From: Plumapathes pennacea
Lineage: Eukaryota; Cnidaria; Anthozoa; Antipatharia; Myriopathidae
Reading direction: 5' to 3'
DNA length: 64,000 bases
NCBI GenBank assembly: GCA_964036295.1
Contig: OZ038469.1
Span: forward strand, 6,774,067 to 6,838,066
The first letter of the stretch is position 1. The number at the start of each line of letters is the position of its first letter. Both the position numbers and the translations under genes were made by a program. The notes under the pieces were generated by a model that was not told the DNA's origin, searched no databases, and saw only the letters and a list, made by a program, of their open reading frames with translations. Positions 1 through 64,000 of the stretch are shown piece after piece.

Positions 1-1735
1 GTTTTCTCTGCGGAGTCTTTTCTTCGGCCCGCTTTTGCTCTTGAAGTGCCTGTTCCCTTCTCTTTTGAAGACGAGCTTCGCAAGACTGTTCTGTTTCAAG
101 TTTTCTAGTTTTCAAATTCATTTTCGTGAACGCAGTAACGTACAATTGTTGCTTCGTTCAAATCTTTTTTTTCGGCGTTTGGGCGATAGTTGAATCGCCG
201 TTCGGCCCATCTCATTAGGTCATTAAAATGCTGCCCCTCTAGGTGGCAAAAACTACTGAGGGGGGAGGAGCATGAAGTGTTATCCATATAAAAGCCGCCG
301 TGGTACAGGTCCTGTGAGAAAGTTTGTCTTTTATTATCTACTTAACACAAAGAATGCACAGAGAGATTTCCAGTAAAGGGTTTCCGTGCTAATGTTATAA
401 CTTTGCAACAGAATGTCAGAAGCTAAATTACCTCTCCAGGGAGGGGTTTTCTAAATATAATTGGCTCTCTCGCACGTGGAAATTCAAGGCATTATTTAAT
501 GGCGGCTGTGAGTGTTGCCGATTCTTTGGTTGCATGTGGAAATCTGCTCCCCCTTCAGGCCCCGGCTGACACATCCGTAGTATCTGGCAAACAGGCGACA
601 CAGATTCACATTTAGAGCGACATTTCTGGACACATTTGCAAATATACGCTCCGCTCACAAAAGAAGGAACACAGCTGTATGGTGTGACCATGACATATGT
701 TTTGGCAAAGGTAAAAGCTTATTCCGAGTTTTTTTGCGTTCGCTGATATGTTTGTTGGCACATGATTTCATGCCATAATTGCAAATGCAGATCGCTGTGG
801 TATGTCTGAGTTGTTTGTTTATAAAATTGTCTCGAGCGGATTCTGTCACTAATGAAAAATCTACAGGAAATTTTACTGTGAATCCTTTTCACAATCGTTC
901 GAATAGCACGAGAAACAGGTTTGTTCGGCTGGAGTGTGTTACGTTACGAAACTATTATAACGAGTCAAAATCTGGTTTACCTCGCATGATATGTTTGTTG
1001 ACACATGATTTCATGACCAGATCGACTGTGGTTTGTCTGAGTTGTTTGTTTACAAAAATTGTCTCTAGCGGGTTTTGTCGCTAATGAAAAATCGACTGAA
1101 AAGTCGACAGGAAATTTTACTGTGAATCTATTTCACCACCGTTCGAAGAGCACGATAAACAGGTTTGTTTGGCTGGAGTGTGTTACGTTAATACGAAACT
1201 ACTATAACGAGTCAAAGTCTGGCTTACCTCGCAGAAATTTTACAGAACGACTTGAAATATTTTGGCAAGCTATACTTTCCTCCTTTTATGTCGATCAGCT
1301 CAAAATAATCATATAATAAACTGTCATGTTTGTGCATTTGTGTTTGGTCATGCATAGTACGTAGCTGGCATAGTAGAACATAGTGTAAAACCCCGATCAA
1401 ACGGTGATAATATTCGATAATAGTTCGTGCCCCGTTGTAACACGAACTACCTATCATAGACTATCATCAACTAGCAAATAGCTTCACGTACGCTTTGCGG
1501 ACCTATGTTTTTCGAATGTCAGTAAAAACAATGGCGGAGACGTTACGTCATTATTATTATTACGTCACTGTTGCTTAGGCACCTGGCCTAAAAGTCGCCT
1601 TATGACAGACTGACTGACGAACAAACTAATATCGAGATGGCAACCCGCTTGGAGTCTTCATAGAGTGCAATTTTGCTGCATTAGTGTCGTGATTATTTCC
1701 CTCACTTCGTTCGGGAACAATTTCCTCGATTGTGA
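1..1735 (-). mobile_element. Arg/Glu-rich-ORF element, copy A (cut by window start, interrupted)
   Basis: The first ~140 bases, read on the minus strand, encode the start of an Arg/Glu-rich protein also seen in the copies near 21 kb and 54 kb. Bases ~1540-1735 match the distal ends of those copies: an acgtca-rich stretch, the phrase ggcacctggcctaaaa, a 'cgagatggc' block, then 'ccctcacttcgttcggg'. In copy B these two parts are only ~50 bp apart; here ~1.37 kb (about 150-1520) separates them, so this copy carries an insertion or local rearrangement. The family is not identified with certainty; R/E-rich segments of this kind occur near the N-terminus of Helitron/PIF1-helicase-type ORFs, but no helicase is present. 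Confidence 0.5.
745..1245. repeat. Two-unit tandem duplication, period ~243 bp
   Basis: The block starting 'gatatgtttgttg' at 745 recurs at 988 and the following ~240 bp (including 'ctgagttgtttgttta', 'ggaaattttactgtgaatc', 'aaacaggtttgtt' and 'cgagtcaaa') is repeated with scattered differences. The short ORFs crossing it are by-products of the repeat. It lies inside the DNA that separates the two halves of copy A. Confidence 0.75.
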
Positions 1736-2480
1736 TTGGTTCATAACCCCCGATTAATCATTAACTGGGCACTTATTGTTCTGTAATCGGACTGTTGGCT
1801 TAACCAATCATTAGCATGATCGGAAATGAAGGACTTCTTGATGTTTTGTTTTTATGTATAGTACAGAAGACGCTGAAGCTATATGATCATTCCATTCTCA
1901 GAAATTGTCACATTTATGACTAATTGGTAAGACGACTTTGTGTCGTTCGATGTCAGTCTGTAATCATACTCGTGATTACGAAATTGGACGACCGCGATTT
2001 CGTAATCACTCGTATGATTACAGACCTAATCGGACTCAGTCCTATTACTATTATTAATTGCTTCGCTTACTTGTGGTATCCCGACATTCAAAGATAAAAA
2101 TCGTATCTCCCTGTACAATGCGCACGTGCAGTTCTACAATCTTAAAAAAATTGTCATATTGCTGTAGTGGCGGACAAATATTTTGCGTTTAAATATTGAT
2201 GAAATATATAAAATAAAATGTAATCACGAGATTCCTGGCTTGCAAAATGTTTGAAAATGACATGGAGGATACACCATTGTCATAAAGTGCAAAAGCCAAA
2301 AAAGCTTGTTAGTGCTTATTCGAAAAGCGCATGTTGCGCTCACAGGCTTAAAAACGGACACTTTTTCTCGTACCCTTTTTGTTTTGTTTTGTTTTGTTTT
2401 GTTTTCTAGCGGTTTTGATTTTGCAATTGATTGCTTTTCTATCTACCTATTTGGTAGTAAGGTTTATATAATACAACATA
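1736..2480. other. AT-rich intergenic DNA with a palindrome
   Basis: No gene seen. At 1955-2023 there is an imperfect palindrome: 'gtaatcatactcgtgattac' on the left is mirrored by a 'cgtaatcactcgtatgattac' segment on the right, with 'cgaaattg' / 'cgatttcg' inner arms. It looks like a short palindromic MITE relic. A pentanucleotide run (ttttg)n lies at about 2377-2404. Confidence 0.5.
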
Positions 2481-2493
2481 TAACTTGAGGGCC

Positions 2494-2926
2494 TTACTTG
2501 ACACACCAGGTGCTAAAATGCGTGTTTAATTATGGATTCTACACACGTACTGGGCTTAAGACAAATTATGTCTTGGATGTTGAAAAATTGAGCGATATCA
2601 CTTCGATCTGTTAACAACTGGTGAAAATATGTTTCCCTTAAATACATCACTTTCCAAAAAAAGAAGGGACATAATTTGACTGCTTTGTAGAGCAACACTG
2701 TTTTGCTACTATGAGCAGTTTCTTAGTTCACGAAGTCATTTTTCGCTTTACTTAACACGCCAGGTGCTAAAATGTGTGTTTAATTATGGATTCTACACAC
2801 GTACTGTATACGCATGCTGGGCTTGAAACAAATTCTGTCTTACATGTTGAAACATTGAGCGATATCACTTCGATCTGTTTACAACTGGTAAAAATGTTTC
2901 CCTTGCATCACTTTTCAACAAAAGAA
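2494..2926. repeat. Tandem duplication of a ~180-bp segment
   Basis: The segment starting 'acttgacacaccaggtgc' at ~2498 is repeated from ~2752 ('acttaacacgccaggtgc'). Both carry 'ttaattatggattctacac', 'gagcgatatcacttcgatc' and 'aagaagg'. Divergence of roughly 10% by eye and small indels suggest an old duplication. No coding capacity recognised. Confidence 0.75.
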
Positions 2927-3064
2927 GGCATATTTTGAGTAAATACTAGTTCACAAGTATAAAGCAGGTGCAGGCACCGACAGCAATTAATGTAAATTAA
3001 ATGTGAACGCGTGTGGAACATTTTCCATGCACTTGGGCTTGAGCATGATTCACAAATACTCTGC

Positions 3065-3275
3065 GGCCGGTTGTTCGAAAACCAATTAAGCTAATCCAGA
3101 ATTAACGAAATTCTTCCTCTCGACCTCTTTGCCAGTAAACAGCAGGGTTTTGTTCGAAGATGGATTAAGGAAGTCGTTGTAGTGGACGAAACTTTCACAG
3201 TTTCAGGCTTATAAATGACAAGAAAGTTTAGACCTAATCCAGGATTAGCCTAATCGTGCTTTAAAAAACCGTGCC
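3065..3275. mobile_element. MITE with ~35-bp imperfect terminal inverted repeats
   Basis: The left end reads ggccggttgttcgaaaac followed by 'aattaagctaatcc'. The right end, reverse-complemented, reads 'ggcacggttttttaaagc' followed by 'gattaggctaatcc'. The ~210-bp interior is non-coding. I could not decide the target-site duplication. Confidence 0.6.
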
Positions 3276-3367
3276 CTGGTGTTTTATATGTGAGTGTTGC
3301 TGTTTGCACTCGCTTTACACGTGTGATGGAACTAAGCCTTTAAATAAAAAAATGTGTTGATACTTAC

Positions 3368-3437
3368 GGTAGCCTTCACCTTTCACCAGAGAACACAAAA
3401 AAAGTGTCAACAGACTGCGACATTGAATAACGCTCAT
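3368..3437 (-). CDS. Signal-peptide first exon of an unidentified secreted/receptor gene (partial)
   Basis: On the minus strand an ATG opens 23 codons plus one base and runs into a consensus donor (gtaagtatc, complement at 3359-3367). The peptide has a short polar start (MSVIQCR), a hydrophobic core (SLLTLFLCSLV), then KGEGY at the splice. This is a typical eukaryotic signal peptide with a phase-1 end. It closely resembles the exon at 22,708-22,771, which ends LVRSEGY at the same phase and the same donor. No downstream exon was recognised between 1 and 3,300, so either the gene continues outside the window or only the first exon was duplicated. Real ATG, hydrophobic core and splice site together make it more than chance, but a complete gene is not shown. 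Confidence 0.5.
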
Positions 3438-5950
3438 ATTTTCTTTGAGCTTTCTTCTCCTCCTTGGAGCGAGACTCCCGTTGTCACTTTACCGCAAAGT
3501 CAAGACGGAAGCTTCACACAGCTGCTATTCAAATTTGCTACTATAACAAATGAGTAGTTTACATAATCTAACAGGTGCTATATTTCATTAAAAGTGTTTG
3601 CACGTTTAGCTTTTATATTGATTTCTTAACTAGCCAAGTTTAAAGCCAAGGGCACTGAGACGTTTTAAAAACGTGCGAAATTCTGGATCGGATAGAAATT
3701 CTGACCAGGGAGCCGGAAACTTGTTTACATAATAGTCAAGAGCTGTCAGCGATCTGTCAGAACATCGCTGTGAATCATAATAAGAACTCAGCCAAAATCG
3801 CCCGACTTTTCTTACTTTTTCTACCAATACTTTTGCAAATAATAATAATGACGCATAGACTCGCGGCAGCCTTTGTCTTCCCGTTCACAGTCTGGAAGCG
3901 CTTTCTCAGTGAAGAAAACGGGTAGTTTTTGTAATTGAATTTCAGTGGTTAAGCGTTTACAACGAAAGTACTTGCCACATTTCCCTTTTTTGAAAGATAC
4001 ACCGCCAGCTCGCATGCATTAAAACTTTCGCACGTCCAAGTTGTAGTTTATCATTGCATGACCAAGCTAGTCACATGCTGCGCGACCGTCGATGATTAAT
4101 GGCCTGTTGACAGGCAGTTCCCGGCAGGAAATAAAACGATTAGCTCCAACGTGACCCTCTCGGATTCATATGATTTTTACACCTTCAAAAAGCCGTACAA
4201 TGAGGAGCTTGTATGCCAAGTTTTACGTCTCTACGCCGAGCCATCTTGGAGATATATGCATCAAAAGTTCGTTTCTAGGTACGGGTTTCGCAGCAAAAAC
4301 CGATAAAATAACAGAGTTCCCTGGAGGCTGTGGTTTTATCGACGCGCTGCCCCGTCGTGAATTTTGACAGTTTTAGCACCTTTCAAGCCTTCGATTACAC
4401 TCCTGATCATAAATCCGCCGTCGGTGTTGTTGCTTGAGAAACGAAACATCGCACGATTTCATGGCTCTTTCGTTTGAAAAGACAATATTGTATCTTTCAG
4501 TGTAGATAATTGACACGATTATTGTGATTATTTCTCCGGCCAGCCCGACACGTTGGCCTTTTTATCGCCGCCAACACTAAACTTCAGTGTCAGAACTGAC
4601 TCGTACCTTAACCAGTATCGGCTCTGTTGCATTCAGAGTCGACAAGAAAGCTTTAAAACTTTGCTATTTGACGAGATTTGGGACCGTTTAGGTTTAGGAC
4701 ATATTTGATATCGAGACTAGACTGGCATTGCCAGTGAGCTCGCGGTGTGAGTTGCGTCGAGACCAGAATATACTAAAATGGAAAGTAGGGACAAGAGTGG
4801 AACTCCCAAGAGGGACTTCCAGTTTCTCTCCAGAAAAATATCACACAGTTATAGAGAGCTTGGCTGTTGACACCTTGCTCAAATGAAACTTGATTAAACT
4901 ATAAATTATCATTACAACACTCATACACTTGCTTCTTAAAGGTTGAGCGACCCTGCATTTTGAGAATGCGTGACATATCTTTTTATGCACAATTGATTTT
5001 TGACAGTTTGACTTCGACTCTTATTTCTAACGAGAGGCCACGATTAATCCAGCCTTCGCTTCAATACTTTTGTGTTTTCTTTTATTAACTGAATACGTTT
5101 CTTCTATCAGGCTTTTGAGTTTTCGTGTTCTGTAACAAGCGAGGAATGTAACACGACACTTATTTACGTCAATATTATTGCGGTTTTGTTCACAGTGTGT
5201 TCAGTCATTTGTGAACTGCAGGACTATTTCGGTGTATTTTTCATATCTGGTATACAATGACCATTGCGAAACAAAGGCTACATGATCGAATGAAAGAAAC
5301 ATTTCAACAGGCAAAGTACGATAAGCAGAAGAATTTTATGAGGCAACAGATGTCATGTACAAAGTAAAGCATAAATCGCCATTGTTTTGCAGCTAAAGCT
5401 CATCCAGTAGCTTTGGCTTCCGTTTTCGACCTGTTATCTTCCCAGAAGTATTTCATGCCGCCACAGAAAGTTTCGTCGGGACTAAATATTTAGCGGCGAC
5501 AGAGAAATTTGCAATCCTCGAGTGGTATCTATCAAACATTTGTTTACGGCTATTCTCAAAGCTTCGGCGGTGAACTTAAGAACGCAAGCCAAAATTGTTC
5601 CCTAAAATCCAGTTTATCCGTGCATGTTCCACAGAGCCCAATGGTGTTGAGTTTGGATGGGATGCAGTTAACTTTTACACACAAGTAACGAGCAATTCAC
5701 TGGCCACATCTCAAGTTACATACGTACATAAATATTTTTATTGATGCTCCCCTCAAGGGGCTTTTCAGCAACAATTTGGCTTCGCCATATTACTGTGGAG
5801 TACAGGCACTGAGGGTGGTCACTGCCAGAGATTTGTTTACGTCCTCAGTGGTTCTTTTACGTCCCCCCTGTCATCAAGTATAGAAGTATAGGGAGACGGG
5901 ACCGCCATTTTACGTAGTCAGCCGAGCCAAGTGAAGATCTTACCATCTGC
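3438..5950. other. Intergenic DNA, no gene recognised
   Basis: AT-rich unique-looking sequence with many stops in all frames. Around 4715-4790 a motif 'ccagtgagctcgcggtgtgagt' followed by 'gtcgagaccagaata' recurs near 19,905-19,955, so it is a dispersed repeat fragment. Nothing else could be supported. Confidence 0.4.
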
Positions 5951-5951
5951 T

Positions 5952-6050
5952 GTTAGAAACAAAGGCAGCATCTTCTCTTCAGTTATTTTAAGACCCTGAG
6001 TGCTGGTCCGGCCGGGGTTCGAACCCGCGACATCCCGCACGGAAGACCGG
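5952..6050 (-). mobile_element. tRNA-derived SINE, distal part (B box and tail)
   Basis: Read on the minus strand this contains 'gcgggttcgaaccccgg', a Pol III B-box-like sequence, then 'ctcagggtcttaaaataac' and a 'gatgctgcctttg' tail. The A-box half of the same SINE is at 8238-8268, so the element was split by the 2.19-kb insertion 6051-8237. Joining the two halves at the shared ccgg restores the order A box, ~25 bp, B box. Confidence 0.7.
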
Positions 6051-6477
6051 TGTAGTGGGCAAAAATGCCCCCCCAATATTTTGCCTCCCCGGGCATTTTA
6101 TCCCAGGCGATAATGCCCTCCGGGCATTTCCGCCCAGGCAAAAATGCTGTAGATAAAGTTTCCCCCTCTGGGCTAAAATGCCCGGCGTTCAGAAAGGTCG
6201 TTTCAATAGTTGCTAATAACTCTAGCCAAACAAGGATACTTAAATACAAACAAAGGCATATTCAAAAAGGTTAGCACAATACCAGGACTCTTCTAAGGCG
6301 TCATAAAAGAGAATTATCTAGTTGCGCCAAAATGTGACACCGATTCCGGACTTTCTTATCTTACTCCACAGGGAGCGTGCACCTTCCGTGACGCGCGTCA
6401 CGCTGGTTGACCTCGGCGTCTGTTTAACACCTCCTCAAACGGAAGGGGAGGGCCAATGGAGAGAAAAGAAAACACGC

Positions 6478-6483
6478 AAAAAA

Positions 6484-6536
<53 letters not shown>
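6478..6536. repeat. Poly(A)-(TA)n microsatellite
   Basis: About 24 A followed by about 17 TA dinucleotides. A very similar A32-(TA)n tract is at 44,500-44,580. Confidence 0.95.
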
Positions 6537-6540
<4 letters not shown>

Positions 6541-8087
6541 CTCAGGGGAGAGGGGGAAGGAGGGTACTACCCTCCTCACTTTTTTATATTCTTTCCCTTC
6601 CATTTCGAGAACTTTGAAATCAGGTTTGCGGTTTGCTTTGAAACTTTTCTAAAATAAATTGTGGGCTGCCTGCGATTTCTCTGTCATTGATTGTCTTGGC
6701 ATTTCCGAGAGCAAAACCTTTGTCATCTTCGACAGCAAATTTCAAATTGCTGTTTTGATAGTCTTTCGGGCAAGCTATTATTTAAAAAGTTCGTTCTTTT
6801 ATTTTGTTTAATCATATTGTAACCAACACTGATCACTGTGTTGCGTTTAGTTAGTGATTACAATACAGTACGTGTCTGAATCTATTGAGTCACAACTCAG
6901 ATATCTTTGGAATATCCGTTTAGTACAATACTTGATTATTATTGTGAAGTAGCCTTTCTTTATTGTTTCGCTTTTTTGTATAGCCTTTGTTCTACTGTAT
7001 GACTGTACGTGTACTTTAGACTTGTGAAGGGGATTTCTGAGGTTCTTCGTAGCGTTCAAACCGTTTGTAATTAAAGTGTTATGTTAGTGACCTGTGAGTT
7101 CGTTCTGCTCCGTGCCCTCGGCAAGCGTTACAAATGTGAGTCGTTTTGGACAATCTGGCTTTCGCCTATGATAAGCCAATTGTATCCGACATGATATGTC
7201 AAGTTACAATTGCTAATCAAAGTACAATAATCATATTAAGGGTCGCAACTTGTGCTTTTCCCACTTTAACTGGAAATGTATTTCAACAAAGACCAAATAA
7301 ATATTTGCCGTTGTATTTAGAAACAAACGACTTCAATGACATTCTGTACAGGGTAAAGTTTGATCGTGAAATATTGACGTTTGGAGTACCTGTTTCTCGT
7401 CCACCACTGAATAATTAGTGTATCCGGCTGTCAAGTTACTAAACGCAATTTAAAAGGTAAAAGTGTACTATTAGAGGCACAACGTGGGTAAGCTATTATT
7501 CGATACAGTATTAGTTGAAAAGTTCCCAGATCGCTGAACTGAAATGTCTTCCGAGAGAGACCTCTCAGACGTTCGCCGTTAACCCTAACCCTGTCAGGTT
7601 TAATTTCTGCCACGCGTTCTCTGTTATATCAAAATTCACCGTAAACCGAGAACGATTCCAACACAAAAAAGCAGCGATAATTGTTTCCGCCGCACGCTAA
7701 GTTTGGCAAATGGGGATATTCTCCCGAAAGAAACTATTTTATTTTCTAGTCCCACGCGGATTGTGACGAATAAGGTAGGGCGGGGTGCACGAATAAAACG
7801 AGGAGGGCGAGTGGAATTCCTCACCCCCCTACCCCTCCCCCCCCACCACCATCCCGTTTCTTTCCGTCCATCCGTCCGTCCGTCCGTCCGCCCACCTCAC
7901 TCCTCCGAAACAGTTCATCAAAGACACCACAGGTCACGCAGCACTTGACAGTATGAACTGATTACATCCAGATGTTGGCTAGAATTTGATTATTTCAGTA
8001 TCCTATGTTTACGCACGGACGAGCTGTGCACGGATTTGTTGATCAGAATTACTTGTAACTCGAAATCGATGATTTTGTGAATGGGGG

Positions 8088-8228
8088 GCATTTTTACCCA
8101 GAGAGGGCTTTTTTGCCTGGGCAAAAATGCCCGGGGAGGCATTTTTGCCTGGGCGTAAAAGCCCGGGGAGGCATTTTTGCCTGGGCAATAATGCCCGGGG
8201 AGGCATTTTTGCCAGGGGGGCAAAAAAG
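8088..8228. repeat. Minisatellite of ~30-bp palindromic units (right arm)
   Basis: Four successive units of 'ggcatttttgcctgggc' joined to a/t-rich 'aaatgcccgggga' spacers. Each unit is itself partly palindromic. It is the inverted counterpart of 6057-6190. Confidence 0.8.
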
Positions 8229-8237
8229 ACTCTTACA

Positions 8238-8268
8238 CCGGCACTCAACCAACTGAGCCAGCCGGGCG
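8238..8268 (-). mobile_element. tRNA-derived SINE, head (A box)
   Basis: On the minus strand: gcccggctggctcagttggt followed by 'tgagtgccgg'. 'TGGCTCAGTTGG' is a canonical Pol III A box. It is the missing 5' part of the SINE at 5952-6050. Confidence 0.7.
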
Positions 8269-9843
8269 GCGGTTTACGTCATCGCATATCACGTGATCAT
8301 ATGAACAATCACCGTGTGCTGATTCTCGACCCAGAAGAAAAAAAACTCCATTTTTAAGCTCGCCGGGGCCACACCCCGCGAGCAATAAATTTTCGCGACA
8401 CGTCAATTTCGTGATTTTGAGGGGAGCATACAGTTCGCCGCATTATAGCTTCGCGAATTTAAAAAATATTTATCTTAGCTCACTTTCATTTTACGATTTC
8501 ACTTAAAAGTTCGTAAATTCTTTGGACTATTCATCATTGATATAAAGTCTGTCACTGGTAACGTACAATATTTGTTTTCATGCGGCCTGAGGGGACTCCA
8601 TGTGTACAAAGAGATGATCTGGAGTCCATCCGTTGGCGATATTGTGCCATGTATTCATTAAATAATTAATCGGCACGATCGATATGCAATCGCTGCCACG
8701 AAGCTTCTTCCAGGGCGCCTTGCAAACGTTGCAGTTGGCCATTTGCCGTGTAAAATAAGCCGTTTTACAAGGTTCCTTATGTTCAAATGTGCTGATGCCT
8801 ACGTAACTGTTAAAGACGTACGTTTTCGGCGATCACCTCTTACACAAGGATGGTTGGAGATTCCGACAGAAGTTACATTAATTCGGCCCCAAAGAATATT
8901 GCATCTACTGAGAAGCTCAAGTCTCTTGTGGAACTGAACTATATAAGAAGCCAGTTAATGGAATCTTTAATGACTGCACTACGCATATCTACAAGAACTG
9001 CGAGTAGGGATGAAAGAATGTAGCCATGTGGACTAAGATCCTTCGAAAAATTTGATAGCTCTGATTTGTGATTGATCCCCCTTTCACTGCATTGCCCAGG
9101 CGCTTGCAAAATTTCGCGAATTTTTAGAGTCGCGAAATTCGCGAAATTGAAGTGGCGCAAAAATTGAGTGTAATAAGGTAGCAAAAAACATCATTCAAGC
9201 ATTTGAGCTCTGACAATCCAGGCCGTTCAGGTTTGTAGAATGTAGGTCTTATATATTTTGTAGGCTTTACAAAATAATACAGAAAATACTGAAATGTAAA
9301 TCTTGTGCAAAATACATCAATATATAAATAAATACTAGTAACTATTTATTGCAGGGCCGGAACGAGTCAGATGTCTCTAAGAGAACGTTATTGGTGTTCG
9401 CGCATATTTTCTCTCATCCTTTGTGTAAAAGTCTCATGTGATTAAAGTTTCTTCATTTTACATGAAATTTGAAGAAATATCTACCTGGTAGTTTTATCCG
9501 TACAAGCACATTTTCATGTAGCTTATGCAAGTGGTCGCTATGCCGCTCGAGACTATTCCTTTCGGAAATATTTTGTTCTTCAAGTTTAGCTTTAGGATTT
9601 ATATTTTTGGATTTTTTTGCACAACATATTCCTGCTGAAATTTGTGTTTTGAAAATGTTTCCCAAAGTGGCGACTTTTAAAAACGATTGTCAATCAAGAG
9701 TCAATGTGGACGTGTGGTTTCGAAAACGGAGAGTTTTGAACTGCGATGTCCTTGTAAATAAATACGTATTGCTGTCGACTTGGTCCTATAGGATCAATTC
9801 AATTAAATGATTGTAAAATAGACTACTGCACCACGATACTTAC
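8269..9843. other. Intergenic DNA, no gene recognised
   Basis: AT-rich, without supported exons. The ORF on the minus strand at 9453-9665 is short, lacks splice support and was not recognised. Nothing else can be stated. Confidence 0.4.
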
Positions 9844-9905
9844 AGCTGCCTTCGCTTCTTATATGTGTACCATGGCACACAATCAAAAGAAAAGGTACCG
9901 TTGTT
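9844..9905 (-). pseudogene. Decayed copy of the signal-peptide exon
   Basis: The minus strand keeps the exon end (AGAAGCGAAGGCAGC then T, encoding RSEGS at phase 1) and the donor gtaagtatc used by the intact exons at 3368 and 22,708. Upstream, the in-frame reading is still hydrophobic (PFLLIVC), but no ATG is found in that frame and the nearest ATG runs into a stop. I read it as a relic of the same first exon. Confidence 0.45.
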
Positions 9906-11679
9906 TGAATGTGAACAAATATTGGCAATGTCCCATATTATTCAAGCAGAGTACACCAGATAAAAATCTGATACAGAGCTCAAATGTGAATCCGAACATT
10001 CATCTTTGCCTGAGTTGTGGTCCAATAGACGAGTTTACCAAAATAACAGATCAGTTTCTTGGTCTGTGATTTGCTAATTGTATGGTCAAATCAGGCATAC
10101 AAAATATATCATACGTGAGCCGAGCGCTGTCTACGGTATAAACATAGATGACAGTGAAATTTAAAAACTTTATGAAAATGCCGAGTGCACTCATATTTTA
10201 TAAACAGCCAAGTTTGAACAAGTAATTTCGAGTTTCGTTTCACCAGAGAAAGTGCCCTAATCGAAAAAAAAATCGTAAATACCATAATCTACATCAATAT
10301 AATTACTAAAAATTGTCTTGGAGATACATCAATTTGAGAAGCATAAACCTAGCTTCGGCCTACTTTGGTTCAGAACTCATTGCTATTGTCCCGTATTGCG
10401 TTCGACAAAGGAGAACGCAAGCCTAATCTCGGTGTGGGTCCCATGGGGTCGATGGGATACCTGTCACGTGCTTTCGACCAGGCACAACTGAATCGAGATT
10501 TTTTGGACGGGCGGGCGATGTGCAAAATCTGCGCCATTTTAAATAATTACTAAGCATGCTCTTTGGCGCACGAGTGGCTCTGAATCACAGTGAAGTCTAT
10601 CAAAGACAAAGACGCCTATTTTTCACTAAAAGAAGCCAATATCTGGGATAATAAGGGCAGCACGACAGCAAGAACTCCACAGAAAAATTTATTTTCGTAG
10701 ATTTAATATAGAGTCGGTGATTCGACTCGCGATCGATTGCCGTATTTCAATTTCTGCGTTGATTAAAATAAACTCAATATGCAATTTACTAATGTTACAG
10801 ATACTTATCTGGAAGAAATATACGGCTTCGTGGAGAAGGGTATCGTGGTGACTCAATCGTAAGCCATAGGATGGTCGAATTAAAGGGTCGAGCTATGAAA
10901 CTCTCGTGTGCAGCTCAACTTATTTCTTCCGACGAAAGTATTAATCACATTTGATCATGTCTTTCACTTTTCACAATCTTCAAAGAATGAAAACAAGAAA
11001 AAGAAAAGAAAGAAAGAAAAAAAGAAAAAAAGAAGGAAAGAAAGAAAGAAAGAAAGAAAGAAAAAAAAAAGCTTTGTTTCAATATTGCAAGACCGGAGTT
11101 TGAACTCGTGACGCGCGGTCTCCGTGCTGGTCACTTCCGGTTTCAGACGAAAGCTACGAGTTTTTCGAAATCATTATGCCAAGCAAATTGAAGTTGAACG
11201 CACTTGACTAATCTGATTACTACTAGTAAAATAAAGATTATATAATACGCGCTCTAATTGGTTCCCAACCATGTTTGCATGAGGCTATATAACATTGAAA
11301 GTTTGTTATATTGGTCTGATGTTGCGCAGTAGGACAAATTTTTGGGCTGCTCCAATTCAGTGAAGCTCCCGATTCTTCACTAGACCTGGAGAAACAGCAA
11401 CTGTAGTTGTGGCGGAAGAAATGATTGATGAAGGCTACTTAGCAGTCGACAGAAACAGTTCGCTAACAATCGAGCTTCTTTTGAAATAACAGCAGAAACG
11501 ATGAGACCATTGAATTAAGCCAACAGGTAACAGTGAACCGCATTGAAAACAGGAAGCGATAGTTTACAGAGTATTTCATAGTAATGAAATGGGGAAATGG
11601 GATTTAGCTTGCTCGTGGCCCATTAAATACAACTCACTGATGAATGAGGTAATTTTTAAATACACCACAAACGCGAATA
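9906..11679. other. Intergenic DNA with a (GAAA)n tract
   Basis: A purine-rich gaaa/aaag microsatellite spans ~10,993-11,071. Beside it (11,090-11,140) is 'gagtttgaactcgtgacgcg', whose complement resembles a Pol III B box, so this may be a tRNA-related SINE remnant with a simple-repeat tail. No A box was found. No gene seen. Confidence 0.4.
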
Positions 11680-12516
11680 AATACAGTAAGTATCGGTTCA
11701 TCAAAACTCAGTCCCATTCCAGGAATACGTGTAAACAAAAAACGTAATTACAAAGTACATATGTGATACGCAACTACAAAATACTCATCCGTCCAACTCA
11801 GTCCGGCAAAGAAGCAACGTGATTTATTAAATAACTTGATTGTGACAGGCAATTTACTTGTACCAGACACCAAAATCAATTTCTGGACGAGACGTCGGGC
11901 AAGCGGAGAAAAATGTAATCATCAGTAGCAACCATCAAAGCAAGTAGCTTCCCAAACGTTTATACTTAGTGCAGTTCACATCGCTCACTTACATCCATCA
12001 CTTTAATCGGCAAAGCAGAAGCTTCACTATAGCTGCTCGGCGAGTTTAAGACAGCCCGTTCTGGATATTACGGAAGCGCCAACCAAGCCGAGGGAAGTTC
12101 AGTTTAAGAGTCATTGATCGAATGACCTTCTGATTATATATTTCTCTAGCATTCGCAAGTTCGTAGTTTAAAGATTGAAAAGTTTGTCTCGTCCGCTCGG
12201 CACATTAAACAACCAACGATCTGGGATTGCCTTTCAGTTTGTATGTCGAGAGTCTCGACTTTGAGGGCGCGTTCGATTAGTTTTATTCCGGAATAGGAAT
12301 AGCGCTGTTGATCGGTAACATTGTTTGGTTTGGAGCTGAATAAGGTTTGGAGCTGTTCAAAATGCAAGCATAGAGGTTTTCAAAACAATTTCGAACAAAA
12401 ACTCCCCCAGAACAAGCAAAACTTTGGGTCATTTTACCAGTTTTACCTAATACGGAACAGACTCAATTGAACGCACCCTGATATTCACATGAAACGGTCG
12501 TTTTTGCGGTAGTATT
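11680..12516 (+). repeat. Dispersed repeat R1, copy 1 (carries a MITE)
   Basis: This block, from 'aaatacagtaagtatcggtt' to 'cgtttttgcggtagtattg', is matched in inverted orientation at 32,880-33,475. Shared landmarks are ttcatcaaaactcagtccc, 'aggaatacgtgtaaacaaaa', the 'gcttcccaaacg' block, 'gtgcagttcacat' and 'aagagtcattgat'. Copy 1 differs by containing a 214-bp MITE. The coding content is unclear; copy 2 has an 82-residue minus-strand ORF with a LWKVINSYHPK-like stretch that could derive from a retroelement, but this is weak. Confidence 0.7.
12265..12478. mobile_element. GGGCGCGTTC-type MITE, copy 1, with 3-bp TSD
   Basis: Terminal inverted repeats gggcgcgttcgatt and the complement of 'aattgaacgcaccc'. 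The site is flanked by TGA on both sides (12,262-12,264 and 12,479-12,481). The paralogous R1 copy at ~32,930 has a single TGA and no insert, so both filled and empty site are present in this window. Non-coding. Confidence 0.8.
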
Positions 12517-13173
12517 GTATAGCTAGAGAATAATCAACTTTTAGCTAACACTATGTATGAAAGCACAATACAAATAATGTGGGCAACCCCCGGTTTTAGT
12601 TCGAAAATAGCAGAGCTTTCAAGCCCATGTATTATGGCACGCAGCAAATTCAACGCGGTCTGGGCCTCAAAAACATTTCTCCAAGGTATTCCTTTCGACT
12701 GTACGAAATATATTTTGGGTTGTACTAACAAGGGAATGAGTGCGGAATTGTGGTTTCAGGTTTGTTTGGATGTAGCTCTTTCGAGAGTACGTTTTTATGT
12801 ATGAGTCATTTCCAACTGCAGCGATCAATCACGCAGAATAAAAGGCGATTTCAGAAATGGACTTCATTTCAAGAGCATTACTGTTCTCCAGTACCTTGTT
12901 CCTATTTTTGTTTCTTTGGCATCAAAACATTCCTTGGCCTTTCGTTTTTAATGGCACAGTTTGCAACGCAACACTTTTAGTTTTTACGCGTCTTCGTGTA
13001 CCTCATGCAAAAGGGGTTAAGGGATTGTTTTACTGCCGAAGTTTTATTCTAAAATTTTATTTTGGGCTTGTTTGGGGCAATATTTTTATTCCAATCTGTT
13101 ATATTAATGTCTCTCATCTTCTATTTACATTATCATTTACTTGAAACCATACTAAATAGTCAGCTATTTATAA
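12517..13173. other. Intergenic DNA, no gene recognised
   Basis: Short plus-strand ORFs here (for example one starting at 12,857 with a hydrophobic start) lack splice support and a recognisable domain. A faint similarity to 9,505-9,640 ('ttcatgtagcttatgcaa' versus 'ttcgtgtacctcatgcaa') may reflect shared flanks of the signal-peptide exon copies. Confidence 0.35.
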
Positions 13174-13200
13174 TAGCCTTCGCTTCTCGCCAGGGCATAT
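13174..13200 (-). pseudogene. Remnant of the signal-peptide exon, donor lost
   Basis: The minus strand reads CTGGCGAGAAGCGAAGGCTA, encoding LARSEGY in the frame used by the intact copies, but the following bases are ttataaata in place of a gtaagt donor. Only ~27 bp are convincingly related. Confidence 0.35.
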
Positions 13201-13890
13201 GAAATGCTGGAGAAGACTTCAACACATACAATGCAGACTTGACACATTTTCTGGCAAAATTTCTGCAATCAAGAGGCAACAAGCTTCAATCCGTGAGTTC
13301 GCTTTAAGGAATTGAGCGTATTGAAAAATTTACTAGAATTCAATTAGAACCACACAGCCCTGGTGTTAATAACACTCCACGTATAACCAACACAAAACCA
13401 CCAAAAAACCCCACACCTTCAAAACTAAAAACAGACACAAAGTCCCAAACACAAAGAAAAACAAGACCGCAGCGGAAAAACAAACATTGCTCTGTATAAG
13501 ACGTAAGTTAATACGAAACATTCAGTTAAAACCTTCGCAGAACTGAAAAAATTCAACATGCACCCACCGTCTGTACTGATTAAATCAAAAGTTGTAGTTT
13601 ACGATAGTAAACTACCTATATCTGAAAGCGGCAGTTCTTTCTACCATACGGATCCATTCCTCGTTGTAGCCGGTTTTCAAGTTTGTGAAGTTTGGGAAGA
13701 AGGTTCCTTGAAAAGAACAAAGAGCAGCCAACACGGACAACAGAATGCAAAAAGAACACGGACTCGCCGCCAAAAAAATAAGAATAAAAACACGGAGTCA
13801 CCGCAAAAAGAACACTCGCTCACTCATTTTCTCAATCAATTAATCAGTTGCTTTCTTACGTGTAAGTTGGATCGACTGAGGGTTGATTTG

Positions 13891-14048
13891 TGAAAGCTGG
13901 ACGCCGTGAAAGAATTTGAAGCTGATGTTTCGAGCGCTAGCCATTCGTCTGGGCAAAATAGTTTTGAGCAAAGTAATTTTGCTCAGACGAAGGGCTAGCG
14001 CTCGAAACGTCAGCTTCGAATTCTTTATTGCGCCCAGCTTTCACAGAG
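13891..14048. mobile_element. Palindromic (fold-back) MITE
   Basis: 'gtgaaagctggacgcc' at the left end is mirrored by the complement of 'gcgcccagctttcac' at the right. Inner arms 'gaagctgatgtttcgagcgc' / 'gcgctcgaaacgtcagcttc' and 'ctagccattcgtctg' / 'cagacgaagggctag' pair almost perfectly around a ~35-bp loop. Confidence 0.85.
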
Positions 14049-14559
14049 CGACCCTCAATTGGTCCACGTTATACGTTTTTCTCCACGCCGACGCAGTCAA
14101 CCTAGTTCTCTTTATAGCAGCTGGTTTTTCAGTTACTCTCTTAGTTGGTCACTCTCCACTCATTCGATCGCTCTCTCTCGCTCCTTAGTAATTCACTCAC
14201 TCACACTTACTAAATCACACACATCCACCTACTCACTTACCTGTTCAGTCACGCACTAATTCACTGGCTCACCAACTCACGGGAAGGAGTGCAATACGGA
14301 GCAGTATTTTTACGAGTCGGTTTTAATTCCTTATTTGAGCCTGCAATTGTTTATTATACGACAAACGAAAAGGGCCAAACGTTTCTATCCGTGCGCAAAA
14401 CGGATAAAAAAAATGACGCGTTCGTTAGCTTTGCTTGCGAAAATTGATGGTTAATTTAATAACCGCAGTTGATCTGGTTCCTGACGAGTGCAATATGCTC
14501 CCATATTTGCACTCGTTTTTACTCGAAAATGTGAAGTCGTGTAGTAAATACATCTTATT

Positions 14560-15678
14560 CGGTGGTTTAACGCGTAATACGGGCCGGTATTTTACGAGTT
14601 GCTCGTATTTTTCCGAGCCCCGCCGCGGGGCGAGGAAAAATGCGGGTAACGAGTAAAATGCCGGCCCGTATTACGCGCTAAATCATCGAATGAGGGATTT
14701 ATTATATGACTGTGACGTAGTTTTACCTTTATATAAAATATATTTCAGCAAACATAAAACAGAGTCTTCGAGCAAAACTGTTTTCATTCAATCCCAGGCA
14801 AAATGTACGCACACTCATTTACACAAAGATTCACTTACAGCTTCCAATCCGGTCATCGATTTAAAAATCTTGACAGAGAAAATTAAAGAAGTTATGCCAC
14901 CAAATGATCGAAGTTCAATTCAGATTAAATGTGCTGAGTTAAATGCGCTGGAGACGAAAATGCTTGCTTCGACAGAATAAATATTCAGCGAACAAACGTG
15001 CTTCGAGCGGTTGAAATCGATCACTTCGCTAAAACTTTTAACAATTTTTGTTCTTCAATAGCAAGCAGCTTTGTACTCAAAACAGGGTTTTTATTTTCTC
15101 GGAGTAGTTAAGGAATAAACACAAGAACAGAGCCAGCGAATGTGTACGTTGAAGAATCTGAAACTTTCATAACACAACTAGGATTTTTACCGCCGATACG
15201 TTGTCAAGTTATAGATTATTAACAACTCACCGATTTCCTGCCTGGTTGTAGAAAGTTTAAGACCCCTTCCAGCAAAGGAACCACTCAAAACAGTGTTCGT
15301 GCACGGCGAAAATCATTTTGCAGTGTTTACAGTGACGGCATCGTGCGGAAAACTTTACGGAGTCAGAACTGCCGTTTGTCCATGGCGATTGTTCGCTTTC
15401 CACCAACTGAACTGTGCTTTCTCTTCCTTGACAAATTATCCAGTGACAGTTTCTTTCGATGGAAGGGTCTTGTATCTGAAAAGTCATAGACTTTCGTTGC
15501 ACCGTTTTACCTTGCACTCAGAAAAATCTTTGATTCATTTGTGATACGCGCGCGTCTAAACCGGTCAAACCGGTTTTCTACGGTGTAATACGGATTTGAA
15601 GTGTGTAATACGCTCCCGTACCGGCACTCTGTTGCGACCTTATATGGTAAAACTACGTCACAGTCATATAATAAACCA
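14560..15678. mobile_element. Complex fold-back element with a long GC-rich hairpin
   Basis: 14,572-14,682 is a near-perfect hairpin: 'cgcgtaatacgggccggtat' at the left, its complement at the right, centred on 'ccccgccgcgggg'. Further out, 'ttattatatgactgtgacgt' (~14,699) is mirrored by 'acgtcacagtcatataataa' (~15,654), so a 0.9-kb segment is enclosed by a second inverted repeat. The enclosed DNA shows no supported gene. Confidence 0.65.
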
Positions 15679-15890
15679 ACTTATTCACTCGCTCTCTCGC
15701 CCAGCACTCATACGCACGCAATTGCTTACTCCCTAACTCACTTTGGCCACAGTCAGACTTGCGCTAGAAGCGTGCTTATCTTAGCTTGACCTAGTTGCCA
15801 TATTTGGTTGTCTAGCACATGCTTACTTGCACGTGAGGCGAAAATACATTTTACAGCTTACATTTTACCTTGGAGTCTAAAATTAATTAT

Positions 15891-16080
15891 TTATAAAGAC
15901 ATGGTCTCTGGTACAGGGTCTTCAAGGTCTTCCAGACAGGAACACGTGACATTTTCATCCCTTTTCAGCTCTACATACGGCATGTCCTCCTGCATCATCG
16001 TCTCCAATTTCTCCCGGATTTGTGTGAAGCTCGGTCGCCAAGCTGGGTTCTCTCTCCAGCATTGTTTCATGACGTCATAC
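15891..16080 (-). pseudogene. RTK terminal exon (kinase C-lobe end and tail, stop TAA)
   Basis: The acceptor is cacag before 16,080. The exon completes the Leu codon left by the previous exon, then reads YDVMKQCWRENPAWRPSFTQ and IREKLETMM, the last helices of a tyrosine kinase domain including the invariant Trp/Arg pattern CW-x6-RP. A ~30-residue acidic tail with YVEL and the end VPETMSL follows, then TAA at 15,891-15,893. YVEL is a plausible phosphotyrosine site. Translation is open over the whole 190 bp. Confidence 0.85.
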
Positions 16081-16218
16081 CTGTGTTTTTCAGATGAAGT
16101 TATTGGAGAAATTTCGATAAAAAATCAAAATTTTTTGTTTTAAACTTTTGTATTTTATATTTCATATATCTTTAATAAAAAATATTTAAATTGGTTTCTT
16201 CTAGAATGTTCTACTTAC

Positions 16219-16315
16219 AATTCATCGGAACACATATCTGGCTTTTCCAGGCGATACCCAGATTTCAGAAGCTGCTTGATTTCCCGGTTGTCAACTCCAG
16301 CATAAGGTATAACAC
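16219..16315 (-). pseudogene. RTK exon (kinase subdomain X region)
   Basis: 97 bp between acceptor gtag and donor gtaagt. In frame with its neighbours it reads GVIPYAGVDNREIKQLLKSG, then YRLEKPDMCSDEL. The PYAGVDNREI-x4-LKSGYRLEKP pattern matches the segment after the SDVWSYG helix in RTKs. Enters at phase 1, leaves at phase 2. Confidence 0.9.
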
Positions 16316-16398
16316 CTACGAACAAAATAGGCCGACACTTTAAGATGATGAGCAGATCGTTAACACTTACCAATTACATGTAAGGTATAGTGACTTAC

Positions 16399-16439
16399 CG
16401 AATGTGGTTATCTCCCACAAAACTATGCCGTAAGACCAT
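16399..16439 (-). pseudogene. RTK microexon (VWSYGIVLWEITTFG)
   Basis: A 41-bp exon with acceptor ctacag and donor gtaagt. It completes a Val codon and reads WSYGIVLWEITTF plus the first base of Gly. This is the conserved F-helix region of tyrosine kinases, and frame and phase agree with both neighbours. Confidence 0.9.
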
Positions 16440-16849
16440 CTGTAGGAAGGGAAGAACAATGGTCAAACCCTACTAGTATCAAAATACGTCTACTCTGAAC
16501 AATATGGCTTAAATCTGTGCTTAATTTACCGCGTTCTTTTAACTTTGCCATAGACTGCTTTTCTCAAGCTTATTTTGAGGTGCTTATCAAAACAAAACTG
16601 CATGTATCAATCGTAATCTATCCCGAACCCTGACCCACACATATGTTTATTGTGTTATGAGCTAATGATTCAGCAAAATGCTTTCTTATTTAAATTACTG
16701 GTAACTGTTATATTATACAAACACCCTGAGAGTGTTTCTACAAGTGAAAAAGCATTCTCTTGGGGTGTCGAATCGCGTTGCAATCAATGTAAATATGCTC
16801 CCCAATCGAAGGTGGCAATAGGCCTTTAGATATAATTGCTTGTGTTTTT

Positions 16850-16980
16850 GTTGTTTACTTACACGTCGCTCTTTGATGTGGTTGTTATAGTGTTATTGTT
16901 GTTATGGTTGCGTTGTTTACTTACACGTCACTCTTTGCTGTTGTTATGGTTGTGTTGTTTACTTACACGTCGCTCTTTGT
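16850..16980 (-). repeat. Triplicated exon end / splice donor
   Basis: The string gttgtttacttacacgtc, then g/a and 'ctctttg', occurs three times (starts 16,850, 16,912 and 16,954; spacings 62 and 42 bp). On the minus strand each copy holds the end of the kinase exon (AAAGAGYGACGT) and a consensus donor gtaagt. The copy joined to the coding exon is the third (donor 16,961-16,966); the others are downstream in the intron. Confidence 0.85.
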
Positions 16981-17178
16981 TGTGATCACAAGTTCCTGCA
17001 ACGTTTCAGGGGGCATCTATTTTATTGGAATCTTCTTGCTGTGTTTAATCTCATAAATGTCTTCATCCAGATTGTGAGTCATTCCAAAGTCTGCAATCTT
17101 GATGATTCTGTTGTCACCAACAAGAATATTTCTCGCCGCCAGATCGCGGTGAATAAATCCTCTTGCAGACATGTATTC
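16967..17178 (-). pseudogene. RTK catalytic-loop/activation-segment exon with in-frame TAG
   Basis: 212 bp between an atag acceptor and a gtaagt donor. Residues 1-30 read EYMSARGFIHRDLAARNILV then GDNRIIKIAD; FGM follows. The exon thus contains the catalytic HRDLAARN motif (Asp general base and Asn) and the DFG Mg-binding motif. The activation segment has Tyr in DEDIYE and should continue K-W-M-P-P-E, but the codon after PIK is TAG (complement of cta at 17,018-17,020) where family members have Trp TGG. The rest, MPPETLQELVITTKSD, is open. A single G-to-A change accounts for the stop; readthrough, editing or assembly error cannot be excluded by eye. Confidence 0.9.
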
Positions 17179-18115
17179 CTATCATGGAATAAGTCGGACG
17201 ACCACAGTAAGAAGTATTTCTAATACTTGTCATTCTAAGCAACATTTTATACTACTTCCTTTTACTTAAAAAAATGTCTGTTAATTGTGTATTAGCAGCG
17301 TTCCCCATACCCATCGGTTGTGAATTGGGTGAACATGCATTGCTATTCGTTGGACAATTTTTAATACAATTAAGCCACGTTTACGCTCATGCGTACCTTT
17401 TTTTCTTCTCGTATAATTAAGTGGCTGTGAATAACTGTTTCTGCGTAATAGTTACATTATGATCAACGTAGGGTTCTCCACTGTGCCCGCCAAGTTTGGT
17501 TATCAAGTGGACTGACAGAAATTTGAGGCCGCGCATGAGTGTTAAAGTGGCATATATACAGTTGCCAATCAGAGAGCCAAGAAACCCGCTTTAAACCAAT
17601 TTGAACTGAAAACAAGCGATGAAAACTGTGATTCTTTGGTTGTGCTAAACTTGATACTCAAAAATCAGGTTTCCATTAATTTTTTTAATGTGCACTAACC
17701 AAGCCCAAATCTAACCCTACACCCTTGGCCTTAGATAATATTTCTTAGAATTAGGACTATGCTCATTGCAAGCGTTTAGGATTTACAGATCCGGTAGAGA
17801 TTCCGGTTTACTCATAACCGTGATTCTTTGACCGATTACTGGCTTCTAAACCAAATAACGGCGTTGTTATTATAGCACATGAGCAGGAAACACAAATTCA
17901 ATACTATACCCATATTTCGCAATATTTTGCAGCATCACTCTATACTTTAAAACAATTGTCTGACAAGAATTAAGTTTTGTACGTGTGTTATGATAGGAAA
18001 AAATAGCCGAGCACAAATGTTGTGCAGTAACATAAAGCGACTGACACTAAATTGATCAATAAAGATCTCTATACTTATGCTTCTTTAAAAGAAGGGAAAG
18101 AAGGGAAGATCGTAC
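17179..18115 (-). other. Intron of the RTK locus
   Basis: Lies between the donor gtacga after ATG at 18,116 and the acceptor at 17,179. Both ends are phase 0, giving QGM joined to EYMSARG. No other exon recognised inside. Confidence 0.6.
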
Positions 18116-18478
18116 CATTCCTTGGGAAACTTGCCAGGCAATGCTGAGTAAGCCAGAAAAGCTCACACCGTCAGTTTCGTCTCGATGTTTCTTTGCCGAG
18201 GGCCCGACCGAATGGCTTTCGCTCTCATTGTTTTTTATAATCTTTTGGCTGGAAATCTTTGTCTTGATGTCTGTCATCTCAATGGGATCTTTGTATACGT
18301 TTAGAGAATTCTGGGAACCATCCATCGGCGCAAGAGTTCTGTGTCCAGAATACGTTCCTTCTCCGTCATAAGTGTGAATAGCAGGTATAGCACCAGCTGC
18401 TACATTACTATCGTCGTGATTTCCGTCAAAAGGACACTCACCATCGTTATTTTGAAGATCATCATAATAACTGATAAC
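18116..18478 (-). pseudogene. RTK exon: hinge end, long kinase insert and start of helix E
   Basis: 363 bp (121 codons) open on the minus strand between acceptor ttacacag and donor gtacga. It begins VISYYDDLQNN, runs through ~90 acidic, Ser/Asn/Asp-rich residues without strong structure (a kinase insert, long compared with FGFR), and ends FSGLLSIAWQVSQGM, which is the helix preceding the catalytic loop (compare A-x-QVA-x-GM in RTKs). NVYKD and HTYDGEGTYSGH hold Tyr residues that could be docking sites. The donor gtacga is weaker than the others. Confidence 0.75.
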
Positions 18479-18950
18479 CTGTGTAATAACATACATACGA
18501 TAATTTCTGCATTCTGATTGGCACGTCAATTTATCCTAAACAGTGCAAAAATGTGAAATTAACAGTGCAGAAATGTGAAATTAAGAGTGCAGAAATTTGA
18601 AATTAAAAATTGCCGACAGCTGGCGCGCGTATTTGCGAAGCCAAACAAAACAAAAGGGCGTGAAATTGAAATTGTATTAAATACAACTTATGCTCCTTCT
18701 TAGCGCTTAAAATTATGACAAAAAAGCAATTATCTACCAAAAACGGTTTATAACTTTTTTCATGACTATTAGACTTTGTAATTTTTTTTACTACGTCAGA
18801 TATAGATAGTTCTTCAAGAGCAGCATTTTATTGTTTTATAAGCAGTCGTGAGTTTGGAGGTTTATTACTAATTCAAGTGCCCAACACAATTTGAAACATT
18901 CCCGTTGGTTACTCTCTCCACTCGCAATCTATTGGTTTCAGTGGCGTTTG

Positions 18951-19167
18951 CCCAGTGTTGGACTGTTCCAGTCCCTTCTTTTCTGGTCTGAAATCGTATG
19001 TGCGAGTGAAAAATAAACGTAACACTTCAAGGTTTGGACACGAGCGGCGGAGACCCGCCGCTCCTATCCAGACCCCCAATTCTCAAACTCGTTCATTTTT
19101 CACTCGTGGACACTATCTTTGGCCAGGAAAGGAGGGACTGGCACAGTCTAGCCCAGTGTTGAAACAG
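18951..19167. mobile_element. Fold-back MITE
   Basis: 'ctgttccagtcccttctttt' at the left is mirrored by the complement of 'ggaaaggagggactggcaca' at the right. Inner arms 'cgagtgaaaaataaacg' / 'cgttcatttttcactcg' pair, and the centre 'gagcggcggagacccgccgctc' is palindromic (19,043-19,064). Non-coding. It lies in the interval where the missing RTK exons would be expected. Confidence 0.75.
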
Positions 19168-19628
19168 TGACAAAAATCGCAGCAAAGATTCCTTTGCGTA
19201 CCAGACTCAAATTTATAAAAAAAGATGCGATGTTTAAAAAGTTATCCTGCGAATACAGCCGTCTCCCGTCGGCCAGCTTTTGAGTCCCCTTACCAGGAAA
19301 GTGTTTATTAGAAAAGTGTTTGCTACTCTTAGAGTATATAGAAAGCCAGATGTAACACCTTCCAAATCCAATCAACCAAGACATTGTACGCTGACCCATG
19401 TAGTCACAAACCAATGAGCCAATAACAACCATTTCGAACGCACTTCATTATACTCTCTGATTACAACTAGCAAATAAAAAATAAATAAACAAAGAACGAG
19501 CAAGTTAGAAAGGATGATTTACTATAGGCTAGGCTTTGATTGTATAAAGAAACCAAAACTGCGTCGAAAGAGGATTTGTTGGAGCAACATCTGAAGTATA
19601 TCAATGAACAAGCCTTAACGACCGTTAC

Positions 19629-19841
19629 CTTGAAAGCAAACCATTGCGTTGCTGCACTTGTGAACTATGATGCCGTCAGCGCCAAATCTGAATTGCATTT
19701 CTTCATCTGCACAGTTCGATCCGTCTTCTTGATCTCGAAACACTAAGGGGACTCCCTCAAGCTTGGAATGGTTACAGCTCTTTAATTCGGGTTCCACGCA
19801 CAAACTGCCGACAGCCCTGATAGGAGAATCACCACAAGCAT
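19629..19841 (-). pseudogene. Six-cysteine extracellular module exon of the RTK locus
   Basis: 213 bp with acceptor ttttttacag and donor gtaacg; both boundaries are phase 1, the symmetrical type typical of shuffled extracellular modules. The frame starts ACGDSPIRAVGSLCVEPELK, continues through a second half with SNC, and ends DGIIVHKCSNAMVCFQ. Six cysteines are spread over ~70 residues. I do not recognise a named domain. The phase matches the signal-peptide exon at 22,708-22,771, so the two splice in frame to give a secreted N-terminus; this supports them being the start of one gene. It is open and undamaged. Confidence 0.65.
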
Positions 19842-19954
19842 CTGTAAAAAGAAAAACAGAAAGATAAATTAATAGCATTGAAAGTATTAAATATTAAGAC
19901 TGGCCGTTTCCAGTGAGCTCATGGGCGTGCCGTGGGGTCGAGACCAGAATAAAC

Positions 19955-21310
19955 TACTAGAATTAAGATAATCGCAGATACTCCCTCGCACTGCCATTGA
20001 TGGGACTTTTACTTTGGTACTCCAAACAAGAGTAGCCTTTGTTTTACCGTAATGTTGACTCAATCAAGTCAAGTGCTACACGCAAAGGAAGGAGAAAAAG
20101 AATGGTGTGTGTTATACTTTTGCGTTGAAAAAAGAATCGATTGCGTGACGCCGTACGTATTTCCCACGGTCGACAAGTCAAATTAATTCATACAGTCTGC
20201 CAAGCACGGTCTCAAAATTTGAAGCTGGTCGGCCGTCGTAGTACGGGAAAAAAGGAACACTGATTTCCAATTTTGAATTCACAGGCAGTACAATTAAATA
20301 GGCTTCCTGTGCGATTAGTTTTTACTCTGGACTGTATGCACCAGACTCAGGCATGCATATTTAATGAGCTCGAATTGTTTTGTATATGAACCCGCTCAAA
20401 ACAGCATGATTTCTCCCAGAATCAAAGCAAAACCTGAACGGTTTACTTCAAATTATACACGGGCTTCAGACATAGTCATACTTCTAAGGGTTTGTGAACG
20501 ATTCTCGCTGCAATCACCGCGCGTCAGATTACAGCATTTGTTACAGTTTTAGTCTTGAAAGAAAAAATAAGACATCTGACTAAATCATTCAAGACTCCAA
20601 GTTCCAATTGCTCTGAGCGAATACGGCAGCTGAAACTGGCGACAGAAGCGTATTGAAACAATACTTCGAGGGAAGATGATCAGCATACAGATTTTAATAC
20701 ATTCTTGAAGTGATCGAGTTACAAGATACGGGATAGAATGTATTTGTCACGGTTATTGTTCGATTTCCACTGACTGTTTCGATTTTCCACTGACCGTTGT
20801 TGCTTGTCCTTTCTGAATAAGTATCTGAGTCTAACACAAAACGGCGTCTGAAGCTCCCGATTTGCTTCCAAGCGCTGTTCCCTTTGCGGAGCTGTTTCTT
20901 CGGCACGCTTCCGTTCATGATGCTGTCGGTTATAACATGTTTGTCGTCTTTTCTCTAGACGTATTTGGCGCTGTTCGATCGTTTCACGATTTCTCCTTGC
21001 CCGTGCCTGTTCCCTTCTCTTTTGAAGACGAGCTTCGCGAGACCGTTCTGTTTCAAGTTTTCCAGTTTTCAAATTCATTTTCGTGATCGCAGTTATGTAC
21101 AATTATTGCTAAACACTGTCGAAGACGCTAATCAATAATTATTACGTCATTGCCTTAGGCACCTGGCCTAAAAGGTCGTACCTGACACACACACACACAC
21201 ACGAACATTAAATTTCGAGATGGCGACACGCTTGGAGTCTTCAAATAAGGCGATTTTGCTGCATTGGCGTCGTGATTATTACCCTCGCTTCGCTCGGGGA
21301 AAATGGAAAG
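19955..21310 (-). mobile_element. Arg/Glu-rich-ORF element, copy B
   Basis: From 'gataatcgcagatactccc' to 'ccctcgcttcgctcgggg', collinear with copy C at 53,140-54,665 (shared: 'gccattgatgggactttta', 'gagtagcctttgttttac', 'cacgcaaaggaaggagaaa', 'tttctcccagaatcaaagc'). It carries one ORF near its right end. A (CA)n run at 21,187-21,201 interrupts the right end. No terminal inverted repeats were evident. Confidence 0.65.
20719..21078 (-). CDS. Arg/Glu-rich protein of a mobile element
   Basis: The ATG at 21,078 opens 119 residues. Residues 1-70 are almost entirely charged, in a repeated pattern: KLETERSREARLQKRREQ, RNRETIEQRQIRLEKRR, ERKRAEETAPQREQRLEANR. Long amphipathic, probably coiled-coil or disordered helices are expected. 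The end is basic and shows no domain. Homologous but broken versions lie at 1-140 and 53,829-54,336. The EQR-x2-RLE-x2-R pattern resembles N-terminal segments of Helitron-type ORFs in invertebrates (general knowledge, not proven here). It is likely a truncated transposon product rather than a host gene. Confidence 0.45.
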   Translation of the reverse strand: MNLKTGKLETERSREARLQKRREQARARRNRETIEQRQIRLEKRRQTCYNRQHHERKRAEETAPQREQRLEANRELQTPFCVRLRYLFRKDKQQRSVENRNSQWKSNNNRDKYILSRIL

Positions 21311-21908
21311 TAGCCGGACACACGGGGTCCCGGGTGAGGAACTTTAACCTAAGAATATTCAAAACATAGCTCGGCGGCAAAAAAAAAAACACACAAACAA
21401 TGAAAGCACGAAAACGGAAATAAACCAAGTCATTAGCTTTCAGTTTCAAAGTTTTATCTCTGGCAGATTTCAGCGCCGTTTAGCATATCTTTTCTTTTTG
21501 AAAATTGTTTTGACTAGAATGACTCTCTTACGGAAACAAAAAGAAAACTAAACAAGTGACAGTTTTTTTCGGATTACAATTATCGTTGCTCTAAATGTGT
21601 GTTGGTCAGGTTATTTAGGGTGAATAGCACTTCAGTGTTATAGGACCCTGAGTGATTTGTATCACCATGTATGTATAAAAATAATAAAGCCACATATTGA
21701 ATTGCAAATGTGAATTTTGCAAACGAAACACATAAGCGTAAACTTGTTCATAAGCACAACTTGCATCTTTTGACAGAACAATTATTGGTGGTGCTAAACA
21801 TACCTCCTGATTTCGTTTTCATGTGTTTTTCTGCAGCATAAGTCAGGTTTTATAACACTCTTACCATTTTCGTTTACACGACACAGTTTGCAAACATACT
21901 AGCTTTTA

Positions 21909-22251
21909 TTATATAGACACGAGTGTTTTACTGGAAAATATACCGTGCGTAAAATCCATACGAAACTACATCCAGGACTCGAGTGGCGTATTTTCCATAT
22001 CCTCACTAGTGAGGATATCGTTGGCATCATTTCCCGCTTTTGCACGGTTGTTTGTGCAATTTCTCGTAAAACACTCGTGTCTAATATAATAAAAAGAAAA
22101 TTACACGGCGGCTTGAAGATATGGATTTTATTTTCTCGTGGTAAAAACAAAATTTTACTCACTCGCGAAGCGCTCGTTCGTAAAATATTATTTTTACCAC
22201 TCGAAAATAAAATTCATATCTTCGCGCCGCCGTGTAATATCCTCTATATAC
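21909..22251 (-). mobile_element. ~343-bp MITE with internal hairpins (copy 1, inverted relative to copy 2)
   Basis: Ends: ttatatagacacgagtgttt at the left and 'cgccgtgtaatatcctctat' at the right. Reverse complement of 36,027-36,371 with few differences. Internally 'gtaaaatattatttttacc' forms a hairpin, and 'atcctcactagtgaggat' at ~22,000 is a perfect 18-bp palindrome. A second internal 'gacacgagtgttttacgag' (inverted, ~22,070) repeats the terminus. Non-coding. Confidence 0.85.
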
Positions 22252-22335
22252 AATTCGCATAGATCAGCATCAAATATCAACAGTATTATTTAAGCAATAT
22301 ATTTGCAAATGTTCAAACGTTGCCTTGATCCTTAA

Positions 22336-22566
22336 AGCTGGTGTTACACTGGTCGATTCGCAACGACGATTTGCAACGCCGATTTGCTCCAAATCCACGC
22401 AACGGCGTTGCAAGTTTTTAAATCGCTTTCAAAAACTTGCAACGCGTTGCAGCACTGCAAACATCGCGAAAAATCGTTCGCAATGGGGTGTTACACCTCA
22501 ACGATTTTTAGCGCAACATCGCATCGTTGCAAATCGTCGTTGCAAATCGACCAGTGTAACACCACC
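22336..22566. mobile_element. MITE with long TIRs and TTAA target site
   Basis: Left TIR contains ggtgttacactggtcgatt and 'gcaacgacgatttgcaacg'; the right end is its near-exact complement. TTAA flanks both sides (22,332-22,335 and 22,567-22,570), as expected for piggyBac/Kolobok-type elements. Inner sub-repeats 'aacttgcaacg' and 'ttgcaacgc' extend the palindrome. Non-coding. Confidence 0.85.
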
Positions 22567-22707
22567 TTAAGTCTTATTTCATTTCCACTATTTCGAATGT
22601 TTTGCGGCAAGTCTATTTCAAGATGTGATATTTACAATACGTATCCCATACTGTTTAGCGCTGTTTCAAGCGATATAATTGTAGATTGTACAATCTGTAA
22701 TACTTAC

Positions 22708-22771
22708 AGTATCCTTCGCTTCTGACCAGAGTAAACAGAAAAGTGAAAAACAGAAATAATGTGAAGAACAT
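22708..22771 (-). CDS. Signal-peptide first exon of the RTK-like gene
   Basis: The ATG at 22,771 opens 21 codons plus one base before a gtaagtatt donor. The sequence MFFTLFLFFTFLFTLV is an intensely hydrophobic secretion signal, followed by RSEGY. An ATG four bases upstream is in another frame and gives phase 2; the chosen ATG gives phase 1, which matches the Cys-module exon at 19,841 and yields YACGDSP across the junction. Together these mark an ER-targeted N-terminus of an extracellular protein. Related exons lie at 3,368 (intact), 9,844 and 13,174 (decayed). Confidence 0.65.
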
Positions 22772-24230
22772 TCATCTTTCCTGAAAAGCGTACGGTTATT
22801 CGTGAGTCTCGTTATATGCGCGACTAGCGGCTCCCTAGCACAGTGTGAAGATTGTTATTTCAATCAGGTGTTTAGACTTGATATTAATGACCGACGTTCG
22901 ATCGAAAAGTGTTTTTTGCCCCAGGCAAAACTTTGTGCAAATATAGCACACTCATTTTATCCCAGGCAGCACACGGTCTTATGGCGTCACGGCTGATCGG
23001 CTAACAGGGATTTGTATGGGAGATTTTCAAATCACATTTTACGTGCGAAAAATGATAAATACTAGTCTTAAAATCGGTTTAACAACAGAAGAGTCCCTTA
23101 CATACCGCCTATGATAACTTTCGAGGCAATTTGGCTCCGATTTAGCGAGATTCTTTCCGATGAAGGCTCGGTTCAAACGTCATACGTCACACTAAACGTT
23201 ATATTTATTATATAGATAACGACGAGATATCCAGAACAAAAACATATGTCACAGCCTTCATTTCCTGTTGGCAGAACTTGTTGTCTTCAAACATTGCGCG
23301 CATAATGAACATACCATTTTTATCTCTCACATGTGAAAATAATTATCGCGCGCAATAAAAATATCAGTTTTTTAATAGAACTGGAGAAGTCTTGACATTT
23401 CATCGATATCCATATAATAAAGTGTAAAACTTGAGAAAAGAATAGTGTTTTTATAATGCATGCAAACGAGTTCAAGTTCATCATTACTGGTTTCCAGCAT
23501 CGTTTACCATCAAAACGTTTATTACGTTTATTTCAGTTTTCAAGTTGGGTGAAATAATCAATTCCAATTTCATTCGTGACTGTCTGATTCCTTTTCGGAA
23601 ACGCGCGAAACAATTCCGAAAGGAATCGAGACTAGTGATTTCGCTTCATGGAAGCTGGGCCATAAGTGTGAAAATTTTCTGCTTGATAAGTTCAGCTGCT
23701 CTCAAGGCGTCAGAATGCGACCGACGTGAACCGAAAAAACTAGCGTATTCGCAGATGACTCGAACTTTCGATCACTTGAACTAAGTTTTCGAATCCCCCT
23801 GCCGCATTCAACTTTCGCCAAACCACTCTCTATAACTCGAACTGTATTGTGCGTTCTCTGAGCTTTCTCTGGGGTTCAATTGATCAGACTGCAACTTCGG
23901 CGTGTAATACTAGGCGGCCTCGTGGTTTCCCTACGCTACATTCGTGTTCTCCCAACTTCCCGCGTGTTTGGATGAGGCTATAATTATTACACGGGAACGC
24001 GTTAAAATATTTCTTAAATACAACATCTCGTTGGTGAAGATAAAATTACATTTTATACACGTCCATGCTATAGTTGAAAGTGAGCGATTGCAGAAATTAC
24101 AAAATAGGCACTCTCGATAACTCGAACTGTATTTCGCTTTCTCTGAGGGTTCAAGTGATTCGACTCCAGCGTGCAATACTCACGCTACTCTCGTGTTCTC
24201 CCAGCTTCCCGCGTGTTTAGGTGAGGTTGT
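22772..24230. repeat. Intergenic DNA with a ~285-bp-spaced direct duplication
   Basis: 'actctctataactcgaactg' at ~23,824 recurs as 'actctcgataactcgaactg' at ~24,112, each followed by 'tctctgag', a 'gtaatac/gcaatac' phrase and 'cgtgttctcccarcttcccg'. A fragment near 23,630-23,690 ('gtgatttcgctt', 'aagctgggcc') is also seen at 28,885-28,920. The stretch 24,010-24,110 resembles 32,560-32,640. No gene recognised. Confidence 0.5.
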
Positions 24231-24546
24231 GGGTGTCTTCTTTTAGGACTATTCCGTCTATTCCTATAGTTCCGGGAAAGGAATAACAGAATACACAGAA
24301 TACCAGATCCCAAAAGAACAGTCTTTACGCTATTCCGAAAACAGAATAGCTGACATGACAGAATACGGCAAAAAGACAAAAAAACAAAAACAAAAGAACA
24401 CGACTACCGTCTATTCTGCTATCTGGAGCAGAATGGGCGGAATACTATTCCGTTCATTTCGGAATCAGAATGGGTCCCACAGAACACGATTCCCGACGTC
24501 TATCCCGGAATAGGAATGAACGGATTAGTCATAAAAGAACGCGCCC
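24231..24546. mobile_element. GGGCGCGTTC-type MITE, copy 2
   Basis: Left end gggtgtcttcttttaggact, right end complement of 'taaaagaacgcgccc'. The interior is rich in 'attccg', 'cagaatac' and 'ggaatagg' phrases shared with 29,249-29,466. Confidence 0.7.
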
Positions 24547-24941
24547 TATATATTCAACTGAATAGTGTTATGTGGAGTGTAACATCCGGCAAAACATTAC
24601 TTTAAGTAAATTACTAAAAACATTATTTCGATTGATTTACGCCTTCGTAGCGTCCGTGGAGTGACACGGCGACGAGGTTAGCTCCATATAAGATCGATCA
24701 AGAATGAATGCGCGCCGAGTTGAAAAGTCGATGTTTTTCTCAGATCGATCTGAGATTGATTCCGCACAGTGAACGAGTGCCAGTGCAATCTTGACACCGA
24801 TCTAGGATCCGGCTTTTGCAACCAGAGTATGCCACAGCTTTCTATAAGGCTAATTCCACACTTCGTGTTCAAAAAGCTCCGTTTATATAAAGCTCCGTTT
24901 TCGCCGTCTACACTAGTCCTCCGAGTTGCCCGTCCACACTA

Positions 24942-25915
24942 CAGTGGAACCTCCCTGAGCGATCACCTCCCGTAAGCGACCACTTCTCTTAAAACGACCA
25001 CTTACCAAATGACCGATTGGTCACTCAGTCAGATTTCTATTTGTGAAACCTCTCGTAAGGGACCACGACCACTATTGAGGCTCACCGCTTGAGTTTTTCT
25101 ATTGTTTTCTACTTCCGGTAAACGACCACTCTATGCTCTCAAAGGGCAAATTTCTAAGCAAGGACTAACTTCCTTGCAGAAACCGGACAAAACACTAACA
25201 TATGTATTGTATCGTGCAGCAGGACACAAGGTTGATTTCTTAAAACAAAGTTGTCTTTCACTCACTAAAACTGCATTATTAGACGACTCATTCTCAGCTA
25301 AAGTGGCCAATCAATGCCTCACAACTTTGGTACCGAAAGAATTTTTGCAATGTTGCAATACCTCTCCAGTGTTTACTTCGCTGCTATCACTATAAACGTG
25401 GCTTGTACAAGCTGTTTTGCTGAGAGCGAAAATTTCTCTAAGGAGCTCTATTTCGATGAAACTAAATTCCTGAGACCTGTTAAGTGTTTTTTCGGTGTTA
25501 CTAAATGTTATTCAGCGATAAAAACTCACTTAAATATTAGATTTGCTTTGGAATCGGCGAATTGTAAAAATACCGCTCTCACAGTGCACTGAAATTTCAT
25601 ACATTGTCTACATTTTGTTAGTAAAATTATGTTAAACAATTTGCTATCAACGGCAAAGAGCAGTAACAATTGAGCTGATCTATAAAAACAATATTTTGAA
25701 CAAATTTCGGCAAAATCCGTGATGATGATGACCCGATTTTTAATTTTGACGCTCCAATTGGCCACGTTAGCTGAGAATGAGCCAGACACTTGTTGTGGCT
25801 CAAAGATGAATCTCACTTAGGCCTCCCGTGGTGAGAAATTTCCGTAAGCGACAGCCTCCCGTAAGAGACCACTTAAACACGAACGAAGGGTGGTCGCTTA
25901 CTAGAGGTTCCACTG
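24942..25915. mobile_element. CAGTGGAACC DNA transposon derivative, 974 bp, TA target site
   Basis: Starts cagtggaacctccctgagcg and ends with the complement of 'cagtggaacctctagtaagc', flanked by TA on both sides. The sub-terminal region is built of 'agcgaccac' / 'gtggtcgct' repeats. CAGTGGAACC ends with TA duplications are typical of the pogo/Tc1-mariner superfamily. The interior has only short ORFs and no transposase signature. It appears inserted in another element ('aaaagctccgttt' before, 'aaaacctccgtttt' after). Confidence 0.75.
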
Positions 25916-25917
25916 TA

Positions 25918-28900
25918 ATTCGTTTTCACTTGAAGACGCATCAGTTTTGAAAGTCTCCACTTTGGGAACCGTTTTTGAAAACCTCCGTTTTAAAAAGCGT
26001 CCGGTTTTCAAGTCATCGTTAGTGTGGTTAGAAAGCAAAAACGCATAAAAGAGTATGTGTTTACAAATCAAAGCAGCAAGGCAGCTGTAAGCTCGCGAAT
26101 TTGTAGAAAGTACTTTTGTGGGAGTGGGTATTTAATAGAACTGGCTCAAGGCCACATCGTAAAAATTGCTTAATTTTAGGTATGTTGAAGTTCGCATCCG
26201 TTTCCGCGGGCCTCCACTTTTGCTGAATCGCGTATTCGATTTAGTCTCAGTTTTGAAAACCCTAATTTACAAGGCGGCAGAGGGTGAAAATTATAAACTT
26301 AGACGCTCGAATTGGGAGAATTTAAAATCCTTCACCAAGTGCCAAATCTTTGAACCGGAAGGAGACTTTCCGGAGTCGCACTGAAAAAAGTCTATCCGTG
26401 ACTTCATTACTCATGTCATGCACAGCTTATGTCCAACATCTACATACTTCATCAGAGGCCATGATACTCCAGCCTGGGCTGCATTCAAACTAAATACGTG
26501 CTTAAAGAAAACACGCCTTTCTTCTTTTGGCTGAATTTCAAGTCGAATAAGTTTAAGTGAAATCTGATAACTTGTTGACATTACTTGCGGTTTTGGTCAA
26601 ATTTATTTTCGAATTCTTCTTCTTCTTCAGTTCTCTACAGCATTTTTCATTGCTGGCGAAAACTATGCGAAACAAAGCAACTATAATCAAACGATAGAAA
26701 TATTTCGATAAGCTGAAGTCGCTCAGGGCTGTCAGTGGTCACGGGTATTTCAACTTTGACTTACGCTTGTCAAACAACCGAGTATTTACCAAAACCTGTG
26801 TGATAATGGTTCTGAAGTGCAATAGATCTACTGGCAATTAAGGAATACAAAATTGATAACAATCAAAATAACTCCAGAAAACGTCTTCCCATCTCTTCGT
26901 TTCTTCATGCGTATTCGCTGATGCTCAAATTTCAAAGGCAATTGTTGACACAGCATGACGGACTGACTGACTGACGCAGTCTTAACTGCAATAAGGTGGG
27001 ACGCTTAAAAATGCCACCACAAAAACTACTTCGACGATCGCGTTCTCGATTTTGTTGCGTTGTCGGTAATATCGATACTGCCCAAATTGGGAACAGAACG
27101 ACTTCCATATTTGGAATCCATTGTTGACAGCACCGGGACACATTCCAATTGACTGGATCGCATGAAGCTTCGCTTTTTAGCACTTCGTGCTGACCGCGAG
27201 CTTAACAAAAATGGATTAGTGTGGACCTAGTCTAAGTCCTGAGTCTTCGAATACAAATTCTCCCCACCATGTATCAAGAAACAGTATGGATGACGCAAAG
27301 AGAATTCATCGTTTGATCAGCTGCTTATCGTGCAAGTGATCAGAGGATAAGTTCTCCATACTGTACTACATATTCATGCTCTGAGGTTGTAAGGAGAAAG
27401 TATCTTTTGAGAAGTGCTAGGATTTGAGGTTGCTGTGGTGTGAATGGGTTCATATCGTGAAGGTGGTGTATTGATCAGAGGGTTAACTCTCTAAACGTCA
27501 GCTTACCCTATTTATGCGGTATTAACCATACACGTAAAGACCTCAAAATTGACACAATACACGTCTAATAAATGAACTTTTGTGTTAACTTCAAAGCATT
27601 ATAATATGTTTTAAAATATGTCAATTTCCTTCGACTGGGCTATGCAACGTCGTGGTGATATCTACAGACTGTGTGCCTGCGGCTGTTCCACTGAAGTTGC
27701 ATACGAGAGCATTGGGTAAGAAAAGTATATTATCAACCCACTTCTTTTCGCCGAGTAATCGTCAGCCCTCAATTCACAACTCATATTGTGGAAAGACACA
27801 TTCATATTGTTTTTCTGACAAAAACATGAATTAATGTATTTAATTTTTTTTAAAGCTGTCATAAGATTGCATTATTTCAGAACTGCGAACATCACTCTCA
27901 CCTACACAGGCATGGTCAGCTCGCTTTTTATTTCATTGCTGGTTCAAATTCAAATTGAACTCTTTTGGCACCGCGGAAATATGTTTTCGACGTCGGCGTT
28001 AACTTATATTATATGAAATGTATTGAACTAACTTGTGCTTGAGTTTTGAATTTCCTGGCTAAGTCTTGAGGTTTTATAAGCATTGCAATTTCAAATATTT
28101 AGTTATCAATGACTGCTGACTCGAACAATAAATCGATAGCATGATCGTAACATTTTCGCGGTACCTCGGCATATGGATGTTGTGATCACTCAACCTGTTT
28201 TAAGGATGGATTAAAAAATAATATGGTCGCCCCTAAATTGGACCAATCTATTTTTGTCAAAGTAACGTGAAATTACGAGAAAGAGCGCTTATAAATTAGA
28301 TTTAAGGCCCAAGTTTCAGAACTGTAAATCCTTTCCGCAACTGCCTTCTTAACTATTAAACGAACCTAACAAAAATAACTCCTGAATCGTCAAATGAAAC
28401 TTGCTCTCGAATGAAAGCTATGAATGAGTACATCCTAATAGCAGTGTTCACTTCCAACTACAAAGGTGTGACCACTCAAATGAAAGCTCTGAATGAGTAC
28501 ATTCTGATAGCTGAGTGTTCACTTGCACGCATACACTGCTCTGTTCCTAAAAATTTAAATATTGCAAACAGCAGTTTAGGATCGACTCTTATTTGACGTT
28601 AAACCATTAAGAACGTCATCAAGAGAACTTATGTCTAAACAGATGTTAACTGCTTGTGCTTAAGTGAGTCAGCCCATAGTGAAGTAAAAAATGTGCCCCC
28701 GCATTTAAAAAGGAACTGCATGCAGTAAATGGTCGGGCATATAGTGTGGCTATGATGACTGGATGATAATTGGTTGTTTGTTTGTTTGTTTTTATACACA
28801 ACTCCTAAAATTTCGATGTTATCTGCGTGAAAACCAGCACTGAACAAAAGTTGCAACGTGCAGAACGATTTCTAACGAAATCGAGAATAGTGATTTCGCA

Positions 28901-29248
28901 TCCATAAAGCTGGGTTATCAGTATGAATTTTTTCTGCTTAAATTTGAAATGTGTGAGTACGTGCTTTGCCGCTACCACCGGAAAAGGAAAAGTGTAACCA
29001 TAGAAACGGTATGTATGTTTAGCCGGCATTACTTCTGGGGCCAGTCAGTAAAACTGGGGCTTAAAGTTGTGTATGTATGAACTGATTTGCATTCAAATGT
29101 AGTGAATCGTTTTATATCGGGATTCGTGTTTGTGTATGTGTGTATGTTTCACTCGGTCAGGTCCGTGTATCTAGTTTATGTATTTACTGAGAACAGGTGG
29201 ATGCGGATCCGTTGGAAGCGGAAATGCAGACTCATTCATGCAAAATAT
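25918..29248. other. Intergenic DNA, no gene recognised
   Basis: A ~75-bp tandem duplication lies at 28,411-28,520 ('gaaagctatgaatgagtaca' / 'gaaagctctgaatgagtaca'). A (tttg)n run is at ~28,770-28,790. Short ORFs, for example near 27,000-27,200 on the minus strand, have no recognisable domain or splice structure. Confidence 0.4.
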
Positions 29249-29466
29249 GGGCGTATTCTTTTGGGATTACTCCGTCTATTTCTATTTCGGAATAGGAATA
29301 ACAGAATGCACAGAATACCAGATCCTTGCACAGAATACACAGAATACCAGATCCCAACAGTCTTTGCGCTATTCCGAAAACAGAATAGCTGACATGACGG
29401 AATACGGCAACAAATACCAAAAGAACACGATAGGAATGACGGAAAAAGTACTAAAAGAACGCGTCC
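29249..29466. mobile_element. GGGCGCGTTC-type MITE, copy 3
   Basis: Left end gggcgtattcttttgggatt, right end complement of 'aaaagaacgcgtcc'. Shares 'cagaataccagatcc', 'gctattccgaaaacagaata' and 'gctgacatgac' with copy 2 at 24,231. Confidence 0.75.
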
Positions 29467-30524
29467 TATTATTACACGGGAATGCCATGGCCAGAAAAAG
29501 CGGACACGCATGCGCATTAGGGGCTGCACTTTATTGACTTTCAGTGTAAACTAAACAAGAGAGTTTACTATGAAGATATGGACACAAAAATCATCGTACC
29601 TTTGAACTTGAGACTAAATTGCAAGCTGTTCAAACGGATTATCTTATAATACAAGGACACTGAAAAAATTAGCAAAAAATCAGTTGCTGCTCATTTGTAC
29701 TTCTTGCGTTTTCCAATGTTATGAAGATGCAAGAGACGTCTAATAGACAACAGTATGGCAGACAAGTTGCAAATGGCATACTGGATGAGAATAGCGGACC
29801 TTTTGCTTCGAAGTGGTTGAAATATCAAACCTGTTCAACCGGTTTTTACTTCAAGAAAGGACATTTTTCTGAACAAATTTAATGGTAACCCTCGGCACTT
29901 TGTATCTCTTGCATTTTTTAATCATAAAGATGTGGTTTTGTTGAATTTACCAGCACAATCATTCAATAACGCACGCTTGAAGCATAGTTCGAAGCTACTT
30001 GCGATCGGCTCTGGCTCCCTCTGATCGGCCCCGGCGATCAACCAAGTTGTTCAAAACAAGCTGTGTAGCCTTGTGAGTAAACCATCCTTCAAAGTGAGCT
30101 CAGGTATGTTTTGGGAATTAATGGGGCTTTAAAATAGAGGAAATAGCTGTTGGGAATCGTGGCGCATAAATGCGGTTGTTTAAGAACGGATTAGAAGTCT
30201 TAGAAGAACCTGTCCAGCAAAGAAGCTGTTTTAATACCGCTAAATTGTAAGACTTGCCTTCTGTTATCCTTTCTTCTAGCTTCACATAGAATTTGCAATG
30301 AAAATACAGCATTAAGTTCTTACAAAACTGACCGTGCATGTCGCCAGTCGCTTTAAAACATTTCACTGTTCATTTCAGAACATTTTCACTGTTCTGCTAT
30401 CCTTCTTATCTCTCATTTCGTCGAAGTCCAACTCTGACATCTCTGAACACTTATACAAGTTTCCATTCAACAAAATACACTTCAAATATCCCCAAACGAG
30501 ACATCAAGCTTGCCAGCTATGGGC
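29467..30524. other. Intergenic DNA, no gene recognised
   Basis: No repeat, domain or splice structure could be supported here. Confidence 0.35.
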
Positions 30525-30697
30525 CCGGTCGCACTAGGAAGTTTAGCCGACAATAACTCATCACTGAGAGCAATATGACGGCTTCTTTAATGTTTGGTAG
30601 CAACTTGCTGACATATACGTCTGGTGACAAGCGCTGTTTGCGCTACAAATGATGCAAATGTCAATAGTAATGTCGTTAAAGTTACGAGTGCGACCGG
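30525..30697. mobile_element. MITE with CCGGTCGCACT inverted ends
   Basis: Left ccggtcgcactaggaagttt, right complement of 'aaagttacgagtgcgaccgg'. 173 bp, non-coding. Confidence 0.7.
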
Positions 30698-31084
30698 ATC
30701 CTATTTTGCAAATAGATCGATGCTGTTTGCTCGTTCGCACTTTGCGAATAATACAGGCGTGCGTTGATTGGTTCAATATTACAATACTTTATTTAACCAC
30801 GTTACACTTAGGAGCTTCAATGAAACTCGTTCAATCGCGAACGTGAACTGAAAATAAAATCTAAAACTACCCTATACTTGCCCGTACCCTACCTCTCACC
30901 TAAAATAAATTAAACAGTATTTATTATCTATATTTTAACAATAATTAAAGTTAAAACAACCTAATTAGCCATATGTATTATTGTTAAAAATATAACACGT
31001 TATAAAAACTTGTAAGTAAATGTAAACCGTCATATAATGTTAAGAATTATTGAAGGAAAAACCTAGACGGCTCATGTCAGCAGA

Positions 31085-32445
31085 CAACCTTTAGCCGCAT
31101 ATAGTACAGCTACATGTAACCTCTGCTTCGAGGTCAACATTGATCAAAGCGCTCCGGAACGTCCTGACGTTCGGGGATTCCCTCGCAGCTGCTGGTAAAT
31201 TATTCCAAAGTCTACTAGTTAAATAAGTAAAAGACTTGTGTTTCCATTCTAGGTTGAAACGTGGTTGAGCTAATTTCGATCCTGTACTGCTTAAGTTGTA
31301 ACGTGTTGTTTTGGATTTAAAAAGAGTCACTAATATATTGAGGTCCCTGTTCTTTGATACATTTATAAAATAAAACTAGAGACTGGTGATATCTGCGTTG
31401 TACGAGAGATCTAATGCTAAACATAGCTAGTAAATGTTCGTAGGGTTCACTGGACTTTGCAGTGCCAAATAGTGACCTTAGAATGTAAGAATTAGCGTCC
31501 TCCAGCCCCTTTTGCTTGAATTTTCCCGAGTCCAATGAGTAGAGGACCACAATACACGAGGTGAGGAAGGATAAATGCCTTGTATAGTCCTATCATAGTC
31601 TTTAACGGTACAAAACGACGGATTCTGCGGAGCGCAGCGTATGCCTTCTTGAGCTGCTCTGTGATGTGCTCCTTAAATGTTAATTTGGTATCCATAGTTA
31701 CTCCCAGGATTTTTAGAGTGTCTGTTAGTTCGATATGCGAATCTTTCAAAAGGAAGTCGAATCTGTACTTGGACGGACCGATAAAGATAGCCTGATTTTT
31801 TTGTTCCGTTGATTTGTAAAAAGTTGTGCTCAAACCAGGCAGACAGAGATTGCAGGTTGTCGTTGATCAGGAATTCAAGAACTACAGGGGACACATCTGA
31901 TGCGTATCCGGTAGTGTCGTCAGCGTAAAGTCTGAGAGAGACGTTCGAGACGAAGTAATTAAGGTCGTTAATGAAAACGTTAAACAACAGAGGGCCTAGT
32001 AGGAACTCCAGCATCCCTGAGGAACTGCAGCAGTTACTAAACTCCAGTCGAAATACGCTCCTTGGACCTTTACTCGTTGTCGGCGGTCGCATAAGTAGGC
32101 CTTCATCAAGTTTGTTGCAGAGTTGGAGAATCCGTACGCCTGTAATTTGGCAAGTAGGAGGTTGTGACAGATAAAGTCAAAAGCTTTACTTAAGCCTATG
32201 GCTACTACTGCAACTGCTTCCTTGTTGTCCAGACTGGTGCGCCAGTCTTCCGTCATCTTCAGCAGGGCGGTACAGCATGAATGTCCTCTCATGTAGCCGG
32301 ACAAGTTGGGTGATAAACATGGCGAAAGTGACTCGTAGATTTGATCGAACATAACCCTCTCGTAGACTTTGGAGCGAGAGCAGAATGGACACAGGTCTGT
32401 AGTTGGAAATATCTGTGTCGTCTCCTTTCTTTAAAATGTAATATT
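31085..32445 (-). mobile_element. 5'-truncated non-LTR retrotransposon (LINE), reverse transcriptase remnant
   Basis: Minus-strand reading frames, broken by several frameshifts, give reverse transcriptase landmarks in order: NYRPVSIL near 32,420; GYMRGHSCCTALL and a LSKAFDFICHNLLLAKL stretch near 32,150-32,290; VPQGC near 32,010; RLYADDTT (the YADD catalytic box) near 31,920; KILGVTMDTKLTFKEHI near 31,680; and a C-terminal WNNLPAAARESPNVRTF block near 31,180. The pattern fits CR1/L2/Rex1-like LINEs. The 5' part, including the endonuclease, is missing and the element is dead. Confidence 0.9.
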
Positions 32446-32701
32446 AATTTCTTTAATTTGTTTTTCGCATGGTTTCATTGGCTGAGAACAAGCTTCCAAA
32501 TATTGAAATTTGGTTGCGCGAGTTTTCCGATGTCCGTCATTTCTGGCCATGGTTATATATTTCTTAAATACAAAATATGGTTGGTAAAGATAAATTATAT
32601 TTTATACACATTCATGCTAGAAATTACAAAAGAGAGCATCTCGAATTATTACCCGCTTAGATTATGAAGTTGGATTCATTCCCGGAAGAGCACTATTTAA
32701 G

Positions 32702-32866
32702 AAATATAAAACGCTTGCCGTGTTTACATAGCCTGATGCAAACACGAGAGGGAGTTTGGGAGAATGAGAAAGTTTGTGTAAACCCGAGCCGCCGCGGCGA
32801 GTTCTCCTAAACTCACTCGAGTGTTTACATCAGGCTAATGTAAACACGGCAAGCGTTTTATATTTC
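32702..32866. mobile_element. Short TIR MITE
   Basis: Left aaatataaaacgcttgccgt followed by 'gtttacat'; the right end is its complement ending 'cggcaagcgttttatattt'. Inner arms 'agcctgatg' / 'catcaggct' and a centre 'gccgccgcggcg' complete the hairpin. Confidence 0.85.
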
Positions 32867-32879
32867 TTTTATAAAATAA

Positions 32880-33475
32880 ACGACAGCAATACTACCGCAA
32901 AAACGACCGTTTTACGTGGTTATCAAAGTCGAGATTCTCAACACACAAACCAATCACAGATCGTTGTTTAACGTGCCGAGCGGACGAGAAAAGTTTTCAA
33001 ATCTTTAAATTACGAACTTACGAATGCTGCAGAAATGAATAATCAAGAAATCTTTCCATCAATGACTCTTAAACTGAATTTCCCTCGGCTCGGTTGGCGC
33101 TTTCGTTGTATACAGAACAGAGCTGTCTTAAACTTGCTGAACAGCTAGTGAAGCTTCTTCTGTGCAGATTGAAGTGATGCAAGTGATCAATGTGAACTGC
33201 ACTAAATGGAAACACAACGTTTGGGAAGCTGCTCTGCTACGATTACTTCCTGCTGAAGAACTGATTTTGGGATGGTACGAGTTGATGACCTTCCACAAGA
33301 TCTTTTGAGAATCACGTCGCTCCTTTGCCAGACTGAGTTGAACGGATGACAGAATATTTTGCAGTGCCGTAATCACGTATGTACTTTGTAATTACTTTAC
33401 GTTTTTTGTTTACACGTATTCCTGAATGGGACTGAGTTTTGATGAACCGATACTTACTGTATTTAAAAAAAAAAA
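32880..33475 (-). repeat. Dispersed repeat R1, copy 2 (empty MITE site)
   Basis: Reverse complement of 11,680-12,516 without the MITE. The unoccupied target is at about 32,925-32,935, where the complement reads 'ctcgactttgataacc' with a single TGA. The ~12-A run at 33,465-33,476 marks its end. Confidence 0.7.
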
Positions 33476-33663
33476 AATCCGATACTCAATGAAGTTGACT
33501 AAAATGTCGTATCAGCGAGTTTCGATCCGTTTTGTTTTAAGGATTCAATAAAACAAGAACGAAAAAAGATATTGAAAATCGTTGATATAGCCTTTGAGAA
33601 AAGCTCGTCTTCTACACCTCACGAAAATCTGAGTGATATCGACCCAACCGCTCAAACGTTTTA

Positions 33664-33830
33664 CAGTGGAACCTCCCGTAAGCGACCACCTTTCGTTCGG
33701 CTTTAAGTGGTCGCTTACGAGAGGTGGTCGCTTGCGAGAAGTTTCACTAACAGTAATTTGACTGAGGGACCAATCGGTCATTTGGTAAGTGGTCGCTTAA
33801 AGGAGGTGGTCGCTCAGGGAGGTTCCACTG
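33664..33830. mobile_element. CAGTGGAACC MITE, 167 bp, TA target site
   Basis: Perfect-looking ends cagtggaacctcccgtaagc and its counterpart, flanked by TA. Built only of sub-terminal 'gtggtcgctta' repeats, so it looks like an internally deleted relative of 24,942-25,915. Confidence 0.85.
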
Positions 33831-34073
33831 TAGTTCCCGAAACGCCCAATTTTTGCGAAAATCTTCCATCGATCTGATCTGCAGCGTGCTCCACCTTAAC
33901 GTGTATGAAAAATGTAATAGTATATCTGCATTCTTCAGTCCCATACGTTATGTTAAGTAGCAACGCTACAATGATTTTTTTTCGAGAATATTTTTGAGGA
34001 CGCGCGAACCTTTATCGAGACCTGAAGCCGTGAAAACACAGCTACTCCAGGTCTTTAAGCGATTGTCACTTAC

Positions 34074-34302
34074 TTGTAGCATGTCTAACGCCGACAAGGT
34101 CCAAATCTTTGGACTTTATCCCACTGTCACTGTCCACGACGTGAGTGCGACTGAATCCGGGAATATCCAGCTGAACTGAGATGCACGACGCCACGGCATC
34201 CAGTGCGTTTAACACAAGTTCCACAACACTATGTGTTAGGCTCGTGGTTGCAACGCCCATCCTCAAGCGCAAACGCACTTCCATGTTCACGGGGCGAATC
34301 AT
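34074..34302 (-). pseudogene. MLH3-like first exon (MutL N-terminal ATPase), diverged or decayed
   Basis: A true ATG at 34,302 opens 76 codons to a gtaagt donor (34,068-34,073, complement). The start MIRPVNMEVRLRLRMGVATT is followed by SLTHSVVELVLNALDAVASC, the MutL GHKL motif I in which the catalytic Glu and Asn are kept (E-x3-N-x2-DA). Further on, LVGVRHATSK matches the (G-x-R-x-(A/F)TSK) block. The M-I-(K/R)-x5-V-x3-LR-x-G start is specific to MLH3 rather than MLH1 or PMS2. Motif II, normally DNGxG, reads DSDSG, losing the first Gly needed for nucleotide binding, and GERY-type residues are GVRH. No FRGEAL exon was found downstream. A partial duplicate or pseudogene is most likely; a diverged real first exon with a long intron is possible. 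Confidence 0.65.
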
Positions 34303-34480
34303 TCAAGGAAATGCCACACCTCCGCAACTCCGCCATCTTGAAACTCCCAGAGTCCTTTGCGGTCATGACGGTCAGCGGCTCTCCTGGGGTGTTAAACTTT
34401 GCGTTACACGAAGTATCTAATCTATCATTTTGCGAAAACAGACAAATTTTCAGCTTGGTTCGGCTTCGCAAAGCAAGTTC
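34303..34480 (-). promoter_or_regulatory. Promoter-like region of the MLH3-like exon
   Basis: 34 bp upstream of the ATG the minus strand contains CAAGATGGCGG, a match to the YY1 motif often found at transcription starts. The region is richer in G+C than its surroundings. The ATG within the motif opens a short out-of-frame reading frame overlapping the main start. Confidence 0.4.
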
Positions 34481-36026
34481 AGTTCTGTTTTCGCAGGCCA
34501 GTGCGGCTTTGTTGGTACTTTCACAGTACAGAGTAAGTGTTTAATGTTTCCCTTTTAATATGTTGTTGTCGTTGTGCGTACTAGCTTCGCAAGGTTAATG
34601 TTGTACATGTATGCTGGGCTCGTAAATTGTGTTGGCTAACGTTTTGAGTGTTAACCTTTTGCCAGGGCGAACGTCAAACCAACGCAAATCAAACGTATTG
34701 AACAAAAGGTGTTGAAGCATGCCTCAAATTCCATAATTTGCGACACAATAACTGTGGAGCTTATACATGTTGAATGACCAGAGTCTAAACCGAGAGAGAG
34801 AATTTTGCACATTCCATAACTCGTCTCAGTCAGTGACTGCCCCATCTCGTTTATAACCCCTTTGGTATGGCTTGTGAGCGTGGGGGTACAATAACTTATA
34901 CAGTACTTGATGAGAAGACCATTTTCATGTTAAATTGTTGGTTTATTGAGAAGTTTGATTTTTTTAGTCAGTGCTAGTGGTTCTTTTGCTGACATAAGAC
35001 TGCATAATACTGCATTTCCACCATCAATTCATAGACTGCTTCACAATCTGAGGCAAGTCATATTCGCTTTGACAACCAGCAGAATAATATATGCCTCGAT
35101 AGCTTGAATTTTTGAGGAGGTGAGGGGGATGTGTTACTAGGTGCATACAATTACCAACATGGTCATATTTCATCAGCTGTAGTTTATCTGTCTTCAGCTG
35201 TCTGTTTTGTTTTGTTTTGTTTTTGTATTGTTTTATGACCTCAAGTGGTGGCCATCTGGTAATAATTATTATTGATCCATTTGTCCTCACCCACCCCTAA
35301 GGGCTAGGACCTTGACAAATACCTGGGAAGGGGATGGGGATGGTAGCCAGCACATAGAATGCTACAGTTTGATAACTTGGTTGATTGTTTTTCTTGGTTT
35401 GTTCTCATGCTAGTGAAAAAAACATTGTGCTGTTTGTGGGAGAAAAAGTAAAGAAAGGAAAGTATCAGCTGGATAGGAGCAAAACATTTAAATGGACAAA
35501 ATCATAAAAATATGGTATTGTTTCTTGCTTCTTCAAATCAAGAACATGTGTAATGCTGGAGGTAACATAAAGACATGTGTGTTGTGCTGACTGAGCAACA
35601 ACTAAGCCATCAAAATGTTTTCTTGAGTAATATTTTACTTGCAGTGGTACCATAATCCAAACTTGTCAATATGATATTGTTGTATGCATCTAGGACATTT
35701 TACTCACAATAGGCATGTTTTTAATTCTTTCTATACGCTGTGGACATTGAAATGTGATCAGATATGATGCATAACAATAAGGAAAGATATATTATACAAG
35801 TTTGACAATAATGTAAAAACCTCTTCCAACTTTTATTCCCAAAATTGATAGTGTATTGAAGTTCTCATGAGAAATATGTATGCAGTACATACAACATGGC
35901 ATTTGACAACTTTCTCAAATTAAGACTGATTGAATTATCAAAGTACTCAATATACCATTCAAACATTAGCTTCTTGAAATGTTTACAAAACTACAGTATG
36001 CTGTGAGTCAAAATTGACATGACAAA
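34481..36026. other. AT-rich intergenic DNA, no gene recognised
   Basis: No exon, domain or repeat supported apart from a (ttttg)n-like run near 35,207-35,225. Confidence 0.4.
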
Positions 36027-36371
36027 TATATAGAGGATATTACACGGCGGCGCAAAGATATGAATTTTATTTTCGAGTGGTAAAAACAATATTTTACGAA
36101 CGAATGAGCACTTCGCGAGTGAGTAAAATATTGTTTTTACCACGAGAAAATAAAATCCATATCTTCAAGCCAGCGTGTAATTTTCTTTTTATTATATTAG
36201 ACACGAGTGTTTTACGAGAAATTGCACAAACAACTGTGCAAAAGCGGGAAATGATGCCAACAATATCCTCACCAGTGAGGATATGGAAAATACACCACTC
36301 GGGTCCCGGATGTAGTTTCGTATGGATTTTACGCACGGTATATTTTCCAGTAAAACACTCGTGTCTATATA
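36027..36371 (+). mobile_element. ~345-bp MITE with internal hairpins (copy 2)
   Basis: Inverted copy of 21,909-22,251. Contains 'gtaaaatattgtttttacc', the palindrome 'atcctcaccagtgaggat' (one mismatch) and terminal/internal copies of 'gacacgagtgttttac'. Confidence 0.85.
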
Positions 36372-38690
36372 ATAAAATGTGATTGTATAATGTAGAAAAA
36401 AATGTTGTTTATAAAGTGCTTCATATAGGGTACATCATTATTCAAAATTATAAACTAAGTCAAAGCAAAGATGCACAATTAGAAATTGTGTACAGATGGG
36501 TGGTGAAATGGGGAAAGACTTGCATGCTTTTTTTAGCTCACATAAAGTCTTGTCAATGCAAGGCAGTGCAAGTAAGTGGGCAAAACAGATGCGCAGAGCT
36601 TGAGGCATATATCCTACACTGATATCCAACCAACTAGAAAAATACTGGCCAGCAACCTTTAAAGTTCTACATCAGGATAAGCCCCTCTTTTTCACACATA
36701 TGTATATTCCACAAAATATTTTCAGTCATTGCCAACTTTAGTGTTTTCACAATACTGATTAGAGGCAAACTTCTCCTTTCATTACACAGTTCAGTATGGG
36801 TAATTAAATGTCAGGTGATCTCAATATTGTTTTGCTTTATTGTTGACCAGACTGTCAATATCATCCTAATTCTATTCAAACCTTTTGTTAGGGGCAGGTT
36901 GGGAGAAATGGGTCTATGAGTCAAATAATTCAATAAACATTTAAATTACATGTGTATTTTACAAGTTGAACCATTATTCAAAGACCATTAAACGGACTCT
37001 ACTCCAGCAAAGTATGTACACTATTACAGATACAGGTCCCCAATGCACATGCCACCAGAACAGTATTTGGCCATTGTATTGGATTAAAGTGTGTTTTAAC
37101 GTGTGGAGAAATGATCCGACTTGTAAAACACACTTGTAAATGCTTTGAGTTGATATTAGTTGTAAAAGGAGTCTATAGCCTGTTGCCTCTGTTTCAGAAC
37201 GGGGTCTATGTAGCAAGATTTACTGTATAGCACCACCTCCATGTTCATTTTCATCCAAATCATACTAATTTTCACAGGAACGATTTCACACCTTACAATA
37301 CATATATTGGAAGTGGCCTATTTGTGATGCATTCAATGCTATTTAAGTCAACCTTCTAATTAAATAGCCCATTTTGTGAGGATACTTCTAGTTCACCTGG
37401 GTTCCAGCTGTAAAGACTGTTGCCCTTGTTCTTATTGGCTTTCAGCAAATGGAAGTTTGGTGAACTTGGCTGTAAATAATAAAGTTTACATTTAATGCAT
37501 CACCAGCTAACTGGAATATGTAAACCACATAAAATTTGTGGCATTATTTCACTCTTTGAGTGTGCATCTTGTTTCTGAAATTTGGAAGGAAAAAAACTGC
37601 TACCATAGGGTACATAGAGTGAGAAAGTGTACAATAAGTGAGGCATATGCCAATATACACAAGGTTTGTCTTCTTACAACTTTAGTAGGTATTTGTAATT
37701 CATCGAGGGAGGCCCACATAGGAACCTATTGTTTTGTTAAACAATGGTACAATAATATACAAGAGTTACTAAAATGTTGCCCCAATAGACCACTTTCCCA
37801 CATAAAAAGGAAGTATTACCTGTTAAACTTCAAACATTCTAAACTGTGAGGTTCAAATTTCCAAATCCTGTGTTCAGCTGGTGAATCATGACCTCCCCTT
37901 CCCTCTCAAAAGTCAAAAGGGAAACTGGTCTATTGAGGCAATGTAGTAACTCTTGTCAGTCTCATATCACTGGTCAACAAAACAACAAAACCAAACAATG
38001 TGGGGGAGGGGGTACTCCTATACATTGTCTGTATGGGGATATCCCGCTCAACAGGGTATGTTTTTTGCCTCTTCGAGTCTGGAACAGGGTATACAAATCA
38101 ATGTTTCTCTCTGGAACAGGCACAGGTAGCCAAAGCTCCAAGCACACGTCATGTGACATATGATGCCTGCTGTGGCATTGCATAACATCTTGATGGTTAG
38201 ATTTTATAAGGGTTTGTGTGGGAGATTTCAGTCAGTTGCGAAACTTGAATATTACTGGAATATTAAAGCTGAAACTTTCATACCTTGTTCCTGTGTATTT
38301 TCTTGCTGCTGTAGCGATTTCAGAGCAATAAGAGAGCAGGGGTGGGGGAGGGGTTAAACAAACCAAACAATAAACCCAAACCATAAGCAATGGAGCTATC
38401 AGAAAAGGCTTCTAGCAGTTGTTACACCCCTCATTTCTACTACTCAGTAGAAATATTACATTTCATAAGTGGCCACCTGTTTGCTTACAAAATCATGTCA
38501 ACTACAAATATTGTCACTACACACTAAATAAACTGTCCAGAGCAAGGTCTTGCTTGTCCAACCACCCTAAGCCATACAAATATGTGACAAGATCGATGTA
38601 AAATAGTAAACAGACTGGACATACAATAGTCAAAAATTACTTTATTACGTTAAACTCCATAGACAGATATGCGAAAAAGGTTAAAATAAT
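36372..38690. other. AT-rich intergenic DNA with one repeat fragment
   Basis: 38,000-38,120 ('ggggtactcctatac', 'ctggaacagggtata') resembles part of the repeat at 48,465-48,860 ('gggagtactctt', 'ctgaaatagggtat'). No gene recognised. Confidence 0.4.
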
Positions 38691-38691
38691 G

Positions 38692-38878
38692 TGAACTTGG
38701 AGTCCTGGAAATGCCTCTTAAAACTGTGACATCAGGTAATGTCTTAACTCCTGCAAACATGTAGCTTGCAGGAAAATAAGAAATAACATGAACTTGGAGT
38801 CCTGAAAATGTCACTTAAAACTGTGACATCAGGTATCGTCTTAATACTGCATACATGTAACTTGCAGGAAAATAAGTA
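38692..38878. repeat. Two-unit tandem duplication, ~93 bp
   Basis: 'gaacttggagtcctggaaat' at 38,694 recurs as 'gaacttggagtcctgaaaat' at 38,791; both continue with 'aaaactgtgacatcaggta' and 'cttgcaggaaaataag'. Confidence 0.85.
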
Positions 38879-39032
38879 TTATGCAAACAAATTTGGCTGT
38901 AATTAGCTTTGTAAGCGAGGTGCTAACAAAACAGATAATGTAAAACAATAACACTATTATCTTATAAAAAAGTCCCTTTGACAACAGGTTGTATTTTGTC
39001 CTCTGACAACTTGTACTGTCAGCACTAGATAA

Positions 39033-39038
39033 TTTATT
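39033..39038 (-). terminator. Candidate polyadenylation signal of CDCA7
   Basis: AATAAA on the minus strand (tttatt on plus), about 195 bp after the CDCA7 stop codon. A second lies at ~38,641. No transcript evidence. Confidence 0.35.
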
Positions 39039-39040
39039 TT

Positions 39041-39236
39041 GCATGCTTGGGAGGGGAAGGAGGTTAGGGTGTCTAGTTTCCAAGGCTTGAATTAAAAACT
39101 GTGCATGGGAGGGGAAGGTGGTGAGGGGGTGGGGGTGGGGTGTCTAATTTTCAAGGCTTGAGTTAAAAACTGCATGGGAGGGGAAGGAAGGTTGGGGGTG
39201 GGGGGTGTCTCGTTTCTAAGACTCGAGTTAAAACTA
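39041..39236. repeat. G-rich minisatellite in the CDCA7 3' region, three ~65-bp units
   Basis: 'gggaggggaagg' (starts ~39,050, 39,109 and 39,179), followed each time by 'gggtgtct' and 'aaggcttgartta' or a variant. The third unit runs up to the stop codon. The plus strand has several G3-5 runs (for example 39,126-39,140) and could form G-quadruplexes; the transcript would be C-rich. Confidence 0.7.
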
Positions 39237-40016
39237 GTCTCCAAGGAAAGACTTAACATCCTCAAATCCATTTTGCTTCGCTACATGTATCATAATTCCT
39301 GTGCACCTCTTCCCTCGCTTCTTCATACAAAAGCTACAGTTGCAGATACCACGACAAGGAGGGCAAACCCAGCTCGGGTTCATAAGTGCTTCTTTAGCAT
39401 CCTCGCCGTAGCGATTTCTGAGACAAGGTCCGCAGAACTGACCTCTAATTCCAATACAAGCATCGCCCTTGCAGGTGGTCTTCAAATCGTCGGTTTTCTG
39501 CCTGCACTGGTGACACGAAGTTCCGTTCTCGCTGTCGTATCGCTTGTCGGCCACTCGCTCCGCGACTAAAATCAGATCTTCCTCGCTCACTTCAACCCAA
39601 GGCCTTGGAGCTGCACGTCGACTTTTCTTCGGGAGCTTTCGACTTCTTTTGGGGGAGTCTTCTTCATCAGAGTCCAAAACCGAATCCAAAATGTCGGCGG
39701 CCTTGAGGAACAAGTGTTCAGTGAGCGGGCCGCGAATCTTTATGAGGGTTCGAGGTTGGCCATCATCGAATTTCACAATGTTTTTTTCTTCGTCTTCTCC
39801 AACGCAGACATCAGCAGAGTACCTCGCTTTGCGAGGAGGGTTTCGTCGAATGGGGAACGCTATGGTTCGGCGACGCTGTTTGGTTTGCGGTGACTTTTGC
39901 GTGTTGATTTTTAGAGAAGTTCCGTTGGGAAATAGCTGTGCTAGCATCTTCTTGTTTTCTGTGATCCTTTCCCTTCTTTCTCTCTCATACTGGCTTTCAA
40001 CGGAGTCGGTAAACAT
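39234..40016 (-). CDS. CDCA7: CDCA7-like zinc-finger protein (zf-4CXXC_R1), intronless
   Basis: 260 residues from the ATG at 40,016; an upstream in-frame GTG was not used. Residues 1-30 form a charged helix (ESQYERERRERITENKKMLA), a conserved feature of the family. The middle is basic and acidic with SDEEDSPKR. Residues 168-238 are the signature domain with 12 cysteines: CHQCRQKT, C182, C187, RGQFCGPCLRNRYGE, WVCPPCRGICNCSFC, C238. In vertebrates CDCA7 recruits and activates the HELLS chromatin remodeller, binds hemimethylated DNA through this domain, and is mutated in ICF syndrome. The whole coding region lies in one exon, unlike the multi-exon vertebrate gene, so intron loss or an old retrocopy is possible. 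The frame is intact and all Cys are present, and the promoter looks specific, so I take it as functional. It is shorter than human CDCA7 (~370-450 aa). Confidence 0.93.
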   Translation of the reverse strand: MFTDSVESQYERERRERITENKKMLAQLFPNGTSLKINTQKSPQTKQRRRTIAFPIRRNPPRKARYSADVCVGEDEEKNIVKFDDGQPRTLIKIRGPLTEHLFLKAADILDSVLDSDEEDSPKRSRKLPKKSRRAAPRPWVEVSEEDLILVAERVADKRYDSENGTSCHQCRQKTDDLKTTCKGDACIGIRGQFCGPCLRNRYGEDAKEALMNPSWVCPPCRGICNCSFCMKKRGKRCTGIMIHVAKQNGFEDVKSFLGD

Positions 40017-40087
40017 GATTAAGACGTTACTGTACTGTACGACCACGTTGCTTCGCGTCTTCCACTCAGCTCAAATGACGCTCGTAA

Positions 40088-40113
40088 TTTGGCGGGAAAT
40101 TGATCACGTGATC
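40088..40113 (-). promoter_or_regulatory. E2F-type site and CACGTG E-box upstream of CDCA7
   Basis: TTTGGCGGGAAA at 40,088-40,099 is a textbook E2F element. GATCACGTGATC at 40,102-40,113 is a perfect 12-bp palindrome centred on the CACGTG E-box bound by MYC/MAX or USF-type factors. They lie 72 and 86 bp upstream of the start codon. Vertebrate CDCA7 is a known E2F- and MYC-responsive, S-phase gene, so the arrangement fits the gene. Confidence 0.75.
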
Positions 40114-43100
40114 GAACTCCCGGGAATTAATTTGCACAATTTGGTTGACGAAAAGTTACGAGTTTTGTGACGCTAAATGTATTGTTTTGAAACAGAAAGA
40201 GATAAAACATCGATTAAAAAAGAATGTCTGTTTCAAGTTGAGAGAATTAATCACGGAGCAAACTTTCTTCTTCTCTTGTTTTTTTTTTTTGTTGATTTGT
40301 TTTTTTTTTCATTACTTTTATAATATTGTTGTATGCAAAGTTACATGTATGCATGCACAGTATGCAATGTATTTGCGTTACATGTATGTTGCAGTGTATG
40401 TTGTATGTAAGAGACCTGTTATCATTTATGCCAGGGGGAAGGGGGCTACTCATTTTTCAGATCACTGGGGGGGGGGGGGGGGGGGGGGGGCACAATTCTT
40501 TTATATAGTGTAATCAGGGAATGGGATAGAAAAAAAAAGGGGGGAGGGGGTCAAGAGGTTTTAAGATCTTAGTTCAAAACCTCATAAATATTGACCGGTC
40601 CCTAGCTATGTGTATTTGTACAGCATATACTTATCTATGCTGTATGTAAATGTCTCCATTTGTCTGTTAGGGCTCAATTAATAACACAGAATTCTACAAA
40701 AGCTAATATATCTTTAATACTTGTAAGGATTGTCAACTACATTCCTTGTTTATAGTGTCAATCTTGTCTTGCACTAAAAATAAGTTTATTAGCTCAGCTT
40801 AAGAGACCCTCTCACCATAGATGCTTTGTGTGCCCATGTTTTTATTTACATGCGGGCCCACGTTATGACTGATCAATCTGACTGTCGCTGCTTGCCGTAT
40901 GCAATACACTTTTTGAGTTTGTGCTGATCTATTTCACAATAAAACATAGAAAAACATGAGAATCTGCCATTTTCGTATGATACAAAAATGGCCGCTGTCA
41001 GTCACCGGGCCAAAAAGCATTTACGGCGAGAGGGTCTCTTTAGCCAGCAGAGTTTTCCAGACTTCAGCTGGAATTACTACAGTATTACCAAAAACAAAAA
41101 TAGATCTCAAAAACATCACAGGCACAAGTATGTACAAGTAGTTTGCACTTTTTTTAATTGAAAGTGATTGAAGAAAAACTTTTATATTCAATTTGGCCTC
41201 CATAAATTGACAGGTGATTTCAGATATGGTTAAGATACAAAAAAACAAAATGTTTGTTTGGGGGACAGGTTAGAAGAGTCATGGCCCAAAAATTGGGGCT
41301 TAACATTTTTGGTCCTGATGGATGAAGACATGATCATAGCTTCTCAACACATGAATACATTCTCACTACACTGTTTGGTTTGTTAATTCTTAATTTGACA
41401 TTAGAAATCCAGATTAAACTAGAGAAAAACTAAATAAAAAATACCATGAAAATTGGCCAAGCACTTGAGTCATTGTATCGATTCAAGAGTTAAAGAGGGA
41501 GACTGATTCTCAAGAAGGAGTATAATTTAAACTCTGAAGAAGCAAAATAATGGAAAGTTTGGATGCAGCACATGCAAACACCCTAATAATGTCAATAGGG
41601 CACTGAAAGCAAGGATTTACAAGTACTGTATGCTGTGAATATTCCACTTAGAAGTGCAGAGGAAACTTGTAACTACCCTTCACTATTTGCACAGTGTTTG
41701 TGCTTCACATCCATCTGTGCAGACATTGTAAGTTCTGTCAGACAACTTTGCAAGACTTCTGCCACTCCTCTATGGTTGGAAAGAATACACACTGGAGTCA
41801 AAACTACTGTGTAGACTGAGTATGGCCACTTCACCCTAAGTGGGTGCCTCAGTCAGAGACACCATGTTATGTGGCTGTATCTGCATACTAAAAATCAAAC
41901 CCTAGGGTAGACTGTGTTGTTCTTACATCATGTACAGTGTACAGAATATCTACATGTGTATATAACTTTTAGATGATTGTATATAATATCCTGCTTTTTC
42001 AAGTGGAGAATTTTGACCTGAATGACCTACTGTACCATAAGTGAACATGCCCAGATAAAGAAAGCATATTGAATAAGGTAGGTACAGCAGTATAATGTAA
42101 TGTATACTAAAGTACCTGATACACAAGTGCAACTGTCAAGGAAATATAAGGCTTTGGTTCATGCAAACAGGGCTTGAAAAATCCTCTGGCCTGTAAAAAC
42201 TAGTGAAAGTTTGACATTGGGCTAAATCTAAAATCTGCTACCCTAGTCCAAACCAAAGACTCAAAATATTGATACCCAATTTTAGACATATGCTGAAAGT
42301 GATACCCTTTGGGGTGGCATATACCATACTATTCACTAACATAACCAAGGAAACAACTCTCACCTTACAGTAATTCAAGTGTTTAGTGCATGATTCAGCA
42401 TTCAGATGTTTCCAAACCATATAGGTGTTTTAACATCTCACTGGCAAAGAAGTGGCTACTCCAGGAGTAACGCTTCACTCACAGAGACCCAGAAGGACCC
42501 CATGCTGCAATACAATGTGTCCCTGTCACCTCTGCCAAGCAAGTGGACAGCATGGTATACATGATGAATCAGATACCCCATATGTGAACTGTGGAACATA
42601 GAATGATAATGAAACTGACCTTTACAGTTATGAAGCAACATAAGGGATGCGATCACATGTTTGTGCACAACAATTTTTGCGCATGAGCATGGTTTTACTA
42701 ACTTTGTGTCATTTTTGATGACGGTGAAAGTTACGAGATCTTTTATGTTTTTCTTGACATTTTTATATAAAAAACACAACAGATCACTTCTGTGCATGCT
42801 CTGCACCCCACATCGTTTTTTGTTACAAACTATGACATTAATCCAACATGGCCACCATGCAATAAGGTAAATTTCAGAAACACACAGGAATAACACAAAA
42901 ATTAGTTTGGTGACCTACCCTCAATTTTTGGGTATAGGTTTCTACATGTAAGATCTGCATTTTGAAGAAAAAAGAAACAAATTCTGTGGAGCAGTTCTTT
43001 CAGAATTTGGGTTAAAACTGGTGCATTCATACATGTATTTAAACTATTCTTTTGGGGCAGAAAGCACACGATATTCCAGGTCACAGTAGTAGCTAAACAG

Positions 43101-43200
43101 AGTCTGTGACCCTACCCCCCCCATTTTTTTTGTAAATTTGAATCTGGTACACAAAAGGATTCTTTGTAGTGAATTTAAGGAAAACCTGTGGAGTAGAAAT
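40114..43200. other. AT-rich intergenic DNA, no gene recognised
   Basis: Contains a run of 24 G at 40,467-40,490, poly(T) runs near 40,278-40,308 and a SINE-tail-like fragment near 42,615-42,660 ('cagttatgaagcaacataag'). No exon supported. Confidence 0.4.
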
Positions 43201-43204
43201 TGTG

Positions 43205-43330
43205 CAATCGCATTACCTTAAGCAGTTGCAAGGATAGACAGGAAAAATCCAGGCTTCAATGAGAATTGAACCCATGACCTTTGTGATACTGGTGTAACAC
43301 TCTACTAACCACTGAGCTAATTAAAACAGA
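43205..43330 (-). mobile_element. tRNA-derived SINE
   Basis: On the minus strand: A box TAGCTCAGTGGTTAGTAGAG, then ~25 bp, B box GGTCATGGGTTCAATTC, then a 'gcctggatttttcctgtcta' body and a 'ccttgcaactgcttaagg' tail. A second tail of the same family follows in plus orientation at ~43,348-43,410 ('tgcaactgctcaaattgctt', 'cataactatgagggttact'). Confidence 0.8.
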
Positions 43331-43410
43331 ATGAAGTTTTTTTTATCCAGGCTATCCTTGCAACTGCTCAAATTGCTTCATAACTATGAGGGTTACTCTC
43401 ACTATCATGA

Positions 43411-44499
43411 AAGTATTTTAAATATGGCCATGCTCAACTGGTCTTGGTCAAATCACTTATACCCTGGACTGAAGGCCAATTGGGCCGACATTTATAACAC
43501 CCTGGGTGTTCCGAATACTTACAAAAACATTACTATTACCTGTATACTTAGAAGGTTAACTTTTAAGATAAAATTTCCGACACCACATCAAAGGCCATAT
43601 TTCATTAATAGTAGCTTTGTGCAATTTCACCAGTGTATACTGAATTTACTGTAAGCTAAAGTGCAGCAAATACACAAAAGCGAGGCTTGTGAGACAAGAC
43701 TGTCTTTCTTCATACAATCTCTACAAATACTGAAACAGCTGTAACTTTACAGACTTTTAAGCTACAACACTCAAATTAAGGTTTCTAATTTTGGTATCTG
43801 CTTCCAATGCACACAAATATATTCTTGCACTGATGCAGCAGTGCTGTAACACAGATGACATGCATTTATGATTGTGGTGCATGTATTATTACTCTGATAT
43901 GTTATGTACATGTACCTATGTAATCTGCGAAAGAACAACCAACCCAGATCAAAACCAGCCTACAGTTTCCTTCTCACCTCACCCCCCCCCCCCCCCCCCT
44001 CCCATCCTTTTTGCGCTTGCACCAATTTTCGCATGGCCAAAAATCAAAAAAGTCATTGTATGCACTTAAAAACCTATGGAAATGCTTGCTTCACAGGCTA
44101 GTATACAGTTGGCTTGAAATAATTATTACAATGAAATGCAGTGGGGTGCCCTTTAGTTTCAAGTGTGATTATGGTAAGATACTGTAGTCATAGTTTTTAC
44201 TTCATTTTTTTCTCTCAACCACTTGGCTAATGAACTGCAAAGTTTTGATTAAAAAAAAACTACTATTGAAAATCTTTTCCAGCTCTAAATTCCTACCTGG
44301 GCCTACCTAATAAATTACAAATACCTAGTACTACAGTTTGTAAAAAAACAAACCTTGGGTACATTGGTATATGCCTTAACTATTGTACACTTTTTTACCC
44401 TGTGAACCCTAAGGTTTGCAGTTTTTCTTTATTATATGTGTTTTACATCAGGGAGCTAGTAATACATTAAAAATTGCATGGTACTCAGCTGTTCTTTTG

Positions 44500-44588
<89 letters not shown>

Positions 44589-45126
44589 TATATATATTAT
44601 ATAATTATATACTGAGTATGTAATATATAGTGCACTATACTTTCAACAACATTATCAGGTCTCACAACTTGTAATTTACTAAATATCTAGTTGATGCTAG
44701 AAGGCCACGAGGTTCACATTTGAAAAGCAAGTATAAGCTGATTGTTATGCACTAATGCAGATTGGCATTTAAAAGCCTGGGAGGAGCTCCCCCGATAAAC
44801 GTTATTCAAGTGTAAACACTGAAATTATGTACCTCCCAATCCAAACAATCTGCCAAAAGATGACAAATCCTGATACTTTGGCTTCTTTGTTGGTGAATTA
44901 AGCCTTGCCCATCTGTCATGTTTATCAGTTGCCAATAAATTGACCACAAGCGATCTCAAGTTTCTTGTCAAAACAGACTCATTGTTATAGGCAAGCGTGA
45001 AAACAGTTTGCAAACTTAGCCAACTGACCTCTGTTATCATGCAACTGAATTTTTTAGTTGGTAAAAGTCCCTTGTAAAAACACACCCATTATGAGATTAA
45101 TTTAGTCATTTTGGTACTGCAACCTA
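43411..45126. other. AT-rich intergenic DNA with homopolymers
   Basis: A C-rich run lies at ~43,981-44,001 and A32-(TA)n at 44,500-44,600. No gene supported. Confidence 0.4.
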
Positions 45127-45352
45127 CAATCAGTGACAAAAGTCTTGGGACACTCACACAGTTTCAATAATTTCTTTACTGTTTCAGTTGAAAGAGAATC
45201 CCCCTTCCCTGTTCAATGTTGAAAGTGGCCTGAACCTGATTTTCCAAACATACACAACATTGTACAAAGTGCCTTTCAATATGCTTAGTCAATGACTTGT
45301 GTCTGAGATACTTCAATTTTTGAAGTGTCCCAAGAACTTTTGTCACTGATTG
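45127..45352. mobile_element. Mariner-type MITE, 226 bp, TA target site
   Basis: Left caatcagtgacaaaagtctt followed by 'gggacact'; the right end is its complement. TA flanks both sides (45,125-45,126 and 45,353-45,354). The immediately following sequence is a LINE fragment. Confidence 0.85.
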
Positions 45353-45359
45353 TAGGGAT

Positions 45360-45690
45360 GCACCCTCAAAGCAACTATTCAAAAATTGAACATAATTCCT
45401 TTCGACAAGAGAGTAACACACATGAAACTTAGAGTGGTTTTTAAAGGGCTTAATGGACTGGCTCCTTCTTACATAGCCAACAAGTTCAAACCTTTTACAT
45501 GTAGTCAGGTCCACTCAAAAAACACTAGAAATTCAAACTGCAATATTTATAATCCTCCCAAAAGTAAAGCAGTCCTTTGGCAAGCACACTTTTAAATTTA
45601 GTGCAGCGAATGCGTGGAACCAAATTGTTAATGAGGTTAAAAGTGCAACCTCACTCAATTCTCTGTAAAACTAAATCTGTTGTAAACTGA
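45360..45690 (+). mobile_element. LINE ORF2 C-terminal fragment
   Basis: The plus frame reads RVVFKGLNGLAPSYIANKF, with the basic C-terminal block continuing in another frame as FSAANAWNQIVNEVKS. The FK-x-LNG-x-AP-x-Y(I/L) and (A)WN-x-(L/I) motifs are typical of the end of LINE reverse-transcriptase ORFs. A frameshift near 45,590 shows it is dead. It differs from the 31-kb LINE. Confidence 0.75.
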
Positions 45691-45854
45691 GTGACCTTGC
45701 TTTCATGCCATTGTTATTAGTAGCATGTCATTCTTTTAGGAAATTCTAGATTATTATTACTATTTTCAAATCAGTGTATTTCTTTTAACTTTCATATTCA
45801 ATTATTTATTTATTTTATTATTCCCACGCCCTGCGTGGGTACTAATCTGAACAC

Positions 45855-46205
45855 ATATCGTTTTTGAATGTCGTTCACGGGGCGACCTCCCCGCGCAGCG
45901 GGGTTTGCTGGGAAGAACCTCGGAACAGAATCACGTCCACGCGCAGCGGGGATTGCTGGGTAAAACCTTCAACTTCGTTCCCAGGCTCTTCCCTTTCCCG
46001 GCCGAACACGTAAGCTTTTTTGCGATTTGAATGTTGTTCGCGGTACGACCAACCCGCACCGCGGGGAATGCCGGGTAGAACCTCGAAACAGAGTACCTCG
46101 TTCCCAGGTTCTTTCCTCTCCTGGCCCAACACGAAGGCTTTTTTGCGATTTGAATGTTGTTCGCGGGACGACCTACCACCCGCGCCGCAGGGTCTTTTGG
46201 GAGTC
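45855..46205. repeat. Three-unit GC-richer tandem repeat (124-162 bp)
   Basis: 'tttgaatg(t)' followed by 'gttcrcgg' and 'cgacc' starts at 45,863, 46,025 and 46,149; each unit contains a 'cgcrscgsggg' phrase and 'ttcccaggytctt'. Overlapping ORFs on both strands are by-products. Confidence 0.7.
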
Positions 46206-48464
46206 CGTTGCGAAGCAACAGACCATCACTTCATCTGGGAAGGTACTGTACTAACACGATGTATGGCCTTCAAAAGCGATGACAAGACAAGCGAACAACG
46301 GTACACCGAGAAGCAAGACGAAAAATCCGATCGGAGAAACACTAGCGGTTGATTTATAGCTGAGATAATCGGTCGACCGTTCACAGCTGACTCGCATTTA
46401 CCTTCTTGGATCAAACTTTTATAAACCATTTGAACTGCCTAACATGGTTACTGGCACTTAAAAGCAAGTTATGATCAAGAGCAAGGCCCGAGGAACAATT
46501 CAAGACAGAAAATAGTGCTTGAAGGCCGGCCGATAGCTCCAAGGGGAAGGTAAGACACGTAAAATTATTTTGTTCACGTCACTCAATTCGTTCGTTCTGC
46601 ATAATGCTTCGAGTTTATCGAACATTTTGTGATCGCGGTAAAACGTGGTTGTTGCAATGCTATACATTTTCACGACAGAAAATTGTTTTGACCGTTTGAG
46701 TCTCGACATTTAAATCAACTTCCAGTGTCGCATACAATGCAGAGGTTATTTTGCCACTTGACAACTTGCTCAGACAAAATCACAACATATTACTCACACA
46801 GAAGAATCTTGGTGTTTCTGTGCATTTGATTAGAGTAAACCATTTCAGTCTATCAAAGAACAGATCAAAATATTTGTCCTCTGTGAAATTATACCTGCAG
46901 TGCTCAGTCAAAGTTTTGAACACACTCAGGAGTAAAAAATCGTAAAACCTTTCGTATTTCAAGAACTTGTGAGTTTTGGTTTGAACATGCAGGTTTTTAA
47001 CTGCCCAGCTACTGTTGTCATGTACTGTATAACACTGTATAAGTACTATAAGTCAGTGGCCTAAACTTTAGAGTACCCAGCCAATAACTTTCTAATACAG
47101 TCTTTGTTTTGTCTTTGCTTTGTTCTAGAAGTATCAGATATATCAGAATATATTAGAAACAATAAGTGGCTGGGTGTGCTATAGTTCCTTCATACAGGTA
47201 ACCATCCCTCTTCTCTCACAAGGTCAATTTTAGAAATATGCCTCTCTCAGTGTAATAAGCTCCCCCCTCCCTTTCCCTTGCTATAAATAATATAGTACAT
47301 ATACTATTATGAAATGTGTATAAACAGAATGATGTTTCAGTAAACTAGAAATTATTATGAATTATTATTTTATCAATTTGGCATCAGGAAAAGAAGTGTA
47401 ATTTATTGCTGCATTTCCTTTTGCTTTTTTGAATTAGCTGTTTAGCTGTACTATACAACATTACTGTATATAAATTAATGTTCAGAAGAGATTAACTGTA
47501 TTTAGTAGCTGGTGTGGGCAGAAAAAAATTGCCATGATCTAAACAAGTTCAAATTAGATAACACTGATGAGCCAATGCCCCAATCAGTGACTCAAGGTCA
47601 ACAATCAATTTGCAAACTAAAAGATACATAATTATTCTGATTTATATGCCAGAAGAGTCAATTTGCATTTACCACAGTTAGTATCATTTTACTTAAGCCA
47701 GTACTTTACTACATACTTACTTTTACTTAATATTAATTTCTTCCTTTTCCTAGGTAGATTTGGTGATAATTATAATTTAATAAGTTTTCCTTTGAACAAG
47801 TTTTTTTTTTTAATGCAGCTGCATGACATTAATTTCTGGTGAGATATTATAATTTACATCCACATAATATCCACAATTAGCTTTCCCACCCACCCACCCA
47901 CCTATCTCATGTGACAGAACACATTTTACAACACTCCTAATTATACTTTGATGCTTGTTTTGTTTCCCATAGGTCCCTAAATATCAAGACAAACATGAAG
48001 TTCACTAAGTCCAACTGGAAAAAGTATCTTTCTGTGATTAGGAATAGTTAGTTTATAGCCATATGGCATGGGAAATGAGACTTTGTAAAGACAAGAATGT
48101 CAGTACAGTACTAAACTGATGCCCTTCTCGTGTCTCACAGTATCTTACAGTACTTGTAGTGGATAATGTGCAAACCTGACTCTCATTTGTCTAATATTCT
48201 GTAGAATTATTGTATATTTATAATGCATTTTTACATTTTCACTCACAGTAGAGTACAGGGGAGAGTATCGGGCTAGGGCTATATTTCACCTATGAATGTG
48301 GTGCTAAAACTGACTCTGTATACTTTCTTATGAGACAAAATAAATTACTGTGAAATGGACATGGGATGATGAATAATATCGTGAGAACTTCCTTCTTTCA
48401 AGACCATCCTACATATTATATAATGAAACTACACTGTACTCTTCAAACAGCAATGGGACCCTGG
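46206..48464. other. Intergenic DNA; unassigned ORF on minus near 46.5-46.7 kb
   Basis: A real ATG at 46,709 (minus) opens 69 codons (MSRLKRSKQFSVVKMYSIAT...). It matches no family I recognise and has no obvious splice site, so it is not called. 'ggggaag' then gtaagacac at 46,543-46,558 would make a plus-strand donor. The rest is AT-rich with nothing supported. Confidence 0.25.
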
Positions 48465-48860
48465 TGGTGGGGGGTGGGAGTACTCTTATATATATGCCAT
48501 ATAGGTATGTGCCACCCCAAAGGGTATTGTTTTCAAACATTTTTAGTCTGAAATAGGGTATAGAGTTTGCCTTTTTGGTCTGAAATAGGGTATCGATTTT
48601 GTGTTTTTGGCCTGGAATAGCATATATAGAAATGTGTCACCACAGACAATGCATGGCAAATGGAAGAAAAAACAGGTGGAAACTGTTGCAAAAGAAAAAA
48701 TTCTCAAAAATAGGTCTGAAATAGGGTATACATTTATGGAGTATGGGTCTGAAATAGGGTATAGTAAATCAGATATTTTGGTCTGAAATAGGGTAAGGGT
48801 TTTCAGGTCCAGGTGGCACACCCCCACCCAAAATTATGATGAGTGTCCCCCGGAATGGAA
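48465..48860. repeat. Dispersed repeat with 'ggtctgaaatagggtat' sub-units
   Basis: The phrase tctgaaatagggtat (or a one-letter variant) occurs five times between 48,546 and 48,796 at irregular spacing, bounded by 'gtgggagtactctt' and 'gagtgtcccccggaatgg'. A related fragment lies at 38,000-38,120. Confidence 0.65.
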
Positions 48861-50720
48861 CACATGCTAATATCATGTAAATGCTAATATATTGAAAAGT
48901 GTGCTGTAAGCATACAGTACATGAGAGCTCTAAGCAATGTCATGCATAATCGATTACTTGGGCGTGGGACCTTTTGCGAATATCGTATTTCTAGTTCTAA
49001 ATTTATTTGAGGGCCACGGGTATATTATCTTTAGATATGAAATTGTAACCCTCCATAATAAAAGTTTATTATATTATTATTATTAATATTATTATTATTA
49101 TTATTATTGTTATTATTCAGGGAACTACTAACTGTATATCCCTGAACATAATAAAATAATCGACCTACTGTAATATATAAGCCCTCAGGAGGCTTATTCA
49201 AAAATTGAACTGTACAATCATATTACAGTACACATACCCCATTAATTTAAGAATTGTACTTTCTATGTTTGGCATGTTCACTTCTGGCAGGTTATTCAGG
49301 TCAATTGTCACCTAACAAAACAAGGTATTGTACATCATAAACGTATAAATATTCTGTGCACTATACATGATACAAAGTAGCCTACTGTAGGGTTTAATAT
49401 CTAGCCTAGCGATACAGCCACGTTGCATTGGAGTCTCTGACTGCGGTTTTGACTCCGGTGTTTGTAATACTACACAGTATGTCTTGCAGTCATCTGTATA
49501 CTACACTTTGATGGGATAAAAATTGAAGATGTGGGGCAAGAAGGGCCTGTCTACAGTTGATTTGTTGGTTGGTAACAAAGGCAGGGTTGTCAATAAGGAG
49601 ACCAGATAGGCTACAACAGCCAGCTACATGTATAATATTTACTGGTGCATATGTGCAAACCCATACAGGTACACCTGCAAGTGATGCTTGCTAGCTGAGG
49701 AGTCTGAAAGCTCTTAGTTAAGAAACATTTTCCAGCATCTTTACAGTAAGATTTAACTAACTGAGATACTAATCAATTGGTATTTTTTGTGGAAAATAAA
49801 TCAGTTTACACTTTCCTCAACTCAATAAAAAGGTATTGCATAATTTTGGTTTCTGATTTGTCTACAGCAAACAACTTGTGATGCGGAAACTGAGATGTCA
49901 AACGTCCCTGCATGCTGAAACACTAAAACAACTCAAACAGCAACTAAAGTTGCTTGCTTTACAGTGGCTTGGTTAAGTTTCTACGAGCTTCTCTGCCACA
50001 TTTTGCATGAACATACATATGTAACAGCTGAACATCGGTTATCTCCATGGCAAATTCACTGACTTGCATTACAGTAAACCAGTAAAGCTTAATGCTATTC
50101 ACTCAATAGTGACTTTGTGATTGCCTGACATTTTCACATTTTCACTTTTTTTAAAAAATTCAATTTGACACAAGAATAGGCAATCCTTTCCAAGAGCCTT
50201 TTGTTTTTGTCAAGCATGTGCCATATTAAAAAGCACAGAAGTAGAAGGTTTGGTCATCACCAAAATATAGTGGCCGATCCTTTTTCTTTGAAATGTCCTA
50301 CACTGAAGAGACTTTAGTATATTGTTTGGATTTTCTCTCAAAGCTCTTGCTCACCTTGTTTTCACTGAACGTTGTCTGAATTAAGTCATGTATAAATTAT
50401 TTGACTCCTAAGCGTAAACAATGCCTATTTTCTCAGCCATTCGAGCAGAAAGTAAACGTGTGGTGAACGAGAATTACATGTTAACAGATCAACATAGCTA
50501 CATAACAAACGAGTATTATAAGCTATCAAATGCCAAGTTCTCCACAATACTGTGATAATATAAGGCTGAAAATTAATAAAATCTGACTCTGACGTCTGTT
50601 CTAACAACACTACGTTGTACCAAACGAATGCAATAAAAGGCGAACACGGTGGACTACGCCGTCATTTATATATACATGTGTTCGACAGCTTCGTCAAATT
50701 AACTCTCGATTTGCGACTTA
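48861..50720. other. AT-rich intergenic DNA, no gene recognised
   Basis: A (att)n tract lies at ~49,070-49,110. No exon supported. Confidence 0.4.
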
Positions 50721-50721
50721 C

Positions 50722-51250
50722 CGGTCGGATATGCGGGTGTGTCTTGCCACAAATGAAGCAGTGCTTGCATCAAGTGACTCCAAACGAATCCAATTGTCCA
50801 GATGCAGAAATCAGTCCGTCTAAAACTCCACATATACTGGACGTACACATCCACACACCGAGTTCAGCCATGTTGGCCAAGCTGCCAGAACCCTGGGTAC
50901 GAGCTGGACGAAAGCGACCCCAGGCTCTCTCTTGGTTCCCAGGTTCTTTGAGACGCATGCTCGTGCGGCGTGACGTGACAGACGAAGGTTGGTGGAGGTG
51001 TCCCGTTCTCGACTCGAATGGTTGGCTTTTGGCAAATATCGTGGCGAAACAGCCGTTAGTATTATCAATTGTGCCACTGAGTGATGAAATGTTTGTACAT
51101 CGAAGGACTTGTTCATTTGACGAAGCTTTTCGGAATTCCACGGGGTTACAGGGTAACGTAATTTTCAAATTACTTTTGCGCGCGTTTTCATAATTTTTCC
51201 AGTTCGTTTTGTTGGAAGAGCCAGGTCTTCCACGTGTGTAAGGCAGCTGC
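50722..51250 (-). promoter_or_regulatory. GC-richer promoter-like block with a candidate minus-strand first exon
   Basis: The minus strand has a consensus donor (gtaagtcgc, complement of 50,713-50,721) preceded by an ATG 49 bp upstream (MQALLHLWQDTPAYPT, phase 1). Further upstream are 'caacatggctg' and 'gtgacgtgac', the latter CRE-like. On the plus side a candidate exon starts at 51,392, so this may be a divergent promoter. The long ORFs on both strands in this block overlap each other and are not recognised. Confidence 0.3.
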
Positions 51251-51391
51251 TAGCAGTGTACAGGGCCTTTAGTAAACCACACTTAGTGATAATACGACGA
51301 AGGAATTATCTAATCTTGAATGTTCAGTTGTCAACCGCCCTGCCCCTCCCAAATTTAAACGGTTCTCGAAGCGAAGGGAATCACGAGGAAT

Positions 51392-51562
51392 ATGGCAGTA
51401 TTTTACCCAGAATGGAGCGTTTGCAATACCCTGACTTACCAAAACTCATGGCTAAGTTCAGAATTTGACTGGTTGTGCATTTCGCCGTTACATTCCCAGA
51501 TTGTGATCAACGTCTATTTTCTCACTGAATATAAATTTGTTCTGTATTCACGAAAAATACAT
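51392..51562 (+). CDS. Candidate first exon, unrecognised (partial)
   Basis: The ATG opens 57 codons (MAVFYPEWSVCNTLTYQNSW..., then FLTEYKFVLYSRKIH) and reaches a gtatgtc donor. The residue mix looks protein-like, with alternating hydrophobic strands, but no family was recognised. It ends at phase 1, which does not fit the candidate exon at 51,950, where the first in-frame codon would be a stop. A further exon or a different model is needed. Confidence 0.3.
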
Positions 51563-51949
51563 GGTATGTCATAGCATAAAAGGGAAATTGGCTTTTGATA
51601 CTGCAATAGCTTGCTAAGATGAAAGCTGATTTAAATATTAATTTCTACTGTATCACTCAAAAGTTATTTTCTTCTTGAATGGTTGGGAGAATGTGCAATT
51701 TTACAGTAGGTTGGAAAAGTGGGATTACTATAATTAAGTTTTAGTACATTCACAAATGCTTGCTATGGTAGATAGGAGTATAACTGTCGGCTTCCCCAGT
51801 CATTTCCCAGCACTTCATTTTGATACAGGCTAATCCTGTATTACTGGAATCTTGTTAGCACAAAAATAGGTTATCCCTTCAGTTAAACATCCTTGATTTA
51901 TTTTGAGCTACAACTAAAACAAATTTTAATACTGTTTGTATTTTGCAGT

Positions 51950-52006
51950 TTAGGGCATTTGGAGCAAGTTGGTCAAATCCTCAGGACTGGTTTACACCAG
52001 ACTCAC
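51950..52006 (+). CDS. Candidate internal exon, unrecognised
   Basis: Lies between 'ttgtattttgcag' and 'gtatgtatat'. Two frames are open: one gives FRAFGASWSNPQDWFTPDSP, the other LGHLEQVGQILRTGLHQTH. The frame cannot be fixed. The 4.1-kb fold-back element follows ~280 bp downstream. Confidence 0.25.
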
Positions 52007-52289
52007 CGTATGTATATTATATTACTTATGGTATTTGCCATTGAATAATATACCAACATGTATTGTACATAGCTGGTGACCATTGAATAACATCTGTTGA
52101 ATTTTTTAAATGTTGATTTAAAGTGCTTGTCATTGATTTGGTTTAGCAGTTTGATTTTTTGTTTTACTTAATTTCTGCAGTTATATGGCTGCCTTGAATT
52201 TGACTGCTTGTCTTCAAAGTCCTTGATTATGAATTGGTATGATGCCTTGAAAATTCCTTGGATTTAGACAGCAGTCCTTGAACAGTTCC

Positions 52290-52545
52290 CTGGTGAAAAT
52301 CCTTGCAAGGATCCTAGCAGGATCCTTGTCAGGATCCTTACAGGATCCTTGCAAGGATCCTTAAAGATCCTTGAGGATCCTTAAGGATCCTCTGCAGGAT
52401 CCTTGAGGATCCTCAAGGATCCTTGAGGATCCTTAAGGATTTTTTTGCAGGATCCTTGATGATCCTCAAGGATCCTGACTAAATCCTTGAGGATCCTGAC
52501 CAAATCCTTAAGGATCCTGACCAAATCCTGTCACAATCCTTGATA
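52290..52545. repeat. GGATCC minisatellite, left arm
   Basis: About 15 GGATCC hexamers separated by 2-20 bp, mostly as aaggatcctt, caggatcctt or gaggatcctt, so each unit is itself palindromic. Confidence 0.9.
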
Positions 52546-53139
52546 ATCCCAACAACATATACTGCTGGGATCCAAGGGTAAATGGCTAGTGAATAAACAT
52601 ACAAAAATAATACTGTTATAACATTTTATTTGGAAGATAATCAATTTCTTCTTTACCTTCAACATTGAATATATTATTGGATTTCACGTCATAAATATAT
52701 TGTTATATTGATACAGTGTAAAAACAAATTGGTATAAAATTAGAGTGTTCATGCACATTCCATATCTGAAATAAAGTCAAATGTACACAACAAGCAATTC
52801 TGGCATGGCTCAGATATTAAGAATTGAAATGGCACCAGTACTTCATTTGATTGATATAAATGACGAGAATCAAGGCCATGGATAGATGATTTCATAACTT
52901 ACATCTGTATATTGAAATTGTATAATTTATATAAATTGGTATAAATTCTGAGTAATCCTTATTTCATAATCTGAAGTAAAATAATTTGTAGTAGTGACAT
53001 GGAATCTATCCAGTTTTAACAATAACATGTTTTATTATTAATTGTATTCTGAATTGGTGCCAAAGCTGTGTTCTTATACATTCTTGTGTCTATAATTAAT
53101 AATATCTGAAAAATATATAATTAATATACTAGAAATACG

Positions 53140-54665
53140 ATAATCGCATATACCCCCTCACTCTGCCATTGATGGGACTTTTACTTTGGTAACTCCCAAT
53201 AAGAGTAGCCTTTGTTTTACCGAAATGTTGACTCAATCTTTTCTTCGAACTCAAGTGCTACACGCAAAGGAAGGAGAAAAAGAATGGTGTGTGTTATACT
53301 TTTGCGTTGAAGAATCGATTGCGTGACGAAGTGCGTATTTCCCACGGTCGGCACGTCAAATTAATTCATACAGTCTGCCAAGCACGTTCTCGAAATTTAA
53401 TACTCAAAGTTTGAAGTTGGTCGGCCGTCGTAGTACGGGAACTGAAAGGAACACTGATTTTCCAATTTTGAATTCATAGGCAGTACAATTAAATAGGCTT
53501 CCTGTGCGATTTGTTTTTACTACCGCATGCACCAGACTCAGGCATGCATATTTAATAGGCTCGAATTGTTTTGTATGTGAACCCACTCAAAACAGCAAAA
53601 TTTCTCCCAGAATCAAAGCAAAACTTGAACAGTTTACTTCAAATTATACACGGGCTTCAGACCCAGTAATACTTCTAAGGGCTTGTGAACGATTCTCGCT
53701 GCAATCACCGCGTGTCAGATTACAGAAAAATAAGACATCTGACTAAATCATTCAAGACTCCAAGTTCCGATTGCTCTGAGCAAATACGGTAGCCGAAACT
53801 GGCAACAGAAGCGTAGTAAAACAATACTTCAAGGGAAAATGATCAGCATACAGATTTTAATACATTCTTGAAGTGATCGAGTTACAAAATATATATTTGT
53901 CACGGTGATTGTTCGATTTCCACTGACTAACCTTTGTTGCTTGTCCTTTCTAAATAAGTATCTGAGTTTAACACAAAACGGCATCTGAAGCTCCCGATTT
54001 GCTTTCAAGCGCTGTTCCCTTTGCGGAGTTGTCTGTGTTACCCGCTTCTGTTCATGTCGCTTTTGGTCGGCATTCATGCGCTGTTGTCTTAACTTGCGGA
54101 GTCTTCTCTTCGGCCCGCTTTTTCTCCTGAAGTTTCCGATTTGCGTTCAAGTGCTGTTCTCTTTGCGGAGTTGTCTGCGTTACCCGTTTCCGTTCATGTC
54201 GCTTTCGATCGGCATTCATGCGTTGTTGTTCGCTCGTTTCACGATTTCGCCTTGCTCGTGCCTGTTCCCTTCTCATTTGAAGACGAGCTTCGCGAGACTG
54301 TTGTGTTTCAAGTTTTTCAGTTTTTAAGTTTTCCATTTTCGTGAACGCAGCTTCGATATATTGTTGCTTCGTTCAAATCTAAATGCTTCGTTCAAATCTA
54401 ATTTCTCTTATTTCGGAGTAAAACAACATTGCTGAGTAAAACAACATTGCTGAGTAAAACTACAGGCCAGGGCACACGTGATCGATCCGGCCTTTCTTAT
54501 TGGTTAGCAGGGTAACCGCGCCTAAAGTCGTACGACAGACTGACTGACAAACTGACAGACAACGTTAAATTTCGAGATGGCGACAGGCTTGGAGTCCCCA
54601 AGTAGGCGGTATAATATTACTGCATTAGTGTCGTGAGTATTTCCCTCACTTCGTTCGGGGATAAA
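53140..54665 (-). mobile_element. Arg/Glu-rich-ORF element, copy C (nested in the fold-back transposon)
   Basis: Collinear with copy B, from 'gataatcgcatatacccc' to 'ccctcacttcgttcgggg'. It contains an extra duplication within the ORF region. The nesting shows it inserted after the fold-back element was in place, or was captured by it. Confidence 0.65.
53829..54336 (-). pseudogene. Arg/Glu-rich element protein, frameshifted copy
   Basis: The ATG at 54,336 opens MENLKTEKLETQQSREARLQ and 94 codons. The homologous frame then continues in a different register (54,077 down to 53,829: ADQKRHEQKRVTQTTPQREQ..., ending near KLRYLFRKDKQQRLV). The repeated unit ER/QKRVTQTTPQREQ(H/R)L occurs twice, so a segment was duplicated compared with copy B. 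Confidence 0.6.
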
Positions 54666-56164
54666 TGGAAAAAAGGAGTCGAGATATAATTACAATCCAT
54701 TGAAAGAAGGCAGCAATTCATTTCTCCCCTTATCCTGATTTCATGCCAGCCTTTCTCAAGGACTTTGTAACCATACTTTTTCTTGATACATCCTGTGAAA
54801 GAGAAAATACAGTATAATCAAAACTTATGTTTTCGAGACCAGGACATCAGGTATCATTCTGTAATAATAAACAATTGACAACAGGCTTCAACTAATCTAT
54901 TATGACTCATCTTTGAAAGGAAACTTTAAAACTGCAGTAATAATATTTCACATGACATGGCATTAGATGAATAAGGTTACTGGAAATGTTTTTGAAAGCA
55001 ATATCCTAAAGCAATATTGATCAGTGATCGTATAATTATTTTTGGGATTGCAGCACTTCTGAAATAATTTTTGTGGTTGTGTGTTATCAGCATGACAAGC
55101 CCAATCAAGGGTCACCCAATGCAACATTTACAGCTCCAAGATCTTGTTCACTAAAACAGCCACTTGCCAAGAATATTGCATACTAAGATTCCTTTGAAAT
55201 AGGCGGCCTTTTAGGTATTGCAGTGCTCGACATTAAGGTTTTAGGTTGGTAGACAAGCACACATCTTGCCTAGAAAAATCAGTGGCCCTTGTTGACAACA
55301 CAACTTTCATCCAAATACATGAAGTGCACAGCCGCAGAAAATATATAAGTCATTCAAGGTTCCCCGGTTTAAACAGTCAAGGAACAGTCATAAGAATATT
55401 CTATCAAATCAGGTGATCACTGGCAATGAAATTAAGAGTACTCACCGTTTTTTATACTACGTTAAACCAATCCACGTTTCATGATCCTGAATTAACACCG
55501 ACGCTTCGTGAAGTCTTTCCTCGTGATCAAGTCTTTCCCTCTAACGTGAATCGAATGAGCCACATTACACTTCGCTTTTATCTGAATTTCCACATTCGAA
55601 ATGTGAAGACAAAATTGTCACAGAGGCTGACAACTCCAGACATGTCGAAGCAGCTTCTTGGCGCGTGGAGCACAAAATAGCAACAAAACCGTAAACTGGA
55701 CGAGTAGTTTACCGCATCTCTACAAAGCTGCGCCTTCTACTTTCATCTTCTTGCCCAAAGGATCCTTAGCATGAACCTTGAGGCTCAAAAAATCAGCTGC
55801 AAACCAAACGCCTCTTGATTCTCGAACCCCAATGGTTTCTCAAGAATGGCGCCTAAGCTACTGCACATGCTCTATGTGTTACACCGCCTGCCACATAATC
55901 TCGTACCAGACTCTTTTGCGCCTTTTTACTTTCGCGTTCAAAAAATGTGCGAATATAGTGACTAATATATGAATTCAATTCATATCAGTATCTTTTTGCA
56001 ACTACACGGACTACAACCATATTTGACTGATTAGTTTTTACAGTGTAGCCGGAGTGAAAATTTCCCAGTTGTTTTTGCCAATGCCTTAACCAGATATATT
56101 TTTGTACAGTATAAAGAAGCCATTTCTAGCACAACCAAGTTCAATCCTGATTACATCAAGGGCC

Positions 56165-56400
56165 CTTGTAGGATCCTGGATAATCAGCAAGGATCCTTTA
56201 AGGATCCTGGCAGGATCCTGATAATCATCAAGGATCCTGAAACTTCAGAGTGCTGGCAGGATCCTTGTAGGATCCTGGCAGGATCCTGGTGAAATCTTGG
56301 TTAATTATCAAGGATCCTGCAAGGATCCTGTCCTTACAGGATCCTGGCAGGATCCTTGTAGGATCCTGCAGGATCCTGAAAGGATCCTGCAAGGATTCTC
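56165..56400. repeat. GGATCC minisatellite, right arm
   Basis: About 15 GGATCC hexamers, mainly caggatcctgg and caaggatcctg, in inverted relation to the left arm at the terminus. Confidence 0.9.
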
Positions 56401-56407
56401 ACCAGGG

Positions 56408-57101
56408 TTAACTGAATTTAGACACCAGTCATCATTGAAAAGTTAAAATATATATTTTAATTTATAATAGCTGAGCAGCGTGAATAAACCCAGAAATAAA
56501 TTAACTGTCAACTGAAATTGACCCTGCAGTCACCAAGTCAGTCGCCTTTCTAATAACAGTTTTGGTAGAAAACTGTTCACATGCAGATAGTTGAGGATAA
56601 GGGAAAGATGAACGGACATTTTTCAAGAATGCTAAACATTTTATGAGGCCTTTCTGCAATGTTTTTGTGTGTTCGATGTATAGGGCTTTCATTCCCTGCT
56701 GCACCACACAGCTTCTCCCTTGTGCATCAGGGTCCATTGATGTAATCAAAATTGGCAGGTCCATTGGAGGAGAAATTCAACACCATTTCAGAGGCAATTG
56801 TCTTTAATTATTTTAAGAAAAGGAAAAACAGGAATAGTACCTAAAATGTTAATAGTTGTTTACATTAACACATTTGTTTTAATGGGATGGACTCCTAACA
56901 ATGTCCTCTCATAACAGGGACACATCTAAATAATACGGCCAGTTTTCCTGATGTGTTTTCTGCAATGGTGTTGTCAGTGTTATGACACAGCAAGTTGTCT
57001 GGCCATTTTATTTATGAAAGCTATCAAAAGCAAAGTTCTCCATACTGAATGATATACAACTAGTAAGACACTAAAGGAGGAAGTTGAAGTAAATCAATTT
57101 T
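56408..57101 (-). other. Flank of the fold-back element; unassigned ORF 56,501-56,764
   Basis: An 87-codon minus ORF (MDLPILITSMDPDAQGRSCV...) has a real ATG and protein-like composition but no recognised family and no splice context. It could be a remnant of a transposon protein or chance. Confidence 0.25.
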
Positions 57102-57454
57102 AGTGAGCGACTGTGACCACCTTTGAGGCTGACCGTTTGAGCTTTTTTTTTTGTTTCTGACCTGCAGTAAGCGACCACCCTATACTCTCAAAGAGCAATT
57201 TTCTGAGCAAAAAAGCAATTTTCTGAGCAAGGACTAACTTCCTTGCAGAAACCAGACTGTGCACTAACATTTATGTCATTGCAATGTGCAACATGACACA
57301 AGGTTGATTTCTGAAAACTCAAGGTGTTATTCACTTATGAAAACTGCATTATTTGGAACTCAGTTTGTGGCTCAAACCTGGATCTCAATTAAGCCTCTCA
57401 TGGTGAGAAAGTTTGGTAAATGACCACCTACCATAAGCTAAGGGTTCTACTACA
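57102..57454. mobile_element. Degenerate CAGTGGAACC-family copy
   Basis: Matches the interior of 24,942-25,915 ('tatactctcaaag', 'caaggactaacttccttgca', 'cacaaggttgatttct', 'aactgcattatt'), with both terminal repeats eroded. A 'caattttctgagcaa' duplication is internal. Confidence 0.7.
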
Positions 57455-58854
57455 AAAACCAGCTTTGATTACTGCCAAAAGTGACCAGTCAGTATAGAGA
57501 ACCTGGCTTTTCTTAGAGCTCAGATGTTTCAGTCAATAGCAGCCTTATCCTCTGTATCATTTCTACAAAGGCTGCACAAAAGAACAGCAAGCAAGGTGTT
57601 TAGGCTAATATTTTAGGGTAAGATTGCTTGAAACAGACTGAGAACCCAAATTGAAGAACAACAATGACTTAGCTACAGACAGCAATGTTTTCATTTGTCT
57701 GGCTTTTTTCCTTTTATTCGTCTATCCATTTAACCCCCACCCGCTCTCTTATTCCTTTGCCTCCTAAATCTCTAAATCTTGAACTATTATTTGCTACTGT
57801 TGGTTTTCAGTGCAGGTATTAAAGCACATGGTACTTGCTCAAAAGTCACTCTCATGGCACATATTTTAACAGCCAAACTTGAGATGCCTGCAACCCTTTG
57901 ACTGATGCCTAAAGAAAACTAGAAAAATGATATGTACAACACATTATGATCAGCACTGTAAAGATGCAGTTTATACCGGCCTGAAGGCAATGACACATGA
58001 TCCAATTTTTAGTGCAACTTGCTGTGTCAGTTTTGTTACATCACACTTTTTATTCTTGAATGATTTGGAGAGCCTGTACAAATATTATTATAAGACATAC
58101 GAGTGAGGGTATAAAATGTAATTTTTAAAGGTCATTCACAAAATAATGCTTGCTGTCACAAAAATTAATATAACTGATTGATTGGCATCTGCATTTGTTT
58201 CCCCAGCACTTTGATACAATTTGTGAACTGCCAGTGAAACAAGTTATAAGACTGTACAGATAGCAGACTCATCGTGGGAAATTGTGGGTAAGAATGTGTT
58301 ACTGTATTTGTCCAACTGTTAATTGATGCTCAGCCTCTGCAAATGTTGATTTGAACTGTTGAATTTCTTTTTACTTCACTGCTTCAATGGCTTTGTAATC
58401 TGAAAGAGCATTGTATAGAATAGTGAAAATCTTAGGTGCAACCTATTTTGCAGTACACAGTAAGATTAGACCTCAAATACATATTGGTGGTAGCATTATA
58501 ATACTTTGCAATCATACATAGAAAAAGCTCATGTCAGATCCCTGTATGATAACTGCACTTCTAAACTTGCAGATACCATTGGTGTTGCTGAGGACATGTA
58601 CACATAAAACATTGTTCATGTCATAGTTGTACTGTCCATATATTCCATAACAGAAAAAAAAAAGTTACATGTGATGTGGACACATTTAATTTGCCTGCAG
58701 AGTCAAAAGTTTGGAATTTATTTACTTTGTTTGCTGTTACTCACAATATTTCATTTGCTGGCTTGGAGCAAAGTTCACTCCAGTCAAATAATTCATACTG
58801 TTGATCAACATTTTATGGATGACTAAATTAAGCTATAATATTGTAATTGCTTTG

Positions 58855-58890
<36 letters not shown>

Positions 58891-59051
58891 AGCATGTTTG
58901 GCCAGTCAGGAACAAAAACAAACTTGATGGCAATCAACCCACATGCAGTCAATGTCAATGAGTCATGTATGTTTTCTCACACTTCAGATTGGTCTGTTTT
59001 TCAAAGTATGTAGAACCTGTCTAATAACATATAATAAACTTTTCTTGCAGT
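57455..59051. other. AT-rich intergenic or intronic DNA
   Basis: A 32-T run (58,857-58,888) directly precedes 'gcag', making a plausible acceptor. The following 76 bp are open in one frame (MFGQSGTKTNLMAINPHAVN) to a gtatgt donor, but the phase does not fit the next candidate exon, so it is not called. Confidence 0.3.
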
Positions 59052-60182
59052 GATGTGAAAAAGCAATTGTTAAATCAATTGAAGTGTCGAGAACTTTTAA
59101 AAGCACTAGAAAATATTGTTGGTGAGCAAAACTTTGCATCTTTGACAGTTAACATAGAGAGATAGCATTATTTTGTTCCATGGGTATGTTTGTGGTGCTG
59201 GAAGTTATACTGTACAATTTAATGTGCAGTTATCCGAAGTTGACTATTCCAAGCTCAAAATGCAGATTCTACCCAAGAGTGATCAACTTTGATTTTAAAA
59301 TTTCAATCTCACTACTTCATTTGTGCATATTTTGTTTGTTAAAGGATTGGAAAATGAAATAAAATATTTTTGCTGTGAATGGAATTGAATGAAAGCTTTG
59401 CCCAGCTGTTAAAGATATTTGATCTGTTGAAAATGAGGTTGAAGTGTTACTTCTAAAGTTCAGGAAATTTGATTCATTGGAAGGGTGACAACCAGGACAG
59501 CTCTATAACTGTCTTCCTTTGAGAGATGTCTGCCTTGTTTAGGTACAGAAAACACAGTGAAATTTGCCGGGATAGGAATGACTGTCCATCCACTACAAGG
59601 GAGTTCACTGTACATTTGAAAGGTTTTTCAATGGGTGCATCCTGTTGAATCTTTTACATTTATTTTGTAACAGTGAAATTCCAGGTTGATAAAGGATTTG
59701 GTGTGGCATTTTCAAGGATCATGTTTACCTTGTCTTGACTTTTGAATTGTACTTTTTGGCAGTGTTTGATTGATGGGCTTCAGTGTTAGTAGTTGTGCTT
59801 GAGGGGATCTTTGAACAAAGGGCTACCCTAAAGTGATGCAAAACATGAAAAGAAAAAAAAAACGGAAATGAGTCTTGTTTCTTCTTGTCATTAGAATATT
59901 TCTTGGCCATGAGTTTACTTCTGAATAATTCTTTTGCCTGCTAGGACTATGGCCACTGAGACTGATAAAATATCTCGAGCCTTGGATGACTGGTGTATAT
60001 ATAATTTTGCTTCAGAAAATTGCTGACTGCTATTGTATAGGAAACAGTTCCCCAATCAGGGAGAGTTGCATCATTCTATAACATAGTTATTACATAGTTT
60101 ACTTTTACTGCATACCTTGTACTCATGGAAGGGAATGTGTTATTGATTTTCAGGCAATTGTGTTGATGGCAAAAAGACATGA
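59052..60182 (+). CDS. Candidate three-exon 3' end of an unrecognised gene
   Basis: Exon a, 59,052-59,121: 'ttcttgcag' acceptor, frame DVKKQLLNQLKCRELLKALE-NIV, gtgagc donor, phase 1. Exon b, ~59,945-59,990: acceptor 'cctgctag', frame LWPLRLIKYLEPWMT, donor gtgtat (weak), phase 1. Exon c, from 60,154: 'gattttcag' acceptor, NCVDGKKT then TGA at 60,180-60,182. Phases agree across both junctions and the composition looks like a helical protein. I recognise no family and the upstream exons are not secure. Confidence 0.3.
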
Positions 60183-62150
60183 AAAAGTGCAGAAGAATAG
60201 GAGTTACAAGTACTTCAAGTGCTCCACCACAAAGCATATCACTATAAAAATACTGCCTAACAGTGAGTGATTAGTAAAATCAAGTAACCCATCATTCATT
60301 CATCACAAATATTATTTATATTGCAGGCTATGTTGTTGTGTGTCAGGCCTTTGTAGTATTTTTCTTTATGGAACATATTCCTTATTTATGTTGCTTGCTG
60401 AAAAATTTCATTATACATAATCTTTGTTCACAAGGCAAAGAAAAGCTGGAGATGACGTTTTCCCTTACCCAATATTTTATTCTTTACAGTTGACAGTTGC
60501 CATTCACTGAAACTAGTTGTTGTACATGCTGTTTGGGATATGTTTTGGTATATTCTTTCTGCATATGCTATGTAGATGGAGTTGCAGTTGTGAAGTGAGC
60601 TGGGCTCCAGGCATGTTGTCATAATGCAAAAAGGTGCTTGAAGGTTATGCAGAGTTGGAGAGTTAGACATTATGTACATGTTGTACAATATGAAGACATT
60701 CCCAGTTTGGAAATCCGAGAAAATCGTGTCTCTTAGGGAAAGGTAATTTTTTTTATCTTCACTGCTATTGTAAGGAGAACACAAATTCTAAGTAGATTGT
60801 CAGGCATGGTGAGTTGGGGAAGCATTATTCGGGCATGACACTAGAAAGACTGTAGGAAATATATATTTTAATCTTACTAAGTGAATATTTGGATATGATA
60901 AGACATAATATTACAACTGATTCTTCTGATTCTAAATGCATACTGAAGAACACAGACTTTTACTGTACACTTGAGCTCAATTGTGTAATGGAGACTTGAG
61001 CAACTACCCCCCCTCCCCCCTTATCCCTTAGGGCATGCCAACAAGTCTTCATTTCTTTATAATGACAGTGAACCGTTCACATTGAAAAGCACAGATTTAA
61101 CTTGCCAGTCTTTTTATAATATAAACTAAATTTGCAATATTTATAATATTTTGACCTTATGAACATCAAGGCCTCTTACTGTCAGAAACAAAATGAAACA
61201 GCACATTCTCCCAACACTTTAAGAGCGATGTAGTGAGTTATGATTTATACGATATCTTTGTGATGAAAAAGTGAATGAGAAAATAGAACATGATCGCACT
61301 TGGGAGTAAACGGTGCACAAGTTGTGCATCTGAACCTCGAACAGGTCGAGCAGGGACCCAACTCACCACAGGGAATTTAAAGTTCCAAGTTATTTAATCT
61401 GCTGTCAGTGGCAAGTAATGTTCTCCAAACACGAACAAAGTGAATTTATGCTGTTTGAAATGGTTTCCACAGGTTCTGGGAAAACTGTTAATTTAGGTTT
61501 GAAGAATTTCTTTCATCCATCAGGGTAAATTTTCTTTTTGACTTAACGATGGGCGAATGCCTAACAATATGGTGGGAGAAAAAGGGTAAAAGTTGACCTC
61601 CGTAATGAGCAAATGGTTGTGTATAACGCAACCGATAGAGCGAAACAATATTGTTACTAGCCAGGTCTCCGTAAAATGTTGTGTTAACCGGGACGTCCAA
61701 GACACCAGAGCAGGTTTCTTGATGTGTGACAGTCGATCTAAATTCTCGCTCAGAGGGTACCCGAGGGCATCATTAAGCCCGACGAAGGTTTAAACGTAGG
61801 GTAGCTTGAAGAACTAAGCTACCTCAGAGGCGCGCCCGATGATGAGCAGAATTAACAGTTTTCGAGTGGGATGAAAAGAATAAAAAAGACTCTAAATTCC
61901 AGTTGGAAAATTCGGCCGATTTAACGCCAGAAAACTGATTTTGGGACAGTAATGATAAGAATTGGCCTATGGTTGTGTTTGCTTTCAGACCCACTCGAAG
62001 ACTTAATAAAAATCCTAATTTTTGGGGGGAATCTATCTATCCATTACATCCCTTCGCACCTTTTCCCGTCACGGTTGATTGATCATTAACATACAACAAA
62101 TACTAGCACTACATTTGCATACATGCAAATAAGTGTCGAGGAAGGAAGCG
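60183..62150. other. Intergenic DNA up to the array edge, no gene recognised
   Basis: AT-rich with a C-rich run at ~61,009-61,020. The minus ORF at 61,488-61,700 has no supporting features. The array starts abruptly at 62,151. Confidence 0.4.
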
Positions 62151-62249
62151 GTTGTTTAAAAAACAACCCTACACATCTTTTTTCGTACACTGCAAAATTT
62201 GAACTCTTCAGGCCGCAAACTGACGGAGTACCGGGCGGTTTTGTGTGAG

Positions 62250-62261
62250 AAAAATGAAAAA
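62250..62261 (-). terminator. Pol III terminator of 5S rRNA, unit 1
   Basis: On the minus strand, TTTTT runs at 62,257-62,261 and 62,250-62,254 follow the 5S 3' end by 4 and 11 bases. Confidence 0.8.
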
Positions 62262-62265
62262 GGAA

Positions 62266-62287
62266 GCCTACGACACGGGGTATTCCC

Positions 62288-62322
<35 letters not shown>

Positions 62323-62383
62323 CCGGGCTTAACTTCGGTGATCGGACGAGAACCGGTGTTTTCCCGGTGGTATGGTCGTAGGC
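62266..62383 (-). rRNA. 5S ribosomal RNA, unit 1
   Basis: 118 bp reading GCCTACGACCATACCACC ... GTCGTAGGC on the minus strand. The two ends pair to form helix I. The internal Pol III control region is intact (GAAGTTAAGCCCGGTCGG and GTACTTGGATGGGTGACC). Length is normal (~118-120). It is transcribed away from U2, with 186 bp between the two 5' ends. Confidence 0.98.
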
Positions 62384-62569
62384 GAGAGTATTGGCGTCAA
62401 ATTTAGCATGTTATGGCGACTGTCGATTAACGAGAGGAGGCCTGGGACTAAGTGTCTTGCCTCCACATACATGGGGACTTGTGGTGGCCGCGAGGAACTG
62501 GGGGAAAACGAATACCACATGTAGGGAGATTTTGTGGCGGACGGCCACCCTAAGAAACTAGAAGTCGGT

Positions 62570-62760
62570 ATCGCTTCTCGGCCTTATGGCTAAGATCAAG
62601 TGTAGTATCTGTTCTTATCAGCTTAATATCTGATACGCTGCTCATTGAGTGGCTCAAATATTAAACTGATTTTTGGAACTGGGCTGTGGAATAGAGGCTT
62701 GCCTCGTCCCAGCCACGGGTTGTCTCGGTATAGCACTACCTCCGAGTACGGCCCACTCCC
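62570..62760 (+). ncRNA. U2 spliceosomal snRNA, unit 1
   Basis: Starts ATCGCTTCTCGGCCTTATGG, contains the branch-point-pairing GTAGTA, the stem-loop IIa region (CAGCTTAATATCTGATACG), the Sm site GATTTTTGGA, and two 3' stem-loops ending near 62,760. Length ~191 matches U2. Downstream, 'aaaagcaaagaga' (62,777-62,789) resembles the snRNA 3' box. It pairs with intron branch points in the U2 snRNP. Confidence 0.97.
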
Positions 62761-62924
62761 CTCCGGGGGAACCCAATAAAAGCAAAGAGAACATTGAGAT
62801 AAAGGCCTGGGCCCCTAGTGCGTCGGTTCTGGCACACTTTAGCATGCAAGGCGGCATAGAATGGACGCTTGAAAGGGTGGAAGGGTCGTCCCATAAGGAA
62901 GGAAGCGGATGTGCGGTCGGCTCA

Positions 62925-62946
62925 GTTGTTTTGTGGACAAAACAAC
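62925..62946. repeat. Perfect 10-bp inverted repeat just upstream of U1
   Basis: gttgttttgt - gg - acaaaacaac, ending 3 bp before the U1 start. The arm shares GTTGTTT with the palindrome at the unit boundary. Confidence 0.85.
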
Positions 62947-62949
62947 TTC

Positions 62950-63038
62950 ATACTTACCTGACGCGGGAGGTACTGTGATCATGGAGGCAGTCCTCTCAGG
63001 GTGAGGCCCTTTCATTGCACTTGGACTGGGTTGACCCC

Positions 63039-63070
<32 letters not shown>

Positions 63071-63113
63071 TATAATTTCTGGTAGTGGGGACCTGCGTTC
63101 GCGCTCGTCCCCT
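62950..63113 (+). ncRNA. U1 spliceosomal snRNA
   Basis: Starts ATACTTACCTG, the 5'-splice-site pairing sequence complementary to the gtaagt donors used elsewhere in this window. It continues with the stem-loop I phrase (GGGAGGTACTGTGATCATGG), loop II (CCATTGCACTTGG-type, here CATTGCACTTGGACTGG), the Sm site ATAATTTCTGGTAG, and the final GC-rich hairpin TGCGTTCGCGC. Length 164 equals human U1. A 3'-box-like 'ccaaaagaagtaaagaag' follows. Confidence 0.97.
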
Positions 63114-63510
63114 TCCAAAAGAAGTAAAGAAGAAATTAAGAAAAAAAGACGGTGACTAGCATGTCGTGTTTGATTTTGTCTTGCAGCAGAAACGTTGAAG
63201 AAGAAGAAAGGCAAGTGGGGACTAAAAACAAACCATATGTTCATTCACGTGCTCATGTTCACTGTCAATCGTCTGGTACGTGTGACAATTTTTATTTCTC
63301 CCGTTCTGGCGCCTCTTGGTACTTTTTGAACGACTTGTTGGGCTCGAAGTTTAGGTGTTAATGGAACGTTTTATGTTCATTGTTGACAGTGGAACGTGCA
63401 AATTCGTCACAAGGACAAGCGCACGTCCGTGCGCGCGCGTGCGTGCGTGCAAGCGCTTGTCACTTATAATTGCAGAAAAGATCTCGATCTGTGTGATTTT
63501 TTGTTCTTTT
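63114..63510. other. Array spacer between U1 and the next 5S
   Basis: Non-coding. Contains an alternating 'gtgcgcgcgcgtgcgtgcgtgc' tract (~63,429-63,450) that could adopt Z-DNA. No U5, U6 or spliced-leader RNA seen. Confidence 0.6.
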
Positions 63511-63626
63511 GTTGTTTAAAAAAACAACCCTACACATCTTTTTTCGTACACTGCAAAATTTGAACTCTTCAGGCCGCAAACTGACGGAGTACCGGGCGGT
63601 TTTGTGTGAGAAAAATGAAAAAGGAA

Positions 63627-63648
63627 GCCTACGACACGGGGTATTCCC

Positions 63649-63683
<35 letters not shown>

Positions 63684-63744
63684 CCGGGCTTAACTTCGGT
63701 GATCGGACGAGAACCGGTGTTTTCCCGGTGGTATGGTCGTAGGC
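63627..63744 (-). rRNA. 5S ribosomal RNA, unit 2
   Basis: Identical by eye to 62,266-62,383, offset 1,361 bp, with the same T-run terminators. Confidence 0.98.
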
Positions 63745-63930
63745 GAGAGTATTGGCGTCAAATTTAGCATGTTATGGCGACTGTCGATTAACGAGAGGAG
63801 GCCTGGGACTAAGTGTCTTGCCTCCACATACATGGGGACTTGTGGTGGCCGCGAGGAACTGGGGGAAAACGAATACCACATGTAGGGAGATTTTGTGGCG
63901 GACGGCCACCCTAAGAAACTAGAAGTCGGT

Positions 63931-64000
63931 ATCGCTTCTCGGCCTTATGGCTAAGATCAAGTGTAGTATCTGTTCTTATCAGCTTAATATCTGATACGCT
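63931..64000 (+). ncRNA. U2 spliceosomal snRNA, unit 2 (5' 70 nt; truncated by window end)
   Basis: Identical to the first 70 bases of the U2 at 62,570; the rest lies beyond the window. Confidence 0.97.

Follow-up and report, generated by a model that had tools for sequence, protein, structure and literature searches.

Genes for 5S rRNA and spliceosomal RNAs have been found joined in single tandem units in several cnidarians. In Acropora pruinosa they follow one another in the tandem order 5S-ITS1-U2-ITS2-U1-ITS3-5S, and a 1,731-bp cloned probe comprising U1, U2 and flanking 5S sequence marked one locus by FISH; in the A. digitifera genome the order is described as highly consistent across an estimated 423,641 bp, and the linkage in A. 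pruinosa was presented as the first of its type in Cnidaria (PMC8167085). In Favites pentagona, a U2-5S unit is known from an 824-bp clone (PMC9005458). The 5,998-bp repeat of Hydractinia echinata combines five histone genes with 5S, U1, U2 and tRNA-Arg, occurs at least 700 times per haplotype, and its snRNA and 5S genes are transcribed in all stages investigated (PMC5011920). In Solea senegalensis, 5S is linked with U1, U2 and U5 (cited in PMC8167085 and PMC3464664). Across PMC6204057 and PMC3464664, 5S-snRNA linkages are cited for Asellus, Crassostrea and Solea, and linkages of 5S are described as having formed and been lost repeatedly (PMC6204057).

The stretch of DNA analysed here, referred to as the window, is 64,000 nucleotides long. 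Near its right end there very probably begins a tandem array with a unit of about 1.36 kb, in which 5S would be transcribed by Pol III and U2 and U1 by Pol II, and in which all three genes would be homogenised together.

Layout and intactness of the repeat unit

The entire window was scanned with Rfam at gathering thresholds (cut-offs of 38 bits for 5S, 46 for U2 and 69.5 for U1), and all five matches fell within its last 1.75 kb (Table 1). A direct repeat with a spacing of 1,361 bp underlies their arrangement: 5S (−) and U2 (+) stand head to head, U2 and U1 point in the same direction, and the spacers measure 186 bp between 5S and U2, 188 bp between U2 and U1, and 512 bp from U1 to the next 5S. 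About 1.36 units lie inside the window, one complete and the next represented by its first 490 bp; the window ends before the U1 of the second unit, so that a single U1 copy is present. The Rfam matches and the direct repeat thus bear out an earlier note on this DNA, which had read from it a 5S gene head to head with U2, followed by U1, with a period of 1,361 bp.

Table 1. Positions of the repeat units, RNA genes and flanking elements within the window.
Feature	Position	Strand	Basis and remarks
First (edge) repeat unit	62151..63510		1,360 bp; offset comparison with next copy
Second unit	63511..64000		490 bp present, window end inside unit; offset comparison
5S rRNA, unit 1	62265..62383	−	Rfam RF00001, 120.9 bits
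PSE-like CCACATGTA	62515..62523	+	Starts at -55 of U2; candidate identified post hoc
U2 snRNA, unit 1	62570..62761	+	Rfam RF00004, 187.2 bits
3'-box-like sequence after U2, CCAATAAAAGCAAAGAGAACATT	62773..62795	+	Alignment to U1 3' flank
Perfect 11-bp inverted repeat, 2-nt gap	62924..62947		-26 to -3 of U1
U1 snRNA, unit 1	62950..63113	+	Rfam RF00003, 155.6 bits
3'-box-like sequence after U1, CCAAAAGAAGTAAAGAAGAAATT	63115..63137	+	Alignment to U2 3' flank
5S rRNA, unit 2	63626..63744	−	Rfam RF00001, 120.9 bits
U2 snRNA, unit 2, first 70 nt	63931..64000	+	Rfam RF00004, 88.8 bits; 3' end beyond window

At an offset of 1,361, positions 62155-62639 and 63516-64000 are identical at 484 of 485 positions, up to the end of the window. 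The sole difference lies at 62157 and is best read as six versus seven A in an A-run near the unit start. Left of this run the copies agree at an offset of 1,360 back to 62151/63511 and part at 62150, so the array begins at 62151, inside the window, as had been claimed; the edge is 114 bp from the 3' end of the 5S gene. One near-identical unit does combine three RNA genes belonging to two polymerase classes, with 1 of 485 positions differing between the copies. Concerted evolution, also suggested in the earlier note, is the accepted reading for arrays of near-identical repeats, and the evidence for it at this locus is one comparison over 485 positions. Unequal crossing-over and gene conversion would homogenise the three genes together in what may be a long array.

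One full and one partial copy, nearly identical and close to the end of the window, are also what an assembly artefact would leave, whether a chimeric join or a false duplication. We regard this as very improbable: the two copies are not fully identical, and independent work recovered the same gene order, in A. pruinosa through PCR, cloning and FISH and in A. digitifera from the genome (PMC8167085).

Beyond the edge, the left flank did not resolve into a degenerate unit. When 61951-62150 was locally aligned to the unit, 178 of 200 dinucleotide shuffles on the (+) strand and 97 of 200 on the (−) strand scored as well, and for the longer flank 60000-62150 the figures were 50 of 50 and 49 of 50; Rfam found no further copies of the unit elsewhere in the window. 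A 13-mer, AGGAAGGAAGCGG, which ends at 62151 and was noticed by eye both at the left edge and in the U1 promoter, was considered as an edge or promoter relic and is unsupported by the alignments. Directly left of the edge, at 62113-62130, the octamers ATTTGCAT and ATGCAAAT face each other (three and two occurrences, respectively, on the + strand of the window); as a relic of an edge or promoter, this pair found no support from the alignments either.

The complete gene copies (two 5S, one U2, one U1) span their Rfam family models end to end, covering model positions 1-120 in both 5S copies, 1-192 in the first U2 and 1-166 in U1. U1 starts with ATACTTACCTG, as in the RF00003 model, and the region that pairs with the 5' splice site is present. 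Compared with shuffled sequences, the U2 fold is clearly more stable (z = -4.50, 0 of 200 as good) and that of U1 moderately so (z = -2.05, 6 of 200 as good). Within a few bases 3' of the 5S gene lies TTTTT, a T-run of the type that serves as Pol III terminator, and the internal promoter boxes A and C, judged by eye, seem to be present. Pol III would transcribe 5S leftward, starting at an internal promoter and ending in the T-run.

Beyond these genes the unit yielded nothing further. When 50000-64000 was scanned with Rfam at a permissive setting, 35 matches up to E = 1 were returned, five of which were the known genes, and no additional RNA families appeared in the unit spacers. Imperfect short-repeat blocks of the GGATCCTT type at 52299-52549 and 56253-56396 took up 29 weak matches, mostly to microRNA models (52.3-52.5 and 56.3-56.4 kb), and a bacterial sRNA model matched weakly at 59307-59378. 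ARAGORN, at its bacterial setting, found no tRNA in the window. Fifteen ORFs of at least 60 aa overlap 62151-64000, the longest of 102 aa; the ten scanned with Pfam gave no matches, the other five being three second-unit copies and two of 60 aa. The unit accordingly yielded no histone gene, neither by Pfam (10 of the 15 ORFs) nor as an Rfam match to the Histone3 RNA. Elsewhere in the window, an ORF at 39234-40070 (−) encodes, according to Pfam (E 6.1e-39), a zinc finger of the zf-4CXXC_R1 type and is presumably CDCA7-like; 31673-32176 (−) holds a possible reverse transcriptase fragment (RVT_1, 22.8 bits, under the cut-off of 29.6).

A related animal contig among prokaryote records

A U2 pattern run against the genome contigs of prokaryotes matched a single record, JAOZOU010000036.1 (5,648 bp; hereafter L001). 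Exact U2, 5S and U1 patterns found no match each among viral contigs, and a plasmid collection searched in near mode gave none. L001 contains U2 (−), U1 (+), 5S (−) and three histone 3' stem-loops; the three RNA genes lie inside about 1.3 kb, and where they match those of the window, identity is 78-82%. Five ORFs read as H2B, H2A, H4, H3 and H1. Pfam places H2B, H2A and H3 above the cut-off as core histones and H1 as a linker histone. The H4-like ORF, named on the basis of its sequence, reaches 22.9 bits against a Histone cut-off of 26.4 and exceeds the cut-offs of the CENP-T_C and TAF histone-fold models. At bacterial settings ARAGORN detected no tRNA in L001, and the ends of the contig do not overlap. 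The record is titled as a bacterial MAG; what it contains is a histone cluster of animal type with U2, U1 and 5S genes, a case of contamination in public prokaryote data.

Besides its five histone ORFs, L001 differs from the window in the placement of the RNA genes: U2 and U1 stand head to head with 5S beyond U1, whereas in the window U2 and U1 share one direction. Gene order is therefore not conserved between the two. Between U1 and 5S of L001, the spacer carries short repeats (771-1194) with a recurring word, GGGTTAGATCCG, partly at a spacing of 65 bp.

Upstream and downstream regions of the snRNA genes

U2 and U1 would be transcribed rightward by Pol II, each from its own PSE-type promoter, with ends formed by 3'-box processing. 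In L001 the two snRNA promoters resemble each other: CCACATGCAACNNATAAC, located at -55 for U1 and at -54 for U2, agrees at 16 of 18 positions, which none of 300 single-base shuffles equalled. The core found before U2 of the window, CCACATGTA, is also contained in both L001 snRNA promoters, as CCACATGCA, and CCACATG[CT]A occurs once per strand across the 62,150 bases that precede the array. To read this core at -55 of U2 as a PSE is a weak, post hoc suggestion. Window U1 has no clear match to it, and the upstream regions of the window's U1 and U2 do not resemble each other significantly, either over -186 to -1 (equalled by 46 of 500 dinucleotide shuffles) or over -80 to -30 (by 427 of 500); in an 18-base ungapped test of the two promoters, 62 of 300 shuffles did as well. 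The same test between the window and L001 promoters gave 121, 123, 32 and 241 of 300, none of them significant, and the best 18-base stretch between the two U2 genes lies elsewhere than at the CCACATGTA site. A motif score of 58 over all four promoters, compared with 39-45 in 15 single-base shuffles, is high mainly because of the L001 U1/U2 pair. Immediately upstream of the window's U1 stands a perfect inverted repeat (Table 1); such repeats occur at nine merged places in the window, this one included, and six of the nine are AT or GGATCC-type repeats.

The 3' flanks are more alike. A purine-rich motif is common to those of U2 and U1, with only 3 of 500 dinucleotide-shuffled pairs aligning as well, and the sequence after U1 partly resembles the 3' flank of L001 U1, as judged by eye in an alignment. 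We take its position to be that of the vertebrate 3' box. Taken together, the window unit and L001 yield candidates for a PSE core and a 3' box that could be tested in such animals.

The intactness of the genes and their flanks also bears on whether the unit might be a non-functional expansion of pseudogenes, with the working 5S, U1 and U2 genes elsewhere. Corals give some precedent, since insertions in the U2 of F. pentagona led the authors to suggest a pseudogene (PMC9005458) and pseudogenes are discussed for the coral unit (PMC8167085). The complete genes of the window, however, span the whole of their family models, the T-run and the common 3' motif are in place, and the comparable genes of Hydractinia are transcribed in all stages investigated (PMC5011920). 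A pseudogene expansion is accordingly improbable here, and both this reading and that of an assembly artefact are less likely than a functional tandem array. In a functional array, the linkage of 5S, U2 and U1 would probably need no shared transcription mechanism; 5S genes have repeatedly become part of other tandem families.

Comparison with published linkages

The earlier note implied that a triple unit was new, pairwise linkages being those known. This is not borne out, because multi-gene linkages are in print for Acropora, Hydractinia and Solea, with the same order as here in Acropora (PMC8167085) and three-gene linkage also in Hydractinia (PMC5011920). The fish S. senegalensis has 5S linked to U1 and U2, as here, and differs in including U5. 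That linkage with U1, U2 and U5 was reportedly described in Manchado 2006.

In F. pentagona, U2 adjoins 5S as in the window, and its unit was amplified with the same forward primer as that of A. pruinosa (PMC9005458). Unlike the window copy, the Favites U2 carries insertions, and the term "U1 snRNA" has a count of zero in the text of that report. The cnidarian H. echinata, like the window, combines 5S, U1 and U2 within a single tandem unit (PMC5011920), and L001, with its histones, U2, U1 and 5S, resembles the Hydractinia repeat. That repeat includes five histone genes and a tRNA, while the window unit contains no tRNA and gave no Pfam match in 10 of its 15 ORFs. These likenesses could be taken to mean that 5S, U1 and U2 have shared one tandem unit since the cnidarian common ancestor, with or without histones, tying the dosage of ribosomal and spliceosomal RNAs together, and that the units of Acropora, Hydractinia, L001 and the window are its rearranged descendants. 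Such common descent is unlikely; were the linkage ancestral, it would make a test case of what keeps genes read by Pol II and by Pol III joined.

The closest counterpart is the unit of A. pruinosa and A. digitifera (LC557013), with which the window shares the identical three genes in identical order and in tandem (PMC8167085). Its genes run 5S-U2-U1-5S, the arrangement that characterises the Acropora type. The published forward 5S primer finds a site at 62333 with 1 of 20 mismatches, and a site for the A. pruinosa reverse primer ends at 63681 with 3 of 20 mismatches. The product between these primers, 1,731 bp in A. pruinosa, is predicted at 1,349 bp here, and the shortfall of 382 bp presumably lies in the spacers. 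Judging from primer direction, and provided that the order as printed begins with the forward primer, U2 would adjoin the 5' end of 5S in A. pruinosa too. By this measure the window holds the Acropora arrangement in a shorter version; unit length, which differs from that of A. pruinosa, does not define the type. Most likely, then, this is the coral 5S-U2-U1 unit known from Acropora in shorter form, the word coral resting on the match to the literature. While the 5S-U2-U1 linkage as a phenomenon is already in print, what this locus adds to it is a shorter version of the Acropora unit, with one edge of the array sequenced.
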